Of a stretch of 64,000 nucleotides of DNA, positions 1 through 64,000 are shown piece after piece. The stretch covers positions 744,001-808,000 of the forward strand of contig NZ_FNFO01000001.1 in assembly GCF_900100765.1 (NCBI RefSeq), read 5' to 3'. The notes below the pieces were generated by a model, which did no database searches, was not told the origin of the DNA, and saw only the letters and a program-made list of their open reading frames with translations. Numbering within the stretch: the stretch's first letter is position 1; every line of letters begins with the position of its first letter. Made by a program: the position numbers and the translations under genes. This DNA is from Catalinimonas alkaloidigena. Lineage in GTDB: Bacteria > Bacteroidota > Bacteroidia > Cytophagales > Flexibacteraceae.

Positions 1-2700
1 GAAGACGGCACGGGCCTGTCGGTCGACAAGCTGTTGCGCAACGACGGCGGCACGTTCGTCGATGTCTCGCACGCGGCGGGCATCCGGCACGACGGCTTCG
101 GGCTGGGGCTGGCGGTGTGTGACCTGAACGGCGACGGCTGGGAAGACGTGTGGGTCTCGAACGATTTTCTGGCCAACGACCACCTTTACGTCAATAACCA
201 GGACGGCACTTTTACCGAATCGGCGAAGGCCTACTTCCGGCACCACGCCCACTTTGCGATGGGCAACGATGTGGGCGACGTGAACAACGACGGCCTGCCC
301 GACGCGCTGGTGGTCGACATGCTGCCGTCCGATCCCGTCGATCAGAAAAAAATGGCCGGTCCGGTCAACCCCCACCAGTTCGAGACGATGGTCCGGGCGG
401 GCTACCATCCGCAGTACATGCGCAACATGTTCTACCTGAACCTCGGCCACAACGGGCCGCGACCGGTGTTTGCGGAGATCGGGCAGCAGCTCGGCCTGCA
501 CCAGACCGACTGGAGCTGGGCGCCGCTCTGGGTCGACGTGGACCTCGATGGGTGGCAGGATTTGCTGATCACGAACGGCTACCTGCGCGACATCACCGAC
601 ATGGACTTCATCGTGCACAACAGCCAGGTGGCGTCCTCCGGCGACGTGGAAACCACCAACCGGGTGATGCGCGAAGGCGCAACGCAACAAGCTTCGATTC
701 CCCGGCAAAACCGCCTGTTTCGCAACCAGCGGGGCGAGCGTTTCGAGGACCAGTCGGCGGCGTTGGGCATGGCCCCTTCCTTTTCGAACGGCGCGGCCTA
801 CGCCGACCTCGATGGCGACGGCGACCCGGACCTGATTATCAACAACCTCAACGCGCCGGCCACGCTGCTCCGCAACACCACCACGAGCGCAGCCTTCCTG
901 AAAGTTCAGTTGGCAGGGCCGCCACAGAATACAAAAGGACTCGGTAGCGAGGTCACGATCTACACGGACGGGATGCCGCAGACGCGCCACGTGGCGGTTA
1001 CGCGCGGCTACCAGTCGTCCGTCGACTACACGCTCCTCTTCGGACTGGGCGACCACGCCGGGGTCGATTCCCTGGTGGTGCGGTGGCCTGACGGGCGCTG
1101 GGAAGTACAGAAGCATGTACCGGTCAATCAGACCCTTACGGTGCGCTACGAAGACAGCCGGACGGAGCCGTACGCTTCTTCGTCGCCACCCGTACCGCAG
1201 TGGCAGGAAGTCGCCGCGGCGCGCGGGCTCACCTACGTGCATCAGGAAGAATTTTACATGGACTACGACGTGGAGCCGCTGTTGCCCCACAAGCTTTCGG
1301 AACAGGGACCGTGCCTGGCGGTCGGCGACGTAAACGGCGACGGGCGGGAGGATCTGTTTGTTGGAGGATCGTACCGGCATGCGGGCACGCTGTTTCTGCA
1401 GGAGGCCGCCGGAACGTTTCGGTCGCGCGCCCTCGACCCTGCGCCGGACAAGCAGGAAGAAGACGTGGATGCTGCGCTGTTCGATGCGGACGGTGACGGC
1501 GACCTGGATTTGTACATCGTCGGTGGGTCGAACGAGTTTCCGGACGGATCGCCGTACTTTCAGGACCGGCTTTACATGAACGACGGGCGGGGGAATTTTC
1601 GGCTGGACCGGAACCGCTTGCCCGAAATCCGCCATAGCGGTGGGTGCGTGGCCGTTGCCGACGTGGACCACGACGGCGATCTGGACCTGTTTCGGGGAGG
1701 GCGGCTCGTGCCGCTGGCCTTTCCGCAGCCCGGCGTCAGCGCACTCTTGGTGAACCAGGGCGGCACCTTTACGGAACAGACCGACTCCCTGGCCCCCGGC
1801 TTGTCGCGCGTCGGCATGGTGACTGACGCCTGTTGGGCCGACGTGGACGGCGACGGGTGGGACGACCTCGTGGTGGTGGGTGAGTACATGCCGCTGACGA
1901 TCTACCGCAACGACCGGGGCCGTTTGCAACCGATGGACGCGGCCACGCGGCGCGAGACGAACGGCCTGTGGAATTGTGTCGCCGCGGCCGACGTGGACGG
2001 CGATGGCGACCTCGACCTGCTGGCCGGAAATCTGGGCCTGAACACCCGCTACCAGTGCAGTCCGCAACAGCCCATGTCGGTCTACGGCGGCGACTTTGAC
2101 GGGAACGGCCGGTGGGATGCCATTCCGGCCTACTACGAAGACGGGCAGGAGTATCCCACCCCGCCACTGTTCGACCTGGTGCGGCAAATCCCTGTGTTCA
2201 AAAAGCGGTACCAGCGCTTTGACAGCTACGCGCAGACCACCCTGCCGGAACTCCTGGCGCCCGTCCGCAATCAGGTGCGTTCCGTGGCCCGTGCCTACGA
2301 GCAGCGGAGCGGCTGGTTCGAAAATCAGGGCGACCGCCGGTTTGTTTTCCACCCTTTTCCCGCCGCCGCGCAGCGCGCCCCGGTTAATGACCTGCTGCTG
2401 ACCACTTCGGAAAGGGACAGTTCGGCCGAACTATGGCTGATCGGTAACGACCACTCCGTCGAGCCGGTGGAGGGGCAGCACGACGGCGGCGTCGGCCTGC
2501 TGTTGCGGGGCGACGGCACGGGGCAGTGGGAACCGGTGCCGCCCCGGCAGAGTGGTTTCTGGGTGGAAGGAGTGGGGCGACGCGTGGCACCGGTCGCTAC
2601 GCCGCAAGGCCCGCTCCTGATCGTCGTCCAGAACCAGGGACCGTTGCGGGCCTTCGCCCGGACGGAGCCGCCCGACCCGTCGTATGCACTCGAACCTTAA
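1..2700 (+). CDS. CRTAC1/ASPIC-UnbV family VCBS (FG-GAP) repeat protein, 5' end cut by the window
   Basis: The frame is open from base 1, so the start lies outside the window; about 900 residues are visible. Many calcium-binding-type loops of the FG-GAP/VCBS kind are seen (DLNGDGWEDVWV, DLDGDGDPDL, DADGDGDLDLYIV, DVDGDGDLDLLAGN), forming two beta-propeller-like halves. Between them, around residues 300-370, sits an ASPIC/UnbV-like segment (LGSEVTIYTDG ... VVRWPDG). Proteins of this family are exported, and in Bacteroidota they are often found beside SusC/SusD and glycan enzymes. A secreted GH2 enzyme follows 26 nt downstream on the same strand, which suggests co-transcription. The ligand and exact role are unknown. 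The family call is secure; the function is inferred only as extracellular binding or adhesion. Confidence 0.85.
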   Translation, partial: EDGTGLSVDKLLRNDGGTFVDVSHAAGIRHDGFGLGLAVCDLNGDGWEDVWVSNDFLANDHLYVNNQDGTFTESAKAYFRHHAHFAMGNDVGDVNNDGLPDALVVDMLPSDPVDQKKMAGPVNPHQFETMVRAGYHPQYMRNMFYLNLGHNGPRPVFAEIGQQLGLHQTDWSWAPLWVDVDLDGWQDLLITNGYLRDITDMDFIVHNSQVASSGDVETTNRVMREGATQQASIPRQNRLFRNQRGERFEDQSAALGMAPSFSNGAAYADLDGDGDPDLIINNLNAPATLLRNTTTSAAFLKVQLAGPPQNTKGLGSEVTIYTDGMPQTRHVAVTRGYQSSVDYTLLFGLGDHAGVDSLVVRWPDGRWEVQKHVPVNQTLTVRYEDSRTEPYASSSPPVPQWQEVAAARGLTYVHQEEFYMDYDVEPLLPHKLSEQGPCLAVGDVNGDGREDLFVGGSYRHAGTLFLQEAAGTFRSRALDPAPDKQEEDVDAALFDADGDGDLDLYIVGGSNEFPDGSPYFQDRLYMNDGRGNFRLDRNRLPEIRHSGGCVAVADVDHDGDLDLFRGGRLVPLAFPQPGVSALLVNQGGTFTEQTDSLAPGLSRVGMVTDACWADVDGDGWDDLVVVGEYMPLTIYRNDRGRLQPMDAATRRETNGLWNCVAAADVDGDGDLDLLAGNLGLNTRYQCSPQQPMSVYGGDFDGNGRWDAIPAYYEDGQEYPTPPLFDLVRQIPVFKKRYQRFDSYAQTTLPELLAPVRNQVRSVARAYEQRSGWFENQGDRRFVFHPFPAAAQRAPVNDLLLTTSERDSSAELWLIGNDHSVEPVEGQHDGGVGLLLRGDGTGQWEPVPPRQSGFWVEGVGRRVAPVATPQGPLLIVVQNQGPLRAFARTEPPDPSYALEP

Positions 2701-2726
2701 TCTCCTATCCCTATTCTCGTTTTTGT

Positions 2727-5567
2727 ATGAACGTACGTTTCCCCCTCGTTGCTCTCTTCTTTTGTCTTCTGCTACAGGTCCGGGCGCAATCTGCCGACCC
2801 GCGGCGCATCGACCTGGCCGGCACGTGGGCCTTCCGGATCGATTCGCTGGACGAAGGCGTCGCGCAGCAATGGTTCCGCCACACCCTGGACGACCGGATT
2901 ACGCTGCCCGGCTCGATGACAACCAACGGCAAGGGCAATCCCATTTCGGTCGCGACGCCGTGGATGGCCTCGCTGATGGATTCTGCATGGTTTTTTGCGC
3001 CGGAATACGCGCCCTACCGCCAGCCGGGACAGGTCAAGATACCGTTCTGGCTACAGCCCGACACTTACTACCAGGGGGCGGCGTGGTACCAGCGCGCCGT
3101 CGACATTCCCCCCGACTGGCAAGGCACGTTTGTGGAGTTGATGTTCGAGCGGAGCCACTGGGAAACCACCCTCTGGGTCGATTCGATTCAGGTCGGAATG
3201 CGCAACAGCCTGGGCACGCCGCACCGGTTCGACCTGAGCGGCTACCTGACGCCCGGCCCGCATCGGCTCACCGTCCGCATCGACAACCGCGTGAAAGACT
3301 TTGACGTCGGGCCCAACTCCCATAGCATCTCCGATCACACACAAGGCAACTGGAACGGCCTGGTCGGCGAACTGGCGCTGGTCTCGCGTCCGTCGCTGCA
3401 CCTGGATGCCCTGCACGTCTTTCCGGATGTGGCGCACAACCAGATTGTGGTGCGCACACGCGTGCTGAATCCCGCCCGGCAGAAGGGGTCGGTCACCCTC
3501 GAACTGTCTGCCACGGCAGAAGCCGGCGCGTCGGTGCCGCCGTTGCAGCAGGACGTGACGCTGGCCGGAGATACCACCGACGTGGAGCTGGTCTACCCAA
3601 TGGGCGATGCGCCGCTATTGTGGGACGAGTTTCAGCCGAACCTGTATACCCTGCGGGCGCAACTTCGCCACCGCAACAAATCCCTGGAAGAACGCAGCAC
3701 GCCCTTTGGGATGCGGGAATTTGCGCGCGAGGGCACCCAGTTCACAATCAACGGAAAGCCGACGTTTCTGCGCGGCACACTGGAGTGCGCCATCTTCCCC
3801 GAAACGGGTTATCCGCCGACCGACGAGGCCGCGTGGCGGCGCATCTTCGAGATCTGCCGCTCGTACGGCCTCAATCACTTGCGTTTCCACTCCTGGACGC
3901 CCCCGGAAGCAGCCTTTGCGGCAGCCGACCGCCTCGGGTTTTACCTCCAGGTCGAGTGTTCCTCGTGGGCGAACCAGGGCGCGACGATCGGCGACGGCGG
4001 GGGGCTAGACCGGTACATCTGGGAAGAAAGTGCGCGGGTGGTGAACGAGTACGGCAATCATCCGTCGTTCTGCCTGATGGCCTATGGCAACGAGCCCTCC
4101 GGTCCGCAGCACGTGGCGTACCTGACCGATTTTGTCCAGCGATGGCAGGCGAAAGACCACCGGCGGCTCTACACCACGGGCGCGGGGTGGCCAGTGGTCG
4201 CCGAGAGTGATTTCAACAGTACCTCCGACCCGCGGATTCAACACTGGGGCGAGGGCCTCAAGAGCATCATTAACAGCCAGCCGCCCCGTAGCGACTACGA
4301 TTGGGCGGACGTGATCAAGGACTGGAAACAACCCACGGTGAGTCACGAGATCGGGCAGTGGTGCGTCTACCCCGACTTCAAGGAAATCGCGCGGTACGAC
4401 GGCCCGCTGAAGGCCAAAAACTTCGAGATTTTTCAGGCCACGCTGGCCGACCACGGCATGGCTGCCCTGGCGGATAGTTTTCTGCTCGCCTCCGGCAAAC
4501 TCCAGACACTTTGCTACAAGGCCGACATCGAGGCAGCGCTGCGCACGCCCGGCTTCGGGGGCTTTCAGTTGCTGGACCTGCACGATTTTCCGGGACAGGG
4601 CACGGCGCTGGTCGGGGTGCTGAATCCGTTCTGGGAGGAAAAGGGGTACGTGACGGCGGCAGAATACAGTGCGTTCTGCAACGCCACAGTGCCGCTGGTC
4701 CGGCTGCCGAAGATGATCTACCAAAACTCAGAAACGCTGGAGGTGCCCGTCCAAATTGCCCACTTCGGTGCCGCTCCGCTCACGAACGTGACGCCCACCT
4801 GGGAACTCCGCGATGCGTCCGGCCAGGTCCGGTTCCAGGGCAGCCTTCCGACCACCACCGTTCCGCTGGGCAATGCGTTTTCGCTGGGCACGATCCAACA
4901 GTCGCTGGCGACGGTCGACCAGCCGGGTGCGTGGACCCTCGCGGTGACAGTCGGCGGCCACCGCAACACGTGGGATCTGTTCGTTTATCCGGCAGAACGG
5001 CCGGAAGTCGGCAAAAAAGTGCTGGTGACGCAACAACTCGATGCCGCCGCGCAGAAAAAACTCCGCAAGGGAGGCCGTGTCCTGCTGACCCTGGCACCCG
5101 GCGCGCTGCGGCCGGAAGCGGGAGGCGACATCCCGATCGGGTTTTCGTCGATCTTCTGGAACACGGCCTGGACCAACGGGCAGCCGCCCCATTCCCTCGG
5201 TCTTCTGTGCGATCCGGCCCATCCGGCCTTTGCTGCCTTTCCGACCGCGTACCACAGCAACTGGCAGTGGTGGGACGCCATGCGTCACGGGCAGGCCATC
5301 CGCCTGGATTCGTTACCGGGCGACGTCCGTCCGCTGCTGCGGGTCATCGACGACTGGGTGACGGCCCGTCCGCTGGGGCTGTTGTTCGAGTGCAACGTGG
5401 GGAAAGGCAAACTGCTGGTGTCGGGCATCGATCTGTTGACCGATCAGGCCCAGCGCCCTGAGGCGCAACAGTTGCTCTACAGCCTACGGCGTTACATGGA
5501 AGGGGAAGGGTTCCGGCCCGCGGCCACGCTGCAACCGGAGGCCATTCAGCACCTTCTGAAGGAGTAA
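2727..5567 (+). CDS. Secreted glycoside hydrolase family 2 protein
   Basis: 946 aa. The frame is open further upstream, but the ATG at 2727 is followed by a clean signal peptide (MNVRFPLVALFFCLLLQVRA) and is chosen as start. Order of domains: jelly-roll sugar-binding domain (about 30-230, with FERSHWETTLWVDS typical of GH2), immunoglobulin-like domain (about 235-350), then a TIM barrel with the NGKPTFLRG and LRFHSWTPP signatures. The acid/base glutamate fits E456 in AYGNEPSG and the nucleophile E541 in SHEIGQW. A C-terminal beta-rich part of about 300 residues follows. GH2 enzymes are exo-acting beta-galactosidases, beta-mannosidases, beta-glucuronidases and relatives; the substrate cannot be read from sequence. 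It is probably periplasmic or exported and co-expressed with the preceding CRTAC1-type gene. Confidence 0.88.
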   Translation: MNVRFPLVALFFCLLLQVRAQSADPRRIDLAGTWAFRIDSLDEGVAQQWFRHTLDDRITLPGSMTTNGKGNPISVATPWMASLMDSAWFFAPEYAPYRQPGQVKIPFWLQPDTYYQGAAWYQRAVDIPPDWQGTFVELMFERSHWETTLWVDSIQVGMRNSLGTPHRFDLSGYLTPGPHRLTVRIDNRVKDFDVGPNSHSISDHTQGNWNGLVGELALVSRPSLHLDALHVFPDVAHNQIVVRTRVLNPARQKGSVTLELSATAEAGASVPPLQQDVTLAGDTTDVELVYPMGDAPLLWDEFQPNLYTLRAQLRHRNKSLEERSTPFGMREFAREGTQFTINGKPTFLRGTLECAIFPETGYPPTDEAAWRRIFEICRSYGLNHLRFHSWTPPEAAFAAADRLGFYLQVECSSWANQGATIGDGGGLDRYIWEESARVVNEYGNHPSFCLMAYGNEPSGPQHVAYLTDFVQRWQAKDHRRLYTTGAGWPVVAESDFNSTSDPRIQHWGEGLKSIINSQPPRSDYDWADVIKDWKQPTVSHEIGQWCVYPDFKEIARYDGPLKAKNFEIFQATLADHGMAALADSFLLASGKLQTLCYKADIEAALRTPGFGGFQLLDLHDFPGQGTALVGVLNPFWEEKGYVTAAEYSAFCNATVPLVRLPKMIYQNSETLEVPVQIAHFGAAPLTNVTPTWELRDASGQVRFQGSLPTTTVPLGNAFSLGTIQQSLATVDQPGAWTLAVTVGGHRNTWDLFVYPAERPEVGKKVLVTQQLDAAAQKKLRKGGRVLLTLAPGALRPEAGGDIPIGFSSIFWNTAWTNGQPPHSLGLLCDPAHPAFAAFPTAYHSNWQWWDAMRHGQAIRLDSLPGDVRPLLRVIDDWVTARPLGLLFECNVGKGKLLVSGIDLLTDQAQRPEAQQLLYSLRRYMEGEGFRPAATLQPEAIQHLLKE

Positions 5568-5629
5568 TCCTGTTCAGCACGAAGCGAATGTAAAACTACC
5601 GAGCGTGTCTGAGCGTAAGGCCAGCAACC

Positions 5630-6463
5630 TTACTTCCTTTGGCCCAGCCACCGCAGCGCGTCGAGCAGGAAGCGGTCTTGCATTGGGCTGGAAAACGAGG
5701 ACGAAAGCGTGCGGTTGGTGCCGCCTTCGTAGTCCATGTCGTTGTGTCCCATGTTCACGTAGAGCATCCGGTAGTTGCGGTTGGTCCAGGCCACGGGATA
5801 GTACCCATCGTGCCAGATCTCGTGCGGCTTGGGCCCGGTGCCCAGCGGAAAACTCGTTGCGTCGATGGCCAGCAGAATGTCGATGTCGGGGTTGGTGCGG
5901 AGGTCGTGCTCCCAGCGGTACCACTCGTTCGGCGCGGAACGAAACGTGTCGGGCAAATGACGGGTAGCGGGGTGATTCCCGTCTTCCACCCGCAACACCG
6001 CTGAGGTGGGCCGCCACGTGTTGCTGACAAACTGGCCCGATCCTAAAAACTGATCGTGGTACCAGTCCCAGTTCTGCGGGTAGGTGGAGGGGGTCATGGC
6101 AAACGCTGCGAAGTGAAACCCCATCCAGGCCCCGCCGCCTTCCATGTACCTCTGAAACGCGGCCCGCTGCGTTAGGGAATCGGGTCGGGTATCCAGAAAC
6201 AACACGACCTGATAGTCTTTCAGAAAATCGTCGTTCAGGTTCGCCCAGTTGTCAGTCGAGTCGTAAGCGAAGTGGTGTTTCGCCGCCTGTTGGGCCAACC
6301 ATCGGTTCGCCTCGTGTACGTAGCTGATGTGCGCCAGGTCCTGTTGCGCCGTGTAGAACCCGATCACCTTAAACTTCGGTGGCCGCGGGGCAATTGAAAG
6401 AAAGGAAAAGCTGATCAGGAGAAAAAATAGAGCAAGAAGGCGGTGGCGAGGGGATGCGGGCAT
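5630..6463 (-). CDS. ThuA domain protein (trehalose-utilisation-like), exported
   Basis: 277 aa. The ATG at 6463 gives a signal peptide (hydrophobic LLALFFLLISFSFLSI after MPASPRHR); a TTG nine bases upstream is less likely. The rest matches the ThuA fold, a class I glutamine amidotransferase-like domain: KFKVIGFYTA at the start, DDFLKDYQVVLFLDT, the GGGAWMGFHFA turn, and a C-terminal PVAWTNRNYRMLYVNMGHN characteristic of ThuA. Members are implicated in sugar metabolism, but the reaction is not established. It is the last gene of a minus-strand run, starting 10 nt after the stop of the preceding small membrane protein, and it converges with the GH2 gene. Confidence 0.85.
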   Translation of the reverse strand: MPASPRHRLLALFFLLISFSFLSIAPRPPKFKVIGFYTAQQDLAHISYVHEANRWLAQQAAKHHFAYDSTDNWANLNDDFLKDYQVVLFLDTRPDSLTQRAAFQRYMEGGGAWMGFHFAAFAMTPSTYPQNWDWYHDQFLGSGQFVSNTWRPTSAVLRVEDGNHPATRHLPDTFRSAPNEWYRWEHDLRTNPDIDILLAIDATSFPLGTGPKPHEIWHDGYYPVAWTNRNYRMLYVNMGHNDMDYEGGTNRTLSSSFSSPMQDRFLLDALRWLGQRK

Positions 6464-6473
6464 GGTGTGCAAA

Positions 6474-7034
6474 TTAAGAAGACGTTAGCTTTTGTCTCAG
6501 GTACGTGATGAATCGTTGCAGCAGGCGAAAAGCAATCCGGCCAAAAAGGATTCCAGCGATCAGACCTACGAACGCGCCTAAAAGCAAGGAAGTCGCTACT
6601 GTACCTTGATGCAAAATGCGGTAGAGAATTTCTCCACTTGCACAGCCTAGTGCGCAACCAATCACTGCGAAAGTAGTCAGTGTAAATGCCAGGAAACCTT
6701 TGGTGGCCGAACGCTGGTGGACGCCTATAAATACCGAGGTTGAAACGACGCCGACTGTGATCAAACCAACTAACGCCAGCAGAGCAAATCCGGCTAGCAC
6801 GAACACCAGGACTAAACAGGCCACTAATAAGGTCAGCATTAAGACTGCTCCAATAAAAAGGACTGGAGTGAAATCTTTGTCGGCATCGTCTTCGTCAACT
6901 GCTGTGACCTGGAGCGAGTCGGGGGCATACACAGACGCTTCCGTAGAATCAAATGCTGCCTGGGATTGGCTAAACCCTAAGCTAGGAGCCAGACACAGCA
7001 CACCTGTAAGCCAAACAAGGAGGAGGTGTTTTAT
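6474..7034 (-). CDS. Small membrane protein with signal peptide, possible ATA start
   Basis: Unknown family. The nearest ordinary start is GTG at 7001, but that cuts through the hydrophobic core of an obvious signal peptide. Reading back to an ATA codon at 7034 gives KHLLLVWLTGVLCLAPSLGFSQ, a textbook exported N-terminus; an in-frame stop lies immediately before (7035-7037). The ATA overlaps the TAA stop of the upstream gene (ATAA), exactly where an ATGA coupling would sit. After a short acidic linker (residues DEDDADKD) come about four transmembrane helices and a basic tail. No catalytic motif is seen. GC is lower than in the flanking genes. Whether the start is ATA or a G-to-A change from ATG cannot be told here. 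Confidence 0.6.
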   Translation of the reverse strand: MKHLLLVWLTGVLCLAPSLGFSQSQAAFDSTEASVYAPDSLQVTAVDEDDADKDFTPVLFIGAVLMLTLLVACLVLVFVLAGFALLALVGLITVGVVSTSVFIGVHQRSATKGFLAFTLTTFAVIGCALGCASGEILYRILHQGTVATSLLLGAFVGLIAGILFGRIAFRLLQRFITYLRQKLTSS

Positions 7035-7450
7035 CTATGTTGTTGAGAGTAGACGATGTAAAAAACGATACTCAAGTAAGACCACAACCCAATGAACACC
7101 AGGTGAATGCCTGTTTCCAACGGCTTTCCGCGCCATAACTTGGAAGAATAACCGAAAAATTGGATGAGGAGCCGAGCACTCCAGAAGGTGCCTAATCCCA
7201 GGGCGATCCTGCGGCCTAGTGGCGTATGAACCAGTTCGTGGGCTGAAGTCATGCACAGCAGGCCCATCAGCAACACGACGAAAGCGACGAAAAACGTATG
7301 CACATACATCATCTGCCGGTTGATCAGTTGCAGGGAATGCAGGTCTTTTTTCCAGTCGAAGTACCGGGGGAAAATGAGGTGAAGTGTAGCCAGTGCCACC
7401 AACAAAACGCCGATGATGTTAAGGTGCAGTTCCATCTTTTTCGAGGACAT
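7031..7450 (-). CDS. Hypothetical four-helix integral membrane protein
   Basis: 139 aa, starting at ATG 7450 (a second ATG lies five codons in). Four hydrophobic helices are visible: LNIIGVLLVALATLHLIF, YVHTFFVAFVVLLMGLLC, a weaker one around IALGLGTFWSARLLIQF, and HLVFIGLWSYLSIVFYIVY. No known domain is recognised. Its start lies inside the 3' end of the upstream methyltransferase gene (overlap of 32 nt), and its stop overlaps the likely start of the next membrane gene, so translation of this run is probably coupled. Histidines sit near helix ends (H43-type positions by eye), but no metal or heme motif is convincing. Confidence 0.7.
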   Translation of the reverse strand: MSSKKMELHLNIIGVLLVALATLHLIFPRYFDWKKDLHSLQLINRQMMYVHTFFVAFVVLLMGLLCMTSAHELVHTPLGRRIALGLGTFWSARLLIQFFGYSSKLWRGKPLETGIHLVFIGLWSYLSIVFYIVYSQQHR

Positions 7451-8177
7451 AACAGGTCACGAAAGGGGTAATTTTCTTGCGTTGCCTGATGCGAAATCCT
7501 CCAAGGATAAAGGTTTTACGCCAGGTAGGTTCTGGAAAGAAGTGGAAAACCCCAATCGTATAGGAGATGAAGTTAAAAATGTCGCGCAGGTGTTCCACAA
7601 CTACGACGTGCCCATCAGATTGCAGACTACGGTGTAGTTCCTGAAAGAACTGTATACGTTCCTTAGCGTTCCGGATTTCGTGGGCAGCAAAGAGGACGCA
7701 CATCAGGTCGGCGTATTGGTCGGGAAGCGGCAGGCGGTCGGTGCGGATGTGCTGTGTGTCAGGATGAGGGGGATAGGCTTTACGCGCCCGTCGGATCGAG
7801 ACTTCGGTGTGCCGGGCAGGATCGTAAAAGTCAAAAATGATCAGGTCGGTCGTCGGAAATTTTTCCTTTAGCAAGACACTGGATTCGTCAAAACCAGCAT
7901 GGATGTTCACCAGGCGCTGTGGTGTTTTCGGAACTTCCAGCCACTGAAGTTGGTAGAGCGACGAAAGGTCGTAGACGTAAAAAGAAACCAGCAGCGAGAC
8001 AAGGGTTGTGCTTACCGCCATACCGCAGAGGAGCCCAAAAAACGGTCGATAGGAGACAGGTAGCCACCTGATGACGACCCCTAATGACAGAATGCCACCT
8101 AAGGCTATCAGGTAAAAATGGTAGTTGAAACGCAGAATATTGCGGATGCCTTGAAAGGGTGTTCTTCCAGTTACCAT
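7419..8177 (-). CDS. Membrane-anchored class I SAM-dependent methyltransferase-like protein
   Basis: 252 aa. Two N-terminal transmembrane helices (FYLIALGGILSLGVVIRW; LLCGMAVSTTLVSLLVSFYVY) are followed by a Rossmann-type methyltransferase domain. Recognisable blocks are RLVNIHAGFDESS (motif I region, degenerate, without the usual GxGxG), DLIIFDFYDP (motif II), LPLPDQYADLMCVLFAAHEI (post-II/motif III) and LQSDGHVVVVEHLRD (the LxPGGxLxxxE-like strand). Acceptor substrate unknown; the membrane anchor suggests a lipid or quinone-like acceptor, which is inference only. Its ATG lies within the last 7 nt of the DUF2071 gene, and the following membrane gene starts within its 3' end. Confidence 0.75.
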   Translation of the reverse strand: MVTGRTPFQGIRNILRFNYHFYLIALGGILSLGVVIRWLPVSYRPFFGLLCGMAVSTTLVSLLVSFYVYDLSSLYQLQWLEVPKTPQRLVNIHAGFDESSVLLKEKFPTTDLIIFDFYDPARHTEVSIRRARKAYPPHPDTQHIRTDRLPLPDQYADLMCVLFAAHEIRNAKERIQFFQELHRSLQSDGHVVVVEHLRDIFNFISYTIGVFHFFPEPTWRKTFILGGFRIRQRKKITPFVTCYVLEKDGTAP

Positions 8178-8905
8178 GGCTCACGAACGCCTTTTTTCCA
8201 ATGGTAAGGAATCTCCTGGACCACAAACGCACTCGCCAGCCGAAACGTGCTCAAGTGCGGCTGGTCCAGAAACGGAATGTAGTAGTCGAGGACGGTGACC
8301 GGTTGGGGTTGCCAGTGTTGCCGGACGCCCTCGATGATCAGCATCTCCCTGGTTTGGGGAAGCGACGTGAAGGTAAAGGGAAGCGGACCGGCAAACCGCC
8401 GTGCTTCTTTCCAGTCGTGAAAGGGCGACTCGGGCGGCAAGTCCACCGCGTGCTCGTCTTGCCTGACCTGTACCCGGAAGCCGGAAGAAGGTGAAGACAG
8501 CGTCGTTTCCGTGCCCTGCTTACTGACTTCGATAGCGACCTTCTGGTAGCGGTAGTGCGTAAAGAGGTTGCCGAGCAGTTGCATCATAGGGTTGTCCGTC
8601 TCCGAGCGGAGGATGTGCAAGCCCCGCCGTCGCTTGCCCGTCGCATTGGTGAACCGGACGAATAGACGGTATCCGATCAGGAAGAAGTCGTTTCCCAGCC
8701 AGGCCGGAAAGCCTTTCGGGCGCAGGTGTTTCGTCTGCACCATCGCCACGGCCAGAAAGGCCCATTCGTCCTCAAACAGATCCAGCGACAAACCCTCCGG
8801 GACGAGCGAAGTCAATTGCGCTTGCGGAAAGGCGAATGTCAGCACGAACGAAGACTCAAAATACGCCTCGACGGCAAAAGGATGGTGGTTGAGAAAGGAA
8901 AGCAC
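8171..8905 (-). CDS. DUF2071 (YqjF-like) family protein, GTG start
   Basis: About 244 aa from GTG 8905, which lies two bases after the stop of the preceding DoxX-like gene. The open frame extends further, but upstream residues only read through the neighbour and have no conserved character. Features of the DUF2071/YqjF family are visible: LTSLVPEGLSLDLFEDEWAF at the start, then AVAMVQTKHLRPKG and FFLIGYRLFVRF, and a C-terminal strand-rich part. Family members adopt an acetoacetate decarboxylase-like fold but have no assigned reaction. It forms part of the minus-strand run DoxX-like, DUF2071, methyltransferase, membrane proteins, ThuA. Confidence 0.75.
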   Translation of the reverse strand: MLSFLNHHPFAVEAYFESSFVLTFAFPQAQLTSLVPEGLSLDLFEDEWAFLAVAMVQTKHLRPKGFPAWLGNDFFLIGYRLFVRFTNATGKRRRGLHILRSETDNPMMQLLGNLFTHYRYQKVAIEVSKQGTETTLSSPSSGFRVQVRQDEHAVDLPPESPFHDWKEARRFAGPLPFTFTSLPQTREMLIIEGVRQHWQPQPVTVLDYYIPFLDQPHLSTFRLASAFVVQEIPYHWKKGVREPW

Positions 8906-8907
8906 AA

Positions 8908-9294
8908 TCAGACAATGCGTTTGCGAAGTTGAAACGTATGGTAGTAGATCAGCCCCATAAAACCCAGCGCAAAAATGAGGTTGAACCGATCCCACAGCAG
9001 CAGGTCCGGTGCCAAGAAAAATTCCAGCAGGTTCATCGTCCCGATCAATACAATCTGTGTTACCGCACTGACACGCCGTTGAATCCCACTAACTACCCAG
9101 AGTGCCATTCCGATCTCCGCGAACCCTATCGCCTGAGTTAGGAGCGGAGCCACCGCTTCGCCCAGAATACGCGCGACAATCTGCTCGTGTCGCGGCACCC
9201 AACCTAGCACTTTGCAGAAAAGCCCATTCACCAGCCAGACGGAAGCGATGCAGTAAGTGAGGAGGTGGTAAAACAGAAGGACAAGTTGACGCAT
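8908..9294 (-). CDS. DoxX-like family membrane protein
   Basis: 128 aa from ATG 9294; longer in-frame readings upstream carry no hydrophobic or conserved sequence. Four transmembrane helices of the DoxX-like type are seen, with the typical N-terminal WLVNGLFCKVLGWVPRHEQIV, then the GFAEIGMALWVVSG helix and a C-terminal FALGFMGLIYYHTFQLRKR. DoxX-like proteins are small quinone- or thiol-linked membrane proteins of mostly unknown activity. It lies 35 nt after the 160-aa gene and 2 nt before the likely GTG start of the DUF2071 gene, so these are probably transcribed together. Confidence 0.78.
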   Translation of the reverse strand: MRQLVLLFYHLLTYCIASVWLVNGLFCKVLGWVPRHEQIVARILGEAVAPLLTQAIGFAEIGMALWVVSGIQRRVSAVTQIVLIGTMNLLEFFLAPDLLLWDRFNLIFALGFMGLIYYHTFQLRKRIV

Positions 9295-9329
9295 GAAGCA
9301 AGATCTGAATGAAATGGGTTTCCGCCTGA

Positions 9330-9812
9330 TCAAAGAAAAGAAGAAGCTTTCGTGCGCAAGGTATGCACCAGCGTACGCAACGGCTGATTCATTTCTTCGT
9401 CTAGATTCCAGGTGAAGGTGGTGCCTGATGAGGGGATGGATAACTGGCAAAAAAGTCCATCCAGTACAATTCCCTTGTATGGCGCAGTACTCAGAAGGGA
9501 GGTATCGATGGATTGTAGAAAAGTAGCCTCCGTTTCCGAGAGCGAAAGCTCCTGTTCGGTAATAGCCAAGCGATTCAAATTATAAATCCCATGCTGAAAG
9601 CGCGAACCATCGTAGTGCGCATTCCAATACTTCGCTACAAACTTTACTTCAGATTTATGAGCAAGTAATGTAACAGAAAATGCATGTGATAGGAGTTGTC
9701 CTATCTCCAAATACAGAATATGAGTGTGCCAATCAGGCGGACAAGCTAAATCCGTCAATTCAGTTTTGATCTGATTGATAAGATCTTCCGTACGATTCGA
9801 GAATCTTTCCAT
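9330..9812 (-). CDS. Hypothetical protein, 160 aa
   Basis: Starts at ATG 9812. No family recognised. The sequence is soluble, with an N-terminal amphipathic helix (RTEDLINQIKTELTDL) and alternating short strands; one CPPDW segment and a buried-looking HAFSVTLLAHKSEVKFV stretch are notable. There is no signal peptide or membrane helix. Base composition is distinctly more AT-rich than the rest of the window. It stands first in the minus-strand run that continues with the DoxX-like gene 35 nt downstream, and the palindromic repeat region lies just upstream of it. Confidence 0.6.
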   Translation of the reverse strand: MERFSNRTEDLINQIKTELTDLACPPDWHTHILYLEIGQLLSHAFSVTLLAHKSEVKFVAKYWNAHYDGSRFQHGIYNLNRLAITEQELSLSETEATFLQSIDTSLLSTAPYKGIVLDGLFCQLSIPSSGTTFTWNLDEEMNQPLRTLVHTLRTKASSFL

Positions 9813-9827
9813 TTACCAATACGCTCT

Positions 9828-10055
9828 GTCATCCCGAAGGGATCTTCTTGCTCTTCAAGAGGATTTTTCTCAATGTGTAGCAAGATCCAGCAGCGGCTGC
9901 CGCTTTCAGGATGACATAGAAAACACTACTTGTCATTTCGACCATAGGGAGAAATCTTGCTCCGACAGGCTCTAGATCTCTCACATTCGTTCGAGATGAC
10001 AAATTAAACGAGATGAGAGCGGAAAGAGAATGACAAAACAGTGGTCGAGATGACA
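9828..10055. repeat. Cluster of palindromic intergenic repeats (REP-like)
   Basis: Three related units. Unit 1 is bounded by GTCATCC (9828-9834) and GGATGAC (9909-9915). Unit 2 is bounded by TTGTCATTTCGACC (9930-9943) and GTTCGAGATGACAA (9989-10002), which are inverted copies at 12 of 14 positions. A third partial unit ends with GGTCGAGATGACA (10043-10055). The core, a TCATTTCGACC end followed by GGGAGAAATCTTGC, resembles a repeat found between genes in many Bacteroidota genomes. No coding sequence is present. It separates the 160-aa gene from the end of the M28 peptidase gene. Confidence 0.7.
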
Positions 10056-10090
10056 GAGAAAGGAAGACGGGCAGAAAGTAGAGCGAGCTT

Positions 10091-12307
10091 CTACTTCCCG
10101 GCGGTTAGCATCTTCTCCAAGTACGCATTGTATTCGGTGAAGACTCTGGCGAGGAAGTCGATTTGTTCCTGCGCTTCCTGCCAATCCCCCTGTTCGATGG
10201 CCTCACGGACCCCCGGTAGCGTTTTGACGCCGTAGCCGGTGTAGAAGCCGGGGGCGTAAATCTGGTGCCGGAACCAGGGGCGGCGGGGTAGCCCTTCCTC
10301 CCGGACCAGTTGCCGCTCGGCGTGGTAGAGCAGGGCGTTGAGTTGCGTCCGTTTTTGTGCCGGGAGGAGGTCGGTTTTCAAGAGGGCTTCCAGTTGCTTC
10401 GCGTTTGTCTCCAGGGTGGTCAGCGCGTTTTGCAGCGGTGCGAAGTTGAGGTAGGGGACGGGTTGGGGCGCTTTCGGTTGGTAGAGTGGCTCATTCGGAT
10501 CAGCGGCCAGTTCGTAGAGGTGTTCTTTCAGGTTGGCCTGTAGGCCGTCGGCTTCCTTCCGCATCTTGTCGGCCGTTTCCATCACCTCCTTCAGGTATTC
10601 GGCCATCGTTTTGTAAAAGTGGTCGAATTCGAAGGGCAGCAGGTCGGCGTTGGCGAGGCGCAGCGTGGCCCGGCCCGCCGTTTCGGCCAGCGCGATCCCG
10701 TAGGCGAACTCCGGATCTTTGAAGCGGCGGTAGTGGTCGTACGAGTCGTAGATGGAATGGTACTCGCCGCCGCTGCCTTCGCCGCCGTAGCCGAGGTTGA
10801 GCGAGGCGATGCCCAGGTGCTGGAGGAAGGGCGTGTAGTCGGAACCGGAACCCAGCGCGCTGATCGTGAAGCCTTTGTACTTCTCACGGCCGCCGCCGTT
10901 CACGATGTCGAACGCCTTCCGGCGCTGCAACACCGAGACTTTCTTTTGCGGGTCTTGCACGTCGCCGGCAATCTGGGCGCAGAATGCTTCCAGCGTGTGC
11001 GAGCCGCCCATGAACAGGAAACCGCGCGAGTTGCCGTCGGTGTTGATGTAGGCCACGGCCTTCTGTTGCAGTTCGGCGGCGTGGTCTTCCACCCATTCGG
11101 TCGAGCCGATCAGGCCGGTTTCTTCCGCGTCCCAGCCGCAGTAGACAATCGTCCGTTTGGGTTTCCAGCCCGTTTTCGCCAGCTCGCTCACGGCGCGGGC
11201 CTCTTCCATCAGCGCGACCATGCCCGAGACCGGATCGGCCGCCCCGTTCACCCAGGCGTCGTGGTGGTTGCCGCGTAGCACCCACTGGTCGGGAAATTCG
11301 CTGCCCTTCATCGTGGCGATCACGTTGTAAATTTCTTTCTGGTCCCAGTTGAATTCGAGCTTCAGGTGGACCTTGACCGGTCCCGGCCCGATGTGGTAGG
11401 TGAAGGGCAGGGCGCCACGCCACTTCTCCGGGGCCACCGGTCCCTGCAGGGCTTCCAACAGCGGCTGGGCATCGTGGTAGGAGATGGGCAGGACGGGAAT
11501 TTTGGTCAGCGTTTCGGCCTGGCTCCGGTCGAGGCGCTTTGCCTTTTTGGTGGCCGCGTAGCCGGGCGTCAGCGGATCGCCAGGGTAGAGGGGCATGTCC
11601 ATCACCGAACCGCGCTGCACGCCGTACTCACTCTTGAACGCTCCCTTGGGGTAGACGTCGCCCTGGAAGTAGCCGTCGTCCTGCGGATCGGAGTAGATCA
11701 GGCAGCCGATGGCTCCTTTTTCGGCGGCGAGTTTGGGCTTGATGCCGCGCCACGAGCCGTAGTACTTGGCGATCACGATTTTGCCTTTCACGTCGATGCC
11801 CGCCTCTTCGAGCTTTTCGTAATCGTCCGGCACGCCGTAATTGACAAACACCAGTTCGGCCGTCACGTCGCCGTCGGTCGAGTAGGCGTTGTAGGTCGGC
11901 AGTTGCGCGTCGGTCTGGCCCGAGGTCGCATCTTCCGCCAGAGCCGGTTCCGCCAGCGAAGCGGTGAATTTCGTCGGTTCCACCATTTCCAGCACGCGCA
12001 CCTTCGGCGAGGGGAACAGCACCTGATACGTCTCAATCTTCGTATCGTAACCCCACGACTTGAACTGTTTCGCCATCCACTCGGCGTTGTCCTTGTCGTA
12101 GGCCGACCCCACGTGGTGCGGTTCGGCGGCCATCCGCTGCATCCACTGGCGCAGGTTCTCGGCCTTCAGGGTCTGGTCAAATTGTTTTTCGCGTTGTAGT
12201 TCTTCGGCGGCGTGGGCTTTCGTGAACCCCATCAGGGCGGTGGTGTCTTGGGCGGCGAGGGGGGAGGAAAAAAGTAGGCTGAGGAGGAGGGCGGAAGCGT
12301 GTTTCAT
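10091..12307 (-). CDS. M28 family metallo-carboxypeptidase (glutamate carboxypeptidase II-like), exported
   Basis: 738 aa from ATG 12307, with a signal peptide ending near PLAAQ. Layout matches glutamate carboxypeptidase II/NAALADase: protease-associated domain (about 120-300), zinc peptidase domain (about 325-570) and a C-terminal transferrin-receptor-like dimerisation domain (about 600-735). All metal ligands are in place: H348 (GNHHD), bridging D358 (AADPVSG), catalytic E395 and ligand E396 (DAEETG), D424 (INTDG) and H517 (GEYHSIYD). Expected role: removal of C-terminal residues from peptides in the periplasm or outside the cell; specificity cannot be inferred. Nothing couples it to neighbours: repeats lie downstream and a divergent pirin gene upstream. 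Confidence 0.93.
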   Translation of the reverse strand: MKHASALLLSLLFSSPLAAQDTTALMGFTKAHAAEELQREKQFDQTLKAENLRQWMQRMAAEPHHVGSAYDKDNAEWMAKQFKSWGYDTKIETYQVLFPSPKVRVLEMVEPTKFTASLAEPALAEDATSGQTDAQLPTYNAYSTDGDVTAELVFVNYGVPDDYEKLEEAGIDVKGKIVIAKYYGSWRGIKPKLAAEKGAIGCLIYSDPQDDGYFQGDVYPKGAFKSEYGVQRGSVMDMPLYPGDPLTPGYAATKKAKRLDRSQAETLTKIPVLPISYHDAQPLLEALQGPVAPEKWRGALPFTYHIGPGPVKVHLKLEFNWDQKEIYNVIATMKGSEFPDQWVLRGNHHDAWVNGAADPVSGMVALMEEARAVSELAKTGWKPKRTIVYCGWDAEETGLIGSTEWVEDHAAELQQKAVAYINTDGNSRGFLFMGGSHTLEAFCAQIAGDVQDPQKKVSVLQRRKAFDIVNGGGREKYKGFTISALGSGSDYTPFLQHLGIASLNLGYGGEGSGGEYHSIYDSYDHYRRFKDPEFAYGIALAETAGRATLRLANADLLPFEFDHFYKTMAEYLKEVMETADKMRKEADGLQANLKEHLYELAADPNEPLYQPKAPQPVPYLNFAPLQNALTTLETNAKQLEALLKTDLLPAQKRTQLNALLYHAERQLVREEGLPRRPWFRHQIYAPGFYTGYGVKTLPGVREAIEQGDWQEAQEQIDFLARVFTEYNAYLEKMLTAGK

Positions 12308-12513
12308 GGGCAAGCGGGGAGGTTAAGGAAACGCTAAATATAAAACAGCCGGTACGAGAGAAGGAAGTGCCTTCGCAACTATTCTAGACGTTAAGCCTAC
12401 TTTTCTTTGGCACCTCACCCACAGGCTCTTGCGCTCCTCGCTAAATTTCCGATTTCCATGCGTGAGGTTTACCTTAACGTATACTTTTTCTTTTTCGCTA
12501 ACTCCTCCTCGCT

Positions 12514-13437
12514 ATGCTCGACCTCGTTATTGATGCTCGTTCTGCCTCGCTGGGCAATGGATTCCACGTACGGCGGATTTTGCCCTACCGGCTGCGCCGG
12601 ATGCTGGGGCCGTTTATTTTCATGGACCACGCCGGTCCGGTCCACATCGCGCCGGAAAATCGCGCCAGCATGGACGTGTTGCCGCATCCGCACATTGGTC
12701 TCTCGACCGTGAGTTACCTGTTCGACGGGCAGGTGACGCACCGCGACAGCCTGGGCGTGCAGCAGGTGATTCGGCCCGGTGAGGTGAACTGGATGACGGC
12801 CGGGCGGGGCATTGCCCACTCCGAGCGGTTCGAAGATCCGGCGATGCTGGCGGGCGGCCAACTGGAGATGATCCAGACATGGGTGGCGCTCCCCGAAGCG
12901 GCAGAAGAACAGGCCCCCACGTTCGAAAACTACCAGCCGGAGCAACTGCCCATTTTCACCGATACGGGCGTCTGGATGCGGCTGATTGCCGGGGCGGCCT
13001 TTGGCGAGAACAACCAGGTGAAGACGCATTCGCCCCTGTTTTACGTGCACGTGGTGCTGGAACCGGGCGCGCGTTTCGGCCTACCCACGCACTATCCCGA
13101 GCGGGGTGCCTACGTGGCGAAAGGAGAGGTGGAAGTGAACGGCCGGACCTACGGCGTGGGGCAGTTGTTGGTGTTTACCCAAGGCGTCGATCCGGTGATC
13201 GTCGCCCGCGAAGCGAGCACGTTGCTGTTGCTGGGGGGCGAGCCGCTGGGCGAACGGTTCATCTGGTGGAACTTCGTTTCGTCCAGCCGCGAGCGGATCG
13301 AACAGGCCAAAGCCGACTGGCAGGCGGGGCGCATTCCCTTGCCGCCCAACGACAACCAGACGTTTGTCCCGCTGCCCGAAGACCGCACCAGACCCGCCGG
13401 TTCGGGTGGGAATCCGCCGCCCGGAGCGCTGTCGTAA
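12514..13437 (+). CDS. Pirin family protein
   Basis: 307 aa, a bicupin of the pirin family. The N-terminal cupin keeps the iron ligands H58 and H60 (PHPHIGLSTVSYLFDG), H102 and E104 (GRGIAHSERF), spaced as in human pirin. The C-terminal cupin contains HVVLEPGARFGLP and YVAKGEVEVNG. Family members act as quercetinase-like dioxygenases or redox-dependent regulators; which applies here is unknown. No signal peptide, so cytosolic. It is divergent from the M28 peptidase gene with about 200 nt between. Confidence 0.92.
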   Translation: MLDLVIDARSASLGNGFHVRRILPYRLRRMLGPFIFMDHAGPVHIAPENRASMDVLPHPHIGLSTVSYLFDGQVTHRDSLGVQQVIRPGEVNWMTAGRGIAHSERFEDPAMLAGGQLEMIQTWVALPEAAEEQAPTFENYQPEQLPIFTDTGVWMRLIAGAAFGENNQVKTHSPLFYVHVVLEPGARFGLPTHYPERGAYVAKGEVEVNGRTYGVGQLLVFTQGVDPVIVAREASTLLLLGGEPLGERFIWWNFVSSSRERIEQAKADWQAGRIPLPPNDNQTFVPLPEDRTRPAGSGGNPPPGALS

Positions 13438-13483
13438 GCAAATCAGGTACATTTTATTGGAAAGTTGATGGGATTTTGTCGTT

Positions 13484-13520
13484 TTTGCTTTTCTAAATGT
13501 AAAAAATACTTTACATTTAG
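13484..13520 (+). promoter_or_regulatory. Perfect palindromic operator overlapping a likely promoter
   Basis: An 11-bp perfect inverted repeat, CTAAATGTAAA (13493-13503) and TTTACATTTAG (13510-13520), is separated by 6 nt. A TTTG at 13484-13487 followed by exactly 19 nt and TACTTTAC (13507-13514) resembles a weak Bacteroidota -33/-7 promoter (two mismatches in the -7 element). The palindrome covers the spacer and the -7 element, so a protein bound there would block transcription of the membrane-protein/XRE pair that begins 30 nt downstream. That the XRE protein binds it is inference. Confidence 0.55.
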
Positions 13521-13549
13521 TAGCGTATGTAAGACAAACCGATCACGCC

Positions 13550-13951
13550 ATGAAAAAATCTCAATCTTTCCTTTTTGTCTATCCCTACTGGGCCAAATGG
13601 CTGGGAGCCGCGAGTATTCTCTTTGGGCTGATCGTCTTTCTCTACCGGGTACTGCATTATGAAATCGTGGACATCAGAGGCGGGAGCTTTCCCGTCGCTA
13701 TCGGGCTGACACTGATCTTCTTCTCCCGGGAAAAAACCTTCGATGAGCGGATCGTCTTTCTGAAGTTCAAAGCCTTGGCTATGGCGGTCCCGCTGGCGGT
13801 GGCCATCACCATGCTGATCAACTACTCCTATAATTTTGAGGGCTATTCCATCGAGACCGACAGTTGGTTTTCCATTTCGGCCTTCGAATACCTGACCATC
13901 GCCTTGCTCGTTGCCCTGGGTTGGTTTCACTACCTGAGGATCAAAGCGTAA
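13550..13951 (+). CDS. Four-helix membrane protein paired with an XRE regulator
   Basis: 133 aa, starting at ATG 13550. Four hydrophobic segments: AKWLGAASILFGLIVFLY, SFPVAIGLTLIFF, ALAMAVPLAVAITMLI and FEYLTIALLVALGWFHYL. No family name is recognised. It is followed 8 nt later by a small YozG-type XRE regulator, a pairing common in Firmicutes and Bacteroidota, where the membrane partner may control the regulator; that role is inferred. Local base composition is lower in GC than that of the flanking pirin gene. Confidence 0.75.
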   Translation: MKKSQSFLFVYPYWAKWLGAASILFGLIVFLYRVLHYEIVDIRGGSFPVAIGLTLIFFSREKTFDERIVFLKFKALAMAVPLAVAITMLINYSYNFEGYSIETDSWFSISAFEYLTIALLVALGWFHYLRIKA

Positions 13952-13959
13952 CAGCACGC

Positions 13960-14166
13960 ATGAAAAATTCCATCAAGGTGGAGCGGGCCAAAAAAGACCT
14001 GACGCAGGCCGATTTAGCTCTCAAAGTGGGCGTTTCACGTCAGACCATCAACTCAATCGAGAAGGGGAGATTTGTACCGTCCACGTTGCTGGCACTCAAA
14101 ATCGCCCGTGTGTTGGACGAACAGGTGGACCATATTTTTACGTTAGAGGTCGACGACTGGGACTGA
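13960..14166 (+). CDS. XRE family HTH regulator (YozG-like)
   Basis: 68 aa from ATG 13960. The whole protein is a single helix-turn-helix domain: KVERAKKDLTQADLALKVGV, SRQTINSIEKGRF (recognition helix) and PSTLLALKIARVLDEQVDHIF, the standard YozG-like sequence and length, ending in an acidic tail (LEVDDWD). The longer open frame upstream overlaps the membrane gene and is not conserved. It probably represses its own operon at the palindrome 13493-13520; it has no sensing domain, so the upstream membrane protein may carry the signal. Confidence 0.9.
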   Translation: MKNSIKVERAKKDLTQADLALKVGVSRQTINSIEKGRFVPSTLLALKIARVLDEQVDHIFTLEVDDWD

Positions 14167-14177
14167 GCCGCATCGCC

Positions 14178-14822
14178 TCAGTGCTTGATTTCCAGTAACA
14201 TGCCTTCCGTGACCACCGCATACAGGTCCTCAAGGTCCGCCGTTGTCATCGACACGCAGCCCTGCGTCCAGTTTTGTTTGTACCGGATGGCGTGGTCGTA
14301 GCCTTTCGGCACCCCGTGGATGCCGATCTCGCCGCCGATTTCGGCCTCGGGAGGAATCCGGCCTTCCAACTTGGCGCGGCGATGCTTCCGCCAGGAGTCG
14401 TCGGTGGGGTAATCGAGCCAGATGAAATAAGACCACTTTGCGTGAGGATACTTGCTCTTGACCCGGAATGTGCCTTCGGGCGTACAGTGATCACCCTGCC
14501 GCAACTTATCGTCTACCGGATTTGCGCCAAACACTACGTCGTAGCCCCGCAGGGCAAGCGAGTCGTGCCAGACGGTAAGGGTATACTGCGATTTGGTCAC
14601 AACGATCCGTAGCTGTTCCGGCGTCAGGTGCAGCGAGTCGCACAGGCGCGAAAGCGTAGGAGGAACGGTAGCGTGCACGGCCGGTGGGTGTGTCGACGAT
14701 GGGCGACCCGTTTGTTCCGTGGTAGGGGAGGTGCAGGCGCTCCAACCCCAAAGCAAAACCATTATTAATCCGCCTAACCGGTACGTCTTTCTGAGCGGCC
14801 AGGCGAGGCTTAGTCCTGCCAC
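14178..14822 (-). CDS. L,D-transpeptidase (YkuD domain) lipoprotein
   Basis: The catalytic domain is clear: the conserved HGVPKG block and the active-site NWTQGCVSM (cysteine nucleophile, with serine in place of the more usual arginine after it), plus GTFRVKSKYPH at the substrate-side strand. A lipobox (GWSAC) near the N-terminus suggests export as a lipoprotein. ATG 14762 would leave only nine residues before the lipid cysteine, which is too short, so GTG 14822 is preferred (positive RKTYR before a hydrophobic core, about 214 aa); it overlaps the 3' end of the preceding gene by 13 nt. Expected role: peptidoglycan cross-linking or attachment of proteins to peptidoglycan in the periplasm. Confidence 0.85.
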   Translation of the reverse strand: MAGLSLAWPLRKTYRLGGLIMVLLWGWSACTSPTTEQTGRPSSTHPPAVHATVPPTLSRLCDSLHLTPEQLRIVVTKSQYTLTVWHDSLALRGYDVVFGANPVDDKLRQGDHCTPEGTFRVKSKYPHAKWSYFIWLDYPTDDSWRKHRRAKLEGRIPPEAEIGGEIGIHGVPKGYDHAIRYKQNWTQGCVSMTTADLEDLYAVVTEGMLLEIKH

Positions 14823-15181
14823 TCGCTGAAAATTACTTCGTCGGCCGTACGCAGCTGCGCGACGTGGCGAAGGGCGTTGGTCGGGTCGAGGGGCGTCCAG
14901 TACGAAGGGTACTTGATTTCGACTTCGCGGTTGAGCAGACGCGTTTGCCACTCCTCCAGGGTCAGGCCCGTTTCCAGGCCCCGGTTGATGTAAAAGCACT
15001 GTGCCGTGCCTTCCAGCGCCAGCACCACGTCGTGTTCGCCTGCCGTGCGGACGTCGCGCACGCGCCCTTCCACCACCCGACAGTGCGCTTCCGGTACGTG
15101 GGGTACTGGCCGCAGGGCCATGCCCAGCGTAAGGACGAGGAGAAACGCAAGCGAGGACAACAGGAGGGTTTTCGTGGACAT
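14810..15181 (-). CDS. Hypothetical exported protein, 123 aa
   Basis: Starts at ATG 15181 with a signal peptide or single membrane anchor (KTLLLSSLAFLLVLTLGMAL). The mature part is short and soluble, with a conserved-looking strand pattern: HCRVVEGRVRDVR, HDVVLALEGTAQCFYINRG and EVEIKYPSYWTPLDP. No family is recognised. Longer in-frame readings upstream run through intergenic sequence and the DUF4199 gene and are discarded. It sits between DUF4199 and the L,D-transpeptidase on the same strand, and its end overlaps the preferred transpeptidase start. Confidence 0.7.
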   Translation of the reverse strand: MSTKTLLLSSLAFLLVLTLGMALRPVPHVPEAHCRVVEGRVRDVRTAGEHDVVLALEGTAQCFYINRGLETGLTLEEWQTRLLNREVEIKYPSYWTPLDPTNALRHVAQLRTADEVIFSEWQD

Positions 15182-15261
15182 GGTGGGAGTAGCTAAGGGT
15201 AAAAAAGAATTGCTACGCCAAGAAAGGAAATAGTTCGGGGATGTGCAAACCGCGCCCCTCA

Positions 15262-15762
15262 TCAGGAGGGATGGGCTGCCAGCGGCGCGGCGCGTTTGAC
15301 AAAAAAGGCCACAATGGCCGATGTGAAGGCACCCATCAGCAGCGCTCCGATGACGCTTTGCAGCACGTAGTTGCCCAGGCTGAAATACGCCTCGGCTTCG
15401 GCCGGTTCCATCTCTCCGGTGGCAACGGCGTAGGCAATTACGTTGGGGAAGTACTGCGGGGTGATGACGGTCGAGGTGATCCATTGTGTCAGCGGACTGA
15501 GCAGCGCAATGAAGAGCGTCAGCACCAGTCCCGAGACCAGCCCCTGTTTGTAGGTCATCACGCCGCCGTAGTCGTTCCGTCGTTTGTCGAGCAGCGCCAG
15601 CACGTACAGCGCAATGGCCGGAATCGCGAAGAAGTTGGTGTAGATCGCGTGTTGGGCAATGTAGCGGTCGTGCAACCCGGCGAGCCGTTCCAGGACCATC
15701 CACAGAAGGGCCACCCCGGCAAAAAGAAATGCCCATTTGAGTTCCGTACGATACTTTTTCAT
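15262..15762 (-). CDS. DUF4199 family membrane protein
   Basis: 166 aa with four transmembrane helices: LKWAFLFAGVALLWMVLE, YTNFFAIPAIALYVLALL, GLVSGLVLTLFIALLSPL and SVIGALLMGAFTSAIVAFFV. The pattern KRRNDYGGVMTYKQG between helices 2 and 3, and the ITPQYF region, are typical of the Bacteroidota DUF4199 family. Function unknown. It heads a minus-strand set that continues with the 123-aa exported protein 80 nt downstream and the L,D-transpeptidase. Confidence 0.88.
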   Translation of the reverse strand: MKKYRTELKWAFLFAGVALLWMVLERLAGLHDRYIAQHAIYTNFFAIPAIALYVLALLDKRRNDYGGVMTYKQGLVSGLVLTLFIALLSPLTQWITSTVITPQYFPNVIAYAVATGEMEPAEAEAYFSLGNYVLQSVIGALLMGAFTSAIVAFFVKRAAPLAAHPS

Positions 15763-15844
15763 AAGACAAAGGTGCTAATAGAGACCAGGGCTTCAAAAAG
15801 AAAAAGGCGGGGAAGCGCGCAACTCAAAAAGCGGGAAAACGAAA

Positions 15845-15885
15845 ACCCACTTCCTGAGCGTGGAGAAGACGCCCCTGAAGTGGGT
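15845..15885 (-). terminator. Rho-independent terminator of the glycosylasparaginase gene
   Basis: A nine-base perfect stem, ACCCACTTC (15845-15853) and GAAGTGGGT (15877-15885). On the minus strand it is followed by a T-rich run (TTTTCGTTTTCC). It lies about 25 nt after the asparaginase stop. Confidence 0.7.
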
Positions 15886-15908
15886 GAGGTTGTGCACCGA
15901 GGTGCGGA

Positions 15909-16892
15909 TTACAGCTTGCTCTTGGCGTCGATGAGCTGGTTGTCGACTTTCTGGTTTTTGACGGCGTAGTTGAAGCCGGGGTGGATGGCGTAGGCCCCGT
16001 ATTCGCCTTTCATGTTCATGGCGAGGAAACCGACCTGGATGTCGCGGAAATCGGGATACTTTTTGATGATGCGCTCGACGGCCGCCTGGCAGGCCTGTTG
16101 GGGCGAATTGCCCTGCCGCATCAGTTCCACCACCATGTGACTGCCCACGATGCGAATCACCGCCTCGCCGACGCCCGTGGCACACGCCCCGCCCACTTCG
16201 TTGTCAACGAACAACCCGGCCCCGATGATGGGCGAGTCGCCCACGCGACCGTGCATTTTCCAGGACATGCCGCTGGTGGTGCACGCTCCCGACATTTTGC
16301 CGTTTTTGTCCAGGGCCAGCATCGAGATGGTATCGTGGTTTTCGATGTTGATCACCGGCTTGTACTTGGCGTCTTTCAGCCACTCCTTCCACGCCTTTTC
16401 GGCATCGGCGGTCAGCAGGTTTTCTTCCGGGAACCCTTCTTCCAGGGCAAACTGGCGGGCGCCTTCGCCGACCAGCATCACGTGCGGCGTTTTTTCCATG
16501 ACGCGCCGCGCGATCGAAATCGGGTGTTTGAACCCTTCCAGAAAGGCCACCGAGCCGCAGCGGTCCTGTTCGTCCATGATGCAGGCGTCGAGCGTCACGT
16601 GACCGTCGCGGTCGGGCCAGCCGCCGTAGCCCACGGTCGAAACGGTGGGGTCGCCTTCGGGCACGCGCACCCCCGCTTCGACGGCATCGAGCGAGCGGCC
16701 GCCTTTGTTCAGAATTTCCCAGGCGGCACTGTTGGCCGGTACGCCGTGGTTCCAGGTGGAGATCACCACCGGCCCACCGGGCGCAGGCGACGAGAAGGCG
16801 GAACGAACGGAGGCCAGGGCCGGGCGAACACCCGACAGCGCCAGGGCACTGAGCGCAGAACGGCGAAGAAAACGACGACGTGAGTTCATCAT
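15909..16892 (-). CDS. N4-(beta-N-acetylglucosaminyl)-L-asparaginase (glycosylasparaginase), Tat-exported
   Basis: 327 aa from ATG 16892 (a second ATG follows directly). The N-terminus has a twin-arginine signal (NSRRRFLRRSALSALALSG), predicting folded export. An Ntn-hydrolase: the autoproteolysis and nucleophile site fits NHDTISML, with the cleavage before T188, as in glycosylasparaginases. Further conserved pieces are GGWPDRDGHVTLDA, GRVGDSPIIGAGLF (substrate-binding arginine and aspartate) and GACATGVGEAVIR. It hydrolyses the amide between asparagine and N-acetylglucosamine in N-glycan remnants. It stands between a terminator and a same-strand EEP gene with a gap of about 100 nt; it is probably expressed alone. 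Confidence 0.93.
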   Translation of the reverse strand: MMNSRRRFLRRSALSALALSGVRPALASVRSAFSSPAPGGPVVISTWNHGVPANSAAWEILNKGGRSLDAVEAGVRVPEGDPTVSTVGYGGWPDRDGHVTLDACIMDEQDRCGSVAFLEGFKHPISIARRVMEKTPHVMLVGEGARQFALEEGFPEENLLTADAEKAWKEWLKDAKYKPVINIENHDTISMLALDKNGKMSGACTTSGMSWKMHGRVGDSPIIGAGLFVDNEVGGACATGVGEAVIRIVGSHMVVELMRQGNSPQQACQAAVERIIKKYPDFRDIQVGFLAMNMKGEYGAYAIHPGFNYAVKNQKVDNQLIDAKSKL

Positions 16893-16993
16893 GGAAAGTG
16901 AAAACAGGAAAAAGGGTAGAAAATGGGAACGTGGCGGTGGCGCAAAATATGCGATTCTGTTCATTTTCCGAAATCCGGCGGCAGGCGCTCCGC

Positions 16994-17998
16994 TCAGCGC
17001 GGGGATAGTACCAACTCCACGTAGACCGGAAAGTGGTCGGAGCCAATAGGTTCCATGCGTTGGAGAGCCTTCACCCGAAACTCCCGCGTCACGAACACAT
17101 GATCGAGGGGCCAGCGGAAAAGGGAAGAGGTGGCATCGAACGAGTTGAAGAGCCCCCGGCCGAGGCGCACGTTGTGCAGCACGTCGTCGGCTTCAAACAT
17201 GCGCGTGGTGTGCGACCAGGAGACGTCGTTGAAATCGCCCGCCACAACGGCGGGTACCTGTTCGCGAACCACCAGGTCACCTACTTTCAGCAGCGCTACC
17301 TCTTTGTCGTCCATGTTGTCCGGGTATTCGTCGGGAATGGGCGGCACCGGGTGGACGGCATGCAACCGGAAGGAGCGACCGTCGGGCAGTTGCAGGGTCG
17401 TGTGGACCGAGGGAACGTCGTGGTGATTGAGGTGTTTTACCTCGGTTTCCGACAGCGGAAGGCGCGAGTAGAGGATCAGACCGTAGGTGTTGTCCAGCGG
17501 GTGCTCCAGCCCGTAGGGGTACGCGTCGTCGAGGGGTTGCAAAGTCTGTTCCCACCAGGCATCTACTTCCAGAAGCAGAACCACGTCCGGTTGCATCCGG
17601 CGAATCAGCGCGGGCAATGCCTCGGCGTTGCGGTTTTTCATATAGACATTCGCGATGAGCAGACTGAACACCGACGAAAGGGTGTCCTCCTCGATCGCTG
17701 CGTCCGCGACCTGCCGGGTACCCAAGGGTGTGTACGGCACGATAAACGAAGCCTGAATGCCCAGCGCCAGCAGTAGCGCCACTACGAAAAGAAGCGCTCC
17801 CCACCGCCAGTGGCGGTTCAGCACGCCGTAGAGCACAAGCAGCCCCGCCAGGGCCAGCAACAGTTGCAGCCGCGGAAAATCCAGGACCTTGAGCCACCAG
17901 ATCGGAACGTCGTAGAGCAGCGACAGAAGCGTGGCCGCAACGGCGGCGAGTCCCAACAAAATAATCAGAAAGAGAAGGGCGGTCTTTATCTTTGCCAT
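16994..17998 (-). CDS. Membrane-anchored endonuclease/exonuclease/phosphatase family protein
   Basis: 334 aa. Three N-terminal transmembrane helices (ALLFLIILLGLAAVAATLL; LQLLLALAGLLVLYGVL; GALLFVVALLLALGIQ) are followed by an EEP fold domain. Catalytic landmarks are visible: LLIANVYMKNRN at the first strand, VVLLLEVDAWW (metal glutamate), HAVHPVPP, VAGDFNDVSW (D and N of the active site), PLDHVFVT and GSDHFPV (final D-H pair). Family members cleave phosphodiesters of nucleic acids or phosphate esters of lipids and inositols. The membrane anchor with an external domain is common in Bacteroidota; substrate unknown. Confidence 0.9.
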   Translation of the reverse strand: MAKIKTALLFLIILLGLAAVAATLLSLLYDVPIWWLKVLDFPRLQLLLALAGLLVLYGVLNRHWRWGALLFVVALLLALGIQASFIVPYTPLGTRQVADAAIEEDTLSSVFSLLIANVYMKNRNAEALPALIRRMQPDVVLLLEVDAWWEQTLQPLDDAYPYGLEHPLDNTYGLILYSRLPLSETEVKHLNHHDVPSVHTTLQLPDGRSFRLHAVHPVPPIPDEYPDNMDDKEVALLKVGDLVVREQVPAVVAGDFNDVSWSHTTRMFEADDVLHNVRLGRGLFNSFDATSSLFRWPLDHVFVTREFRVKALQRMEPIGSDHFPVYVELVLSPR

Positions 17999-18092
17999 AA
18001 AAATGCAGGAGAGTCCGGTGCTGGCGGGCGTTCCGCCACGAGGAGCGCCGCACCGAGTGCCGAGGTCTTGTCCGAAAACTAGTCAGTATCTT

Positions 18093-18845
18093 ATGCCTAA
18101 CCAACCCCTTTTTGAGCTCTGTGTAAATTCGGCGGCTTCGGCCGTTGCTGCGCAAACCGGCGGTGCCGACCGGGTCGAGCTGTGCGAAAACCTGTTTGAC
18201 GGGGGAACAACCCCTACCGCCGGCACCATCGCCACGGCGCGCCGCCACCTGACCATCCCGATGATGGTGATGATCCGCCCGCGGGGCGGCGACTTTCTGT
18301 ACTCCGACCTGGAGTGGGAAGTGATGGAACACGACGTAAAAACTGCCAAAGACCTGGGGGCCGACGGACTCGTGACCGGCATCTTGACGCCCGACGGCCG
18401 CGTGGACATGCGGCGGATGGAGCAGTTTATGCGCTGGGCCGATCCGCTGCCCGTCACGTTCCACCGGGCGTTCGACGTGGTGCGCGATCCGCTCGAAGCG
18501 CTGGAGAACCTGCTGGACTTGGGCGTAGCCCGCATCCTGACGTCGGGACAGGAATCGACCGCCTGGGAAGGCGCAGACCTGATTCGCGAACTGGTGTTGC
18601 ACGCCGGCGACCGACTCATCATCCTGCCGGGTGGCGGCATTACCGACCGCAACCTGCAGAAACTGGTCGACCACACGGGCGTGCGGGAGGTCCACTTTGC
18701 GGCCCTGCACCAGGAACCGAGCGGCATGCAGTACCGCAACGACCGCGTCTTTATGGGCGGTACGCTTCGTCCGCCCGAATACGAAGTGACCATCACCGAC
18801 CCGCAGCAGGTGCGCGTCATGCGCGGTGCCGTGTCGGCGCATTGA
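18093..18845 (+). CDS. cutC: CutC family protein (copper homeostasis family)
   Basis: 250 aa from ATG 18093; the open frame upstream overlaps the divergent EEP promoter region and is not conserved. A TIM-barrel protein with all CutC signatures: ELCVNSAASAVAAQTGGADR, ELCENLFDGGTTPT near the start, MVMIRPRGGDF, GADGLVTGILTPDGRVD, VTFHRAFDV and ILTSGQE, ILPGGGI. CutC was named for copper tolerance in Escherichia coli, but the biochemical role is still disputed and it may be a metal-binding or aldolase-like enzyme. Cytosolic. A small membrane-protein gene follows with its own promoter. Confidence 0.93.
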   Translation: MPNQPLFELCVNSAASAVAAQTGGADRVELCENLFDGGTTPTAGTIATARRHLTIPMMVMIRPRGGDFLYSDLEWEVMEHDVKTAKDLGADGLVTGILTPDGRVDMRRMEQFMRWADPLPVTFHRAFDVVRDPLEALENLLDLGVARILTSGQESTAWEGADLIRELVLHAGDRLIILPGGGITDRNLQKLVDHTGVREVHFAALHQEPSGMQYRNDRVFMGGTLRPPEYEVTITDPQQVRVMRGAVSAH

Positions 18846-18872
18846 TCGTTCGTAAAAAGTTTTGTAGCTTGG
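18842..18872 (+). promoter_or_regulatory. Putative Bacteroidota -33/-7 promoter
   Basis: TTG at 18842-18844, 20 nt, then TAGCTTGG at 18865-18872 (one mismatch to TAnnTTTG). It overlaps the stop of cutC, and the ATG of the small membrane protein lies 26 nt downstream. Confidence 0.45.
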
Positions 18873-18897
18873 AGAAGTGCCTCAATACAAATGGGTT

Positions 18898-19125
18898 ATG
18901 AAGGTACTTCTCCTTTTTTTGTGGGGTTTCCTGAGTGCCACCGCCCGAGGCAGCACGCCGGGAATCGGGCATGGCGATGCCGACGTGCTCTGGCTGGCGC
19001 TCCTCTTCTGTGCCTTGCTGGCGTTGGTCTACGGTGCGCTGGTGGCCGGGCGTTGGCTGCGCCGTCATGCGCTTCACTGGTGGCACCGGCTGCATGCCCC
19101 GGAGCGGCCCGATACCCCCTCATAA
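18898..19125 (+). CDS. Small membrane protein, 75 aa
   Basis: Starts at ATG 18898, 26 nt after a plausible -7 element; an in-frame GTG at 18877 would sit at the predicted transcription start. An N-terminal hydrophobic segment (VLLLFLWGFLSATARG) looks like a signal peptide, followed by a glycine-rich linker and a transmembrane helix (LWLALLFCALLALVYGALVAG), ending in a very basic tail rich in R, H and W (RWLRRHALHWWHRLH). No known family. Resembles small stress or regulatory membrane peptides in general form only. Confidence 0.5.
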   Translation: MKVLLLFLWGFLSATARGSTPGIGHGDADVLWLALLFCALLALVYGALVAGRWLRRHALHWWHRLHAPERPDTPS

Positions 19126-19252
19126 CTTCCGCGTACGTTGCTGCGTATCCTACCGAAACCTGACGGCTGCCGTGTGCCTGTAGAAGTCGTTTTTACGGGA
19201 GTATTTTTTGCATGAGACCGTAGGGAGGTATCACTTACGCAGAGACATACGG

Positions 19253-20086
19253 ATGGATTATTTTGAACGATTCGTCTACCATACCAAGCAGATGTGTTAT
19301 GGAGGCGACGGATTGCTGATCTGGAACGACGTAGTCACCAACTATGGCATCTGGATCGCCTACATGGCGTTTGCCTATTACTGCATCGGGTTTCAGCGCA
19401 TTAAAATTCCGGCCCTTCGGCCGTTGCTGGACACCCGGCTGTTCTGGGCCCTGATGTGGGTGTTTTTCTTTTGCGGGTGGCAGTATTTTCAGGATGCCAC
19501 CAGCGCGTTCTACGCTTCCGGCCCGTGGTACTACCTCAAAGTAGGCGCCCGCTACGTCCAGTTGGGATTTATGGTGGTGCTCATCCTCTCTTCCAGCCGG
19601 TTGCGGGCGTGGGCCAAAACCCTGCGGACGGAGTCGGATGTCCACGAGTTGGAGGAGATGGGCCACTGTGGCCAGTTTCGGTACGATCCCGGTACCCAAA
19701 CCGTCTGGTGGTCGGACGGCATGTTCCGGATTTTCGGGATAGTGCCTAAACCCGACGGCATCCTGTCGCTCGGGCAGGTCGAAAACTGCATCGATCCCCG
19801 CGACCGAAAAACGCACATGGAGCAGGTCGGTCGTGTGGTCGCCGACCGCCAGCCCCGTGAAATTACGAGCCGCATCGCGCTCGATACCGGCGAAGTGCGC
19901 TGGATTCGGGCGTCGCACCGCATGGAAGGCCGTACCATGATCGGCGTCGTGGTCGACGTGACCGAAGAGAAGCGAGCCAACGAAAAAAATGCGGAGCTGA
20001 TTCGGGGGTTGCAACGGAGCCTGATCATCCTGGAACAGGAAAAAAATCCGGGCAAAATGGCCGAACAGTTGCGACAACTGATCTGA
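19253..20086 (+). CDS. Membrane protein with a single PAS/PAC domain
   Basis: 277 aa from ATG 19253. Three N-terminal transmembrane segments (around YGIWIAYMAFAYYCIGF, LFWALMWVFFFCGW and YVQLGFMVVLILSSS) are followed by a PAS fold (about 140-245): GQFRYDPGTQTVWWSDGMFR, FGIVPKPDGI and a PAC part IALDTGEVRWIRASHR ending in VVVDVTEEKRA. A short coiled-coil tail (ELIRGLQRSLIILEQEKNP) closes the protein. There is no histidine kinase, cyclase or DNA-binding domain, so it is either an orphan sensor acting on another protein or a truncated kinase; no kinase remnant is visible before the terminator. Confidence 0.75.
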   Translation: MDYFERFVYHTKQMCYGGDGLLIWNDVVTNYGIWIAYMAFAYYCIGFQRIKIPALRPLLDTRLFWALMWVFFFCGWQYFQDATSAFYASGPWYYLKVGARYVQLGFMVVLILSSSRLRAWAKTLRTESDVHELEEMGHCGQFRYDPGTQTVWWSDGMFRIFGIVPKPDGILSLGQVENCIDPRDRKTHMEQVGRVVADRQPREITSRIALDTGEVRWIRASHRMEGRTMIGVVVDVTEEKRANEKNAELIRGLQRSLIILEQEKNPGKMAEQLRQLI

Positions 20087-20107
20087 AAAAAGACCCTGCC
20101 AGAACGC

Positions 20108-20148
20108 AAAACACCGCCACTTCTCTCCAGGAGCCGTGGCGGTGTTTT
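20108..20148. terminator. Bidirectional terminator between the PAS gene and carbonic anhydrase
   Basis: A 13-base perfect stem, AAAACACCGCCAC (20108-20120) and GTGGCGGTGTTTT (20136-20148), with a 15-nt loop, between convergent genes. The A and T ends give U-tracts in both directions. Confidence 0.85.
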
Positions 20149-20168
20149 CGGAAACAACCGGTGGGTTG

Positions 20169-20813
20169 TTATACCTGATTGCTGCTGTACTGGTACACGC
20201 TGGCCAGGTGCGCCGGCGAATGTTTGGTGATGTCCAGGTCTTTGATCAGCCCGTCTTTCAGGCTGTAGACCCAGCCGTGGATGTAGGGAAACTCGCCGTT
20301 CTCCCACTCTTCCTGAATGAACGACACCATGCACAGGTTGTTGACCTGTTCCTGCACGTTCAGCTCCACGAACCGGTTGCCGCGCGCGTGTTCATCTTCG
20401 ATGGCGTCCAGTTCTTTTTTGTGCATCCGGTAAACGTTCTTGATGTTGACCAGCCAGTTGTCGAGGTAGCCGTACGAGTTGTTGCTCATGGCGGCCAGCA
20501 CGCCCCCGCAGCCGTAGTGACCGCAGACGATGATGTGTTTGACCTTCAGCACCTTGACGGCGTAGTAGACCACACTCAGCAGGTTGGAGTCGGTGTGATG
20601 CACCACGTTGGCAATGTTCCGTTGCACGAAAATGGAACCGGGCATCCGATTCGTGATTTCCGTAGCGGGCACCCGGCTGTCCGAACAGCCGATCCACAGA
20701 AACTGCGGCGATTGCCCCTGGGCCAGCCGGTCAAAAAAAGACGGATCTTTCTGTTTGGTATTTTCAACCCAATCTTGGTTGCCCTTAATCAAGTCTTTGA
20801 TACTTTCTGCCAT
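20169..20813 (-). CDS. Beta-class carbonic anhydrase
   Basis: 214 aa from ATG 20813, cytosolic. Interconverts CO2 and bicarbonate. Zinc ligands and active-site residues are all present: C43, D45 and R47 in IGCSDSRVP, and H99 and C102 in VCGHYGCGG. The PGSIFVQRNIANVV and HGWVYSLKDG blocks are typical of the proteobacterial/Bacteroidota Can type. It supplies bicarbonate for carboxylases such as acetyl-CoA carboxylase. The gene is isolated, convergent with the PAS gene and sharing its terminator. Confidence 0.96.
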   Translation of the reverse strand: MAESIKDLIKGNQDWVENTKQKDPSFFDRLAQGQSPQFLWIGCSDSRVPATEITNRMPGSIFVQRNIANVVHHTDSNLLSVVYYAVKVLKVKHIIVCGHYGCGGVLAAMSNNSYGYLDNWLVNIKNVYRMHKKELDAIEDEHARGNRFVELNVQEQVNNLCMVSFIQEEWENGEFPYIHGWVYSLKDGLIKDLDITKHSPAHLASVYQYSSNQV

Positions 20814-20987
20814 AGGATCGTTGGTTTGGTTAATAAGGTTAGGGAGATAAGGGACGGAATCCCCCGCCGGCCCGGAGGCGGCGAGGGTCGCGTACATGCT
20901 ATGCTAAAGTACTGGCTCTGACCCGGATTTGTTTGCCCGGGGGCGCGGAATCTTCCGAAAAGTTGACCGAAAGGGCTTGCGCCCGGC

Positions 20988-23009
20988 TTACTTCAGGCCC
21001 GGTGCCGCGACCCGCACCACGGAGAGTGAATACGGCGCGGCGGTCAGCGCAAGGCGTTTGCCGGAAGTCGAGAGGGGCTGTTCGGTCGGGCGGATGTTGC
21101 GCGACGCTGCAAACCCGTTGACGGCCTCCAGGTCGTCGCTCTGCAAGACGGTGAGTGTCCCTTCTTTCGCCAGGCGAGCCACGCCTTTAAACTGAAAGTT
21201 AAGCTCCTGCGGCGTGGCGGTACTGTTGACGATCTTGAGCACGAGCTCGCCCGTGGCGGCATCTTTCGCCGCGGTGGCGTAGAGGCCCTGTTGCCCGGTG
21301 ACGGGTTTGCCGCCCTCGGTCAGGGGCAGCACTGCGGTGCCGCGGTTGGTAGCAAAGAGTTTCTGGACGTAATAATTGGGCGTTCCGTACGATTCCAAGT
21401 TGTTGAACCATATCAGGTCGGGCGTCCACTGCCAGCCGTCGACGTGGGCGAAGAGCGGTGCATACGAGCTCAGGTGCACCACCTCGGCGTTGCGTTCCAG
21501 GCCGGTCATAAAGGCGGCTTCTGCCAGCGCACACTCCCAGTTGTTTTTGTTGTCGGGGCTGGCGATGGCGACACTCTGCGCCGCGTATTCTCCCGCAAAC
21601 ACCTTCGGGCCGTTGCGGTCGTAACGGTCGTAGCGGTCGGCGTTTTCCAGGAACCACGACGGACTGCGGTAGTAGTGCTCGTCGACGATCTCAGCCCCCA
21701 TCTGCTTCAGTTGCTCCCAGCCGTAGTCGAACATTTCCCCGTCGGGGAACGGGCCGCTTCCCGACACGAGGATCATTTCCGGATATTGAGACTTGATGGC
21801 TTTTTCAAAGACCTGATACCGTGCGATGTATTCCGGACCCCACTGCTCGTTGCCGATGCCGATGTAGTTCAGGTGGAACGGTTCGGGGTGGCCCATGTCC
21901 GCCCGCACCTTGCCCCACACCGAACTGGTAGGGCCGTTGGCAAACTCGATCAGGTCGAGCGCGTCCTGCACGTAAGGGTCGAGCTCGTCCATCGGCACCA
22001 GCTCGCCGGTGTTGAACTGGCAGGCGATGCCGCAGCTCAGGATGGGCAGCGGCTCGGCGCCCATGTCTTCGGCCAGTTGGAAATATTCAAAGAAGCCCAG
22101 CCCGAAACTCTGGAAGTAGTCGGGGGTGGGGCGGTGCTGAAATTCGGTGTTCCACCGGTTGATGAGGACTTCGCGGCCCGTGATGTCGCCCACCGTTTTT
22201 TTCCACTGGTACCGGCGGGCCAGCGTGCGGCCTTCCACAATGCAGCCGCCGGGGAAGCGCAGAAAGCCCGGGTCCAGGTCGGCCAGCAGTTGCACCAGAT
22301 CGGCCCGCATCCCTTTGGGGCGGTTTTTCCAGGTATTTTCCGGAAACAGCGAAACCATGTCGAGATCGACTACGCCCTTGCCTTCGAAGCGCATCGAAAA
22401 CCGGCCTTTCATCGCCGTGCCGGTGGCCACGATCTGAGCGCTGTATTCTTTCCAGGCAGACCCGGAGGGCGTTAGGGTAGCCTTGCCCAACACCTGGCCG
22501 GTGGTGTCGATCAGTTCGACGTGCAGCTTCGTGTTGCCCTCGGGCTGGCGGGCCATCAGGGTCAGGTTGTACTGCATCCTTTCCTGAATGCCCATGCCCC
22601 GGAAGCCGGTGTTTGTCAGGCGGTAGCCGGTATCGGCCTTGACCGTTACGCGCAGGAAATGAGCATTGGCGACCTCTTCGCTACGTTTGATCGCCGACGC
22701 AAACCCAGACTTCTCGTTCATCGAAAACGGATCGCTGGCCGGTTGCAGCCAGCCCATGAGCGGGGTGTCGAACTCGAACGAGCGGTTCTTGATCATCTCG
22801 GCGTAGAGGCCCCCGTCGGCCGCGAAGTTGATGTCTTCGAAGAAAATGCCGTACATGGTCGGCTGGATGGGCGCGATGGGTTTCGCCACGTCCACGACAT
22901 ACGCGTGGTTCTGCGGGCGATCGGAGAGGGGCGTGGCCTGCGCACAGCCCAGAAGAAGTAGAACGCCGAGGACGTAACCCCAGCTACCGTTGGGAGAAGT
23001 CAGATTCAT
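20988..23009 (-). CDS. GH51 alpha-L-arabinofuranosidase, lipoprotein
   Basis: 673 aa from ATG 23009. The signal peptide ends at a lipobox (LLLLGC, C22), so it is likely anchored in a membrane. GH51 hallmarks: PTMYGIFFEDINFAADGGLY at the start of the mature protein, FLRFPGGCIVEG, the acid/base glutamate in YIGIGNEQWG and the nucleophile glutamate in KVFAGEYAAQS, followed by a C-terminal beta-sandwich. A CBM-like segment (about 110-210) sits before the catalytic barrel. It releases terminal arabinofuranosyl residues from arabinoxylan, arabinan or similar. No SusCD genes are adjacent; it may act on oligosaccharides prepared by other loci. Confidence 0.93.
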   Translation of the reverse strand: MNLTSPNGSWGYVLGVLLLLGCAQATPLSDRPQNHAYVVDVAKPIAPIQPTMYGIFFEDINFAADGGLYAEMIKNRSFEFDTPLMGWLQPASDPFSMNEKSGFASAIKRSEEVANAHFLRVTVKADTGYRLTNTGFRGMGIQERMQYNLTLMARQPEGNTKLHVELIDTTGQVLGKATLTPSGSAWKEYSAQIVATGTAMKGRFSMRFEGKGVVDLDMVSLFPENTWKNRPKGMRADLVQLLADLDPGFLRFPGGCIVEGRTLARRYQWKKTVGDITGREVLINRWNTEFQHRPTPDYFQSFGLGFFEYFQLAEDMGAEPLPILSCGIACQFNTGELVPMDELDPYVQDALDLIEFANGPTSSVWGKVRADMGHPEPFHLNYIGIGNEQWGPEYIARYQVFEKAIKSQYPEMILVSGSGPFPDGEMFDYGWEQLKQMGAEIVDEHYYRSPSWFLENADRYDRYDRNGPKVFAGEYAAQSVAIASPDNKNNWECALAEAAFMTGLERNAEVVHLSSYAPLFAHVDGWQWTPDLIWFNNLESYGTPNYYVQKLFATNRGTAVLPLTEGGKPVTGQQGLYATAAKDAATGELVLKIVNSTATPQELNFQFKGVARLAKEGTLTVLQSDDLEAVNGFAASRNIRPTEQPLSTSGKRLALTAAPYSLSVVRVAAPGLK

Positions 23010-23259
23010 TAGGGAGGAAGTTGTTTGAAAGCAACCAAGCTACAAAAAAGCGGAATAATGCGGGCGGCAAGCCACCGGAAGTAAGCAAACTGATCTATAA
23101 ACTTTTGAGATTATGTAAATAAAAACGGGATAGAGGCTGCAACCGCTGTGCAAATGAGCCTTGCCTGTGCCCGCTATAAAATCTTCTTTGGTTTTCTGGC
23201 TCGATTCGGTAGATTCATTTGAATAATCTCTATTTTGTGATTGTGAAAAGAGGTAAATA

Positions 23260-24555
23260 ATGAATTATAAAAAAGATACTATTGGAAATTCGTCGAAGCG
23301 CAAGTTTTTAAAACAGGTATTCGGTGGGTCGCTGGCGGCGATGGCGCTTCCGTTACTGCCGCTGGAGGCGTTGGGAAGACCCACCTTGCAACACCTGCGT
23401 CAGCAGCTGGCTGCTGCGCCGGACGAAGAAACGTACTGGCGTCTGGTGAAACAGCAGTTCATGATTCCCGAGGCGCTGCTGATGGTCAATGCCGCCAACC
23501 TGTGTCCGAGTCCGTACGTGGTGACGGAACAGGTCGTCAACGCGTACCAGAACCTGGAAAAAGACGTGTCGTTTCATTACCGGGCCACTTTTGCGACCCA
23601 GCGGGCCGAAGCCTTGCAGCAACTGGCCGACTTTTTAGGAGTGCACGCAGACGAGATCGGCATCACGCGCAACACCACCGAAAGCAACAACATCGTCGTC
23701 AACAGCCTGGACCTGAAAAAAGGCGACGAGGTCGTGATCTGGGAACAGAATCACCCGACCAACGGGCTGGCCTGGCAGGAACGCGCGAAACGCCTGGGCT
23801 TTACGGTAAAAACCGTGGCCATGCCCGCTCAGCCCACCTCGGCCGCCGAACTGATTGCCCCGTTTGCGGAGGCAATTACCAGAAAAACCCGGCTGATTGC
23901 CTTCTCGCACATCTCTAACGCGTCGGGCATTGCCCTCCCGGCCAAGGCCCTCTGCCAGCTGGCGAACGAGCGGGGCGTGCTCTCGATGGTGGACGGCGCT
24001 CAGTCGTTGGGGATGGTCGACCTGGATCTGCGGGCCATGGGCTGCGATTTCTACACCGGCAGCACGCACAAGTGGTTGATGGGGCCGCTGGAAAATGGTA
24101 TCCTGTACGTGAAAAAAGAACACCTGGACCGCCTGTGGCCCCTGATCATCGGGGCGGGCTGGCATCAGAACAGCACAACGGTCGACGAGAAATTCTGCGT
24201 GCTGGGGCAGCGGAACGAAACCACGGCGGCGGCACTTTCGGCTACGCTGGCTTTTCATACCACGTTGGGCAAAGCGCAGATCGAAGCCCGCACCAAAGCA
24301 CTCAACGCGTACCTCAAGCAGCAGCTCCGGGAGCGCATCCCGTCGGTAACGTTCGTCACGCCCCTATCGCCCGACCTCAGTGCGGGGGTGACCATCGTCA
24401 ACCTGGCCGGCCAAGAGCCCCGCGCGCTGGTAGATCGCCTGTACAAAACCCACGGCATCGCCTGCGCCCCCACCGGCGGGCTCCGCTTCTCGCCCCACAT
24501 CTACAACACGATGGCCGACCTGGACCGTATCGTCGATGCACTGGCGACCGTGTGA
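23260..24555 (+). CDS. PLP-dependent class V aminotransferase (isopenicillin N epimerase-like), exported
   Basis: 431 aa from ATG 23260. The N-terminus resembles a Tat signal (SKRKFLKQVFGGSLAAMALP, with KR in place of RR). A fold type I PLP enzyme: RNTTESNNIVV in the cofactor phosphate region, the PLP aspartate D245 (VDGAQSLG), and the Schiff-base lysine K271 (GSTHKWLMGP). The C-terminal small domain is present (GGLRFSPHIYN). Related secreted enzymes are annotated as isopenicillin N epimerase or cysteine desulfurase-like, mostly without proof; the substrate is unknown. It stands alone, with a long hairpin downstream. Confidence 0.88.
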   Translation: MNYKKDTIGNSSKRKFLKQVFGGSLAAMALPLLPLEALGRPTLQHLRQQLAAAPDEETYWRLVKQQFMIPEALLMVNAANLCPSPYVVTEQVVNAYQNLEKDVSFHYRATFATQRAEALQQLADFLGVHADEIGITRNTTESNNIVVNSLDLKKGDEVVIWEQNHPTNGLAWQERAKRLGFTVKTVAMPAQPTSAAELIAPFAEAITRKTRLIAFSHISNASGIALPAKALCQLANERGVLSMVDGAQSLGMVDLDLRAMGCDFYTGSTHKWLMGPLENGILYVKKEHLDRLWPLIIGAGWHQNSTTVDEKFCVLGQRNETTAAALSATLAFHTTLGKAQIEARTKALNAYLKQQLRERIPSVTFVTPLSPDLSAGVTIVNLAGQEPRALVDRLYKTHGIACAPTGGLRFSPHIYNTMADLDRIVDALATV

Positions 24556-24641
24556 GCGGGCGGCAAATCGGCTCTGGCAAGCATCGGGGATGCAGAGACG
24601 GGTTGCCTCTAAAACGCTTCTGTCTGGCTATAACGCGCACA

Positions 24642-24690
24642 AGACGTACCACTTTTTCTGTGACGACGCCGCGTAAAAAGTGGTACGTCT
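24642..24690. repeat. Long perfect hairpin in a gene-free stretch (24556-24871)
   Basis: Sixteen bases, AGACGTACCACTTTTT (24642-24657), are perfectly inverted at 24675-24690, with a 17-nt loop. It lies about 90 nt after the aminotransferase stop, and the rest of this 316-nt gap shows no coding potential. It could terminate transcription, or be one copy of a palindromic repeat like the unit at 9.8-10.0 kb, although the sequence differs. Confidence 0.6.
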
Positions 24691-24871
24691 ATAAATAACT
24701 AGAGCTGCAACAAAACCGGATCGAGCTACTTTCTAAGTGTCAGCCTGAGCAGCATCGCGTCAGCTGAAAATCTTATAGGTGTGTTATCTTATACGCCTCA
24801 ATTGACGTTTATAAGGTCCCGCCATGGGGTTGATTGAATTGCAACCAAACCAACCGTAGCGAGCTTGCCTT

Positions 24872-25051
24872 ATGAGCACTTATACATACTTGGGAGATCG
24901 TCAGACGCGACCTGAGCTAAAAGGCGCTACTGTAACCGCTGTCATCCGACCGGACGGCAAGTGCATCCGTGGACGCAACGGACTTATGCTTGTGCGGACC
25001 GCTACAGGGGAAGAAGTAACCGTGATTGCGCGTTTGCTCCGAAAGCGGTGA
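24872..25051 (+). CDS. Small basic protein, 59 aa
   Basis: Begins at ATG 24872 and ends with TGA at 25051. The sequence is orderly and rich in basic residues: STYTYLGDRQTRPELKGATV, then VIRPDGKCIRGRNGLMLVRT and a final VIARLLRKR. Beta-strand alternation suggests a compact SH3-like or OB-like fold that might bind nucleic acid, but no family is recognised. Codon use resembles real genes in the window (few rare codons, GC-rich third positions in the middle). No clear promoter is seen. Confidence 0.5.
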   Translation: MSTYTYLGDRQTRPELKGATVTAVIRPDGKCIRGRNGLMLVRTATGEEVTVIARLLRKR

Positions 25052-25120
25052 GAACGCAGGCCGTTTGTTGTAACGACCGAATGGCCGCTCATGCGGGATA
25101 GGACATGGCGGGTAGCCCAC

Positions 25121-25154
25121 AAAAAAAGCCCTTCACATCGCTGTAAAGGGCTTT
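25121..25154 (-). terminator. Rho-independent terminator of tRNA-Leu
   Basis: A nine-base stem, AAAGCCCTT (25125-25133) and AAGGGCTTT (25146-25154), on the minus strand is followed by seven T residues. It lies three bases beyond the tRNA 3' end. Confidence 0.85.
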
Positions 25155-25156
25155 CG

Positions 25157-25238
25157 TGCGGATGGAGGGACTCGAACCCCCATGCCTCGCGGCGCTAGAT
25201 CCTAAGTCTAGTGCGTCTACCAATTTCGCCACATCCGC
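25157..25238 (-). tRNA. tRNA-Leu (anticodon TAG)
   Basis: The minus strand folds into a cloverleaf with a perfect 7-bp acceptor stem (GCGGATG with CATCCGC, discriminator A). The anticodon arm is CTAGA-CTTAGGA-TCTAG with TAG in the loop, followed by a short variable arm and a T arm with GGTTCGAGTCC. It decodes CUN leucine codons. The 3' CCA is not encoded (CGA follows the discriminator), so it is added after transcription. The variable arm is short for a leucine tRNA by eye, but the anticodon arm and the A-box region (GTGGCGAAATTGGTAGACGC) are standard for tRNA-Leu. Confidence 0.93.
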
Positions 25239-25386
25239 AAGGGCCCGCAAAGATAGGGAGGTTTCCAGAAAATACAAATGCGGCGGTCGCGGCGGCAGAA
25301 AATTTGTCGGGGCGAAACCGGTCGTGCGGATACGGCGCGGGATGCCGCTTGCGGGCGAAGGCCTCGGTCCCGGACCCGATGCGGGT

Positions 25387-26091
25387 TTAGTTGGCCTGGC
25401 GGATTTCGCCGGAGCCCGACACGCGCATCCGTTCGATGCGGGGCTGACCTTTGTAACGGATGTCGCCCGAACCCGAGACGCTCGCTTCGAGCGATTCGCT
25501 GACGTTCAGGTTGATGTCGCTGGAACCGCTGATCGACACGTGGGCGCGCTCGCTTTTCAGCCCGAACGCCTCGATGTCGCCCGAGCCCGACACGCGCAGG
25601 TCCTGTTCGCGGGCGCGTCCGGCAATTTCCAGGTCGCCCGAGCCCGACATCGATACCTCCAGGTGGTCGGTCTGGACGTCGGCCAGTTCAATGTCGCCCG
25701 AGCCGCTGCCCCGCACTTCGAACGATTCACTGCGGATCGGCGAGCGCCCGAAAATGTCGCCCGAGCCCGACACATGCAGTTCGCGCAGGCTGCGGTAGGT
25801 GACGTACACTTTGATGTCGTCGTGGTCGTTCCACCATTTCCAGTTGTTCTTTTCGTCTTTCAGGCGGATGCGCAGCGTGTTGCCGTCGAGTTCCGTCTCA
25901 ATTTTTTCGACCGCTTCGTTGTCGCCGTCGATCCGCACCTGTGGGGCGTCGCCCTGTTCCAGGTACACGTCGAAGGGACCGCTGATGCGCAGCCCGCTGA
26001 AATCGGAAAACGTGCGTACTTTGCCGGTTTGCGCCCAAACCAGGCCGGTTACCATCGCAAAGCAAAGGGAGAAGAAGAGTTTGGTTTTCAT
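25387..26091 (-). CDS. Head GIN domain (DUF2807) exported protein
   Basis: 234 aa from ATG 26091 with a signal peptide ending near GLVWAQ. The rest is one DUF2807/GIN domain: FSDFSGLRISGPFDVYLEQG at the start, then a right-handed beta-helix built of repeating turns with SGSGDI, SGSGDL and SGSSDI at intervals of about 20 residues. Genes of this type are sometimes annotated as putative auto-transporter adhesins without experimental proof. The repeated turns leave a repetitive DNA pattern on the coding strand. A stand-alone gene between tRNA-Leu and rel. Confidence 0.88.
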   Translation of the reverse strand: MKTKLFFSLCFAMVTGLVWAQTGKVRTFSDFSGLRISGPFDVYLEQGDAPQVRIDGDNEAVEKIETELDGNTLRIRLKDEKNNWKWWNDHDDIKVYVTYRSLRELHVSGSGDIFGRSPIRSESFEVRGSGSGDIELADVQTDHLEVSMSGSGDLEIAGRAREQDLRVSGSGDIEAFGLKSERAHVSISGSSDINLNVSESLEASVSGSGDIRYKGQPRIERMRVSGSGEIRQAN

Positions 26092-26321
26092 GAGAGAAAG
26101 CGTTGTAAAGTCTGATCAGCTATTGGGTAAGAGATGCGCAATAACGGGGGTGGGTTGCATCCCGTAGAAGAAATTTTTACCGCGTAGCGAAAAAAATTGG
26201 GTAAAATGAAAAAAGCAAACGGAATTGCTCCCGGACCGACCCACCGGGAATTGATTTCGTACCAAGAATTGTTTTCCTTAGTAGAGATGCCAGCCATCCT
26301 TAACCTTCCGACTCAATAGCC

Positions 26322-28556
<2,235 letters not shown>

Positions 28557-28565
<9 letters not shown>

Positions 28566-31013
28566 GTTTTCTTCGAACAGCTTCAGAATGCGTTTGTATT
28601 CGTCGGTCCAACTGCTGGGCTCCACAAACCCGTGGCTCTCTACCGGATAGACGGCCAGTTCCCAATTATCTTTTCCTAATTCGATCAGCCGTTGCGTCAG
28701 CCGCACAATGTCCTGAAAATGGACGTTGGTGTCGACCATGCCGTGGCACATCAGCAGCGCGCCCTGCAGCCCCTCGGCGAAATAGATGGGCGAACTGCGC
28801 ACGTAGGCCAGACTGTCGGTTGTCGGTTCGTTCAGGATGTTGGACGTGTAGCCGTGGTTATAGTGCGCCCAGTCGGTGACGGAGCGGAGCGCTGCCCCGG
28901 CCGCAAACACGTTCGGCTGGGTGAACATGGCCATCAGCGTGATGAAACCGCCGTACGAGCCGCCGTAAATGCCAATGCGCTTGGCGTCGATGCCGTACCG
29001 CTCGGTCAGCATGCGTGCGCCGTCTACCTGATCGGTCAGGTCTTTGTCGCCCATGTACCGGTAAATGCCTGTCCGCCAGTCGCGACCGTAGCCGGCACTG
29101 CCCCGGTAGTCGATGTCGAGCACGGTGTAGCCCCGGTCGGCCAGCAGGTTATGAAACATGTACTCGCGGAAGTAGCTGCTCCACCAGCGGTGGGCGTTTT
29201 GCAAGTACCCCGCTCCGTGCACGAATACCACCGCGGGGCCGCCCGTTTGGGTGGTATCCTCCGGGCGGTAGAGGCGGGCATGTACCTCGGCCCCGTCGCG
29301 GGCGGCAAACGTGATCACTTCGGGCGCGCGCCACGGGTACGACTTGAAGGCCTCACTGCGCGAATCGGTAATCCGGATCGGGGCGGGTGCTTCCGTCGTG
29401 TCCGGAATGTTGGGGATCAGAAAAAGATCCCACGGTTCGTTGCTGAACGAGTGGCGCACGACGATCCACTTTTCGTCGGGCGAAAGGGTCGGCTCGTTGG
29501 CCCCTTCCAGTTGCGTCAGGCGCTGTGCTTCTCCGCGGGGCGTGCCGTCGGGCGCAACGTCCAGCCGGTACAGCTGCTTTTCGCCCGGATGCTGTGCATT
29601 GGTCAGCAGGTAGAACGCGGAGCGGTCGCGCGACAGTTGCGCTTCCTGCACTTCGTACTTTCCCTGGGTGAGGGCCTTAATCTCTCCGGTCCGGACGTCG
29701 GCCACGTACAGGTGCGCATAGCCGGTCTTTTCCGACTGAAACCAGAGGTGCGTCGCATCCAGCCAGCCGAGGTTGCCCGGCCCGCCGTATGAGCCGATGC
29801 CGGGGCCGCCGATCCAGGCTTCGTCGTGCTGGTGGTCCAGGACCTGAATGGTGCCGTCGGTCAGGTTCAGGAGGCCGATCCAGCGGTCTTTGTTGTCACG
29901 CGAGCGCACGACGATGGCGGGCCGCTCTACCGAAAAATCTCCTTCCGGGTACACCGGTCCGTACAGCGCCACGGCTTTCGGTGCGGCCTGGGTTGTGTCG
30001 GCGGCGGCCGCTTTTTTACGCCGCTTTGCCGGGCGCGAGGGGGCGGGCGTCGGCGTTGCGTACGCGTTCCGGAACTCGGGCACCGTGCGGATGCCGGGCA
30101 GATCGTCGGTCCGGACGGCGTAGGCACTGTCGCGGTCGCGGTCGTACACAAAAAGCTCCTGCGTGGGCTGCGGTCCCCCCACTTTGCTACGTGCCTGGAT
30201 GTCGGTCGTATAGCCCGAGCGCGTCACGTAATCGGGCACAAGGGTAGTGGGGTCGTTGGCCGGTTTGTAGAGGGTATAGGTGACGTACCGGCCGTCGGCA
30301 CTGAGTTGCGCGTCGCTCACGGTGCGGTCGTGGGTGTAAACTTCGCCCTTGCGTTTCACGTCGTTCTGCTTCTTCAGCGAGTCGGCCAGGTCTTCCTGGG
30401 CTTTGCGCTCGCGCAGCACCTCCATCAGCGCCAGTTGCTGTTCGGCCAGCCACGCATCGCGGGTTTTTTCCGCGGGTTGAGCGGCTTTGCCGGGTTTCTT
30501 GCCGGCCGTAAAGTGGATGACCTGTTCGAGCGTTCCGTCACCGAGCGACAGCAGGTAAAGGTCTTTTTCGCGTCTGAATACCACCTTTTTGCCGTCGGCC
30601 GTAAACTTCGGGTCGCTCTCCTGATCCCACGTGTTGGTCAGGCGGCGCACTGCACCGGAGGCCAGGTTCCGCAGGTACAGATCGCCCTCCTGGGCATAGA
30701 CCTTCCGGAGGCGTTTGGCGTCGTACTGCCCGCCGCGCGAGGGGGGAAGCTGGCGGCGTTCGGCCGGGGAAAGCTTGATGGGCGCTTCGGCACCGAGGTC
30801 GTACTTGTACAGCGAATCGGACGCAAAAGCGCCCCCCGGATTCCACGAAAAGTAGAAGGTGCGGCTGTTGTCATCCCACACGATGTTTTCCGGTTGCGGA
30901 CCGATCCACTTCGGGTCGCGCATGATGGTGGCGACGGTCAGCGTGTCCAGCGTCTGGGCAAAGGTGGGGGCGGCCAGTAAAAAGGTAAAAAGAGAGAGGC
31001 GAAGTTTGCTCAT
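28557..31013 (-). CDS. S9 family prolyl oligopeptidase-type serine peptidase, exported
   Basis: 818 aa with a signal peptide (LFTFLLAAPTFAQ). A beta-propeller (about 30-560, with DPP-IV-like repeats such as YVTYTLYKP and WIVVRHSFS) precedes an alpha/beta-hydrolase domain. The catalytic triad is S686 (GIYGGSYGGF), D761 (HGMVDTNVHF) and H794 (PVESHGF). This is the dipeptidyl peptidase IV/acylaminoacyl-peptidase group; expected to trim peptides in the periplasm. A lysine/arginine/alanine-rich low-complexity insert (around RPAKRRKKAAAADTTQ) interrupts the propeller. Divergent from the outer-membrane barrel gene. Confidence 0.93.
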
Positions 31014-31164
31014 GTACAGGAAGGTAAGTCTCGTTTACAAACATAAATCTTCGGGCGGAAAGTAGGCCGTTTCCTCACGTCTTCTGCCCCCGGCCGACTG
31101 GAGAAGTGGGCCGAAAAGCGGTATTTTTCCTAAAAGCACTTCGCGCATTTAACCTGTTCAGACG

Positions 31165-31953
31165 ATGAAGAAACTACTTTTCCTGGGGGCGCTGCTGCTG
31201 TGCACCTGGACTGCTCGCGCCCAGTTTGGCGTTCATGTCGGCGTACTGAGCGGCTATCACCTGAGCCGCGTTCGGGATCCGCAGCTTCACGACTCACCCA
31301 ATTTTCAGGCCCTGCGTACGTTCAAACCCGCCCCGGTGGGCTTTACGCTGGGCTATCACTCGTCGGACGAAGTAGGACTGCTGGCGCAGGCAATTTTCAC
31401 CCAACTGGGGCAGGAGTATGCCGTTTACCTCGACGACGAACGCGTCGGAACCCGCTCCATCGACCTGAACTACCTGACGGTGCCGCTGCTGGTGCGCTTT
31501 GCTACCTCACCGAAATACCGTTTCGGGGTGCATATGAGTGCCGGGCCGCAACTTTCGTTTCTGCTGAAAGGGCAGGAGTATTTGGATTCCGATCAGGAAG
31601 GGGAACGGCTGTACGTGGCGCGCTCCAAGCCCACTACCGACGAGCCGGCGTTTTACAGCGAGATGCACCAGCTCAACCGGTTCGACCTGGGCGGAACTGT
31701 GGCTGCCGGCATGTTCTTTTACGTGAGCAAGACGGTCTACCTGACGGCACAGTTCAAGATGAGCGCCAACCTGCGGGACATGCGCTCGGACGACTGGATC
31801 GCGGCAGAAGAGTCGGAATACGCGGCCGATCCGGAACATTATGCAGGGGAGATGGGCCGCCGCCGGGTCAGCTGGTCGGGCGTGGAAGTAGGCCTGAACT
31901 ACGTGTTGCCCTTCTATGCCGAGCGTAATGCGCACCTGCGCCGTCGGCAGTAA
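31165..31953 (+). CDS. Outer-membrane beta-barrel protein (PorT-like family)
   Basis: 262 aa with a signal peptide (KKLLFLGALLLCTWTARAQ). The mature sequence alternates polar and aromatic residues in strands typical of 8-10-stranded Bacteroidota barrels: FGVHVGVLSGYHLS, GFTLGYHSSDEVGLLAQAIF, LNYLTVPLLVRFA, YRFGVHMSAGPQLSFLLKG and a final VEVGLNYVLPFY. The family includes PorT of the type IX secretion system, but most members are of unknown function, and this one is not assigned to secretion. It is convergent with the IorB gene, sharing a terminator. Confidence 0.85.
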   Translation: MKKLLFLGALLLCTWTARAQFGVHVGVLSGYHLSRVRDPQLHDSPNFQALRTFKPAPVGFTLGYHSSDEVGLLAQAIFTQLGQEYAVYLDDERVGTRSIDLNYLTVPLLVRFATSPKYRFGVHMSAGPQLSFLLKGQEYLDSDQEGERLYVARSKPTTDEPAFYSEMHQLNRFDLGGTVAAGMFFYVSKTVYLTAQFKMSANLRDMRSDDWIAAEESEYAADPEHYAGEMGRRRVSWSGVEVGLNYVLPFYAERNAHLRRRQ

Positions 31954-32107
31954 GCGGAAAGTTTTCTGGCTGAATCTCAGGCGTGTAAGGTTCCGCACGG
32001 ATGCGGGACACCGTGCCTGCGCTTCCTTGGAAAAGTCAAAAACGATAGGGGAGGAATGATGGAAAGGAAGGCGGAACCAGGTTCCGTACAACGATAAGAA
32101 CGTAAGC

Positions 32108-32162
32108 AAAAAAGGCGCTCCGGCAACGTGTTATTCACAACACCTGTCGGAGCGCCTTTTTT
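32108..32162. terminator. Bidirectional terminator between the barrel gene and iorB
   Basis: A near-perfect stem with AAAAAAGGCGCTCCG (32108-32122) and its inverse ending at 32162 (CGGAGCGCCTTTTTT), between convergent genes, with A and T tracts for both strands. An inner GTGTT/AACAC pair extends the structure. Confidence 0.88.
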
Positions 32163-32188
32163 GGTATGCCGCCATTTGTTAGGGTTCG

Positions 32189-34450
32189 TTATCCCAGCCA
32201 CTGATCCCCATCGCGGAAGGGCTGGTTGTAGTAGCGGGTGCCTTTGGCTTTGTAGAGCGCGTTGGCCAGCGCGGCAAAAATCGGTGGGAACAGAGGCTCG
32301 CCTAGGCCGGTCGGGGCCTCCTCGTTCTGAACAAAGTGGATCTCGATGTTTTTGGGCGCTTCTTTCTGGCGGATGAGGCGATAGCGGTCGAAGTTCTGCT
32401 TGGTCGGGACACCGTCTTCGAACGTCATCTCCCCGAACAGGGCATTCCCGATGCCGTCCACAATGCCGCCTTCGCCCATGTTGGTGGCTGCATCCGGGTT
32501 GACGACGATGCCGCAATCGACCGCCGCCACCACATTCTGAACGACGGGCTGGTTGTTCTGCATGACCAGTTCGAGCACCTGCGCGACGTAGGTGTTGTGG
32601 CAGAAATACGCCGCCACCCCCCGGTGGGCTTCGCCCGTGTAATCTTCCCACTGCGACTTCTCACGCACCAGGGTCAGTACCCCCGCGTAGCGTGCCGGGT
32701 CGTAGTCGTTGTCCGTACCGACCGGATTGTTCTTGGCCCGTTCCAGGAGTTCCAGCCGGAAGGCGATCGGATCTTTTCCGGCCAGTTCGGCCACTTCGTC
32801 GAGGAACGACTGCTCGGCGCCCCCGATGAAGTTGGAGCGCGGCGCGCGGAAGGCCCCGATCGTGATGTTCGAGTCCAGCTTCCACCCTTCGGCGAGGTAG
32901 TTGTCGACCGCACCCGCGGGGAAACGGTTGGCTGCTACCGGGTGCTCCGGAATGCCGCCCCCTTTCACGTGGAAGGCAATCAGGTTGTTGTTCTCGTCCA
33001 GCCCTGCCCGGTAGGTCGCCGTGTAAGTGGGCCGGTAGATGCCGTAGGTCATGTCGTCCTCGCGGCTGTAGACCATCTTGACAGGAGCCTGCACGTGCTG
33101 GGAAATGACGGCGGCTTCCACCAGGTGATGCCCGTAGGCACGTTGCCCGAACCCGCCACCCATGCGGGCCAGGTTGATCTGGATGTTTTTGCGGGGCATG
33201 TTCAGGCAGGCCGAAAGCGCCTGCATGATGAATTCCGGTGCCTGAATGGGGCCATAAAGTACCGCTTGGTTGTCCGTGACGTGGGCAAAACAGTTGACCG
33301 GTTCCATGCAGTTGTGGGCCAGATACGGGGCGTTGTAGGTCCGCTCGATCACCTTGGCCGCTTTCCGAAAGGCCGCTTCCGGGTCGCCGTCTTTGCGCAG
33401 CACTTCCGAACTTTTTTTGGCCATTTCGGCCATCCGGATTTTGTGCCCCGCGGTGCTTTCGAGGCCTCCGGGAATCACGACCGACTCTTTGCCGCGTCTG
33501 CCGTTCACAATGACCTCCTGGTCGTCGGCCGCTTCCCATTCCACTTGCAGGGCCTTTTTGGCCTGCATCACTTCCCAGGTGGAATTGCCCACGATGGCGA
33601 TCAGTTCCGTGAAGGTGGTCGTGTCGAATCCGTTGCGTTCGTAATCGTCCGGCAGGGTCTGGAAGGTGAACACATCCCGGATGCCGGGCATGGCTTTGGC
33701 CTTCGCGGCATCCACCGATTTTACTTTCATTCCGAATGCCGGCGGGTGGGCGATCATGGCGATGAGCATGCCCTCCTGATAATAATCGAGGCCGAACAAG
33801 GGCTGCCCGGTCACGATGTTTTTTCCCTCTACGTTTTTGCGCGACGTCCCGATGATCGAAAAATCCTTCACCGCTTTCACTGGCACTTCTTCGGGGACAG
33901 GCAGGGTAGCCGCCAGCGAAGCCAGTTCTCCGTAGCCGGCCTTTCGGCCGCTTTTGGCGTGCTGCAGTTCGCCCGCCTTCGTGGTAATCTCACCGGCCGG
34001 AACGTTCCAGTGTTGGGCGGCGGCTTGCACCAGCATCATCCGAGCGGTGGCTCCGGCGGTGCGCAGGGGCGTCCAACCCTGTCGGATGCCCTGGCTGCCC
34101 CCCGTGAACTGCCGGTCGAACCGCTCGGGGAAGAAGTCGGCCTGTTGCACGACGACGTGCTGCCAGTCGACGTCCAGCTCGTCGGCCAGGATCATCGGCA
34201 GGGAGGTTTTTACGTTGGAACCGAATTCCGGGTTGGGTGACATCAGCGTGACCACGCCGTTCGCCCCGATTTTGATGTAGCTGTTCAGCTCGAACCACTC
34301 GTCCGGGAGGGCCAGGGCGTCAGTTTCGGTGTCGGAGGGGCTCGGTTGCTGGCAACCGGCCAGCCAGCTAAAGCTCAGCATCAGACCGCCGCCCGCCAGG
34401 GCAGAGGCTTTCAGAAAAGATCGTCGGTCCAGGGTGGTTTTTACAGTCAT
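32189..34450 (-). CDS. Molybdopterin-binding subunit of a xanthine dehydrogenase-family hydroxylase (IorB-like)
   Basis: 753 aa. A twin-arginine signal (LDRRSFLKASALAGG) is followed by a lipobox (LAGC), predicting a Tat-exported lipoprotein. Two repeated aldehyde oxidase/xanthine dehydrogenase molybdopterin domains follow; recognisable blocks are LMSPNPEFGSNVKTSLPMI, GGSQGIRQGW, GGGFGQRAYG (molybdopterin-binding) and a C-terminal GEPLFPPIFAALANAL with the conserved glutamate of the active site. IorB-type enzymes hydroxylate N-heterocycles or aldehydes outside the cytoplasm. It is encoded 10 nt after the iron-sulfur subunit. There is no cytochrome c subunit or FAD subunit beside it, so the electron acceptor is unknown. 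Confidence 0.92.
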   Translation of the reverse strand: MTVKTTLDRRSFLKASALAGGGLMLSFSWLAGCQQPSPSDTETDALALPDEWFELNSYIKIGANGVVTLMSPNPEFGSNVKTSLPMILADELDVDWQHVVVQQADFFPERFDRQFTGGSQGIRQGWTPLRTAGATARMMLVQAAAQHWNVPAGEITTKAGELQHAKSGRKAGYGELASLAATLPVPEEVPVKAVKDFSIIGTSRKNVEGKNIVTGQPLFGLDYYQEGMLIAMIAHPPAFGMKVKSVDAAKAKAMPGIRDVFTFQTLPDDYERNGFDTTTFTELIAIVGNSTWEVMQAKKALQVEWEAADDQEVIVNGRRGKESVVIPGGLESTAGHKIRMAEMAKKSSEVLRKDGDPEAAFRKAAKVIERTYNAPYLAHNCMEPVNCFAHVTDNQAVLYGPIQAPEFIMQALSACLNMPRKNIQINLARMGGGFGQRAYGHHLVEAAVISQHVQAPVKMVYSREDDMTYGIYRPTYTATYRAGLDENNNLIAFHVKGGGIPEHPVAANRFPAGAVDNYLAEGWKLDSNITIGAFRAPRSNFIGGAEQSFLDEVAELAGKDPIAFRLELLERAKNNPVGTDNDYDPARYAGVLTLVREKSQWEDYTGEAHRGVAAYFCHNTYVAQVLELVMQNNQPVVQNVVAAVDCGIVVNPDAATNMGEGGIVDGIGNALFGEMTFEDGVPTKQNFDRYRLIRQKEAPKNIEIHFVQNEEAPTGLGEPLFPPIFAALANALYKAKGTRYYNQPFRDGDQWLG

Positions 34451-34460
34451 GGCAGGGGAG

Positions 34461-34916
34461 TTAAAGGGTGGCCGCGGTTTTGATGGCTTTTTTAATGCGG
34501 GTGTAGGTGCCGCAACGGCACAGGTTTCCGTTCATGGCCGATTCGATCTCCTCGTCGGTCGGCGACGCGTTCTGTGCCAGCAGGGCGGCGGCGCTCATCA
34601 TTTGGCCAGCCTGGCAGTAGCCGCACTGCGGCACGTCCAGTTGCAGCCAGGCTTTCTGGACGGGATGGTCGCCGTTTTCCGACAGCCCCTCGATGGTGGT
34701 CACCGGTTGCTCCCCGACGGCTGAAACCGGCAGTTGACAGGCGCGCACGGCGGTGCCGTTCAGGTGGATGGTGCACGCACCGCACTGCGCAATGCCGCAG
34801 CCGTACTTGGTGCCTACCAGGCGGAGATGGTCGCGCAGCACCCACAGCATAGGGGTGGCGGGGTCGACATCAACCTGTTGTTTTTTACCGTTGATCAGAA
34901 GGTGGAATTGAGCCAT
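34461..34916 (-). CDS. 2Fe-2S subunit of the xanthine dehydrogenase-family hydroxylase (IorA-like)
   Basis: 151 aa. Two [2Fe-2S] clusters are predicted: C40, C45, C48 and C60 ([17 protein letters not shown]) in the plant-ferredoxin-like half, and C98, C101, C133 and C135 ([18 protein letters not shown]) in the helical half. This is the electron-transfer partner of the molybdopterin subunit encoded immediately downstream on the same strand; the pair is typical of IorAB. It lacks a signal peptide, which suggests it is co-exported with the Tat-bearing partner. An intergenic stretch of about 250 nt separates it from the next gene (GloVer protein), holding that gene's terminator. Confidence 0.92.
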
Positions 34917-35115
34917 AGTCGTAATCGGTAGAACGCAAAAGAATTAAGTAGCTCTAAAATAGCGATTTAAGAAGGCAGAAAACCTACAAAAATCAAACAA
35001 TCACTTACGCATTTCAAACCTGACCGTCCCGGAGGGGCGGTAGGGCCTGCGACGCGATCCGGTGCTTCCCACAAAAGAGCGGTGCGACGGCTGGCGCAGC
35101 CATGCGGAAGATAAA

Positions 35116-35155
35116 CAACGCGCGCCACCCCGAGTGCTCGGAATGGCGCGCGTTG
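35116..35155 (-). terminator. Terminator of the GloVer-repeat gene
   Basis: A 12-base stem, CAACGCGCGCCA (35116-35127) and TGGCGCGCGTTG (35144-35155), with a nested CCGAG/CTCGG pair, lies 16 nt beyond the stop of the large repeat protein. On the minus strand it continues into TTGTTTATCTT. Confidence 0.7.
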
Positions 35156-35170
35156 CATGAGAAAAGCCAG

Positions 35171-38100
35171 TTACTGCTTCACGATCCGCTGGTGCAGAAG
35201 ACCCTCCGCCGTCTGCACCTGGAGCAGGTAGATCCCGGCGGGATGCTGTTGCAGGTTGATTTCCCAGCCTTCTGCCGTGCGTTGGTAAGCAACGTTCCGC
35301 AACTGCTGGCCCCGGATGTCCATCAGGCGGATCTCCGTTCCGTCGGTGGGTGCCACCACGTGGAAACGGCCTGTGGTGGGGTTGGGATAGACCTGAACGG
35401 CCGCGTTCAGATCGGTCGCCTCTTGCGTCGACCGGTCGCGCCGTTCGCCGCAGTTATGAGCTTGCGGTCCTTCGCCCTCGGGGAGTTCCAGGTCTTGCCC
35501 GATCAGGAGTTTGTCGAGCTGGGTGTAGGGTTCGCGAAACTCCAGATCGATGGTGGCCACCCCGGCAGGAAGCGTGTAGTGCACTTCGGGGAAGAACGAC
35601 CATTGGTACGCTTCGCCGGTCGGCAGGCCGTTCCACAGCGTCCAGGGGCCATCGTTGACGCGCACCCAGAAGGAGTTCCGATTGGTCGAGAGGGCTTTGA
35701 CGCGCGCCGCGATCTGGTACGCACCGGGGTTGGCAATGTCTACCTGAAAACGAACCCGGTGGCTGGCTTTGCCCTGGGGCGTGTGGCCGTACGTTGTCGA
35801 GAAGATGTACCCGCCCTGAGAGGCCTGCGTGCTGTGCAGGTTGGTTTGCCAGGCCGAACCGAACTGAGCGCATTCGGCTTCCAGCGCGAGGGGGGCCATC
35901 ACCGGCGGAACGGTCGACTCTTCGTAAAGAACCACGCCTCCTGTGGTCGTGACCGGCGCCGCAAACGTGTACAGTTGTTGGAAGCCACTGCCGTCGGGGC
36001 GAAGGCGAAATACGCCTTGGCGGGTGGAGCCGTACAGGTAACCGTCTTGGCCCCAGTAGAGGTTGCCGATCCCGTCCTCCAGCGCATGAAGCGACTGATA
36101 TGCAGCGGTACCGGGGTGGTAACGGAAGACGTTGGTGGCGGTGATGCCGTAGAGGTACCCGTTGCGGCCCGCCAGCAACTTGCCCTGCGGCGATTCGCCA
36201 GGCACGTCGGCAAAGTCAAGCATTTTGCGGAACGGTTCGCTGCCGTCGGGACTGAAGCGGACCAGCGCGCCCAGGTCCTGTGTACCTCCCCGAGAAGCCA
36301 GCGCGTACAGGTAGCCATCTTGGGCTTGCGTCAGCCCCTGGAAATCAAAACCATTTTCGATGCTTTCGTTATAGGTTTCTTCATCGTAACCAGTTTCTAC
36401 ACGGCCGATGCGCTGCACCTGATTGCCCAGGCTGTCGAACCGGATGGCGTTGGTTTCGGATCCACCGAACGAAGTATATCCACCGTTGTAATAATCATAG
36501 CCCGAGTAAGCGGTATAGAAACTGCCGTTTTTGCCTTGCGAAAGGCCCACTTGCCAGCGGAAGCCCGCCTTGTAAAAATCCTGACCGTCATTGGCGGGGT
36601 AGAGTTCGCCCAGCTGCTGGTAACCGCTGCCGTCCAGCCGGATGCGAAACAGGTTGCCGGAAGCGCCGATGAGGGCGGGAGTGGAGGCCTGGGCAATCGT
36701 ACCGTACAGATACGTGCCGCCTGTGTAGAGCAGGTTTCCTTTGGGATGACCGAACGTAAAATCCTGCAGGATCTGGTAGGTAGCGTCCGTCAGGTCGTAA
36801 CGGAACAGAAGCCCGCCGGGGCTTATTCCGCCGTCCTGTGCGGTCCCGTACAACGACTGCCCTATCAGGAGAAGACTGTTGCCATCGGGTTGTTTGCCCA
36901 GCGGAAACCCGAGCCCGTGCACCGGCTTTCGAGCGCCGTCAGGAGCGTAACACACAAGTTGTCCGGGTATACGATACGTCGAAAAATTGGAAGTGTAATA
37001 GTCGGTTGCAACGTAAAACTTCCCATCGGGTCCGTAAGTAAGCCCGACAAAAGGACGTTCATGGCGAGTGGTTTGGAGGTAATGATATTTATTGCTGGCG
37101 TCAATTTTGAAAATAGTCCCGCGTGCCGCAGGATCATACTCAAGCACTGTTTCCTGAGCGGCGTTGAAGGTATAGCCGTAGGGCCGTCCGTCGTACCCGA
37201 TCGTCAGGTTACGAATCAGCGTGCCGGGGACTGGTTCTTCCGAAATATCGTAGACGGCCGGGTTCATTAAATAGGCATCGTACCGATGATGTAGTGGATC
37301 ATTCAGGTACAGAAACCCGCTGCCGCTGGGCGCCAGGCGGTAGACCACTACATCGTAGCCAACTAACGCCAGACCGTACAGGTAGCCGTCGCCTGCCAGG
37401 ACCACCCCGCCCAGCGGACTGGCATTGGCTGCAAACCGGTGGACAATCCGGTACGTTCCGTCGAAATCCAACCGATAGACGGTGCCGGTCGTGGTGCCGT
37501 ACAGGCTGTTTCGTACCCGGATCGGAGCGGCCACGGGGCGGCCGCCGTCCTGAGGGTGGAAGTCCCGCAATTTTTTATAGTCGCCGCTCTGGCGCAGGCG
37601 AAAGGCCGTGCCCCAGCCGTACTTGCCGCCTTCTGCCGCGACTCCGTACAGAAACCCGTTCGGATCGCGGACCAGCCGTTCCAGCGGCTTCTGCCCTTCG
37701 AGGGGGGGAAGCGAACGACGTACCACCAGCTTTCCCTGGGGGCTGATCCGGTAAAAGTACGTGGCGGTAAATCCGTAGAAGTTACCGTCGCGTCCCTGTT
37801 GCAGGCCCGTTTGCGGGCGGCCGTCCTGCGGGCGAAATGCGTAGAGCAGCGCAAAGGAACCGTCGTGGTGCGTACGCACAATGCTGCCGTAGCCGTACTG
37901 CCCGCCCTGGGACGTCACGGTGTACAGCGTGCCGTCGGACGCCACCAGCGGGCGGTCGGTGGGCTCGTAGCCTACGTCTGGAAACTCCAGTTCAACCCGG
38001 AAGTCGGAGCCATCTTTGTTCATCGAGTACAGTTGTCCGGCCTGATACGTGCCGCCATTTTCGGTGGTGCCGTACAGGCGTTGCGCCGAGGCGGGTACCT

Positions 38101-38176
38101 GCGTGAGCACGTGGCACAGCACGGCCATGATCGAAAGGCGCGCCCATCGACAAGTAGAGAGGAAGTGTAAACGCAT
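35171..38176 (-). CDS. Large exported GloVer-tandem-repeat protein with T9SS C-terminal domain
   Basis: 1001 aa from ATG 38176 (earlier starts extend through a non-conserved leader). Signal peptide ending near VPASAQ. Most of the chain (about 30-740) is a long array of beta-propeller-like repeats of the Gloeo_Verruco/GloVer type, with units such as LYGTTENGGTYQAG, TVTSQGGQYGYGSIV and LYGTAQDGGISPGG, each pairing with a DGS segment. Around 750-880 is a carbohydrate-binding-like beta-sandwich (AECAQFGSAWQ ... LDKLLIG). The last 75 residues form a type A sorting domain (YPNPTTGRFHV ... GIYLLQVQ), so it is secreted or displayed by type IX secretion. Ligand unknown. It is convergent with no other gene and probably stand-alone. 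Confidence 0.85.
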   Translation of the reverse strand: MRLHFLSTCRWARLSIMAVLCHVLTQVPASAQRLYGTTENGGTYQAGQLYSMNKDGSDFRVELEFPDVGYEPTDRPLVASDGTLYTVTSQGGQYGYGSIVRTHHDGSFALLYAFRPQDGRPQTGLQQGRDGNFYGFTATYFYRISPQGKLVVRRSLPPLEGQKPLERLVRDPNGFLYGVAAEGGKYGWGTAFRLRQSGDYKKLRDFHPQDGGRPVAAPIRVRNSLYGTTTGTVYRLDFDGTYRIVHRFAANASPLGGVVLAGDGYLYGLALVGYDVVVYRLAPSGSGFLYLNDPLHHRYDAYLMNPAVYDISEEPVPGTLIRNLTIGYDGRPYGYTFNAAQETVLEYDPAARGTIFKIDASNKYHYLQTTRHERPFVGLTYGPDGKFYVATDYYTSNFSTYRIPGQLVCYAPDGARKPVHGLGFPLGKQPDGNSLLLIGQSLYGTAQDGGISPGGLLFRYDLTDATYQILQDFTFGHPKGNLLYTGGTYLYGTIAQASTPALIGASGNLFRIRLDGSGYQQLGELYPANDGQDFYKAGFRWQVGLSQGKNGSFYTAYSGYDYYNGGYTSFGGSETNAIRFDSLGNQVQRIGRVETGYDEETYNESIENGFDFQGLTQAQDGYLYALASRGGTQDLGALVRFSPDGSEPFRKMLDFADVPGESPQGKLLAGRNGYLYGITATNVFRYHPGTAAYQSLHALEDGIGNLYWGQDGYLYGSTRQGVFRLRPDGSGFQQLYTFAAPVTTTGGVVLYEESTVPPVMAPLALEAECAQFGSAWQTNLHSTQASQGGYIFSTTYGHTPQGKASHRVRFQVDIANPGAYQIAARVKALSTNRNSFWVRVNDGPWTLWNGLPTGEAYQWSFFPEVHYTLPAGVATIDLEFREPYTQLDKLLIGQDLELPEGEGPQAHNCGERRDRSTQEATDLNAAVQVYPNPTTGRFHVVAPTDGTEIRLMDIRGQQLRNVAYQRTAEGWEINLQQHPAGIYLLQVQTAEGLLHQRIVKQ

Positions 38177-38687
38177 GGTGTTGTGGTGGAAGATGATTAC
38201 CCAAAAAACGAACCGCGCTTCGTGTAGCGAGCGTACGAGAAGCATCGGGAAGGCAATCTATAAAACTCTTCGGATGGAATTTTATTAACAAAATATAGTC
38301 TGAAAAAAAGCGCATTATTTTTTCAGAACCGCTTGGCATCAGGCAATTGAGTAGGAACCGGTTGCCATCAACCGAGGACGGGGCACAACCCCGAATCGAA
38401 CGATGCCCTTCTCGGCGCGAGACCTCTGTCATAGCAAGGCAAAAGAGGATTGCTTCGCCAAACGTCAGGTCTGCGAAGCAGGTCTCTCTTCAAAAAGGCA
38501 AGTGCGGTCAACGCGGTGGCGCTTAGTCCCGATCAAGGGCCGGAGGAAGGCGAAAGAAATGTGCAAAATCAGGCTGCAAGGCCGCGGCAAAAAACGTGAA
38601 TCGGGCCTGGGCAGAACTGGTGTTCAGGCCCTTATCTTTGCGCCCTTGCTTGCTTCCAACCCTGGGCACATGCGCCCGCGCGCCACC
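38177..38687. other. Gene-free stretch between the GloVer gene and the response regulator
   Basis: About 510 nt with no supported gene. It holds the divergent control regions. Near the right end, TATCTTTG (38633-38640) matches the Bacteroidota -7 element TAnnTTTG, 48 nt before the response-regulator ATG, although no TTG lies at the right distance upstream. A 7-bp inverted repeat GGGCCTG/CAGGCCC sits just before it. Frames leading into the response regulator are open from 38403 but show no conserved residues. Confidence 0.5.
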
Positions 38688-40028
38688 ATGAAAAATACGC
38701 TTCTCATTATCGACGATGAAAAAGACATCCGGCACCTGCTGGCCAAACTGCTCGAATACGAAGGTTACGAGGTGCTGACCACCGATAAAGCGAAGAGCGG
38801 GTTGCAGTTGCTCCAAGAACAACCGGTGCAGGTGGTGCTGTGTGATGTGAAATTGCCCGACGCCAATGGCATTGCGCTGGTGAAGGAAATCAAAACCCTT
38901 TCGCCGGAGACAGAGGTGATTTGCTTGACGGCATACGGTACCATTCAGGACGGCGTGCAGGCCATGAAAAACGGGGCGTTCGATTACCTGGTGAAAGGCG
39001 ATGATAACAACAAGATCATCCCGATGGTCAGCAAGGCGGAGGAAAAGGCCCGATTGCAATTCCGCATCAGAGAGCTGGAGCGTCGCGTGGCTCAAACGTA
39101 CGATTTCGACCAGATCATCGGCCACTCATCGCTGTTGCAGGCGGCCGTGCAACTGGCGCGGAAAGTAGCGCCCTCCGAAGCCACCGTGCTGCTGACCGGC
39201 CCCACCGGAACGGGCAAGGAAGTGTTTGCCCACGCCATTCATGCGGCCAGCACCCGCCGGCACCAAGCGTTCGTCGTGGTCAATTGCAGTGCCTTTGGGC
39301 GCGACCTACTGGAAAGCGAGCTGTTCGGCTACCGGACGGGGGCGTTTACCGGGGCTACGAAGGACAAGAAAGGCTTGTTTGAAGAGGCGCACCGGGGCAC
39401 CCTTTTCCTGGACGAAATCGGAGAATTGAACCTCGACCTGCAGGCGAAACTGCTGCGGGTGCTGGAGTCCGGGGCGTTTTTAAAAGTGGGCGATACCAAA
39501 GAGACACAGGTCGACGTGCGGGTGATCGCTGCCACCAACCGTCGCCTGGAAGAAGAGAGCCTGCAGGGAAAATTCCGGGAGGATCTGTTTTACCGCCTGT
39601 CGGTCTTTCAACTCAAACTGCCTTCCCTCAACGAACGAACGGAAGACATTCCGCTACTGACCGAGCATTTTGCCGCCCAGTTCGGACGGAAAACCGGAAA
39701 GAAAATCAACCACATTGACCGCGCCTACCTGGAAGCCCTGAAGAAACACACGTGGCGGGGAAACATCCGAGAACTGCGCAACCTCGTGGAGCGCTCGGTG
39801 ATTCTGGCCGACGGCGATACCCTGACGAAGGACCTGTTGCCGCTGGATTTCGAGGCGCTCCGACCAGGCGTATCGACCGGCTTGTTCGACCTCCACGAAG
39901 TCGAAAGGCGGCACATCCAACAGGTGCTGCAACACGTCCACGGCAACAAAACCAAAGCCGCCGCACTCCTGGGCATCGGCCTGTCGACGCTGTACCGACG
40001 CATGGAAGAAGATCAGATCGAAGGCTAG
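38688..40028 (+). CDS. Sigma-54-dependent response regulator (NtrC family)
   Basis: 446 aa from ATG 38688, just after the RATM residues of a longer open frame. Receiver domain 1-120 with acidic pocket D9-D10 and phosphoacceptor D53 (LCDVKLPD). An AAA+ domain follows (about 140-370): Walker A 171-178 (GPTGTGKE), the sigma-54 contact loop GAFTGA at 218-223, and Walker B 238-245 (TLFLDEIG). A C-terminal Fis-type helix-turn-helix ends the protein (NKTKAAALLGIGLSTLYRRM). It therefore activates RNA polymerase holding sigma-54. Position directly before the kdp operon, whose far end has a histidine kinase, suggests it is the regulator of Kdp, replacing KdpE, which belongs to the unrelated OmpR family. 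Confidence 0.93.
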   Translation: MKNTLLIIDDEKDIRHLLAKLLEYEGYEVLTTDKAKSGLQLLQEQPVQVVLCDVKLPDANGIALVKEIKTLSPETEVICLTAYGTIQDGVQAMKNGAFDYLVKGDDNNKIIPMVSKAEEKARLQFRIRELERRVAQTYDFDQIIGHSSLLQAAVQLARKVAPSEATVLLTGPTGTGKEVFAHAIHAASTRRHQAFVVVNCSAFGRDLLESELFGYRTGAFTGATKDKKGLFEEAHRGTLFLDEIGELNLDLQAKLLRVLESGAFLKVGDTKETQVDVRVIAATNRRLEEESLQGKFREDLFYRLSVFQLKLPSLNERTEDIPLLTEHFAAQFGRKTGKKINHIDRAYLEALKKHTWRGNIRELRNLVERSVILADGDTLTKDLLPLDFEALRPGVSTGLFDLHEVERRHIQQVLQHVHGNKTKAAALLGIGLSTLYRRMEEDQIEG

Positions 40029-40580
40029 GGAAATCGGACGACAACCCCTGCCGGTTGCCAAAAACGAGCGTGTCTACGCTCTATTTTTACCCCAGACCAT
40101 TGTGGTCCACAAGCGACGCACGCCTTGGGTCTGAGCGGCGCATATCCCATTTTTTTGCGTAGTTGCTCACAAATAAAGGTGTCTTCGAGGTTATCCCCAT
40201 CAGAAGGAGATGGCGGCCGGCCGCCCCGGTCGCTAGCGCTCGCCAGGACGTTTTTGAGTACATCATTCCCCATTCGATCTACTTCCATCCGTCGAAGTAA
40301 GTACTTCTCCCACCCTTTCATTTTGAGAAACCTTGTCAAAATGAAAGGGTCATTCCGCCTCACCCGTAAACGCTCTTTGCAGCATTTTATTTGTAAGGAT
40401 CTGGTTTTCAGATGATTGGCAAAAATCCGTGTCGGGATTGAATGCGTCGGCATTGGATTTGGCAGGGGGAAGGAGAAAATGAAAAGAGGTCGGCCCAAGC
40501 GAAGCCCCGCCCCATGACACAGCAAGTTTCCGGCGCGCTTTGCTTCAGCCGACCGAGTACCACTTAACCATCCCTGCTGT
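40029..40580. promoter_or_regulatory. Long non-coding leader region of the kdp operon, with a 15-bp inverted repeat
   Basis: 552 nt without a supported gene. A perfect 15-bp inverted repeat, ACCCTTTCATTTTGA (40312-40326) and its complement (40336-40350), has a 9-nt loop, and a 13-nt palindrome, TTGTGGTCCACAA, lies at 40100-40112. These could be binding sites of the sigma-54 regulator (whose sites usually lie 100-200 bp upstream) or, for the hairpin, an attenuator or terminator of the regulator gene. No good -24/-12 (TGGCAC-N5-TTGC) match was found by eye. Confidence 0.4.
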
Positions 40581-40682
40581 ATGGATATCCTGATGACACT
40601 CGCCATGCTTCTGCTGGCCGGAGCTGTTTTCGGACTGCTGTATCGGTCCGTCGACTATTTCCAACACCTGTTAAAAAAATAA
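40581..40682 (+). CDS. Micro-ORF, 33-aa single-helix membrane peptide before kdpF
   Basis: ATG 40581 to TAA 40682. Encodes one hydrophobic helix (MTLAMLLLAGAVFGLLYRSV) with a lysine-ended C-terminus (DYFQHLLKK). It precedes KdpF by 4 nt. Not itself KdpF-like in its C-terminus, which lacks the HPEKF ending. May be an extra small subunit of the K+ ATPase or a leader peptide whose translation couples to kdpF. Too small for firm support beyond position, start/stop spacing and hydrophobic pattern. Confidence 0.5.
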   Translation: MDILMTLAMLLLAGAVFGLLYRSVDYFQHLLKK

Positions 40683-40686
40683 CGCC

Positions 40687-40764
40687 ATGATCGTCTTATT
40701 GCTGGTCGCCCTGGCGGCCTTCGGCTACCTGTTTTACGCCATGGTTCATCCCGAAAAATTTTAA
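40687..40764 (+). CDS. kdpF: KdpF, small subunit of the potassium-transporting ATPase
   Basis: 25 aa: one transmembrane helix (VLLLVALAAFGYLFYAM) ending in HPEKF, the usual end of KdpF. It stabilises the KdpABC complex in the inner membrane. It lies 4 nt after the 33-aa micro-ORF and 4 nt before kdpA, so the three are tightly coupled. Confidence 0.85.
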   Translation: MIVLLLVALAAFGYLFYAMVHPEKF

Positions 40765-40768
40765 GCCG

Positions 40769-42463
40769 ATGACTACCGAAATCCTAGGCGTGAGTTTCAC
40801 CTTCTTCCTATCCGTTGTACTGGCCTGGCCGCTGGGTAAGTACCTGACCCGGGTGTTTCGGGGCGAGGCCACCTGGCTGGACTTTCTGGCCCCTGTGGAA
40901 AGGGGAATTTTCCAGCTGGCGGGCGTAGACCCCAACCGCCTCATGGACTGGCGGCAAAACCTGAAAGCGCTGCTGGGCCTCAACGCCGGTTTCTTTGTCC
41001 TGGCCTTTCTAGCACTGGTGTGGCAGGGCCGACAACCCTTCTGGAATCCGGTAGGCCTTGGCAACTGGGAGCCGACCCTGGCCTTCAACACGGCCGTCAG
41101 CTTCGTAACCAATACCAACCTGCAACACTACAGCGGCGAAACCGGGGCTTCGTATTTCACTCAACTGCTCGTCTTCTGCTGGTTGCAGTTTGTCAGCGCC
41201 GGCACGGGGATGGCTGCCTGCGCCCTGCTGTTTCAGGGCCTGAAAAACCGGACTGGCCACCACCTGGGCAACTTCTATGCGCTGATGCTTAAAAGCTGCA
41301 CCCGCGTGCTGCTGCCGCTGGCGATGGGGCTGTCGCTCTTCCTGACGTTCCAGGGCGTGCCGACTCACTTCACGGGGTTGCAGGACGTGACCACGCTGGA
41401 AGGGGAGGCGATGCGAGTGGCGAGCGGACCGGCGGCACCGATGATCGCCATCAAGCAGCTGGGCACCAACGGAGGCGGCTTCTTCGGTCCCAACGCCGCC
41501 CATCCGTTCGAGAACCCCACGTACCTGACCAACCTGGCCGAAAACGTCGCCATTCTCCTGCTTCCCATGGCCCTGGTCTTTGCCTTCGGGTTCTACCTGG
41601 AGCGGCGAACGCTGGCGCTGCGTTTTTTCGGGATCATGACGCTGCTGTTTGTCACCTTCGTGGCGATCTCCGTGACGGTCGAGACGAAGGGCAACCCGGC
41701 ACTTTCCGCGCTGGGGCTCGCGGCCGGTCAGCCCAATCTGGAAGGGAAGGAAGTTCGGCTCGGGGCGGCGGCGGCGGCCTTCTGGGGCGTGTCGACCACG
41801 TCGACCTCCAACGGCTCGGTCAACAGCATGCACGACAGCCATACGCCGCTTTCCGGGGGCATCTTTTTGCTGGACATGTTCATCAACGCCATCTACGGCG
41901 GGGTGGGCGTGGGGCTGATCAACTTCATGGTGTTCGTTGTGGTCGCGGTGTTTATCGCCGGGCAGATGATCGGCCGGACCCCCGACCTGCTGGGCAAGAA
42001 AATCGAAGCGCCGGAGGTCACAATCGCGGCCCTGGTGGTGATCCTCCACCCGCTGCTGATTCTGGCGGGCACGGCCCTGGCCAGCATGGGCATCGTTCAA
42101 CATCCGGGCTACGGCTGGCTCCACAATCCTACCTATCACGGCTTTTCCGAAATGCTCTACGAGGCGACCTCGGCTGCGGCCAACAACGGCTCCGGCCTGG
42201 AAGGACTGGGTGACAATACCCCCTTCTGGAACCTGCTCACCGGCATTTTAATGCTCCTGGGACGTTACCTGCCCATCATCGGCCCGTTGGCGCTGGTGGG
42301 GTCGCTGGCGGCGAAAAAGCCCGTCCCCGTCACGGCCGGTTCGCTGCCTCTGGAGAGTCCGGCGTTCGGGGCGGTGCTGCTGGCCGTGATTCTGATCGTG
42401 GCGGCACTGGCTTTTTTCCCGGCGCTCGTCCTGGGACCGCTGGCAGACTACTTCACGTTTTAG
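40769..42463 (+). CDS. kdpA: KdpA, potassium-binding channel subunit of the Kdp ATPase
   Basis: 564 aa, about ten transmembrane helices. The four selectivity-filter-like loops are recognisable: [44 protein letters not shown] and [13 protein letters not shown], the normal set for KdpA. K+ enters here from the periplasm and passes to KdpB. Starts 4 nt after kdpF; kdpB begins 10 nt downstream. Confidence 0.97.
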
Positions 42464-42473
42464 CATTACACAC

Positions 42474-44510
42474 ATGTCTACTCATCAACATTCGTCTTTG
42501 TTCCGTGGCGAGACGGTGACGCAGGCGCTGCGGCAGTCGTTCATCAAACTCAGCCCGGCACGGATGATCAAAAATCCGGTCATGTTCATGGTCGAACTGG
42601 GCACCGCCATCATGCTCCTGGTGACCCTGCTGTCCGGGGTGACGACCCACGCCAGCCTGGGTAGCGTCGGGTACAACGCGGTGATCACGTTACTTCTGTT
42701 CCTGACCGTCCTGTTCGGGAATTTTGCGGAGGCCATCGCCGAGGCACGGGGCAAGGCTCAGGCCGAGACGTTGCGCAAAACCCGCCGGGACACCCAGGCC
42801 AAACGCCTCAACCCGGACGGCTCCCTGACCGAAGTCTCTGCTGCCGAACTGAAAAAAGGCGACGTATTTCTGGCCGAAGCCGGCGACGTGATTCCGGCCG
42901 ACGGCGAGATCATCGAAGGGCTGGCGTCCATCGACGAGTCGGCCATTACCGGAGAGTCGGCGCCCGTGATCCGGGAGGCGGACACCGACCGGAGCAGCGT
43001 GATCGGGGGGACCCTGGTGCTGTCCGATCAGATCAACGTGCAGGTGACGACCCAGCCCGGCGAAAGTTTTCTGGACAAAATGATCGCCCTGGTGGAGGGC
43101 GCCAACCGCCAGAAGACGCCCAACGAAATCGCCCTGACCATTCTGCTGGCCAGTTTCACGATGGTTTTTCTGATCGTGACGGTGACGTTGCAACCCTTCG
43201 CCGCTTCTGCCAATACCCCGATTACCATTGCGTCCCTGCTGGCGCTGTTCGTGTGCCTGATCCCGACCACCATCGGCGGGCTGCTGTCGGCCATCGGCAT
43301 CGCTGGGATGGACCGCGCCCTGCGTGCCAACCTCATCGCCAAATCGGGCAAGGCGGTCGAAACGGCCGGGGACATCGACACGCTTCTGCTGGACAAGACC
43401 GGCACCATTACCCTCGGCAACCGGAAGGCCACCGGCTTTTACCCCTACAACGGGTTGAGCGAAGAGGCGTTCGTTCGCAGCGCGGTGCTCAGCTCCTTGG
43501 CCGATGCGACGCCGGAAGGAAAATCCATCGTGGAACTGGCCCGCACGCGCAACGTCACCGTAGAGCCGGACGGGCTGGAGGGAGCCTCGTTTGTCAAGTT
43601 CAGCGCGGAAACCCGCATGAGCGGCGTGGACCTGCCCGACGGTCGGCAGGTGCGGAAAGGAGCCTGGGATGCGATCTGCCGGTGGTCGGACAACCGCGCC
43701 GACCTGCCGTTGCTGGAAGCGAAGGTCAAGGAGATTGCAGGGAACGGCGGGACGCCGCTGGCCCTAGCCGTCGACAAGAAAGCGCTGGGCGTGATTCAAC
43801 TGGAAGACATCGTCAAACCCGGCATTCAGGAACGCTTCGCGCGGCTGCGGAAGATGGGTGTAAAAACGGTGATGGTGACCGGCGACAACCCGCTCACGGC
43901 CGCCTACATCGCCCGGCAGGCGGGGGTGGACGACTTCATTGCCGAGGCCCGGCCCGAAGACAAGCTCCACTACATCCGGCAGGAACAGCAGCAGGGCAAA
44001 CTGGTCGCCATGATGGGAGACGGCACCAACGACGCGCCCGCCCTGGCCCAGGCCGACGTGGGGGTGGCGATGAACAGCGGGACGCAGGCCGCCAAAGAAG
44101 CGGCGAACATGGTGGACCTGGACAGCGACCCGACCAAGCTGCTGGAGGTGATCGAGATCGGGAAGCAATTGCTGATCACCCGGGGCAACGTCACCACCTT
44201 CTCCATCGCCAACGACGTCGCCAAATACTTTGCCATCGTGCCGGCGCTGTTTGCGGCCTCCATTCCGGGCCTCAACGCCCTGAACCTCATGCGTCTGGCC
44301 ACGCCGGAGTCGGCCATCCTGTCGGCGGTGATCTTCAACGCAATCATCATTCCCCTGCTGATTCCGCTGGCGCTGCGCGGGGTTTCTTACCGCCCGGTGG
44401 GAGCCGCTGCACTACTCACCCGAAATCTCCTGATCTATGGCCTCGGCGGGGTGATCGTGCCGTTCGTCGGCATCAAGGCGATCGACTTGTTGTTGGGCCT
44501 GGTACGTTAA
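42474..44510 (+). CDS. kdpB: KdpB, P-type ATPase subunit of the Kdp complex
   Basis: 678 aa. P-type ATPase motifs: TGES at 159-162 (the serine S162 position is the one phosphorylated in Escherichia coli KdpB during inhibition), phosphorylation site D307 in [11 protein letters not shown], and the hinge [13 protein letters not shown]. Seven transmembrane helices are expected. It drives K+ uptake at low external K+ using ATP. Starts 10 nt after kdpA. Confidence 0.97.
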
Positions 44511-44530
44511 TCTTTTGAACCCAACGAATT

Positions 44531-45106
44531 ATGAAGACCCTCCGAATTCCCTTGGTGTTGAGTCTGATCACCCTGCTGCTGTTTGGGGTGCTGTATCCCC
44601 TGACGATGGTGGGATTGGGGCGGCTGATGCCCCACCGCGCCGCCGGTTTGCCGATTGAACGAGACGGCGTTCTCGTCGGGTTCGAAGCCATCGGGCAGCC
44701 CTTTCATCGTGCCCACTACTTCTGGGGGCGACCGTCGGCGGTCGAATACAATGCGGCTGCGACCGGCGGCTCGAACCTGGCACCCACCAACCCCGAGTTC
44801 CTGGCACTGGTGCAGGCCCGCATCGACACGCTGGTGAAGTACCATCCGGGACTGATGCCCGCGCAAATTCCTGTCGAACTTGTTACCGCATCCGGGTCTG
44901 GGCTCGATCCGCACATCAGCCGGGCAGGGGCCTTGCTGCAAGTCGGCCGGATTGCTGCGGCGCGCGGGATGGCCGTGGGGACCCTCCGCCAGTTGGTAGA
45001 GGCGCATACCGAGCCGCCGCTCTGGGGAGCCTTGGGGCCTGCCGGGCGGGTCAACGTAGTACGGCTTAACTTAGCCCTGGATGCGCTGGCTGTCGCCCCG
45101 CGGTGA
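44531..45106 (+). CDS. kdpC: KdpC, accessory subunit of the Kdp ATPase
   Basis: 191 aa: one N-terminal transmembrane helix (LVLSLITLLLFGVLYPLTMV) and a soluble extracytoplasmic domain with the conserved GGSNLAPTNPE and VTASGSGLDPHIS blocks of KdpC. It helps to hold K+ binding in the complex. Starts 20 nt after kdpB, followed by a 34-nt gap and the porin gene. Confidence 0.96.
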   Translation: MKTLRIPLVLSLITLLLFGVLYPLTMVGLGRLMPHRAAGLPIERDGVLVGFEAIGQPFHRAHYFWGRPSAVEYNAAATGGSNLAPTNPEFLALVQARIDTLVKYHPGLMPAQIPVELVTASGSGLDPHISRAGALLQVGRIAAARGMAVGTLRQLVEAHTEPPLWGALGPAGRVNVVRLNLALDALAVAPR

Positions 45107-45140
45107 ACCGGAGCATCCTGACCTACAACCCTCAAGCACC

Positions 45141-46307
45141 ATGAACCTGAATTCAAGACGGATTGCCTCGCCCCACCACAACGCGGTCTTAGACCATCGC
45201 TTTTCTTCCATTGTAAGGTGGAGAACGTGGCTGGGCTGCCTCGTGCTGGCAGTGTTGTGGGGAGGGGGGACTACCCTGCGGGCGCAGGACAGTACCGCCC
45301 GCTCGCCGTGGCAATGGAGCGGCTACCTGGAAGCCTATTACCTCTACGATGTGGGACAACCGGACGATCACACCCGCCCCGACTTTGTCTATGCCTTCAA
45401 CCGCCACAACGAAGTGAACCTGAACATCGGCTACCTGAAAGCGGCTTACCAGACCGACCGGGTCCGGGCGAACCTGGCGCTGATGACCGGCACCTACGCC
45501 AACGCCAACTTGGCCGCCGAACCGGGCGTGCTCAAAAATCTTTACGAAGCCTCTGTCGGCGTCCGGCTCTCTCGGCAGCATGCGCTCTGGGTAGACGCCG
45601 GCATCTTCCCTTCGCACATCGGGTTCGAAAGCGCGGTGGGCGCAGTGTGCTGGACGCTGACCCGCTCCCTGCTGGCCGACAATTCGCCTTACTTCGAAAG
45701 CGGTGCGAAACTCTCCTACACGTCGGCCGACGGCGCCTGGCTGGTCAGTGGGCTGGTGCTCAACGGCTGGCAGCGGATACAGCGCCTGGCGGGCAACCAG
45801 ACGCCCGCCTTCGGACATCAGGTGACGTTTACGCCTTCGGAGCGCATCACCCTGAACAGCAGTTCTTTTGTCGGCAGCGACACGCCCGACTCGGTCAGGC
45901 AGATGCGGTATTTCCACGATTTCTACGGGCAGTTTCAACTCACGCGGCGGTGGGGGCTGATCGTGGGGTTCGACCTGGGAGCACAGCAGCAAGCCAAAGG
46001 GAGTCGCCGGTACCACACCTGGTACGCCCCGGTGCTGATCGCCCGCTGGCAGGCCGGGGAAAAGCTGCACGTGGCTGCGCGGGGCGAATATTACGCCGAT
46101 CCGCACCAGGTGATCGTCCCTACGGATACTCCGCACGGATTCCGGACGTGCGGCTACTCGGCCAACCTCGACTATCGGCTCACCGAACAGGTCCTTTGGC
46201 GACTGGAAGGCCGCCGCCTGACCAGCAAAGACCGGATTTTTACCGACCACGGGACGCCTGCGAGGGCAAACTTCGCCCTGTCGACCTCCTTGTCCGCTAC
46301 GTTCTAG
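45141..46307 (+). CDS. Outer-membrane beta-barrel porin in the kdp operon
   Basis: 388 aa from ATG 45141 (upstream in-frame starts overlap kdpC). A signal peptide (LGCLVLAVLWGGGTTLRAQ) is followed by alternating aromatic strands of a 16-18-stranded barrel: WSGYLEAYYLYDVG, LNIGYLKAAYQT, ALWVDAGIFPSHIGFE, YFESGAKLSYTS, with a terminal ALSTSLSATF ending in F. It resembles the BBP2/porin family of Bacteroidota. Its place between kdpC and the KdpD-like sensor suggests it supplies K+ across the outer membrane to the Kdp pump; that is inference. Confidence 0.82.
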   Translation: MNLNSRRIASPHHNAVLDHRFSSIVRWRTWLGCLVLAVLWGGGTTLRAQDSTARSPWQWSGYLEAYYLYDVGQPDDHTRPDFVYAFNRHNEVNLNIGYLKAAYQTDRVRANLALMTGTYANANLAAEPGVLKNLYEASVGVRLSRQHALWVDAGIFPSHIGFESAVGAVCWTLTRSLLADNSPYFESGAKLSYTSADGAWLVSGLVLNGWQRIQRLAGNQTPAFGHQVTFTPSERITLNSSSFVGSDTPDSVRQMRYFHDFYGQFQLTRRWGLIVGFDLGAQQQAKGSRRYHTWYAPVLIARWQAGEKLHVAARGEYYADPHQVIVPTDTPHGFRTCGYSANLDYRLTEQVLWRLEGRRLTSKDRIFTDHGTPARANFALSTSLSATF

Positions 46308-46346
46308 GAAGATCCCAGGGGCTGTCACATAATACGGAAAGGAGAG

Positions 46347-47465
46347 ATGGCACCACCGGAGAACGACTCGTTTTTGAACCTGATTCGCCCACGGCAGCGG
46401 GGCCGGTTGAAGGTCTACATCGGCATGATTGCGGGTGTGGGAAAAACCTACCGCATGTTGCAGGAAGCGCACGAACTTCTGGCGGCGGGAGTAGACGTGA
46501 AGATCGGGTTGGTGGAGCCCCACGACCGGGCTGAGACCCTCGCCCTGGTCGACGGCCTGCCCCAGATCGCCCGGAAAAAGGTTTTCTACAAAGGCCGGGC
46601 CTGGGAAGAGATGGACCTGGAAGCCATTCTGGAGACGCGCCCCGAGGTGGTGCTGGTCGACGAACTGGCCCACACCAACCTGCCGGGAAGCCTCCACGAG
46701 AAACGCTGGCAGGACGTACTTGCCCTACTGGCGGCGGGCATCCATGTGATTACGGCCTTCAACGTGCAGCATCTGGAAAGTGTCGTCGATCGGGTAGAGC
46801 GCATCGCGGGCATCGAGGTGCGAGAGCGCATCCCGGATAAGCTACTGGCGTATGCCGACGAGGTAGTCAACCTCGATCTCCCGGCCGAAGACCTGATCAA
46901 ACGGCTGAAAGAAGGAAAAATTTACCGGGGCGACCGGATTCAACGCGCGCTTGAGCACTTCTTTCGGCCGGACCAGATTCTGCAACTGCGCGATCTGGCC
47001 CTGCGTCAGGTGGCCGCGCTGGTTGAGCGTAAAATCCAACGTAGCCTGCCGCAGGCCTCCCGCATGCCGCTGGAGCGCTTTCTGGCCTGCATCAGTACCA
47101 ACGACGAAGGGGCCAGGAAAATCATCCGAAAAACTGCCCGCCTGGCAGCCCACTACCAGGCCTCGTGGTGGGTGCTCTATGTGCAATTGCCCCGGGAGCG
47201 GTCGGACCGGATTGCGCTGGCTACCCAACGGAAGTTGCTGCACAACCTGAAGTGGGCGACGGAATTGGGTGCGGAAGTGGTCCGCGCCAAAGGCGAAGAC
47301 GTGCCCGAGCTGATCTACCAGACGGCCATCGCACATCAGATCACCACCCTCGTGCTGGGCAAGCCGCATTTTAGTGCGTACCGCCAACTGACCGGCCGAA
47401 ACTACTTCGATCGTCTGCTCAAAAAATTAGTGGACCGGGAGATCGACGTGGTCCTGGTTTTTTAG
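46347..47465 (+). CDS. KdpD N-terminal sensor module only (KdpD plus USP domains), no membrane or kinase part
   Basis: 372 aa, against about 890 for a full KdpD. Residues 20-230 are the KdpD domain with the Walker A-type GMIAGVGKTYRM at 26-38 and the DELAHTNLPGS block; residues about 245-365 form a universal-stress-protein domain (LACISTNDEGARK, WVLYVQLPRERSD, TTLVLGKPHF). The chain then stops, with no transmembrane helix, GAF, HisKA or HATPase part. It starts 39 nt after the porin gene, and a histidine kinase gene follows 15 nt later. Likely a cytosolic K+/c-di-AMP/ATP-responding partner that acts on the separate kinase; that link is inferred from gene order. Confidence 0.9.
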   Translation: MAPPENDSFLNLIRPRQRGRLKVYIGMIAGVGKTYRMLQEAHELLAAGVDVKIGLVEPHDRAETLALVDGLPQIARKKVFYKGRAWEEMDLEAILETRPEVVLVDELAHTNLPGSLHEKRWQDVLALLAAGIHVITAFNVQHLESVVDRVERIAGIEVRERIPDKLLAYADEVVNLDLPAEDLIKRLKEGKIYRGDRIQRALEHFFRPDQILQLRDLALRQVAALVERKIQRSLPQASRMPLERFLACISTNDEGARKIIRKTARLAAHYQASWWVLYVQLPRERSDRIALATQRKLLHNLKWATELGAEVVRAKGEDVPELIYQTAIAHQITTLVLGKPHFSAYRQLTGRNYFDRLLKKLVDREIDVVLVF

Positions 47466-47480
47466 GAACTAGCATGCGCT

Positions 47481-49301
47481 ATGAAGGTAAAGTATAAACT
47501 GTTTCTGGCCCTGTTTTTTCTGTTCGGGGTCATCCTGCTGCTGGGCGGTGTGGCGAGTCATTACCTCCGGTGGCTGGCGCGGGATGCGGCCGCCATCCTG
47601 CAAGACAACAACCGCACGCTCACCTACATGCGGCAGATCGAAGAGGCGGTCGACGCCATTCAGTACCGTACGCTGAGCGCCGCGGTGGAGGCGCGCGACG
47701 TGGCACCGTACTTCCGGGCCATTGCCACGACGATGGAGGCACAACGCGCCAACCTCACCGAACCGGGCGAAAAAGCGCTCAGCGAAACGCTGGACCAGCA
47801 CCTGAACCAACTGTCGGCCCTGTACCGCACGCCAGACTCCCTTTCCCTCGAAACGTTTCGCCGGGACGTACTGCCCGTCATCCAGCAGATCAAGGCACGT
47901 ACGGGCAGCATTTACCTGATCAACGAGCAGACGCTGATCCGCAAAAATGAACAGGCCGCTGCCACGGCCGAAAAAGTGGTCCTGTACATGGGGCTGTTCG
48001 TGTCGGCCAGCATCGTAATCGGACTGGTTTTTATGATCGGATTGCCCGTTTACATTTCGCGTCCCCTGGAAACCTTCGACGCCGCCATCCGGCAAGTCGC
48101 CGACGGCAATTACCAAATCGCCATTCCGGTCGGGTCGCAGGACGAATACGGCGCGTTGGCCGCCTCGTTCAACACCATGGCCGCCAAGCTGAACGAGTAC
48201 GAGCACTCGACGCTGGCGAAACTCCTGAAAGAACAAAAGCGCCTGAACGCCCTGATCAACCAACTGGACGAAGTGATTCTGGGCCTGGACGAGAACAAGC
48301 GGGTGATCTTTGTCAACGAGCACGGCCTGAAGCTTCTGCACCTCCAGCGGCATCAGCTCATCGGCCGGTACGCCCCCGATTTGGCAACCAACCATCCGTT
48401 GCTCAACAGCCTGATTCAGGAACTGATGATCGACTTTTTGCCCTTCGAGGAACGGCGGTTCAAGCCCCTGCGCGTGGTGGAAGACAATCGGGAGAAGCTG
48501 TTCGCGAAAAACGTCGTGGATGTGGTGGAAAAACCTACCGGCGAATCCCGAAAGGTGCTGATGGGCCACGTGGTGATCCTGACCGATGTGACGGATTTTG
48601 CCGAGAAAGACAAAGCGAAAACCCATTTCATGGCAACACTCTCGCACGAGCTTAAAACGCCGGTGGCGGCCATCCAGATGATTCTGAAGCTCCTGCACAA
48701 CGAAAAATCGGGGGCGCTTTCCGAAAACCAGCGCGAATTGCTCGATACCCTCGCGCAGAACAACGACCGGATCGGCCGCATGATCAACGAAATTCTGGAC
48801 CTTTCCCAGATCGAAAGCGGCACCATTGAGGTGCTCCTGACCGAAGTAGCGGTGCCCGAACTAGTCGAGCGGGCGGTGGAGGGCGTCCGACTTTTCGTAC
48901 AGGAAAAACCGTTGGTGCTGCGCCAAACGCTGTCGCCCCACCTCCCGACGGTCAAGGTCGATGCCCACAAAACCGTCTGGATTCTCAACAACTTTCTCAC
49001 GAACGCCATCCGGTACGCTCCGGCCGGTTCAGTCCTCGAGGTTCGTGCCGAACAGGAGGGCCAACGGGTGAAAATCGCGGTCGTCGATCAGGGCCGCGGC
49101 ATCAGCTACGAAAACCAAAAGCGCATCTTCCAGAAGTTTACCCGCCTGGTGAAAACCGACCCCACCGGCACCGGGTTGGGGCTGGCCATCTCCAAAGAAT
49201 TTATCGAGGCCATGGGCGGGAACATCGGTGTGCAGTCGCGGGAAGGAGAGGGCGCTACCTTCTGGATCACCTGCCCGGTGGCCGGGTTTACGAAGAACTG
49301 A
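47481..49301 (+). CDS. HAMP/PAS sensor histidine kinase in the kdp locus
   Basis: 606 aa. Two transmembrane helices (about 8-28 and 166-190) flank an extracytoplasmic helical domain; then HAMP (about 190-245), PAS (about 255-370), HisKA with phospho-acceptor H389 (TLSHELKTPVAAIQ) and a HATPase domain (NNFLTNAIRYAP, DQGRGI, GTGLGLAISKEF). Architecture is that of common PhoR/VicK-like kinases, not of KdpD, whose membrane part has four helices. Placed last in the kdp operon, after the truncated KdpD, it is the probable partner of the sigma-54 regulator at the operon start. Confidence 0.93.
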   Translation: MKVKYKLFLALFFLFGVILLLGGVASHYLRWLARDAAAILQDNNRTLTYMRQIEEAVDAIQYRTLSAAVEARDVAPYFRAIATTMEAQRANLTEPGEKALSETLDQHLNQLSALYRTPDSLSLETFRRDVLPVIQQIKARTGSIYLINEQTLIRKNEQAAATAEKVVLYMGLFVSASIVIGLVFMIGLPVYISRPLETFDAAIRQVADGNYQIAIPVGSQDEYGALAASFNTMAAKLNEYEHSTLAKLLKEQKRLNALINQLDEVILGLDENKRVIFVNEHGLKLLHLQRHQLIGRYAPDLATNHPLLNSLIQELMIDFLPFEERRFKPLRVVEDNREKLFAKNVVDVVEKPTGESRKVLMGHVVILTDVTDFAEKDKAKTHFMATLSHELKTPVAAIQMILKLLHNEKSGALSENQRELLDTLAQNNDRIGRMINEILDLSQIESGTIEVLLTEVAVPELVERAVEGVRLFVQEKPLVLRQTLSPHLPTVKVDAHKTVWILNNFLTNAIRYAPAGSVLEVRAEQEGQRVKIAVVDQGRGISYENQKRIFQKFTRLVKTDPTGTGLGLAISKEFIEAMGGNIGVQSREGEGATFWITCPVAGFTKN

Positions 49302-49533
49302 CTTCCGTGCAGACACAAGTCCTGCGGGAAAGACGCCCCCGCTTGGTTCGGTTATGATGCTTGGTGATAAGGTGCCTTGGACCAGCGTCAGCTCTTTAGA
49401 GTGGGTCCTGGGCTCTGGTCAGCCTGTCTGGGCCTCCGAAAAAGACAAACCTTTGAGCGGCCTGTGCGTCGAAAAAAGGCCGCTCTCCTGCGGGAAAAGG
49501 GGCGGACGGGGCTCGCAAGGGGATAGGGGCCAA
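49302..49533. other. Gene-free stretch after the kinase gene
   Basis: About 230 nt without a gene. It contains an AGCGGCC/GGCCGCT inverted repeat (49456-49462 and 49478-49484), which may end the kdp transcript, although a U-tract is lacking. Confidence 0.4.
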
Positions 49534-49564
49534 TTTGATTTTTGCAGGAGAACTTCTACTTTGG
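49534..49564 (+). promoter_or_regulatory. Putative -33/-7 promoter of the ECF sigma gene
   Basis: TTTG at 49534-49537, exactly 19 nt, then TACTTTGG at 49557-49564 (seven of eight to TAnnTTTG). It would start transcription about 60 nt before the sigma gene ATG. Confidence 0.5.
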
Positions 49565-49633
49565 AAAGTGCAAACAACCTTGTTATAACGCACTTCTCTC
49601 CTTTCGATTCGGGAGGGAGGGCACGGATGTGCT

Positions 49634-50242
49634 ATGAACCACCACCCGCCTTTTCCTGACGATGCGACCCTCTGGCAGGGCTTTCAGCGTGGCGATGCGC
49701 AAGCGTTCGAAACGTTGTTTCGGCGTCACTATGCGCCGCTGATTCGCTACGGATGGAAACTCAGCCACAACCGGATGCTGGCGGAAGAAGCGGTGCAATC
49801 CATTTTTTCACACCTTTGGGCTCAGCGTGCGCACCTCAAGTCCATCGAAGCGGTGCGGGCTTACCTCTACACGGCGGTACGCCATGCCGTGCTGAAGGAA
49901 CAGCTGCGTGCTGGTCGGTTCCATACATTTGCGGGAGAAGACACCTCCCACGGTGCCATCCAGTTTTCGCAGGAGGATGCGCTCATTCACGAGGAAGCGC
50001 ATCGGCAGAAACGCGATCAGCTCCTGGCCGCGGTCAATGCACTGACGCCCCGCCAGCGAGAAGCGGTTTACCTGAAATTTTACGAGAACCTCAGTCACGA
50101 GGAGATTGCGGCGGTGCTGCACATCAACGTGCAGTCGGTGACCAACCTTATTTTTCGGGCCATGCACCTTTTGCGCCAGAGTACGCCCCTCAAGCGCTTG
50201 CTGGAAAGCCTGTGTCTAATCGGCTACTGGATCGTCTCGTAA
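49634..50242 (+). CDS. ECF RNA polymerase sigma factor (FecI-like, sigma-70 family)
   Basis: 202 aa. Sigma2 region: FQRGDAQAFETLFRRHYAPL and LAEEAVQSIFSHLWAQR; sigma4 helix-turn-helix: LTPRQREAVYLKFYENLSHE with EEIAAVLHINVQSVTNLIFR, the form used by Bacteroidota FecI-type factors. Its control partner FecR starts 101 nt later, and SusC follows. It should switch on the SusCD locus when the anti-sigma factor is relieved. Confidence 0.93.
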   Translation: MNHHPPFPDDATLWQGFQRGDAQAFETLFRRHYAPLIRYGWKLSHNRMLAEEAVQSIFSHLWAQRAHLKSIEAVRAYLYTAVRHAVLKEQLRAGRFHTFAGEDTSHGAIQFSQEDALIHEEAHRQKRDQLLAAVNALTPRQREAVYLKFYENLSHEEIAAVLHINVQSVTNLIFRAMHLLRQSTPLKRLLESLCLIGYWIVS

Positions 50243-50343
50243 GTTCCCCGAGCCCAGCGGCTACTACATTTTTAATCTTTTTTTGCGGTCGGTGAGTATC
50301 CCGGCTCCCTTTCCGGATTACAAGGAAAAATACGCACCAACGC

Positions 50344-51348
50344 TTGTCACGCGACCACTACCGTCTGGAAGATTTTATCGGCGATCCTTCGTTTCGCGCC
50401 TGGGTAAACCGGGAGCCCGGAGCAGAGGAGAACGATTGGAAGGCGTGGCTGGCAGCGCATCCGGAAAAGGAGGCGCTGGTGCAGGCCGCGGCGGAAATGA
50501 TCGGTGGGGTGACCCTGGCGCAGCCCGTCATCACGCAGGGAGAAGAAGACGCCGCCTGGCAACGGTTGCAGCAGAAGCTGGCACCGCCCCGTCGCCGTGT
50601 GATCATGCCCCACCGCCGTCTGTACCAGGTCGCCGCCGCCCTACTTGTATTGCTTGCGGTAGGTGGCGTGGCGTGGTACGGCGTCTTCCGGCCGGCGCCG
50701 GTGGTATACGCAACCCACTACGGAGAAGTGCGGGACGTGCGCCTGCCCGACGGCACCCACGTCAGCCTCAACGGCAATTCCGAGTTGACGGTCGACGAAC
50801 GCGCCTGGGCACAAGGGGTGCGTTCAGTAGCCCTGGAAGGCGAAGCGTTTTTTGAGGTGACCAAACAGCAGCGCGCCGGCGTTCCCGTCAAGTTTGTGGT
50901 GCATACGCCGCAGGTAGCCGTCGAGGTGCTGGGCACCGAATTCGATGTGCGGCAGCGAGCCGAACGCACGCGGGTGGTGCTGGAGTCGGGCCAGGTCCGA
51001 CTGACCTTGAAAAAAGACCTGGAGACTACTACACCGCTGTTGATGGCTCCGGGCGACCTGGTGGAATACAACGGCCGCCAGGCCCCGCAGCAGCGGGTCG
51101 TACAGGCCCGCCGCTTTCGTGCCTGGAAAGAGCACATGCTGGTGTTCGAGAATACGCCCCTGGCGGAGGTAGTAGAAATCCTGGAACAGGACTACGGCCT
51201 GGACGTGACCGTCTCCAATCCTGAACTGCTGCACAAAACCTTAACGGGGACCGCCCCCACCCAGGAAGTGGACCAACTGCTGACGTCTCTGGCGCGGATC
51301 TTTGATATCCAGTGGCGTCGGCAGGGCAACCACGTCTACCTGGAATAG
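50344..51348 (+). CDS. FecR family anti-sigma factor, TTG start
   Basis: 334 aa. No ATG or GTG fits; TTG 50344 gives SRDHYRLEDFIGDPSFRAWV, a typical FecR N-terminus. The cytosolic N-terminal part is followed by one transmembrane helix (RRLYQVAAALLVLLAVGGVA), then a periplasmic FecR domain (YATHYGEVRDVRLPDGTHVSLNGNS, RSVALEGEAFFEVTK) and a STN-like C-terminal domain (TPLAEVVEILEQDYGLDVTV). It binds the sigma factor until the SusC-like receptor signals through its STN domain. Confidence 0.93.
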   Translation: MSRDHYRLEDFIGDPSFRAWVNREPGAEENDWKAWLAAHPEKEALVQAAAEMIGGVTLAQPVITQGEEDAAWQRLQQKLAPPRRRVIMPHRRLYQVAAALLVLLAVGGVAWYGVFRPAPVVYATHYGEVRDVRLPDGTHVSLNGNSELTVDERAWAQGVRSVALEGEAFFEVTKQQRAGVPVKFVVHTPQVAVEVLGTEFDVRQRAERTRVVLESGQVRLTLKKDLETTTPLLMAPGDLVEYNGRQAPQQRVVQARRFRAWKEHMLVFENTPLAEVVEILEQDYGLDVTVSNPELLHKTLTGTAPTQEVDQLLTSLARIFDIQWRRQGNHVYLE

Positions 51349-51377
51349 CCCCTTCATCTGTTTTATACCCAATCCCT

Positions 51378-54300
51378 ATGAAGAACCTCCTACGTTCCTT
51401 CACGGGAGGCGTTTGCCTGTCGGTGACCCTCCTTACCCCCCTCTACAGTCCGGTGGCGGCACAGTCGCTGGTCTTAGCGCGCGATGCACCCGACCGCCTG
51501 GCCCGGCCGCAACCCCTGCAGCAGGAAGCGCAGGAATACTCCCTCCGTCAGGTGCTGCGCCTAATCGAACAGCATTACGACATTCACCTGATCTACCAGG
51601 ACGAAATCATCCACCAGAAGAGGGCACAGTGGCCGGAGTTGAAAGGGCGCACTGTAGAGCAGGCACTTCGGAACGTGCTGACGCCCCTGCAACTGGAAGC
51701 GCTGCCCGTTTCTACTACCTTTTTCACCATTACGCCCGTCGTGGCGCCGGTGTCGCCCGTGCAGCGCTCCCAGATTGGGCAGGTGTTGCCGCGGCCGGCC
51801 GCCCTGCAGATCGCGTCGCAAGTCGAACGGCAGGCGGCCCGGGCCGCGCGGCAGGTCACCGGTCAGGTGGTGGATGCGACCGGCGAGGGCATTCCCGGCG
51901 TGAACATCCTGGAGAAAGGAACGTCGAACGGTACCATCACCGATGTGGAAGGACGCTTTGCCCTGAACGTGAGCGAAGACGCAACGCTGGTGTTCAGTGC
52001 GGTGGGCTACCTGGCGCAGGAAGTGGCCGTCGGCACACAAACCGACCTGCGCCTCACGTTGCAGGACGACATCAAGTCGCTGGAAGAAGTCGTGGTGGTG
52101 GGATACGGTACCCAGAAAAAAGTGAACCTGACGGGCGCTGTAGCCAGCGTAGACAGCAAAGAGATCGAGAACCGCCCCATCACTCAGGCGTCGCAGGCGC
52201 TCTCCGGGCTGGTCAGTGGGGTGACGGTCGCGCAGGGCTCCGGGCGTCCGGGCAACGACGGCGCGGCCATCAGCATTCGGGGGAACGGCACGTTCTCTTC
52301 GGCGGGGAACGATCCGCTCGTGCTGATCGACGGTCTGGCGGCGTCCATCAACGACATCGACCCCAACAACATCAAGAGCATCTCGGTCCTGAAAGATGCC
52401 GCCTCGGCCTCGATCTACGGCACGCGGGCGGCCAACGGCGTGATTTTGATCGAAACCAAGCGGGGGCGGCAAGGCAGCCTGCAGGTCAGCTACAACAACT
52501 ACGTGGGCTGGCAGAAGGTGACCCAACTGCCCGACTTCGTCGACTCCTGGGAATACGCCGAACTACGCAACGAAGCCAACCGGAACGAAGGGCGTGCCCC
52601 GGCTTACACCGCCGACGAGATCGCGAAATTCCGGAACGGCTCCGATCCCGACAACTACCCGAACGTGCCGCACCTGCAAAATCTGCTGACGTCCGGGTCC
52701 GGCTTCCAGACGAACCACGCGCTGAGCTTCACCGGGGGCGACGAGCAGAATACCTACCTTTTTTCGCTGAGCTACCTGCGCCAGAACGGCGTTGTGGCCG
52801 AAAACGATTACGACAAATACAACTTCCTGCTCAACCTCGACAGCCAGATCAAGAAGAACCTGAACCTGAAGGTCAACCTGAATGGCTACAGCATGAACAC
52901 CGACGAGCCGCGTCACTACGACGGCGAGATGACGCACATGATTGCCTTTGCCGTGCGGCAGGGCCCCATCTTCGCCGGGCGGAAGTCAGACGGCACGTAT
53001 GGGTATCAGGACAACTACAGCCCCGAAGCCTGGCTGGCCAGCGAATCGTTCGTGAAGCGCAAAGGGAAGTTTTTTCTGGGCGGGGTAGAGTTGGCCTGGA
53101 ATCCATTCCGCGACGTCACGATCAGCGGCAAAGCGGGCTACAAGTACTACGGCTACACCAACAACAGCTACGCCTCCGACTTCGTGTTCAATCCCAACAA
53201 ACGAGTGGGGCCCAGCAATTTGTCGGTCAACAGCGGCGACAACGGCCTCCTGACGCTACAAGCCCTGGCCCGTTACAACAAGCAGGTCGGGCAGCACCAG
53301 ATCAATGGCCTGTTGGGTTTTTCGCAGGAAGCGTACCGCGAAGACTGGACGACCGCCTACCGGGACGATTTCCCCAACAACCAACTCTACGAGATCAACG
53401 CGGGTGCGTCGAGCAACATGCAGTCGTCGGGGTCGGCGGCCGAGTGGGGGCTGCGCTCGTTCTTCGGACGCGTGAACTACGCCTACCGGGAGAAGTACCT
53501 CTTCGAAGCCAATGCCCGCTACGACGGCACGTCCCGCTTTCCGGCGCAGGGGCGCTGGGGGGTATTCCCTTCGTTTTCGGCCGGTTGGCGCCTCTCCGAA
53601 GAGGCGTTCGTGCAGAATGCTCTGCCCTGGATCGACAACCTGAAGCTCCGGGCCTCGTGGGGGATACTGGGCAACCAGAACATCGGCAACTACCCGTACC
53701 AGAACGTGCTCCAGCTGGGGCAGAACTACACCTTTGGGGGAAACCTGGCGTCGGGTACCCGCCTGACCACATTAGCCAACAACGACATTACGTGGGAATC
53801 GACGCAGGTGACCGACGTCGGGCTGGACGTGAGCGTGTTGCAGGGCAAGCTCAGCCTGGAGGTCGATTACTTCGACAAAACTACGTCGGACATTCTGTAC
53901 AACATCTCCGTGTCGCGGGTGCTGGGCCTGACGCCTTCGGAAGTCAACGCCGGCGAGGTGAAGAACACGGGCATCGAGCTGGTGCTTAACTATCAGACGG
54001 CCCTTGGGCAAGTTCATTTCGGGGTCAGTCCTAATTTCTCCTACATCAAAAACCGGGTAACGCGACTGGCCGGCTCCCTGGAGCAAGACATCAGCAAGGG
54101 GCTTTTCGTGGGGCAGCCGCTCAACGCCATTTACGGCTACATCGCCGACGGGCTGTTTGTCAGCGAAGACGAAATCGCCCGTTATCCGACCCAGCCTTAC
54201 GCCGCACAGCCCGGCCTAGTCCGCTACAAGGACATCAGTGGTCCGAACGGCGTGCCCGACGGGGTGGTGGATGCCACTTACGACCGGACCGTGATCGGCG

Positions 54301-54803
54301 CGACCTACCCGAAGTACGCCTTCGGCGCGACGCTCACGGCCGACTACAAAGGCTTCGATCTTTCCGTGATTCTGCAAGGCCTCGGCGGCTTCGAAAAGCA
54401 GATGGGATCTTACCAGGCGTTTGCCTTCTACAACGGTGGGCAGATTCAGCGCTGGCAGGCCGAGAACCGCTGGACAGAAGCCAACCCGGACCCCAACGCG
54501 GACTACATCAAGCTGACCAGCCTGAACATGGGCGCGGGCACCATCCAGACGTCTACGTTCTGGAACCGGGACGCTTCATTCCTGCGCATGAAAAATGTGC
54601 AACTGGGCTATTCGTTTTCGCCCGCCGTGCTGGAACGGCTGCGGATCGACCGGCTGCGGGTCTTTTTCAGCGGCCAGAATCTGCTGACCCTCCACAGCTT
54701 CTACCAGGGCTGGGACCCGGAAATGAGCCAGTCGACGGGCGACAACTCGCCTTTTTACCCCATCACCGGCGTGTACACTTTCGGCCTTAACGTCCGGTTC
54801 TAA
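51378..54803 (+). CDS. SusC/RagA family TonB-dependent outer-membrane receptor with STN domain
   Basis: 1141 aa from ATG 51378. Signal peptide ending near YSPVAAQ. An STN domain (about 48-115: YSLRQVLRLIEQHYDIHLIY) precedes a carboxypeptidase-D-like repeat (about 155-235: VTGQVVDATGEGIPGVNI) and the TonB box/plug (EEVVVVGYGTQKK; LIDGLAASINDIDPNNIKS, SASIYGTRAANGVI), then the beta-barrel to the terminal VYTFGLNVRF. SusC-like proteins import glycans or peptides with SusD. The STN domain marks it as a signalling receptor that acts on the FecR protein just upstream. Start lies 29 nt after fecR. Confidence 0.95.
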   Translation: MKNLLRSFTGGVCLSVTLLTPLYSPVAAQSLVLARDAPDRLARPQPLQQEAQEYSLRQVLRLIEQHYDIHLIYQDEIIHQKRAQWPELKGRTVEQALRNVLTPLQLEALPVSTTFFTITPVVAPVSPVQRSQIGQVLPRPAALQIASQVERQAARAARQVTGQVVDATGEGIPGVNILEKGTSNGTITDVEGRFALNVSEDATLVFSAVGYLAQEVAVGTQTDLRLTLQDDIKSLEEVVVVGYGTQKKVNLTGAVASVDSKEIENRPITQASQALSGLVSGVTVAQGSGRPGNDGAAISIRGNGTFSSAGNDPLVLIDGLAASINDIDPNNIKSISVLKDAASASIYGTRAANGVILIETKRGRQGSLQVSYNNYVGWQKVTQLPDFVDSWEYAELRNEANRNEGRAPAYTADEIAKFRNGSDPDNYPNVPHLQNLLTSGSGFQTNHALSFTGGDEQNTYLFSLSYLRQNGVVAENDYDKYNFLLNLDSQIKKNLNLKVNLNGYSMNTDEPRHYDGEMTHMIAFAVRQGPIFAGRKSDGTYGYQDNYSPEAWLASESFVKRKGKFFLGGVELAWNPFRDVTISGKAGYKYYGYTNNSYASDFVFNPNKRVGPSNLSVNSGDNGLLTLQALARYNKQVGQHQINGLLGFSQEAYREDWTTAYRDDFPNNQLYEINAGASSNMQSSGSAAEWGLRSFFGRVNYAYREKYLFEANARYDGTSRFPAQGRWGVFPSFSAGWRLSEEAFVQNALPWIDNLKLRASWGILGNQNIGNYPYQNVLQLGQNYTFGGNLASGTRLTTLANNDITWESTQVTDVGLDVSVLQGKLSLEVDYFDKTTSDILYNISVSRVLGLTPSEVNAGEVKNTGIELVLNYQTALGQVHFGVSPNFSYIKNRVTRLAGSLEQDISKGLFVGQPLNAIYGYIADGLFVSEDEIARYPTQPYAAQPGLVRYKDISGPNGVPDGVVDATYDRTVIGATYPKYAFGATLTADYKGFDLSVILQGLGGFEKQMGSYQAFAFYNGGQIQRWQAENRWTEANPDPNADYIKLTSLNMGAGTIQTSTFWNRDASFLRMKNVQLGYSFSPAVLERLRIDRLRVFFSGQNLLTLHSFYQGWDPEMSQSTGDNSPFYPITGVYTFGLNVRF

Positions 54804-54844
54804 TGACTCAACCCTTGCTTACGTCTACCGCGAATCTTACCACC

Positions 54845-56458
54845 ATGACAAAACGCTATTTACCTACCTGGGGCGGCCTCTTGCTGCTGATGCTGCTGCA
54901 CACTGGCTGCCAGGACGATTTTTTCGACAAACAACCGCTGGATGCCGTTTCTGACGGTACCTTCTGGCAGACCGAAGGCGATGCGCGCCTGGCGCTGGTC
55001 GGCTGTTACTACACCGGTGCCGGCTGGAGCGGCGAAGACTTCTGGACGGCGCGGTCTCTGCTGTACCTGGACCTGATGGCGGGCAACGGGTCGGAGAAAG
55101 AGCTGATTCCGGACCACGTCACCGACGGAACCCTGACGGCCTCTTACTGGGTGACGACCAACTACTGGCAGCGTGCCTACGAGAAAATTACGACCTGCAA
55201 CAACTTCCTCGACCACATCGGGGAGGTGACGATGGACGAAGGACTGAAGGCCATGATGGTGGCCGAAGTGCGGACCATCCGGGCGTACCAGTACTTCAAC
55301 CTGGCGCTCTTTTACGGCGACGTTCCGCTGGTGGAGCGTGTCCTGAGCATCGACGAAGCCAACCAGGTGACCCGAACGCCCCAAGCCGAGGTGTGGGCCT
55401 TCGTGGGGAACGAGCTCAGCGAAAGTGCCGCGGCGCTGCCTGCCTCGCGTCCCGATAGCGAAAACGGTCGCCTTACGTCGGGGGCCGCCCTGGCGATTCT
55501 CGGACGGTTGCAGATGGCCCGGCAGCAGTGGAGCGAGGCCGCCGCGACGTACAAGCAGATCATCGACAGCGGCGTCTACACCATCGACCCGAACTTCAAG
55601 GAATTGTTCTGGCAAACCCACGAACTCAGCACCGAGATTATTCTGAGTTCGCAGTACCAGGAAGATGTGTACGGGCACGTCATGCTGCAGTACCTTTACC
55701 CCGAAGCCTGGGGTGGGTGGCACCAGTTTTCGCCCTACAACGAACTGGCCGAAGCGTTTCTGTGCACCGACGGGCAACCCATCGAAACCTCGCCGCTCTA
55801 CAACCCCGACGCGCCGTACGAGAACCGCGACCCGCGCCTGGACTACACGCTGATGATCTCGGACCGGACCACTTTCAAAGGACAGACCTTTGTCTCCCGC
55901 CCCGATTCCGACTCGCCCGACCGGTTCAACAAATACAACTGGAGTGGGTACTGCATCAACAAATTCATGGACGGCAGCTTCGACGGCAACCTGATGAACT
56001 ACGGCGGCAATTTTATCATGATCCGGTACGCCGAGGTGCTGCTGAGTTACCTGGAAGCCACCCTGGAAGCCGGCGTGCCGGTCGACCAGACGCTACTGGA
56101 CCTGACCATCAACGCCGTGCGGGGACGGACCAGCGTGCAGATGCCTGCCGTGACCACGACCGACCCAGCGGCGCTGCGTGCGCTGGTGCGGCGGGAGCGT
56201 CGGGTAGAACTGGCCTTCGAGGGCGTGCGCTACTACGACATCCTGCGCTGGGGCATCGCCGCCCAGGAACTGAACCGGCAGTACACAGGCCTGAAGCTGA
56301 CCGACGATCCGGCTTCCTACACGGCGTATCCGGTCGACGACGAGGGGTACTTCCTGTACCAGCAGCGCAACTTTAAAGAAGGCATCAACGAACTGTGGCC
56401 GATTCCGCAGGCGGAGATAGACATTAACAAAAACCTGACGCAAAATCCCGGCTACTAA
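54845..56458 (+). CDS. SusD/RagB family outer-membrane glycan-binding lipoprotein
   Basis: 537 aa from ATG 54845. Lipobox LHTGC about residue 22, with the D/Q-rich segment (QDDFFDKQPLD) that follows in surface lipoproteins. SusD features: NFLDHIGEV, AEVRTIRAYQYFNLALFYGDVPLV in the TPR-like helices, RRERRVELAFEGVRYYDILRWG, and the C-terminal LWPIPQAEIDINKNLTQNPGY. It binds the glycan at the cell surface with SusC. It lies 41 nt after susC and before the fucosidase gene. Confidence 0.96.
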   Translation: MTKRYLPTWGGLLLLMLLHTGCQDDFFDKQPLDAVSDGTFWQTEGDARLALVGCYYTGAGWSGEDFWTARSLLYLDLMAGNGSEKELIPDHVTDGTLTASYWVTTNYWQRAYEKITTCNNFLDHIGEVTMDEGLKAMMVAEVRTIRAYQYFNLALFYGDVPLVERVLSIDEANQVTRTPQAEVWAFVGNELSESAAALPASRPDSENGRLTSGAALAILGRLQMARQQWSEAAATYKQIIDSGVYTIDPNFKELFWQTHELSTEIILSSQYQEDVYGHVMLQYLYPEAWGGWHQFSPYNELAEAFLCTDGQPIETSPLYNPDAPYENRDPRLDYTLMISDRTTFKGQTFVSRPDSDSPDRFNKYNWSGYCINKFMDGSFDGNLMNYGGNFIMIRYAEVLLSYLEATLEAGVPVDQTLLDLTINAVRGRTSVQMPAVTTTDPAALRALVRRERRVELAFEGVRYYDILRWGIAAQELNRQYTGLKLTDDPASYTAYPVDDEGYFLYQQRNFKEGINELWPIPQAEIDINKNLTQNPGY

Positions 56459-56573
56459 ACCCAGCAGCACGCATCCTTACCAGTCCGTTGCGCGATGGGT
56501 GCGGTCGGGTTCTGTCCGTGGAGCGTGTGGGCAGCGTGGTCGCTGCGCGTTAGCTTGTATTTTACCCGTAATT

Positions 56574-58229
56574 ATGAACCGAAGAAGCATTTTAAAACAC
56601 CTGGGGGCCACCGTACCGGGCCTGATGGCCAGCCCCTGGCTCATGACCGAAGCGCTGGCCGCGCGGCCCCTGGCCCGACCCGTAGCACCGGGACCTTTTC
56701 AACCGACCTGGGCCTCGTTGCAGCAGTACCAGGTGCCGACCTGGTATCAGGACGCCAAGCTGGGCCTGTGGGCGCATTGGGGACCGCAGTGCCAGCCCGA
56801 AGCGGGCGACTGGTACGCCCGCGGGATGTACCAGGAAGGCAGCGATCAATACCACTACCATGTGAAGAAGTACGGACACCCTTCCAAGTTCGGCTTCAAA
56901 GACGTGATTCATCGCTGGAAGGCCGAGCAATGGGACCCCGAAGCGCTGGTCGCCCTTTACAAGCAGTCGGGGGCTCGGTACTTCTTTGCCATGGCCAACC
57001 ACCACGACAACCTGGACCTGTACAACAGTCGCCATCAGCCCCACTGGAACGCCACGCAGGTGGGGCCGAAAAAGGACATCATCGGGGGATGGGCCAAGGC
57101 CGCCCGGCGGCAGGGCTTGCCATTTGGGGTCAGTGTACACGCGGCCCACGCCTGGAGTTGGTACGAGCCTTCGCAGCGCGCCGACAAAACCGGGCCGTAC
57201 GCCGGGGTGCCTTACGACGGCAACCTGACCAAAGCCGACGGCAAAGGCCAATGGTGGGAGGGCCTTGACCCGCAGGAACTCTACGCGCAGCGGCATCCGC
57301 TCAGCCAGAACAGCGAGGACAACCGCATGATCCACGCGCAGTGGAACTGGGGAAACGGGGTGACGCCCCCCAGCCAGGCCTACCTCGACAAGTTCTACCG
57401 CCGCACGCTCGACCTGATCGACCAGTACGAACCGGACCTGATCTATTTCGACGACACGGCCCTGCCGTTCTGGCCCATCAGCGACGTAGGCTTGCGCCTG
57501 GCGGCGCACCTGTACAACAAGAGCATGCAGAAAAACGGATCGGTGCAGGCCGTCATCAACGGCAAAATCCTTGACGAGCAGCAGCGCCAGTGCATGGTCT
57601 GGGACATCGAACGGGGGCAGAGCAACCAGATCGAGCCGTACTTCTGGCAGACCGACACTTGCCTGGGGAACTGGCACTACGACCGGGCCCTGTACGACCG
57701 GGACGGCTACAAATCGGCCAAAACGGTGATTCACACCCTGATCGACGTGGTGAGCAAAAACGGCAACCTGCTGCTGAACATTCCGGTGCGTGGCGACGGC
57801 TCCATCGACGAAAAAGCACGGAAGGTAGTGGAGGCATTGGGCGTGTGGATGCAGGCCAATCACGAGGCCATTTACGCGACGCGTCCCTGGAACCTCTTTG
57901 GCGAAGGCCCCGCGCTGGAAGACGCCGCTCCGCTTTCGGCGCAGGGCTTTAACGAAGGAAAAGGCAAGCCGTTCACCCACGAAGACATTCGCTTCACCAC
58001 GAAGGGAGAGGCGCTGTACGCGTTGGTGCTGGGCTGGCCGGACAACGGGAGGGTGCTCATCAAAAGCCTCGCTTCGCAAGGGCCGCAGGGCCGGCAGCCG
58101 GTCAACCAGGTCACCTGGGTCGGGACGGGCGAAAAACTGGCGATGCATCGGGACGAACAGGGACTTGCGGTGACGTTGCCCTCGCACGACCACATCACGA
58201 AAGACGCCTTCGCCCTGAAAATCGTCTGA
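56574..58229 (+). CDS. GH29 alpha-L-fucosidase, Tat-type signal
   Basis: 551 aa from ATG 56574. The N-terminus has a Tat-like signal (NRRSILKHLGATVPGLMA). GH29 hallmarks: KLGLWAHWGPQCQPEAGDWY, GARYFFAMANHHDN, GVSVHAAHAWSWYE and the nucleophile D293 in YFDDTALPFW, whose neighbour is D rather than the usual G. The general acid in this family is poorly conserved and not assigned here. A C-terminal beta-sandwich follows. It removes alpha-L-fucose from glycans, which suggests the adjacent SusCD pair handles a fucose-containing polysaccharide. It ends the locus, followed by a strong terminator. Confidence 0.92.
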   Translation: MNRRSILKHLGATVPGLMASPWLMTEALAARPLARPVAPGPFQPTWASLQQYQVPTWYQDAKLGLWAHWGPQCQPEAGDWYARGMYQEGSDQYHYHVKKYGHPSKFGFKDVIHRWKAEQWDPEALVALYKQSGARYFFAMANHHDNLDLYNSRHQPHWNATQVGPKKDIIGGWAKAARRQGLPFGVSVHAAHAWSWYEPSQRADKTGPYAGVPYDGNLTKADGKGQWWEGLDPQELYAQRHPLSQNSEDNRMIHAQWNWGNGVTPPSQAYLDKFYRRTLDLIDQYEPDLIYFDDTALPFWPISDVGLRLAAHLYNKSMQKNGSVQAVINGKILDEQQRQCMVWDIERGQSNQIEPYFWQTDTCLGNWHYDRALYDRDGYKSAKTVIHTLIDVVSKNGNLLLNIPVRGDGSIDEKARKVVEALGVWMQANHEAIYATRPWNLFGEGPALEDAAPLSAQGFNEGKGKPFTHEDIRFTTKGEALYALVLGWPDNGRVLIKSLASQGPQGRQPVNQVTWVGTGEKLAMHRDEQGLAVTLPSHDHITKDAFALKIV

Positions 58230-58270
58230 CTTTCATCGGCCTTCGGGAACGGAGCACTAGCTTCCAATGG

Positions 58271-58309
58271 GGGGCGTCGGCGCAGGGTTACTTCCTGCGC
58301 CGACGCCCC
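58271..58309 (+). terminator. Terminator of the SusCD-fucosidase locus
   Basis: A 16-base perfect stem, GGGGCGTCGGCGCAGG (58271-58286) and its complement (58294-58309), with a 7-nt loop, 41 nt after the fucosidase stop. The U-tract after it is weak (GTCCGTTTAT). Confidence 0.8.
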
Positions 58310-58680
58310 GTCCGTTTATCCCTGCAACGTCTGTGCAACTTGGCGTGCATTGGTGCGAGTGGCCAACCCATTGCTTTTTAAGGGTTTTGGAGATCACTCG
58401 AAACTACTCTCCGTCGTTCTGCCGGATTTGTTGTTTTTCGCGCAGCGCGCGCCCGTCGCGGAGTAGCTGACCGAGTGCTCTGGCGTGTTGAGCCGCCTCA
58501 CCGACTACTTCGCAGACTTTTGCGCCTCGGGTTCGCCCCCGCTCCGGAATTGCTCAACCATTTTTTAACCTCCTCGTTAAGACGGGAGAAGGGGACTAGT
58601 GTATGCATTGCCCGCCCGAGGGTGGCGGTGGCTGTATAACGAGACCTTACTCTAATCTTTACCTCTCATTATTATTTTTT
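58310..58680. other. Gene-free stretch upstream of the large catalase
   Basis: 371 nt without a supported gene; it should hold the catalase promoter. No convincing -33/-7 pair or OxyR-like dyad was recognised. A TTAA-N8-TTAA dyad lies near 58565-58580, and an open frame from 58603 leads into the catalase but is not conserved before the ATG at 58681. Confidence 0.4.
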
Positions 58681-60819
58681 ATGGAAAACGGAAAAGCTGC
58701 GTCTCAGCACAACTCAAACGGCCAAAAGCGTCAGAGTGCCCAATTTGCCGACCAACAGGTGACCCTGGGCGAAGGGGGCGAAACCCACCAGGTCGCCGGC
58801 AACGGCACCCCGGTGCTGACCACCCAACAAGGGGTACCGGTGGCTGACGATCAGAACTCACTCAAAGTCGGGTCGCGCGGCCCGACGGCCCTGGAAGATT
58901 TCCACTTCCGGGAGAAAATCTTCCACTTCGACCACGAGCGCATTCCGGAGCGGGTCGTTCACGCCCGGGGCTACGGCGCGCACGGGTATTTCGAACTGTA
59001 CGAGTCGCTGTCCGACATCACATCGGCCGACATTTTTCAGCGGCCCGGTGAAAAAACGCCGGCGTTTGTCCGCTTCTCTACCGTGGCCGGCAACAAAGGC
59101 TCGGCCGACCTGGCCCGCGACGTCAGGGGATTTGCCGTAAAACTGTACACCAAAGAAGGCAACTGGGACATTGTCGGCAATAACATTCCGGTGTTTTTCA
59201 TTCAGGATGCCATCAAGTTTCCGGACCTGATCCACGCCGCCAAACAGGAGCCGGATCGCGGCTTTCCGCAGGCCCAGACGGCCCACGACAATTTTTGGGA
59301 TTTTGCCTCTCTGATGCCCGAAAGCATGCACATGATCATGTGGATCATGTCCGACCGGACCATTCCCCGCTCGTTCCGGTTCATGGAAGGATTCGGGGTG
59401 CATACGTTCCGCCTGGTGAACGCCGAGGGCAAGTCTACGTTTGTTAAATTCCACTGGAAGCCGAAGTTGGGCATGCAGTCGGTGGTCTGGAACGAGGCCC
59501 TGAAAATCAACGGTGCCGATCCGGATTTTCACCGCCGCGACTTGTGGGACGCCATCAAAATGGGCGACTATCCCGAGTGGGAACTGGGGCTGCAGTTGTT
59601 CGACGAGGACTTCGCCGAGAAGTTCGACTTCGACGTGCTGGATGCCACCAAGCTCATTCCCGAAGAGGTGGTGCCGGTACGCCGCGTAGGCCGCCTCGTG
59701 CTCGACCGCTGCGTGGATAACTTCTTCGCCGAAACCGAACAGGTTGCGTTCTGTACGCAAAACATCGTGCCGGGTATCGACTTTACAAACGATCCGTTGT
59801 TGCAGGGGCGTAACTTCTCGTACCTGGATACGCAACTCAAACGCCTGGGTGGTCCCAACTTCACGCACATTCCGATCAATGCGCCCAAATGCCCGTTCCT
59901 CAACTTCCAGCAGGACGGACACATGGCGATGACCAACCCGAAGGGCCGTGCCAACTACGAGCCCAATTCCTGGGGCGCGCAGGGCGGTCCGCGCGAGTCG
60001 CCCAAAGGGTATCATTCGTATCCCGCCGAGGAGTCGGGGCCCAAGCTGCGCATCCGGCCCGAAAGCTTTGCCGACCACTACAGCCAGGCCCGTCAGTTTT
60101 ACATAAGCCAGACGCCGGTGGAGCAAGACCACATTGCCCGTGCCCTGATTTTCGAGTTGAGCAAGGTAGAAACCCCGGCCATCCGGATGCGAATCGTTTC
60201 GCACCTCCTGAACATCGACGAGGAACTGGCACAACAGGTAGGCGACGGCCTGGGCCTCAAGCAACTGCCCAAACCCGCCGAAGCGGCCAAACCTACCCGC
60301 AAGGATCTGAAAGAATCGCCCGCACTGAGCATCCTGAAGAACAGCCCGAACAGCTTCAAAGGTCGTAAGATCGGCGTCGTGCTTACCGACGGCTCAGACA
60401 TGGCGCTGTTGCAGGCCCTGAAAAAAGCTGTTAAAGAGGAAGGCGCGTTGCTCGAAATCATCGCTCCGAAAGTGGGCGGAGTTACCGCCAGCGACGGCAC
60501 CTGGGTCGAAGCCAAGCAAAAGATCAACGGCGGACCTTCTGTGTTGTACGATGCCGTCGTGCTTCTGCCTTCGAAAGAGGGGGCCAAGCTGTTGTCGATG
60601 GAGTCGACGGCCCGCGATTTTGTGGCGGATGCCTTCGCGCACATGAAGTTTATCGGCTACGTGGAAAGCGCCATGCCGCTGCTGGAAAAAGCCTGCATCG
60701 CCGACAGTCTGGACGAAGCCTGCATCGCCCTGAAAGACGGTGCCGATACCACAAAATTTGTGGAAGCCTGCCGTCAGGTACGGTTCTGGGAACGGGCCAG
60801 TAAAGTGCACGCCGTCTAG
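58681..60819 (+). CDS. katE: Large-subunit catalase (HPII/KatE type)
   Basis: 712 aa from ATG 58681. The clade 2 form, with a long C-terminal extension of flavodoxin/DJ-1-like fold (about 560-712, from [19 protein letters not shown]). The heme pocket is intact: H94 ([13 protein letters not shown]), the distal Asn in VGNNIPVFF, and the proximal tyrosine in [17 protein letters not shown]. No signal peptide, so cytosolic. It removes H2O2 by dismutation. The gene is followed by a terminator and convergent oxyR; the region before it has no recognisable OxyR site. Confidence 0.95.
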
Positions 60820-60846
60820 GTTCTAAATCCGAACAGATTACCGGAT

Positions 60847-60894
60847 TGCGCTCTCTGCTGAGTAGGTACAGGCTACCGCTCAACAGAGAGCGCA
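60847..60894. terminator. Terminator between katE and oxyR
   Basis: An 11-base perfect stem, TGCGCTCTCTG (60847-60857) and CAGAGAGCGCA (60884-60894), extended by an inner GTAG/CTAC pairing, followed by TTCTTT on the plus strand. It may serve both convergent genes. Confidence 0.75.
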
Positions 60895-60986
60895 TTCTTT
60901 ATGGTGTAGCGTTTGTCCAAGGCGCAACGGTACCACCTGTGTTCGGCCCGGCGTGGCATCGGCGCGTGTGCGCGGGGCACATCTCC

Positions 60987-61919
60987 CTAGCGCCATTTGA
61001 CCGTGATGAAACGGCCGTTTTTTCGGAAGTGGTTCGGAATAGTGGTCAGAATCGCGGACCTGAGTTCCGAAAGAAACGTCTCCTTGGTAAAGCTATGATG
61101 AACGGCCAGACTCACCTCGCGCGCTGGCTGAGGCTCTGCAAACCGTCGGACAAACTTGGCGTCAGTCTGTTTGTTGACGGCCAGTTCAGGAATCAGGGTA
61201 TAGCCCGAGTGACTCTGGATGATGTTTTTCAGGGTCTCGATCGAGCCGGTCTGAAACGTGATCTGTTCCGAGGCGTAGAGCAGGTCGGCCTGGCTGCAAA
61301 TGTTCAAAACCTGATTGCGGAAGCAGTGCCCTTTTTCCAGCAACCAGAGGCCTTTTTCGTTAAACCCTTCGGATTGTAGCTCCTCCCGCGTTAGAATGGG
61401 GCTGTCTTTGTGTGCGTAAATCAGAAAGGGCTCGTAGAAAAGCGGAATTTCCCGAATGTGTTTCTGAAACGTGGGCGTCACCAGCAGGCCTACGTCGATC
61501 ACGTCCTCTTCAATCGCTCTGAGCAAATCTTCGCTTTGCATCTCCTTGATTTCGAGACGGATGGCAGGATAGTTTTCGCTGAATTCGTGCAGAAAGCGGG
61601 GCAACAGGTAAGGCGCCAGGGTAGGAATCACCCCCAGCCGAAACGTGCCTTCCATCAGATTTTTTTCCTGATTCACCATCGCTTTGAGTCCTTCGGCTTC
61701 GCGCAGTACCTGGCGGGCCTTCGCAATGAATTTTTCGCCCATGGGGGTGGGCACCAGGGGTTGCGACGAGCGATCGAACAGGCTGAGGCCGATCTCTTCT
61801 TCCAGCTTTTTGACCTGCAGGGTGAGGGTGGGCTGCGCGACGAAGCAGCTTTCCGCCGCGGTGACAAAGTGCCGGTGGGTGTCGAGGGCCACCACGTATT
61901 GTAACTGTTGGAGCGTCAT
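60987..61919 (-). CDS. oxyR: OxyR, LysR-family peroxide-sensing regulator
   Basis: 310 aa. An N-terminal winged helix-turn-helix (LQQLQYVVALDTHRHFVTAA, QPTLTLQVKKLEEEIGLSLF) precedes a LysR substrate-binding domain. The redox pair C199 and C208 (KGHCFRNQVLNICSQ) has the same spacing, and even the same numbers, as in Escherichia coli OxyR, so it should form a disulfide on exposure to H2O2 and activate transcription. It is divergent from the exported catalase with 107 nt between, and convergent with katE. Confidence 0.95.
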   Translation of the reverse strand: MTLQQLQYVVALDTHRHFVTAAESCFVAQPTLTLQVKKLEEEIGLSLFDRSSQPLVPTPMGEKFIAKARQVLREAEGLKAMVNQEKNLMEGTFRLGVIPTLAPYLLPRFLHEFSENYPAIRLEIKEMQSEDLLRAIEEDVIDVGLLVTPTFQKHIREIPLFYEPFLIYAHKDSPILTREELQSEGFNEKGLWLLEKGHCFRNQVLNICSQADLLYASEQITFQTGSIETLKNIIQSHSGYTLIPELAVNKQTDAKFVRRFAEPQPAREVSLAVHHSFTKETFLSELRSAILTTIPNHFRKNGRFITVKWR

Positions 61920-61934
61920 GCAGCAAAGGTACTG

Positions 61935-62004
61935 GATATTTATTTTTTAAATACTGGTGAGGTAAATATCAATTTGATAAATGATGGCGTGCGTTTCACC
62001 TTTG
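61935..62004 (+). promoter_or_regulatory. Putative OxyR site and -33/-7 promoter of the exported catalase
   Basis: An inverted repeat, GATATTTA (61935-61942) and TAAATATC (61963-61970), ends 2 nt before TTTG (61973-61976); exactly 20 nt later CACCTTTG (61997-62004) matches the -7 element at seven of eight positions. On the minus strand TACCTTTG (complement of 61924-61931) is a perfect -7 match beside the oxyR start. OxyR binding is inferred; the spacing is right for activation from an upstream site. Confidence 0.5.
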
Positions 62005-62026
62005 CGTCCCAACTAACTGTAAACGC

Positions 62027-63541
62027 ATGAGTAAAATCACATTATCGCTTGCTTTTTCCTTTCTCTCCCTATGGGCCTTGGGACAGGGCCTGACCACCAA
62101 TACCGGGGCCCCGGTCGGCGACAACCAGAACTCGAAGACCGTCGGGGAAAACGGCCCGGTGCTGCTGGAAGACATCCATCTGATCGAGAAACTGGCCGCC
62201 TTCGACCGTGAGCGCATTCCGGAGCGGGTCGTGCACGCACGCGGGGCCGGAGCGTTCGGCTACTTTGAAGCCACCGCCGACATGTCGGCCTATACCCAGG
62301 CGGCTCCTTTTCAACAGCCGGGCAAGAAAACCGAAGTAGCCGTGCGTTTCTCGACGGTGATTCACGGGCACGGGTCGCCCGAAACGGCGCGCGATCCGCG
62401 TGGCTTCGCCGTTAAATTTTACACCGAGCTGGGCAATTACGACATTGTCGGCAACAACCTGCCGGTGTTCTTCATCCGCGATGCCATCAAGTTTCCCGAC
62501 ATGGTGCATTCGCTGAAGCCTTCGCCGGTCACCAACAAACAAGATCCCGGTCGCTTTTTCGATTTCTTTTCCAACGTGCCTGAGGCGACCCACATGCTGA
62601 CGCGGTTGTATTCCGACCTCGGCATTCCGGCGGGCTACCAGTATATGGACGGCAGCAGTGTGCACGGCTTCAAGTGGGTGAACAGCCAGGGCAAGGTGAC
62701 GTACGTGAAATACACCTGGAAAACCCGGCAGGGCGTCCGAAACTTCACGGCCGAAGAGGCCGCCGCCCAGCAGGGAAAAGACTGGCAGCACGCGACCGCG
62801 GCCCTGCGCAGCGACATTGAGGCAGGCCAGTACCCTCAGTGGGATCTTTACGTACAGATGATTTCGCCCGACGCACTGGACAGCTTCGACTTCTGGCCTC
62901 TGGATGCTACCAAACACTGGCCGGAAGATCAGATTCCGCTGGTTAAAGTCGGTACGATGACGCTCAACCGCAATCCGGTCAATTACTTCCAGGAAGTGGA
63001 ATCGCTGGCGTTCTCGCCGGGTTCGCTCATTCCCGGAGTGGAGCCCTCCGAAGACAAACTGTTGCAGGGGCGTCTGTTCTCGTATTTCGATACCCACCGC
63101 CACCGGCTGGGGCCCAACTACCTGCAAATTGAGGTAAACAAGCCCAAAGAAAAGGTAGTCAATTACAACTCAGACAGCTACGCCAGCGCCCGCAACGATG
63201 AATTTCCGCATCCGGATGTCAACTACCAGCCCAGTAACTACACACCGGTGCAGGAGACTCCGGCTTACAAATACACGGAGACCAAGCTGAAGGACGTCAC
63301 CATCACGCAGAAGAAAATTGCGAAAACCAACGATTACAAGCAGGCGGGCGAGTTCTTCAAAGCGCTGTCCAAAGAAGATCAGGAGCACCTGATTCGTAAC
63401 CTGACCGGCGATTTGGCGATGGTCACGAGCAAAGAGGTGCAGAAGAAAATGATCACGCATTTCTACCGTGCGGATCGGAAGCTGGGCATGGCGCTGGCCC
63501 AAAACCTGGGCTTCGGCATGAAAGACTTCATGAGCCACTAA
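62027..63541 (+). CDS. Exported catalase (KatA/KatB-like small-subunit type)
   Basis: 504 aa with a signal peptide (SLAFSFLSLWALGQG), so it acts outside the cytoplasm. Heme pocket: H70 ([13 protein letters not shown]), the Asn in VGNNLPVFF and the proximal tyrosine in LFSYFDTHRHRLGPNY. The length fits the small-subunit clade, with no C-terminal flavodoxin-like part. Divergent from oxyR, whose site overlaps its promoter. Together with katE it gives one cytosolic and one periplasmic enzyme. A terminator and the hemA gene follow. Confidence 0.95.
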   Translation: MSKITLSLAFSFLSLWALGQGLTTNTGAPVGDNQNSKTVGENGPVLLEDIHLIEKLAAFDRERIPERVVHARGAGAFGYFEATADMSAYTQAAPFQQPGKKTEVAVRFSTVIHGHGSPETARDPRGFAVKFYTELGNYDIVGNNLPVFFIRDAIKFPDMVHSLKPSPVTNKQDPGRFFDFFSNVPEATHMLTRLYSDLGIPAGYQYMDGSSVHGFKWVNSQGKVTYVKYTWKTRQGVRNFTAEEAAAQQGKDWQHATAALRSDIEAGQYPQWDLYVQMISPDALDSFDFWPLDATKHWPEDQIPLVKVGTMTLNRNPVNYFQEVESLAFSPGSLIPGVEPSEDKLLQGRLFSYFDTHRHRLGPNYLQIEVNKPKEKVVNYNSDSYASARNDEFPHPDVNYQPSNYTPVQETPAYKYTETKLKDVTITQKKIAKTNDYKQAGEFFKALSKEDQEHLIRNLTGDLAMVTSKEVQKKMITHFYRADRKLGMALAQNLGFGMKDFMSH

Positions 63542-63557
63542 CGCCTCTTGCGGGGTA

Positions 63558-63592
63558 CGGGAGGGCGTCGCACGGCGGCCCTCCCGGTTTTT
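63558..63592 (+). terminator. Rho-independent terminator of the exported catalase
   Basis: A nine-base stem, CGGGAGGGC (63558-63566) and GCCCTCCCG (63578-63586), followed by GTTTTT. It lies 17 nt after the stop. Confidence 0.85.
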
Positions 63593-63613
63593 ACCAAACA
63601 ACGCTGACCAACT

Positions 63614-64000
63614 GTGAAACGAGCCTTACGCTACATCAGTATCTCCCACTTTACCGCTTCCCTCAAGGACCGCGAACGCTACCACCTGACGGCCGACGAC
63701 CGGCGGCGGCTCAGTGCAGCGCTCTGTGCGCACTTTGGCGACGTAAGCAGCCTGATGCTGCTGGCGACCTGCAACCGCACCGAACTTTATTTCGAGTCGG
63801 CCGCAACGCAAAGTGACGACCTGCGCGACTTCTTCATCAGGTGGGTGGATGCCGGGGCCGATGTGGTGTGGGAACGAGGGTTGTTTCAGCACAGTGACCG
63901 CACGGCCGATACCGTCCTGCACCTGCTGCAGGTGGGCAATGGGTTGCGTTCGGCCGTGGTGGGCGACGACCAGATTCTGGCCCAGATCAAAGAAGCGTAC
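63614..64000 (+). CDS. hemA: Glutamyl-tRNA reductase (HemA), GTG start, 3' end cut by the window
   Basis: 129 residues are visible from GTG 63614; the frame is open to the window edge. The N-terminal catalytic domain is recognised from RYISISHFTASLKDRERYHL, the active-site cysteine in LLATCNRTELYFE, and LLQVGNGLRSAVVGDDQILA followed by QIKEAY. The usual GExQ motif reads GDDQ here. HemA reduces glutamyl-tRNA to glutamate-1-semialdehyde, the first step of heme synthesis by the C5 route, fitting its place beside two heme catalases. Alternatively a divergent paralogue, because of the altered motif. Confidence 0.85.
   Translation, partial: MKRALRYISISHFTASLKDRERYHLTADDRRRLSAALCAHFGDVSSLMLLATCNRTELYFESAATQSDDLRDFFIRWVDAGADVVWERGLFQHSDRTADTVLHLLQVGNGLRSAVVGDDQILAQIKEAY

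Follow-up and report, generated by a model that had tools for sequence, protein, structure and literature searches.

A recurrent four-gene membrane module with a methyltransferase-like protein in Bacteroidota, and its possible role in modifying a membrane lipid

Four adjacent genes of Catalinimonas alkaloidigena, encoding a DoxX_3-like membrane protein (DoxX), a DUF2071 protein, a methyltransferase-like protein (MT) and a four-helix membrane protein (mem139), recur together in other genomes, tightly coupled and keeping invariant polar residues, and a joint function of the four proteins is well supported. We propose, with a probability of about 0.4, that they form one membrane-bound enzyme module that modifies a membrane lipid or isoprenoid using SAM; the substrate is most likely a membrane lipid. 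The module recurs as a set, patchily, across many Bacteroidota, with 271 relatives of MT found in a single scan. It would offer a direct genetic route to its membrane product and would place DUF2071, one branch of DoxX_3 and a four-helix family without a Pfam entry in a functional setting. It also raises the biochemical question of SAM use by a methyltransferase fold that lacks the glycine loop. No published description of the module was recognised in literature searches of titles and abstract openings, in which subscription journals were thinly covered.

Gene organisation

The window, i.e. the whole stretch of 64,000 nt that was analysed, comes from C. alkaloidigena (assembly GCF_900100765.1, contig NZ_FNFO01000001.1, positions 744,001-808,000 of the forward strand). 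A preliminary description claimed a seven-gene operon at 5630-9812, and all seven open frames are present there on the minus strand (Table 1). Its spacings agree with those measured, namely a gap of 2 nt between DoxX and DUF2071, overlaps of 7 nt (DUF2071-MT), 32 nt (MT-mem139) and 4 nt (mem139-mem186), and a gap of 10 nt (mem186-ThuA), except that the overlap of 32 nt shrinks to 17 nt with the conserved ATG at 7435 as the start of mem139. The gap between unk160 and DoxX is 35 nt. In a profile scan of the seven proteins, DoxX_3, DUF2071, Methyltransf_11 and ThuA were matched above the Pfam cut-offs, and no Pfam family was matched above cut-off by unk160, mem139 or mem186.

Table 1. Open reading frames of the region, with positions in the window
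Gene	Position	Strand	Product and remarks
unk160, neighbour outside the module	9330..9812	-	160-aa ORF
DoxX, core gene 1	8908..9294	-	DoxX_3-like membrane protein, 128 aa; PF13781
DUF2071, core gene 2	8171..8905	-	244 aa, GTG start; PF09844, predicted acetoacetate-decarboxylase-like fold
MT, core gene 3	7419..8177	-	252 aa; methyltransferase-like domain after two N-terminal hydrophobic stretches
mem139, core gene 4	7031..7435	-	134 aa (139 aa with start at 7450); four-helix membrane protein
mem186, neighbour outside the module	6474..7034	-	signal-peptide-like N-terminus, probable ATA start
ThuA-family gene, neighbour outside the module	5630..6463	-	signal-peptide-like N-terminus; PF06283

The unusual start codons had also been noted earlier. 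The GTG of DUF2071 is right, and the ATA tentatively assigned to mem186 is plausible, because the preceding codon is a stop, the first ATG, GTG or TTG afterwards comes only at codon 12, and another genome has a homologue with an ATG start at about the same place. Low GC content was said to mark the whole operon; in third codon positions (GC3) this applies to unk160 (0.44), mem186 (0.48), MT (0.56), DoxX (0.63) and mem139 (0.66) but not to DUF2071 (0.73) and ThuA (0.78), the reference being a GC3 of 0.74 (sd 0.084, minimum 0.54) over 29 further long ORFs in the window, which were picked mechanically and of which some are probably not genes.

The seven-gene unit itself is rejected, because a recurring set is formed by the middle four genes alone, and the outer ones turned up in none of the 94 cassette loci that were fetched (80 of these being the best 80 of 271). 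Unk160, mem186 and ThuA are local neighbours outside the conserved unit. Within the window's order, unk160 is present in two and mem186 in four of 98 genomes, its own genome included in both counts, and in two genomes (G033 and G048) mem186 lies on different contigs from the cassette. ThuA is matched by PF06283 at 113.7 bits (cut-off 33.4).

Conservation of the four-gene module

Co-occurrence of DUF2071, DoxX-like and MT genes, proposed earlier as a check, proved strong, with mem139 as a fourth member. Of 80 named loci, which are the best 80 of 271 MT relatives from one scan and were selected by MT alone, 73 keep the order DoxX-DUF2071-MT-mem139 on a single strand. In the same best 80 of 271, neighbouring genes overlap or lie no more than 25 nt apart at 66/73, 75/76 and 80/80 junctions, with start sites chosen by script. 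Among the deviating loci, two begin near a contig edge (L045 and L057), one shows no DUF2071 or DoxX over some 1.2 kb upstream (L058), one has DoxX in two pieces (L067), one carries DoxX and DUF2071 in a single ORF (L099), one has DoxX on the opposite strand (L092), and in one MT is split over two ORFs (L103, omitted from the tree and from the MT conservation rows). A tblastn search of the 94 fetched loci, i.e. 14 earlier-fetched stretches plus the best 80 of 271 MT loci, found DoxX in 87, DUF2071 in 91 and mem139 in 93, MT being present in all 94 by selection; L018 and L042 are the same locus, as are L021 and L089, so the 94 come down to 92 distinct loci, several of them short contigs. No conserved fifth neighbour in Bacteroidota was seen among the top 30 neighbour clusters of the best 80 of 271 loci, where the commonest neighbour, ORFs antisense to the module apart, is a dehydrogenase-like family that occurs in 7 of the 80 at scattered places.

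In the 98 genomes of the window's order, searched at E <= 1e-8 for DoxX and E <= 0.001 for the other three families, strong matches to all four families coincide in the same 15 genomes, an agreement that is partly by construction because the profiles (A1-A4) were seeded from loci of that scan; finds made without a seed are DUF2071, mem139 and DoxX in G086, DoxX in G011 and DUF2071 in G026. The remaining 83 genomes hold fragments or weak distant matches only. Not counted as cassette were mem139 in G024, G059 and G093 with second copies in G063 and G081 (E 1e-29 to 6e-12), DUF2071 in G024, G059, G087 and G093 with second copies in five genomes, and DoxX fragments in G059 and G087. G086 retains all four genes on four contigs; its DoxX and DUF2071 matches were each flagged with one TAA, and an uninterrupted 244-aa DUF2071 ORF was found.

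Distribution and lateral spread

The module was found in at least 13 of 395 genomes, a lower bound because scoring was limited to six first-look candidates per genome, and its carriers are scattered Bacteroidota and some Streptomyces plasmids. A quick tree mixes orders and leaves many forks open; order labels cluster on it more than in shuffles (29 changes against a shuffled mean of 37.9), yet remain far from 6. Given the patchy distribution and the mixing of orders in the tree, it is likely that the module has spread laterally. To this extent the earlier suggestion of lateral acquisition is borne out, but the window's own position in the tree is without starred support, and none of the Bacteroidota plasmid records matched MT or DUF2071. 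The six matching Streptomyces plasmid records are predicted to be non-mobilizable; gene maps were viewed for three of them. A defence or phage origin was rejected, with no PADLOC-DB family matched at E <= 0.01 by seven proteins (ThuA not among them), no PHROGs match at E <= 0.01 for six proteins and no phage record matched by mem139. A self-designed repeat pattern also gave no match.

The four proteins

MT matches Methyltransf_11 (PF08241) at 27.3 bits (cut-off 21.2), covering profile positions 30-95 only, and has hydrophobic windows at residues 17-43 and 45-71. Class I SAM-dependent methyltransferases carry a glycine-rich SAM-binding loop, GxGxG. This pattern is absent from MT, where GFDE at 95-98, invariant in 93 of 93 rows and replaced by GLDE in three Streptomyces rows, appears to occupy the position of the loop. 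SAM binding by MT stays putative, because the Pfam match begins behind the expected loop and GFDE stands in its place. The other expected sites D116, H166, E167, E195, H212 and W219 are invariant across phyla and therefore suggest an active site. The nearest relatives are, weakly, UbiE-type or small-molecule methyltransferases; the best NCBIfam matches are of the UbiE/Coq5 type and below threshold (TIGR01934, UbiE/MenG, 25.5 bits against a cut-off of 158.35), a type from which MT differs in the GFDE that replaces motif I and in its N-terminal membrane hairpin. Matches of MT in a PDB sequence search were also weak.

DUF2071 is matched by PF09844 at 54.4 bits (cut-off 27) and has no PDB relative by sequence at E <= 1. 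Its structural model (pLDDT 91.6) aligns with 12 acetoacetate-decarboxylase-fold entries at Z 15.8-17.9 over 201-214 residues (next row 5.9), and the protein is thus predicted to have an acetoacetate-decarboxylase-like fold. It shares Pfam match and fold with that superfamily but differs in its link to a membrane module and in that the Schiff-base lysine of acetoacetate decarboxylase (Lys115) is not conserved in DUF2071, according to one report (PMC4520260). DoxX is matched by PF13781 (DoxX_3) at 56.3 bits (cut-off 25).

The mem139 model (pLDDT 91.4) has helices at 3-30, 42-68, 77-100 and 110-138, with H24, H51, R93, Q97 and H116 placed towards one end of the bundle. It resembles common helical bundles only, with a designed bundle as the best structural match (Z 9.8). 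In a comparison with DoxX-like or EXPERA four-helix folds, TMEM97 (Z 8.3) and TMEM35/NACHO (Z 8.0) did not score above that bundle. An origin of mem139 as a DoxX duplicate was rejected, there being no profile similarity (probability 1.6%).

Proposed function and alternatives

In the proposed module, the N-terminal hairpin would anchor MT on the cytosolic side of the membrane, where the protein would pass a methyl or other SAM-derived group to a membrane lipid or isoprenoid at its head group. Within the membrane, the substrate may be bound by mem139 and DoxX as subunits, in the case of mem139 by its five polar residues H24, H51, R93, Q97 and H116. DUF2071 might bind this amphipathic substrate, or rearrange it, on the cytosolic side. 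A few lineages have a BtaA-like enzyme, judged by homology to be a SAM-using aminocarboxypropyl transferase, which would add a further step; its DUF3419 gene lies inside the operon at three Cytophagales loci (L029, L030 and L031) and on a plasmid of Streptomyces sp. Caat 7-52. In four genomes the gene for a distant relative of mem139 (E 1e-13 to 6e-12) overlaps one for an MBOAT_2-type acyltransferase; this holds for 4/4 such loci, three of which belong to one genus. The lipid role gains support from these two links. A lipid- or quinone-modifying pathway had been suggested from the outset; its lipid half gains from both links, and its quinone half is reflected only in a UbiE similarity that stays well under the cut-off. 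That the MBOAT_2-linked relatives are distant and lack H51 and H116 by eye speaks against the lipid reading, as do the GFDE in place of the expected glycine loop of MT and the likeness of the mem139 model to common helical bundles alone.

A more specific version, which we regard as rather improbable, is that the module makes a new class of SAM-derived membrane lipid by means of a methyltransferase-fold enzyme whose GFDE would be a new cofactor loop, complexed with a decarboxylase-fold lipid handler and two four-helix membrane subunits, and that a BtaA-like variant (Streptomyces and three Cytophagales) attaches an amino-acid head group.

Detoxification or protection from redox stress is an unlikely alternative, in which MT would methylate a small hydrophobic compound (e.g. 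a quinone or phenol) at or within the membrane, DoxX would have a redox role and DUF2071 would bind the compound. DoxX proteins are linked to quinone stress in Bacillus, the patchy distribution suits an accessory trait, and two Streptomyces plasmid records have an ArsR-type regulator adjoining the module. A DoxX-like gene also lies within an HOCl-induced operon of Haemophilus, according to a published study (PMC7907618), and the membership of DoxX-like genes elsewhere in an oxidative-stress regulon, described in the same study, runs against a lipid role. The stress operons of Haemophilus and Neisseria in that study resemble the module in that a DoxX-like membrane protein is encoded in a four-gene operon whose products are unassigned, but the partners there are COG3767, COG3220 and DUF2063, which are not the families found here. 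Against detoxification, no recurrent regulator or oxidoreductase neighbour occurs among the best 80 of 271 loci, the commonest family reaching only 7/80, and the BtaA-like and MBOAT_2-type links point to lipids.

It is quite doubtful that MT works without methyl transfer, the module then being a membrane-protein assembly or lipid-transport factor on a methyltransferase fold. The invariant GFDE where a glycine loop is expected, the loss from DUF2071 of the fold family's catalytic lysine (as stated in PMC4520260) and the weak structural resemblance between mem139 and the assembly factor TMEM35/NACHO would suit such a role, but the Z of 8.0 is not above that of unrelated helical bundles, and the six invariant MT residues argue for an active site.

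Least probable is a true betaine-lipid (DGTS-type) pathway, in which MT would be the N-methyltransferase completing the BtaA product: the DUF3419 genes at the four loci named above favour it, but DUF3419 is missing from the window's genome (G000, no PF11899 match) and from 12 of the 15 cassette genomes, is present in 12 of 83 cassette-free ones, and was found in the flanks of 0/80 named loci (best 80 of 271). As a general function betaine lipid is not supported, with DUF3419 in 3/15 cassette genomes and none of those flanks; the 12/15 cassette genomes without it, the window's included, and the 80 flanks that lack it also weigh against the broader lipid reading. The module resembles BtaA/BtaB synthesis in that a DUF3419 protein and a methyltransferase-like protein share one cluster at four loci, and differs in that most modules here lack DUF3419 and three further conserved proteins are present; it may also differ in MT, with its hydrophobic hairpin at the N-terminus and its lack of a glycine-rich loop. 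One DUF3419 protein had no PDB relative by sequence at E <= 0.1. In a tree that took in 10 of the 17 DUF3419 matches of the genome scan, the four module-linked proteins group apart from ten others (98/98) on long branches, a separation that speaks for the betaine-lipid pathway.

Recurrence of a four-gene unit

All seven open reading frames (ORFs) of the preliminary description are present on the minus strand, with the short gaps given there. DoxX_3, DUF2071, Methyltransf_11 and ThuA match Pfam above cut-off, and unk160, mem139 and mem186 match no family above it. The seven were taken to be one unit, but the recurring set is four genes: DoxX, DUF2071, MT (a membrane-anchored methyltransferase-like protein) and mem139 (a four-helix membrane protein). 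At 94 cassette loci, unk160, mem186 and ThuA were found in none.

MT is found in 15 of 98 genomes related to that of the window (its own counted), and in none of the ten others of the same family. When ORFs were clustered over stretches from 14 of these genomes plus the window (15 loci), MT was represented at 15 loci, mem139 at 14, DoxX and DUF2071 at 13 each, and DUF3419 (the family of BtaA, of betaine-lipid synthesis) at three. The remaining clusters among the top 25 reach at most four loci each, mostly being ORFs over the module or pairs of loci sharing surroundings. Scanning named genomes with the MT alignment yielded 271 relatives. Of the 80 best, which were kept, 78 are named as Bacteroidota, the other two being bins with the labels Pyrinomonadaceae and Sumerlaeota. 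The one-strand order DoxX, DUF2071, MT, mem139 holds at 73 of these 80, and contig edges, split genes or fusion account for five of the seven deviating loci. Co-occurrence of DoxX-like, DUF2071 and MT genes, suggested as a check in the preliminary description, is strongly upheld, with mem139 as fourth member.

Short spacing or overlap between the genes is conserved. With start sites picked by script, the median distance is 1 nt for DoxX-DUF2071 (25 nt or less in 66/73), -13 nt for DUF2071-MT (75/76) and -17 nt for MT-mem139 (80/80), the last favouring the mem139 start at 7435 over that at 7450. That the four genes act together is well supported.

Strong matches to the mem139 (E ≤ 1.4e-53), DUF2071 (best E ≤ 1.3e-44) and DoxX (E ≤ 1.0e-37) profiles are confined to exactly the 15 MT genomes of the 98. 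Because these loci supplied the seeds of the profiles, the agreement is in part built in; the unseeded members in genomes G086, G011 and G026 are exempt from this. None of the four is missing from G086, where MT sits on contig C67, mem139 on C45, DUF2071 on C12 and DoxX on C1, or from G011, where DoxX is on a different contig from the other three. Genome G059 has no MT; close to the end of one of its contigs, an incomplete DoxX is immediately followed by an incomplete mem139, probably the remnant of a deletion or decayed module. G059 is also the genome with the only other unk160 homologue among the 98.

Distribution and transfer

Across the phylum, MT was detected at E ≤ 1e-20 in at least 13 of 395 genomes, a lower bound given the few candidates scored per genome. 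On a quick tree built from MT, DUF2071 and mem139, order labels need 29 changes, against a least possible 6 and a shuffled average of 37.9. This mixing, together with a starred pair of a Cyclobacteriaceae bin and Epilithonimonas tenax, suggests that the module has been transferred between orders, within limits set by bins, paralogues and weak support.

Homologues of MT and DUF2071 occur on six Streptomyces plasmid records, as does mem139 on six; no Bacteroidota plasmid record was matched by MT or DUF2071. Profile scores of the plasmid proteins (MT 182-186 bits, DUF2071 225-241, mem139 114-124, DoxX 56) support their homology to the module. The order in Streptomyces sp. Caat 7-52 is DoxX_3, BtaA-like, DUF2071, MT, mem139, while two pSA3239-type plasmids carry an ArsR-type regulator in place of DoxX, followed by DUF2071, MT and mem139. 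The regulator is a possible clue to the inducer.

Proteins of the module

MT has hydrophobic stretches at residues 17-43 and 45-71 ahead of its domain. G95, F96, D97 and E98 are present in 93/93 alignment rows, at what we take to be the place of the glycine loop; the Pfam match begins only behind them, and the Streptomyces rows keep G95, D97 and E98.

The mem139 model (pLDDT 91.4) has helices at 3-30, 42-68, 77-100 and 110-138. Conservation of H24, W33, H51, R93, Q97, W106 and H116 rounds to 100% over 94 rows, and with Streptomyces rows added every one of them except Q97 remains invariant. Judged by helix position, H24, H51, R93, Q97 and H116 would lie towards one bundle end, and positively charged residues in loops 1 and 3 suggest that it faces the cytosol.

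The DUF2071 model (pLDDT 91.6) adopts an acetoacetate-decarboxylase-like fold, matching 12 entries of that fold at Z 15.8-17.9 before the score drops to 5.9 for the following entry. This kinship is already published, and the same paper reports the catalytic lysine as not conserved in DUF2071 (PMC4520260). The window's genome also encodes another DUF2071 protein, which is much nearer the Pfam model (E 5.4e-54).

Function

A DUF3419 gene adjoins DoxX at three loci (L029, L030 and L031) and lies inside the Caat 7-52 cluster. Four module-linked DUF3419 proteins group apart from ten others (98/98), a grouping to be read with caution given the long branches. In four genomes (L160-L163), three of them from a single genus, a distant relative of mem139 shares a 10-nt overlap with an MBOAT_2-type gene (by Pfam in L160 and L162, by close likeness to the eye in L161 and L163); this mem139-like and acyltransferase pair is a separate two-gene unit. 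Both the DUF3419 linkage and the MBOAT_2-type overlap point to membrane lipids. A simple betaine-lipid pathway is nevertheless disfavoured, since the window's genome and 12 of the 15 cassette genomes lack DUF3419, and 12 of the 83 genomes without the cassette have it. Our best current guess is that the module modifies a membrane lipid via a SAM-type enzyme. The preliminary description is partly borne out, and its idea of a conserved lipid-type pathway survives in smaller and sharper form, as a four-gene membrane unit of patchy distribution and not as seven genes. No description of this module was found among the papers listed in searches of the open-licence literature.

Other features of the window

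The low GC ascribed to the gene run holds for unk160 and mem186, which are AT-rich, and not for ThuA and DUF2071, which are ordinary; composition is uneven. The mem186 start is apparently ATA, overlapping the mem139 TAA stop as ATAA, and a homologue in another genome has ATG at about the same place. Elsewhere, two convergent ORFs share 9 nt where their 3' ends meet. The intergenic region separating unk160 from the next gene holds a repeat-like stretch bounded by a 14-nt inverted repeat; genome-wide it has 24 matches, one of them the stretch itself and the rest partial.

Coordinates of the features discussed (window positions unless a contig or locus is named)
Feature	Position	Strand
ThuA	5630-6463	-
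mem186	6474-7034	-
ATAA overlap	7031-7034	-
mem139	7435 or 7450-7031	-
MT	8177-7419	-
DUF2071	8905-8171	-
DoxX	9294-8908	-
unk160	9330-9812	-
Repeat-like stretch	9820-10062	
Convergent ORF	26322-28565	+
Convergent ORF	28557-31013	-
3' overlap	28557-28565	
Second DUF2071, genome G000	contig C3, 99350-99964; L001 1471-2217	
Partial DoxX-mem139, G059	L159 1289-1776 (contig C99)	
pSA3239-type cluster	L138 5630-7972	
pSA3239-type cluster	L139 5621-7969
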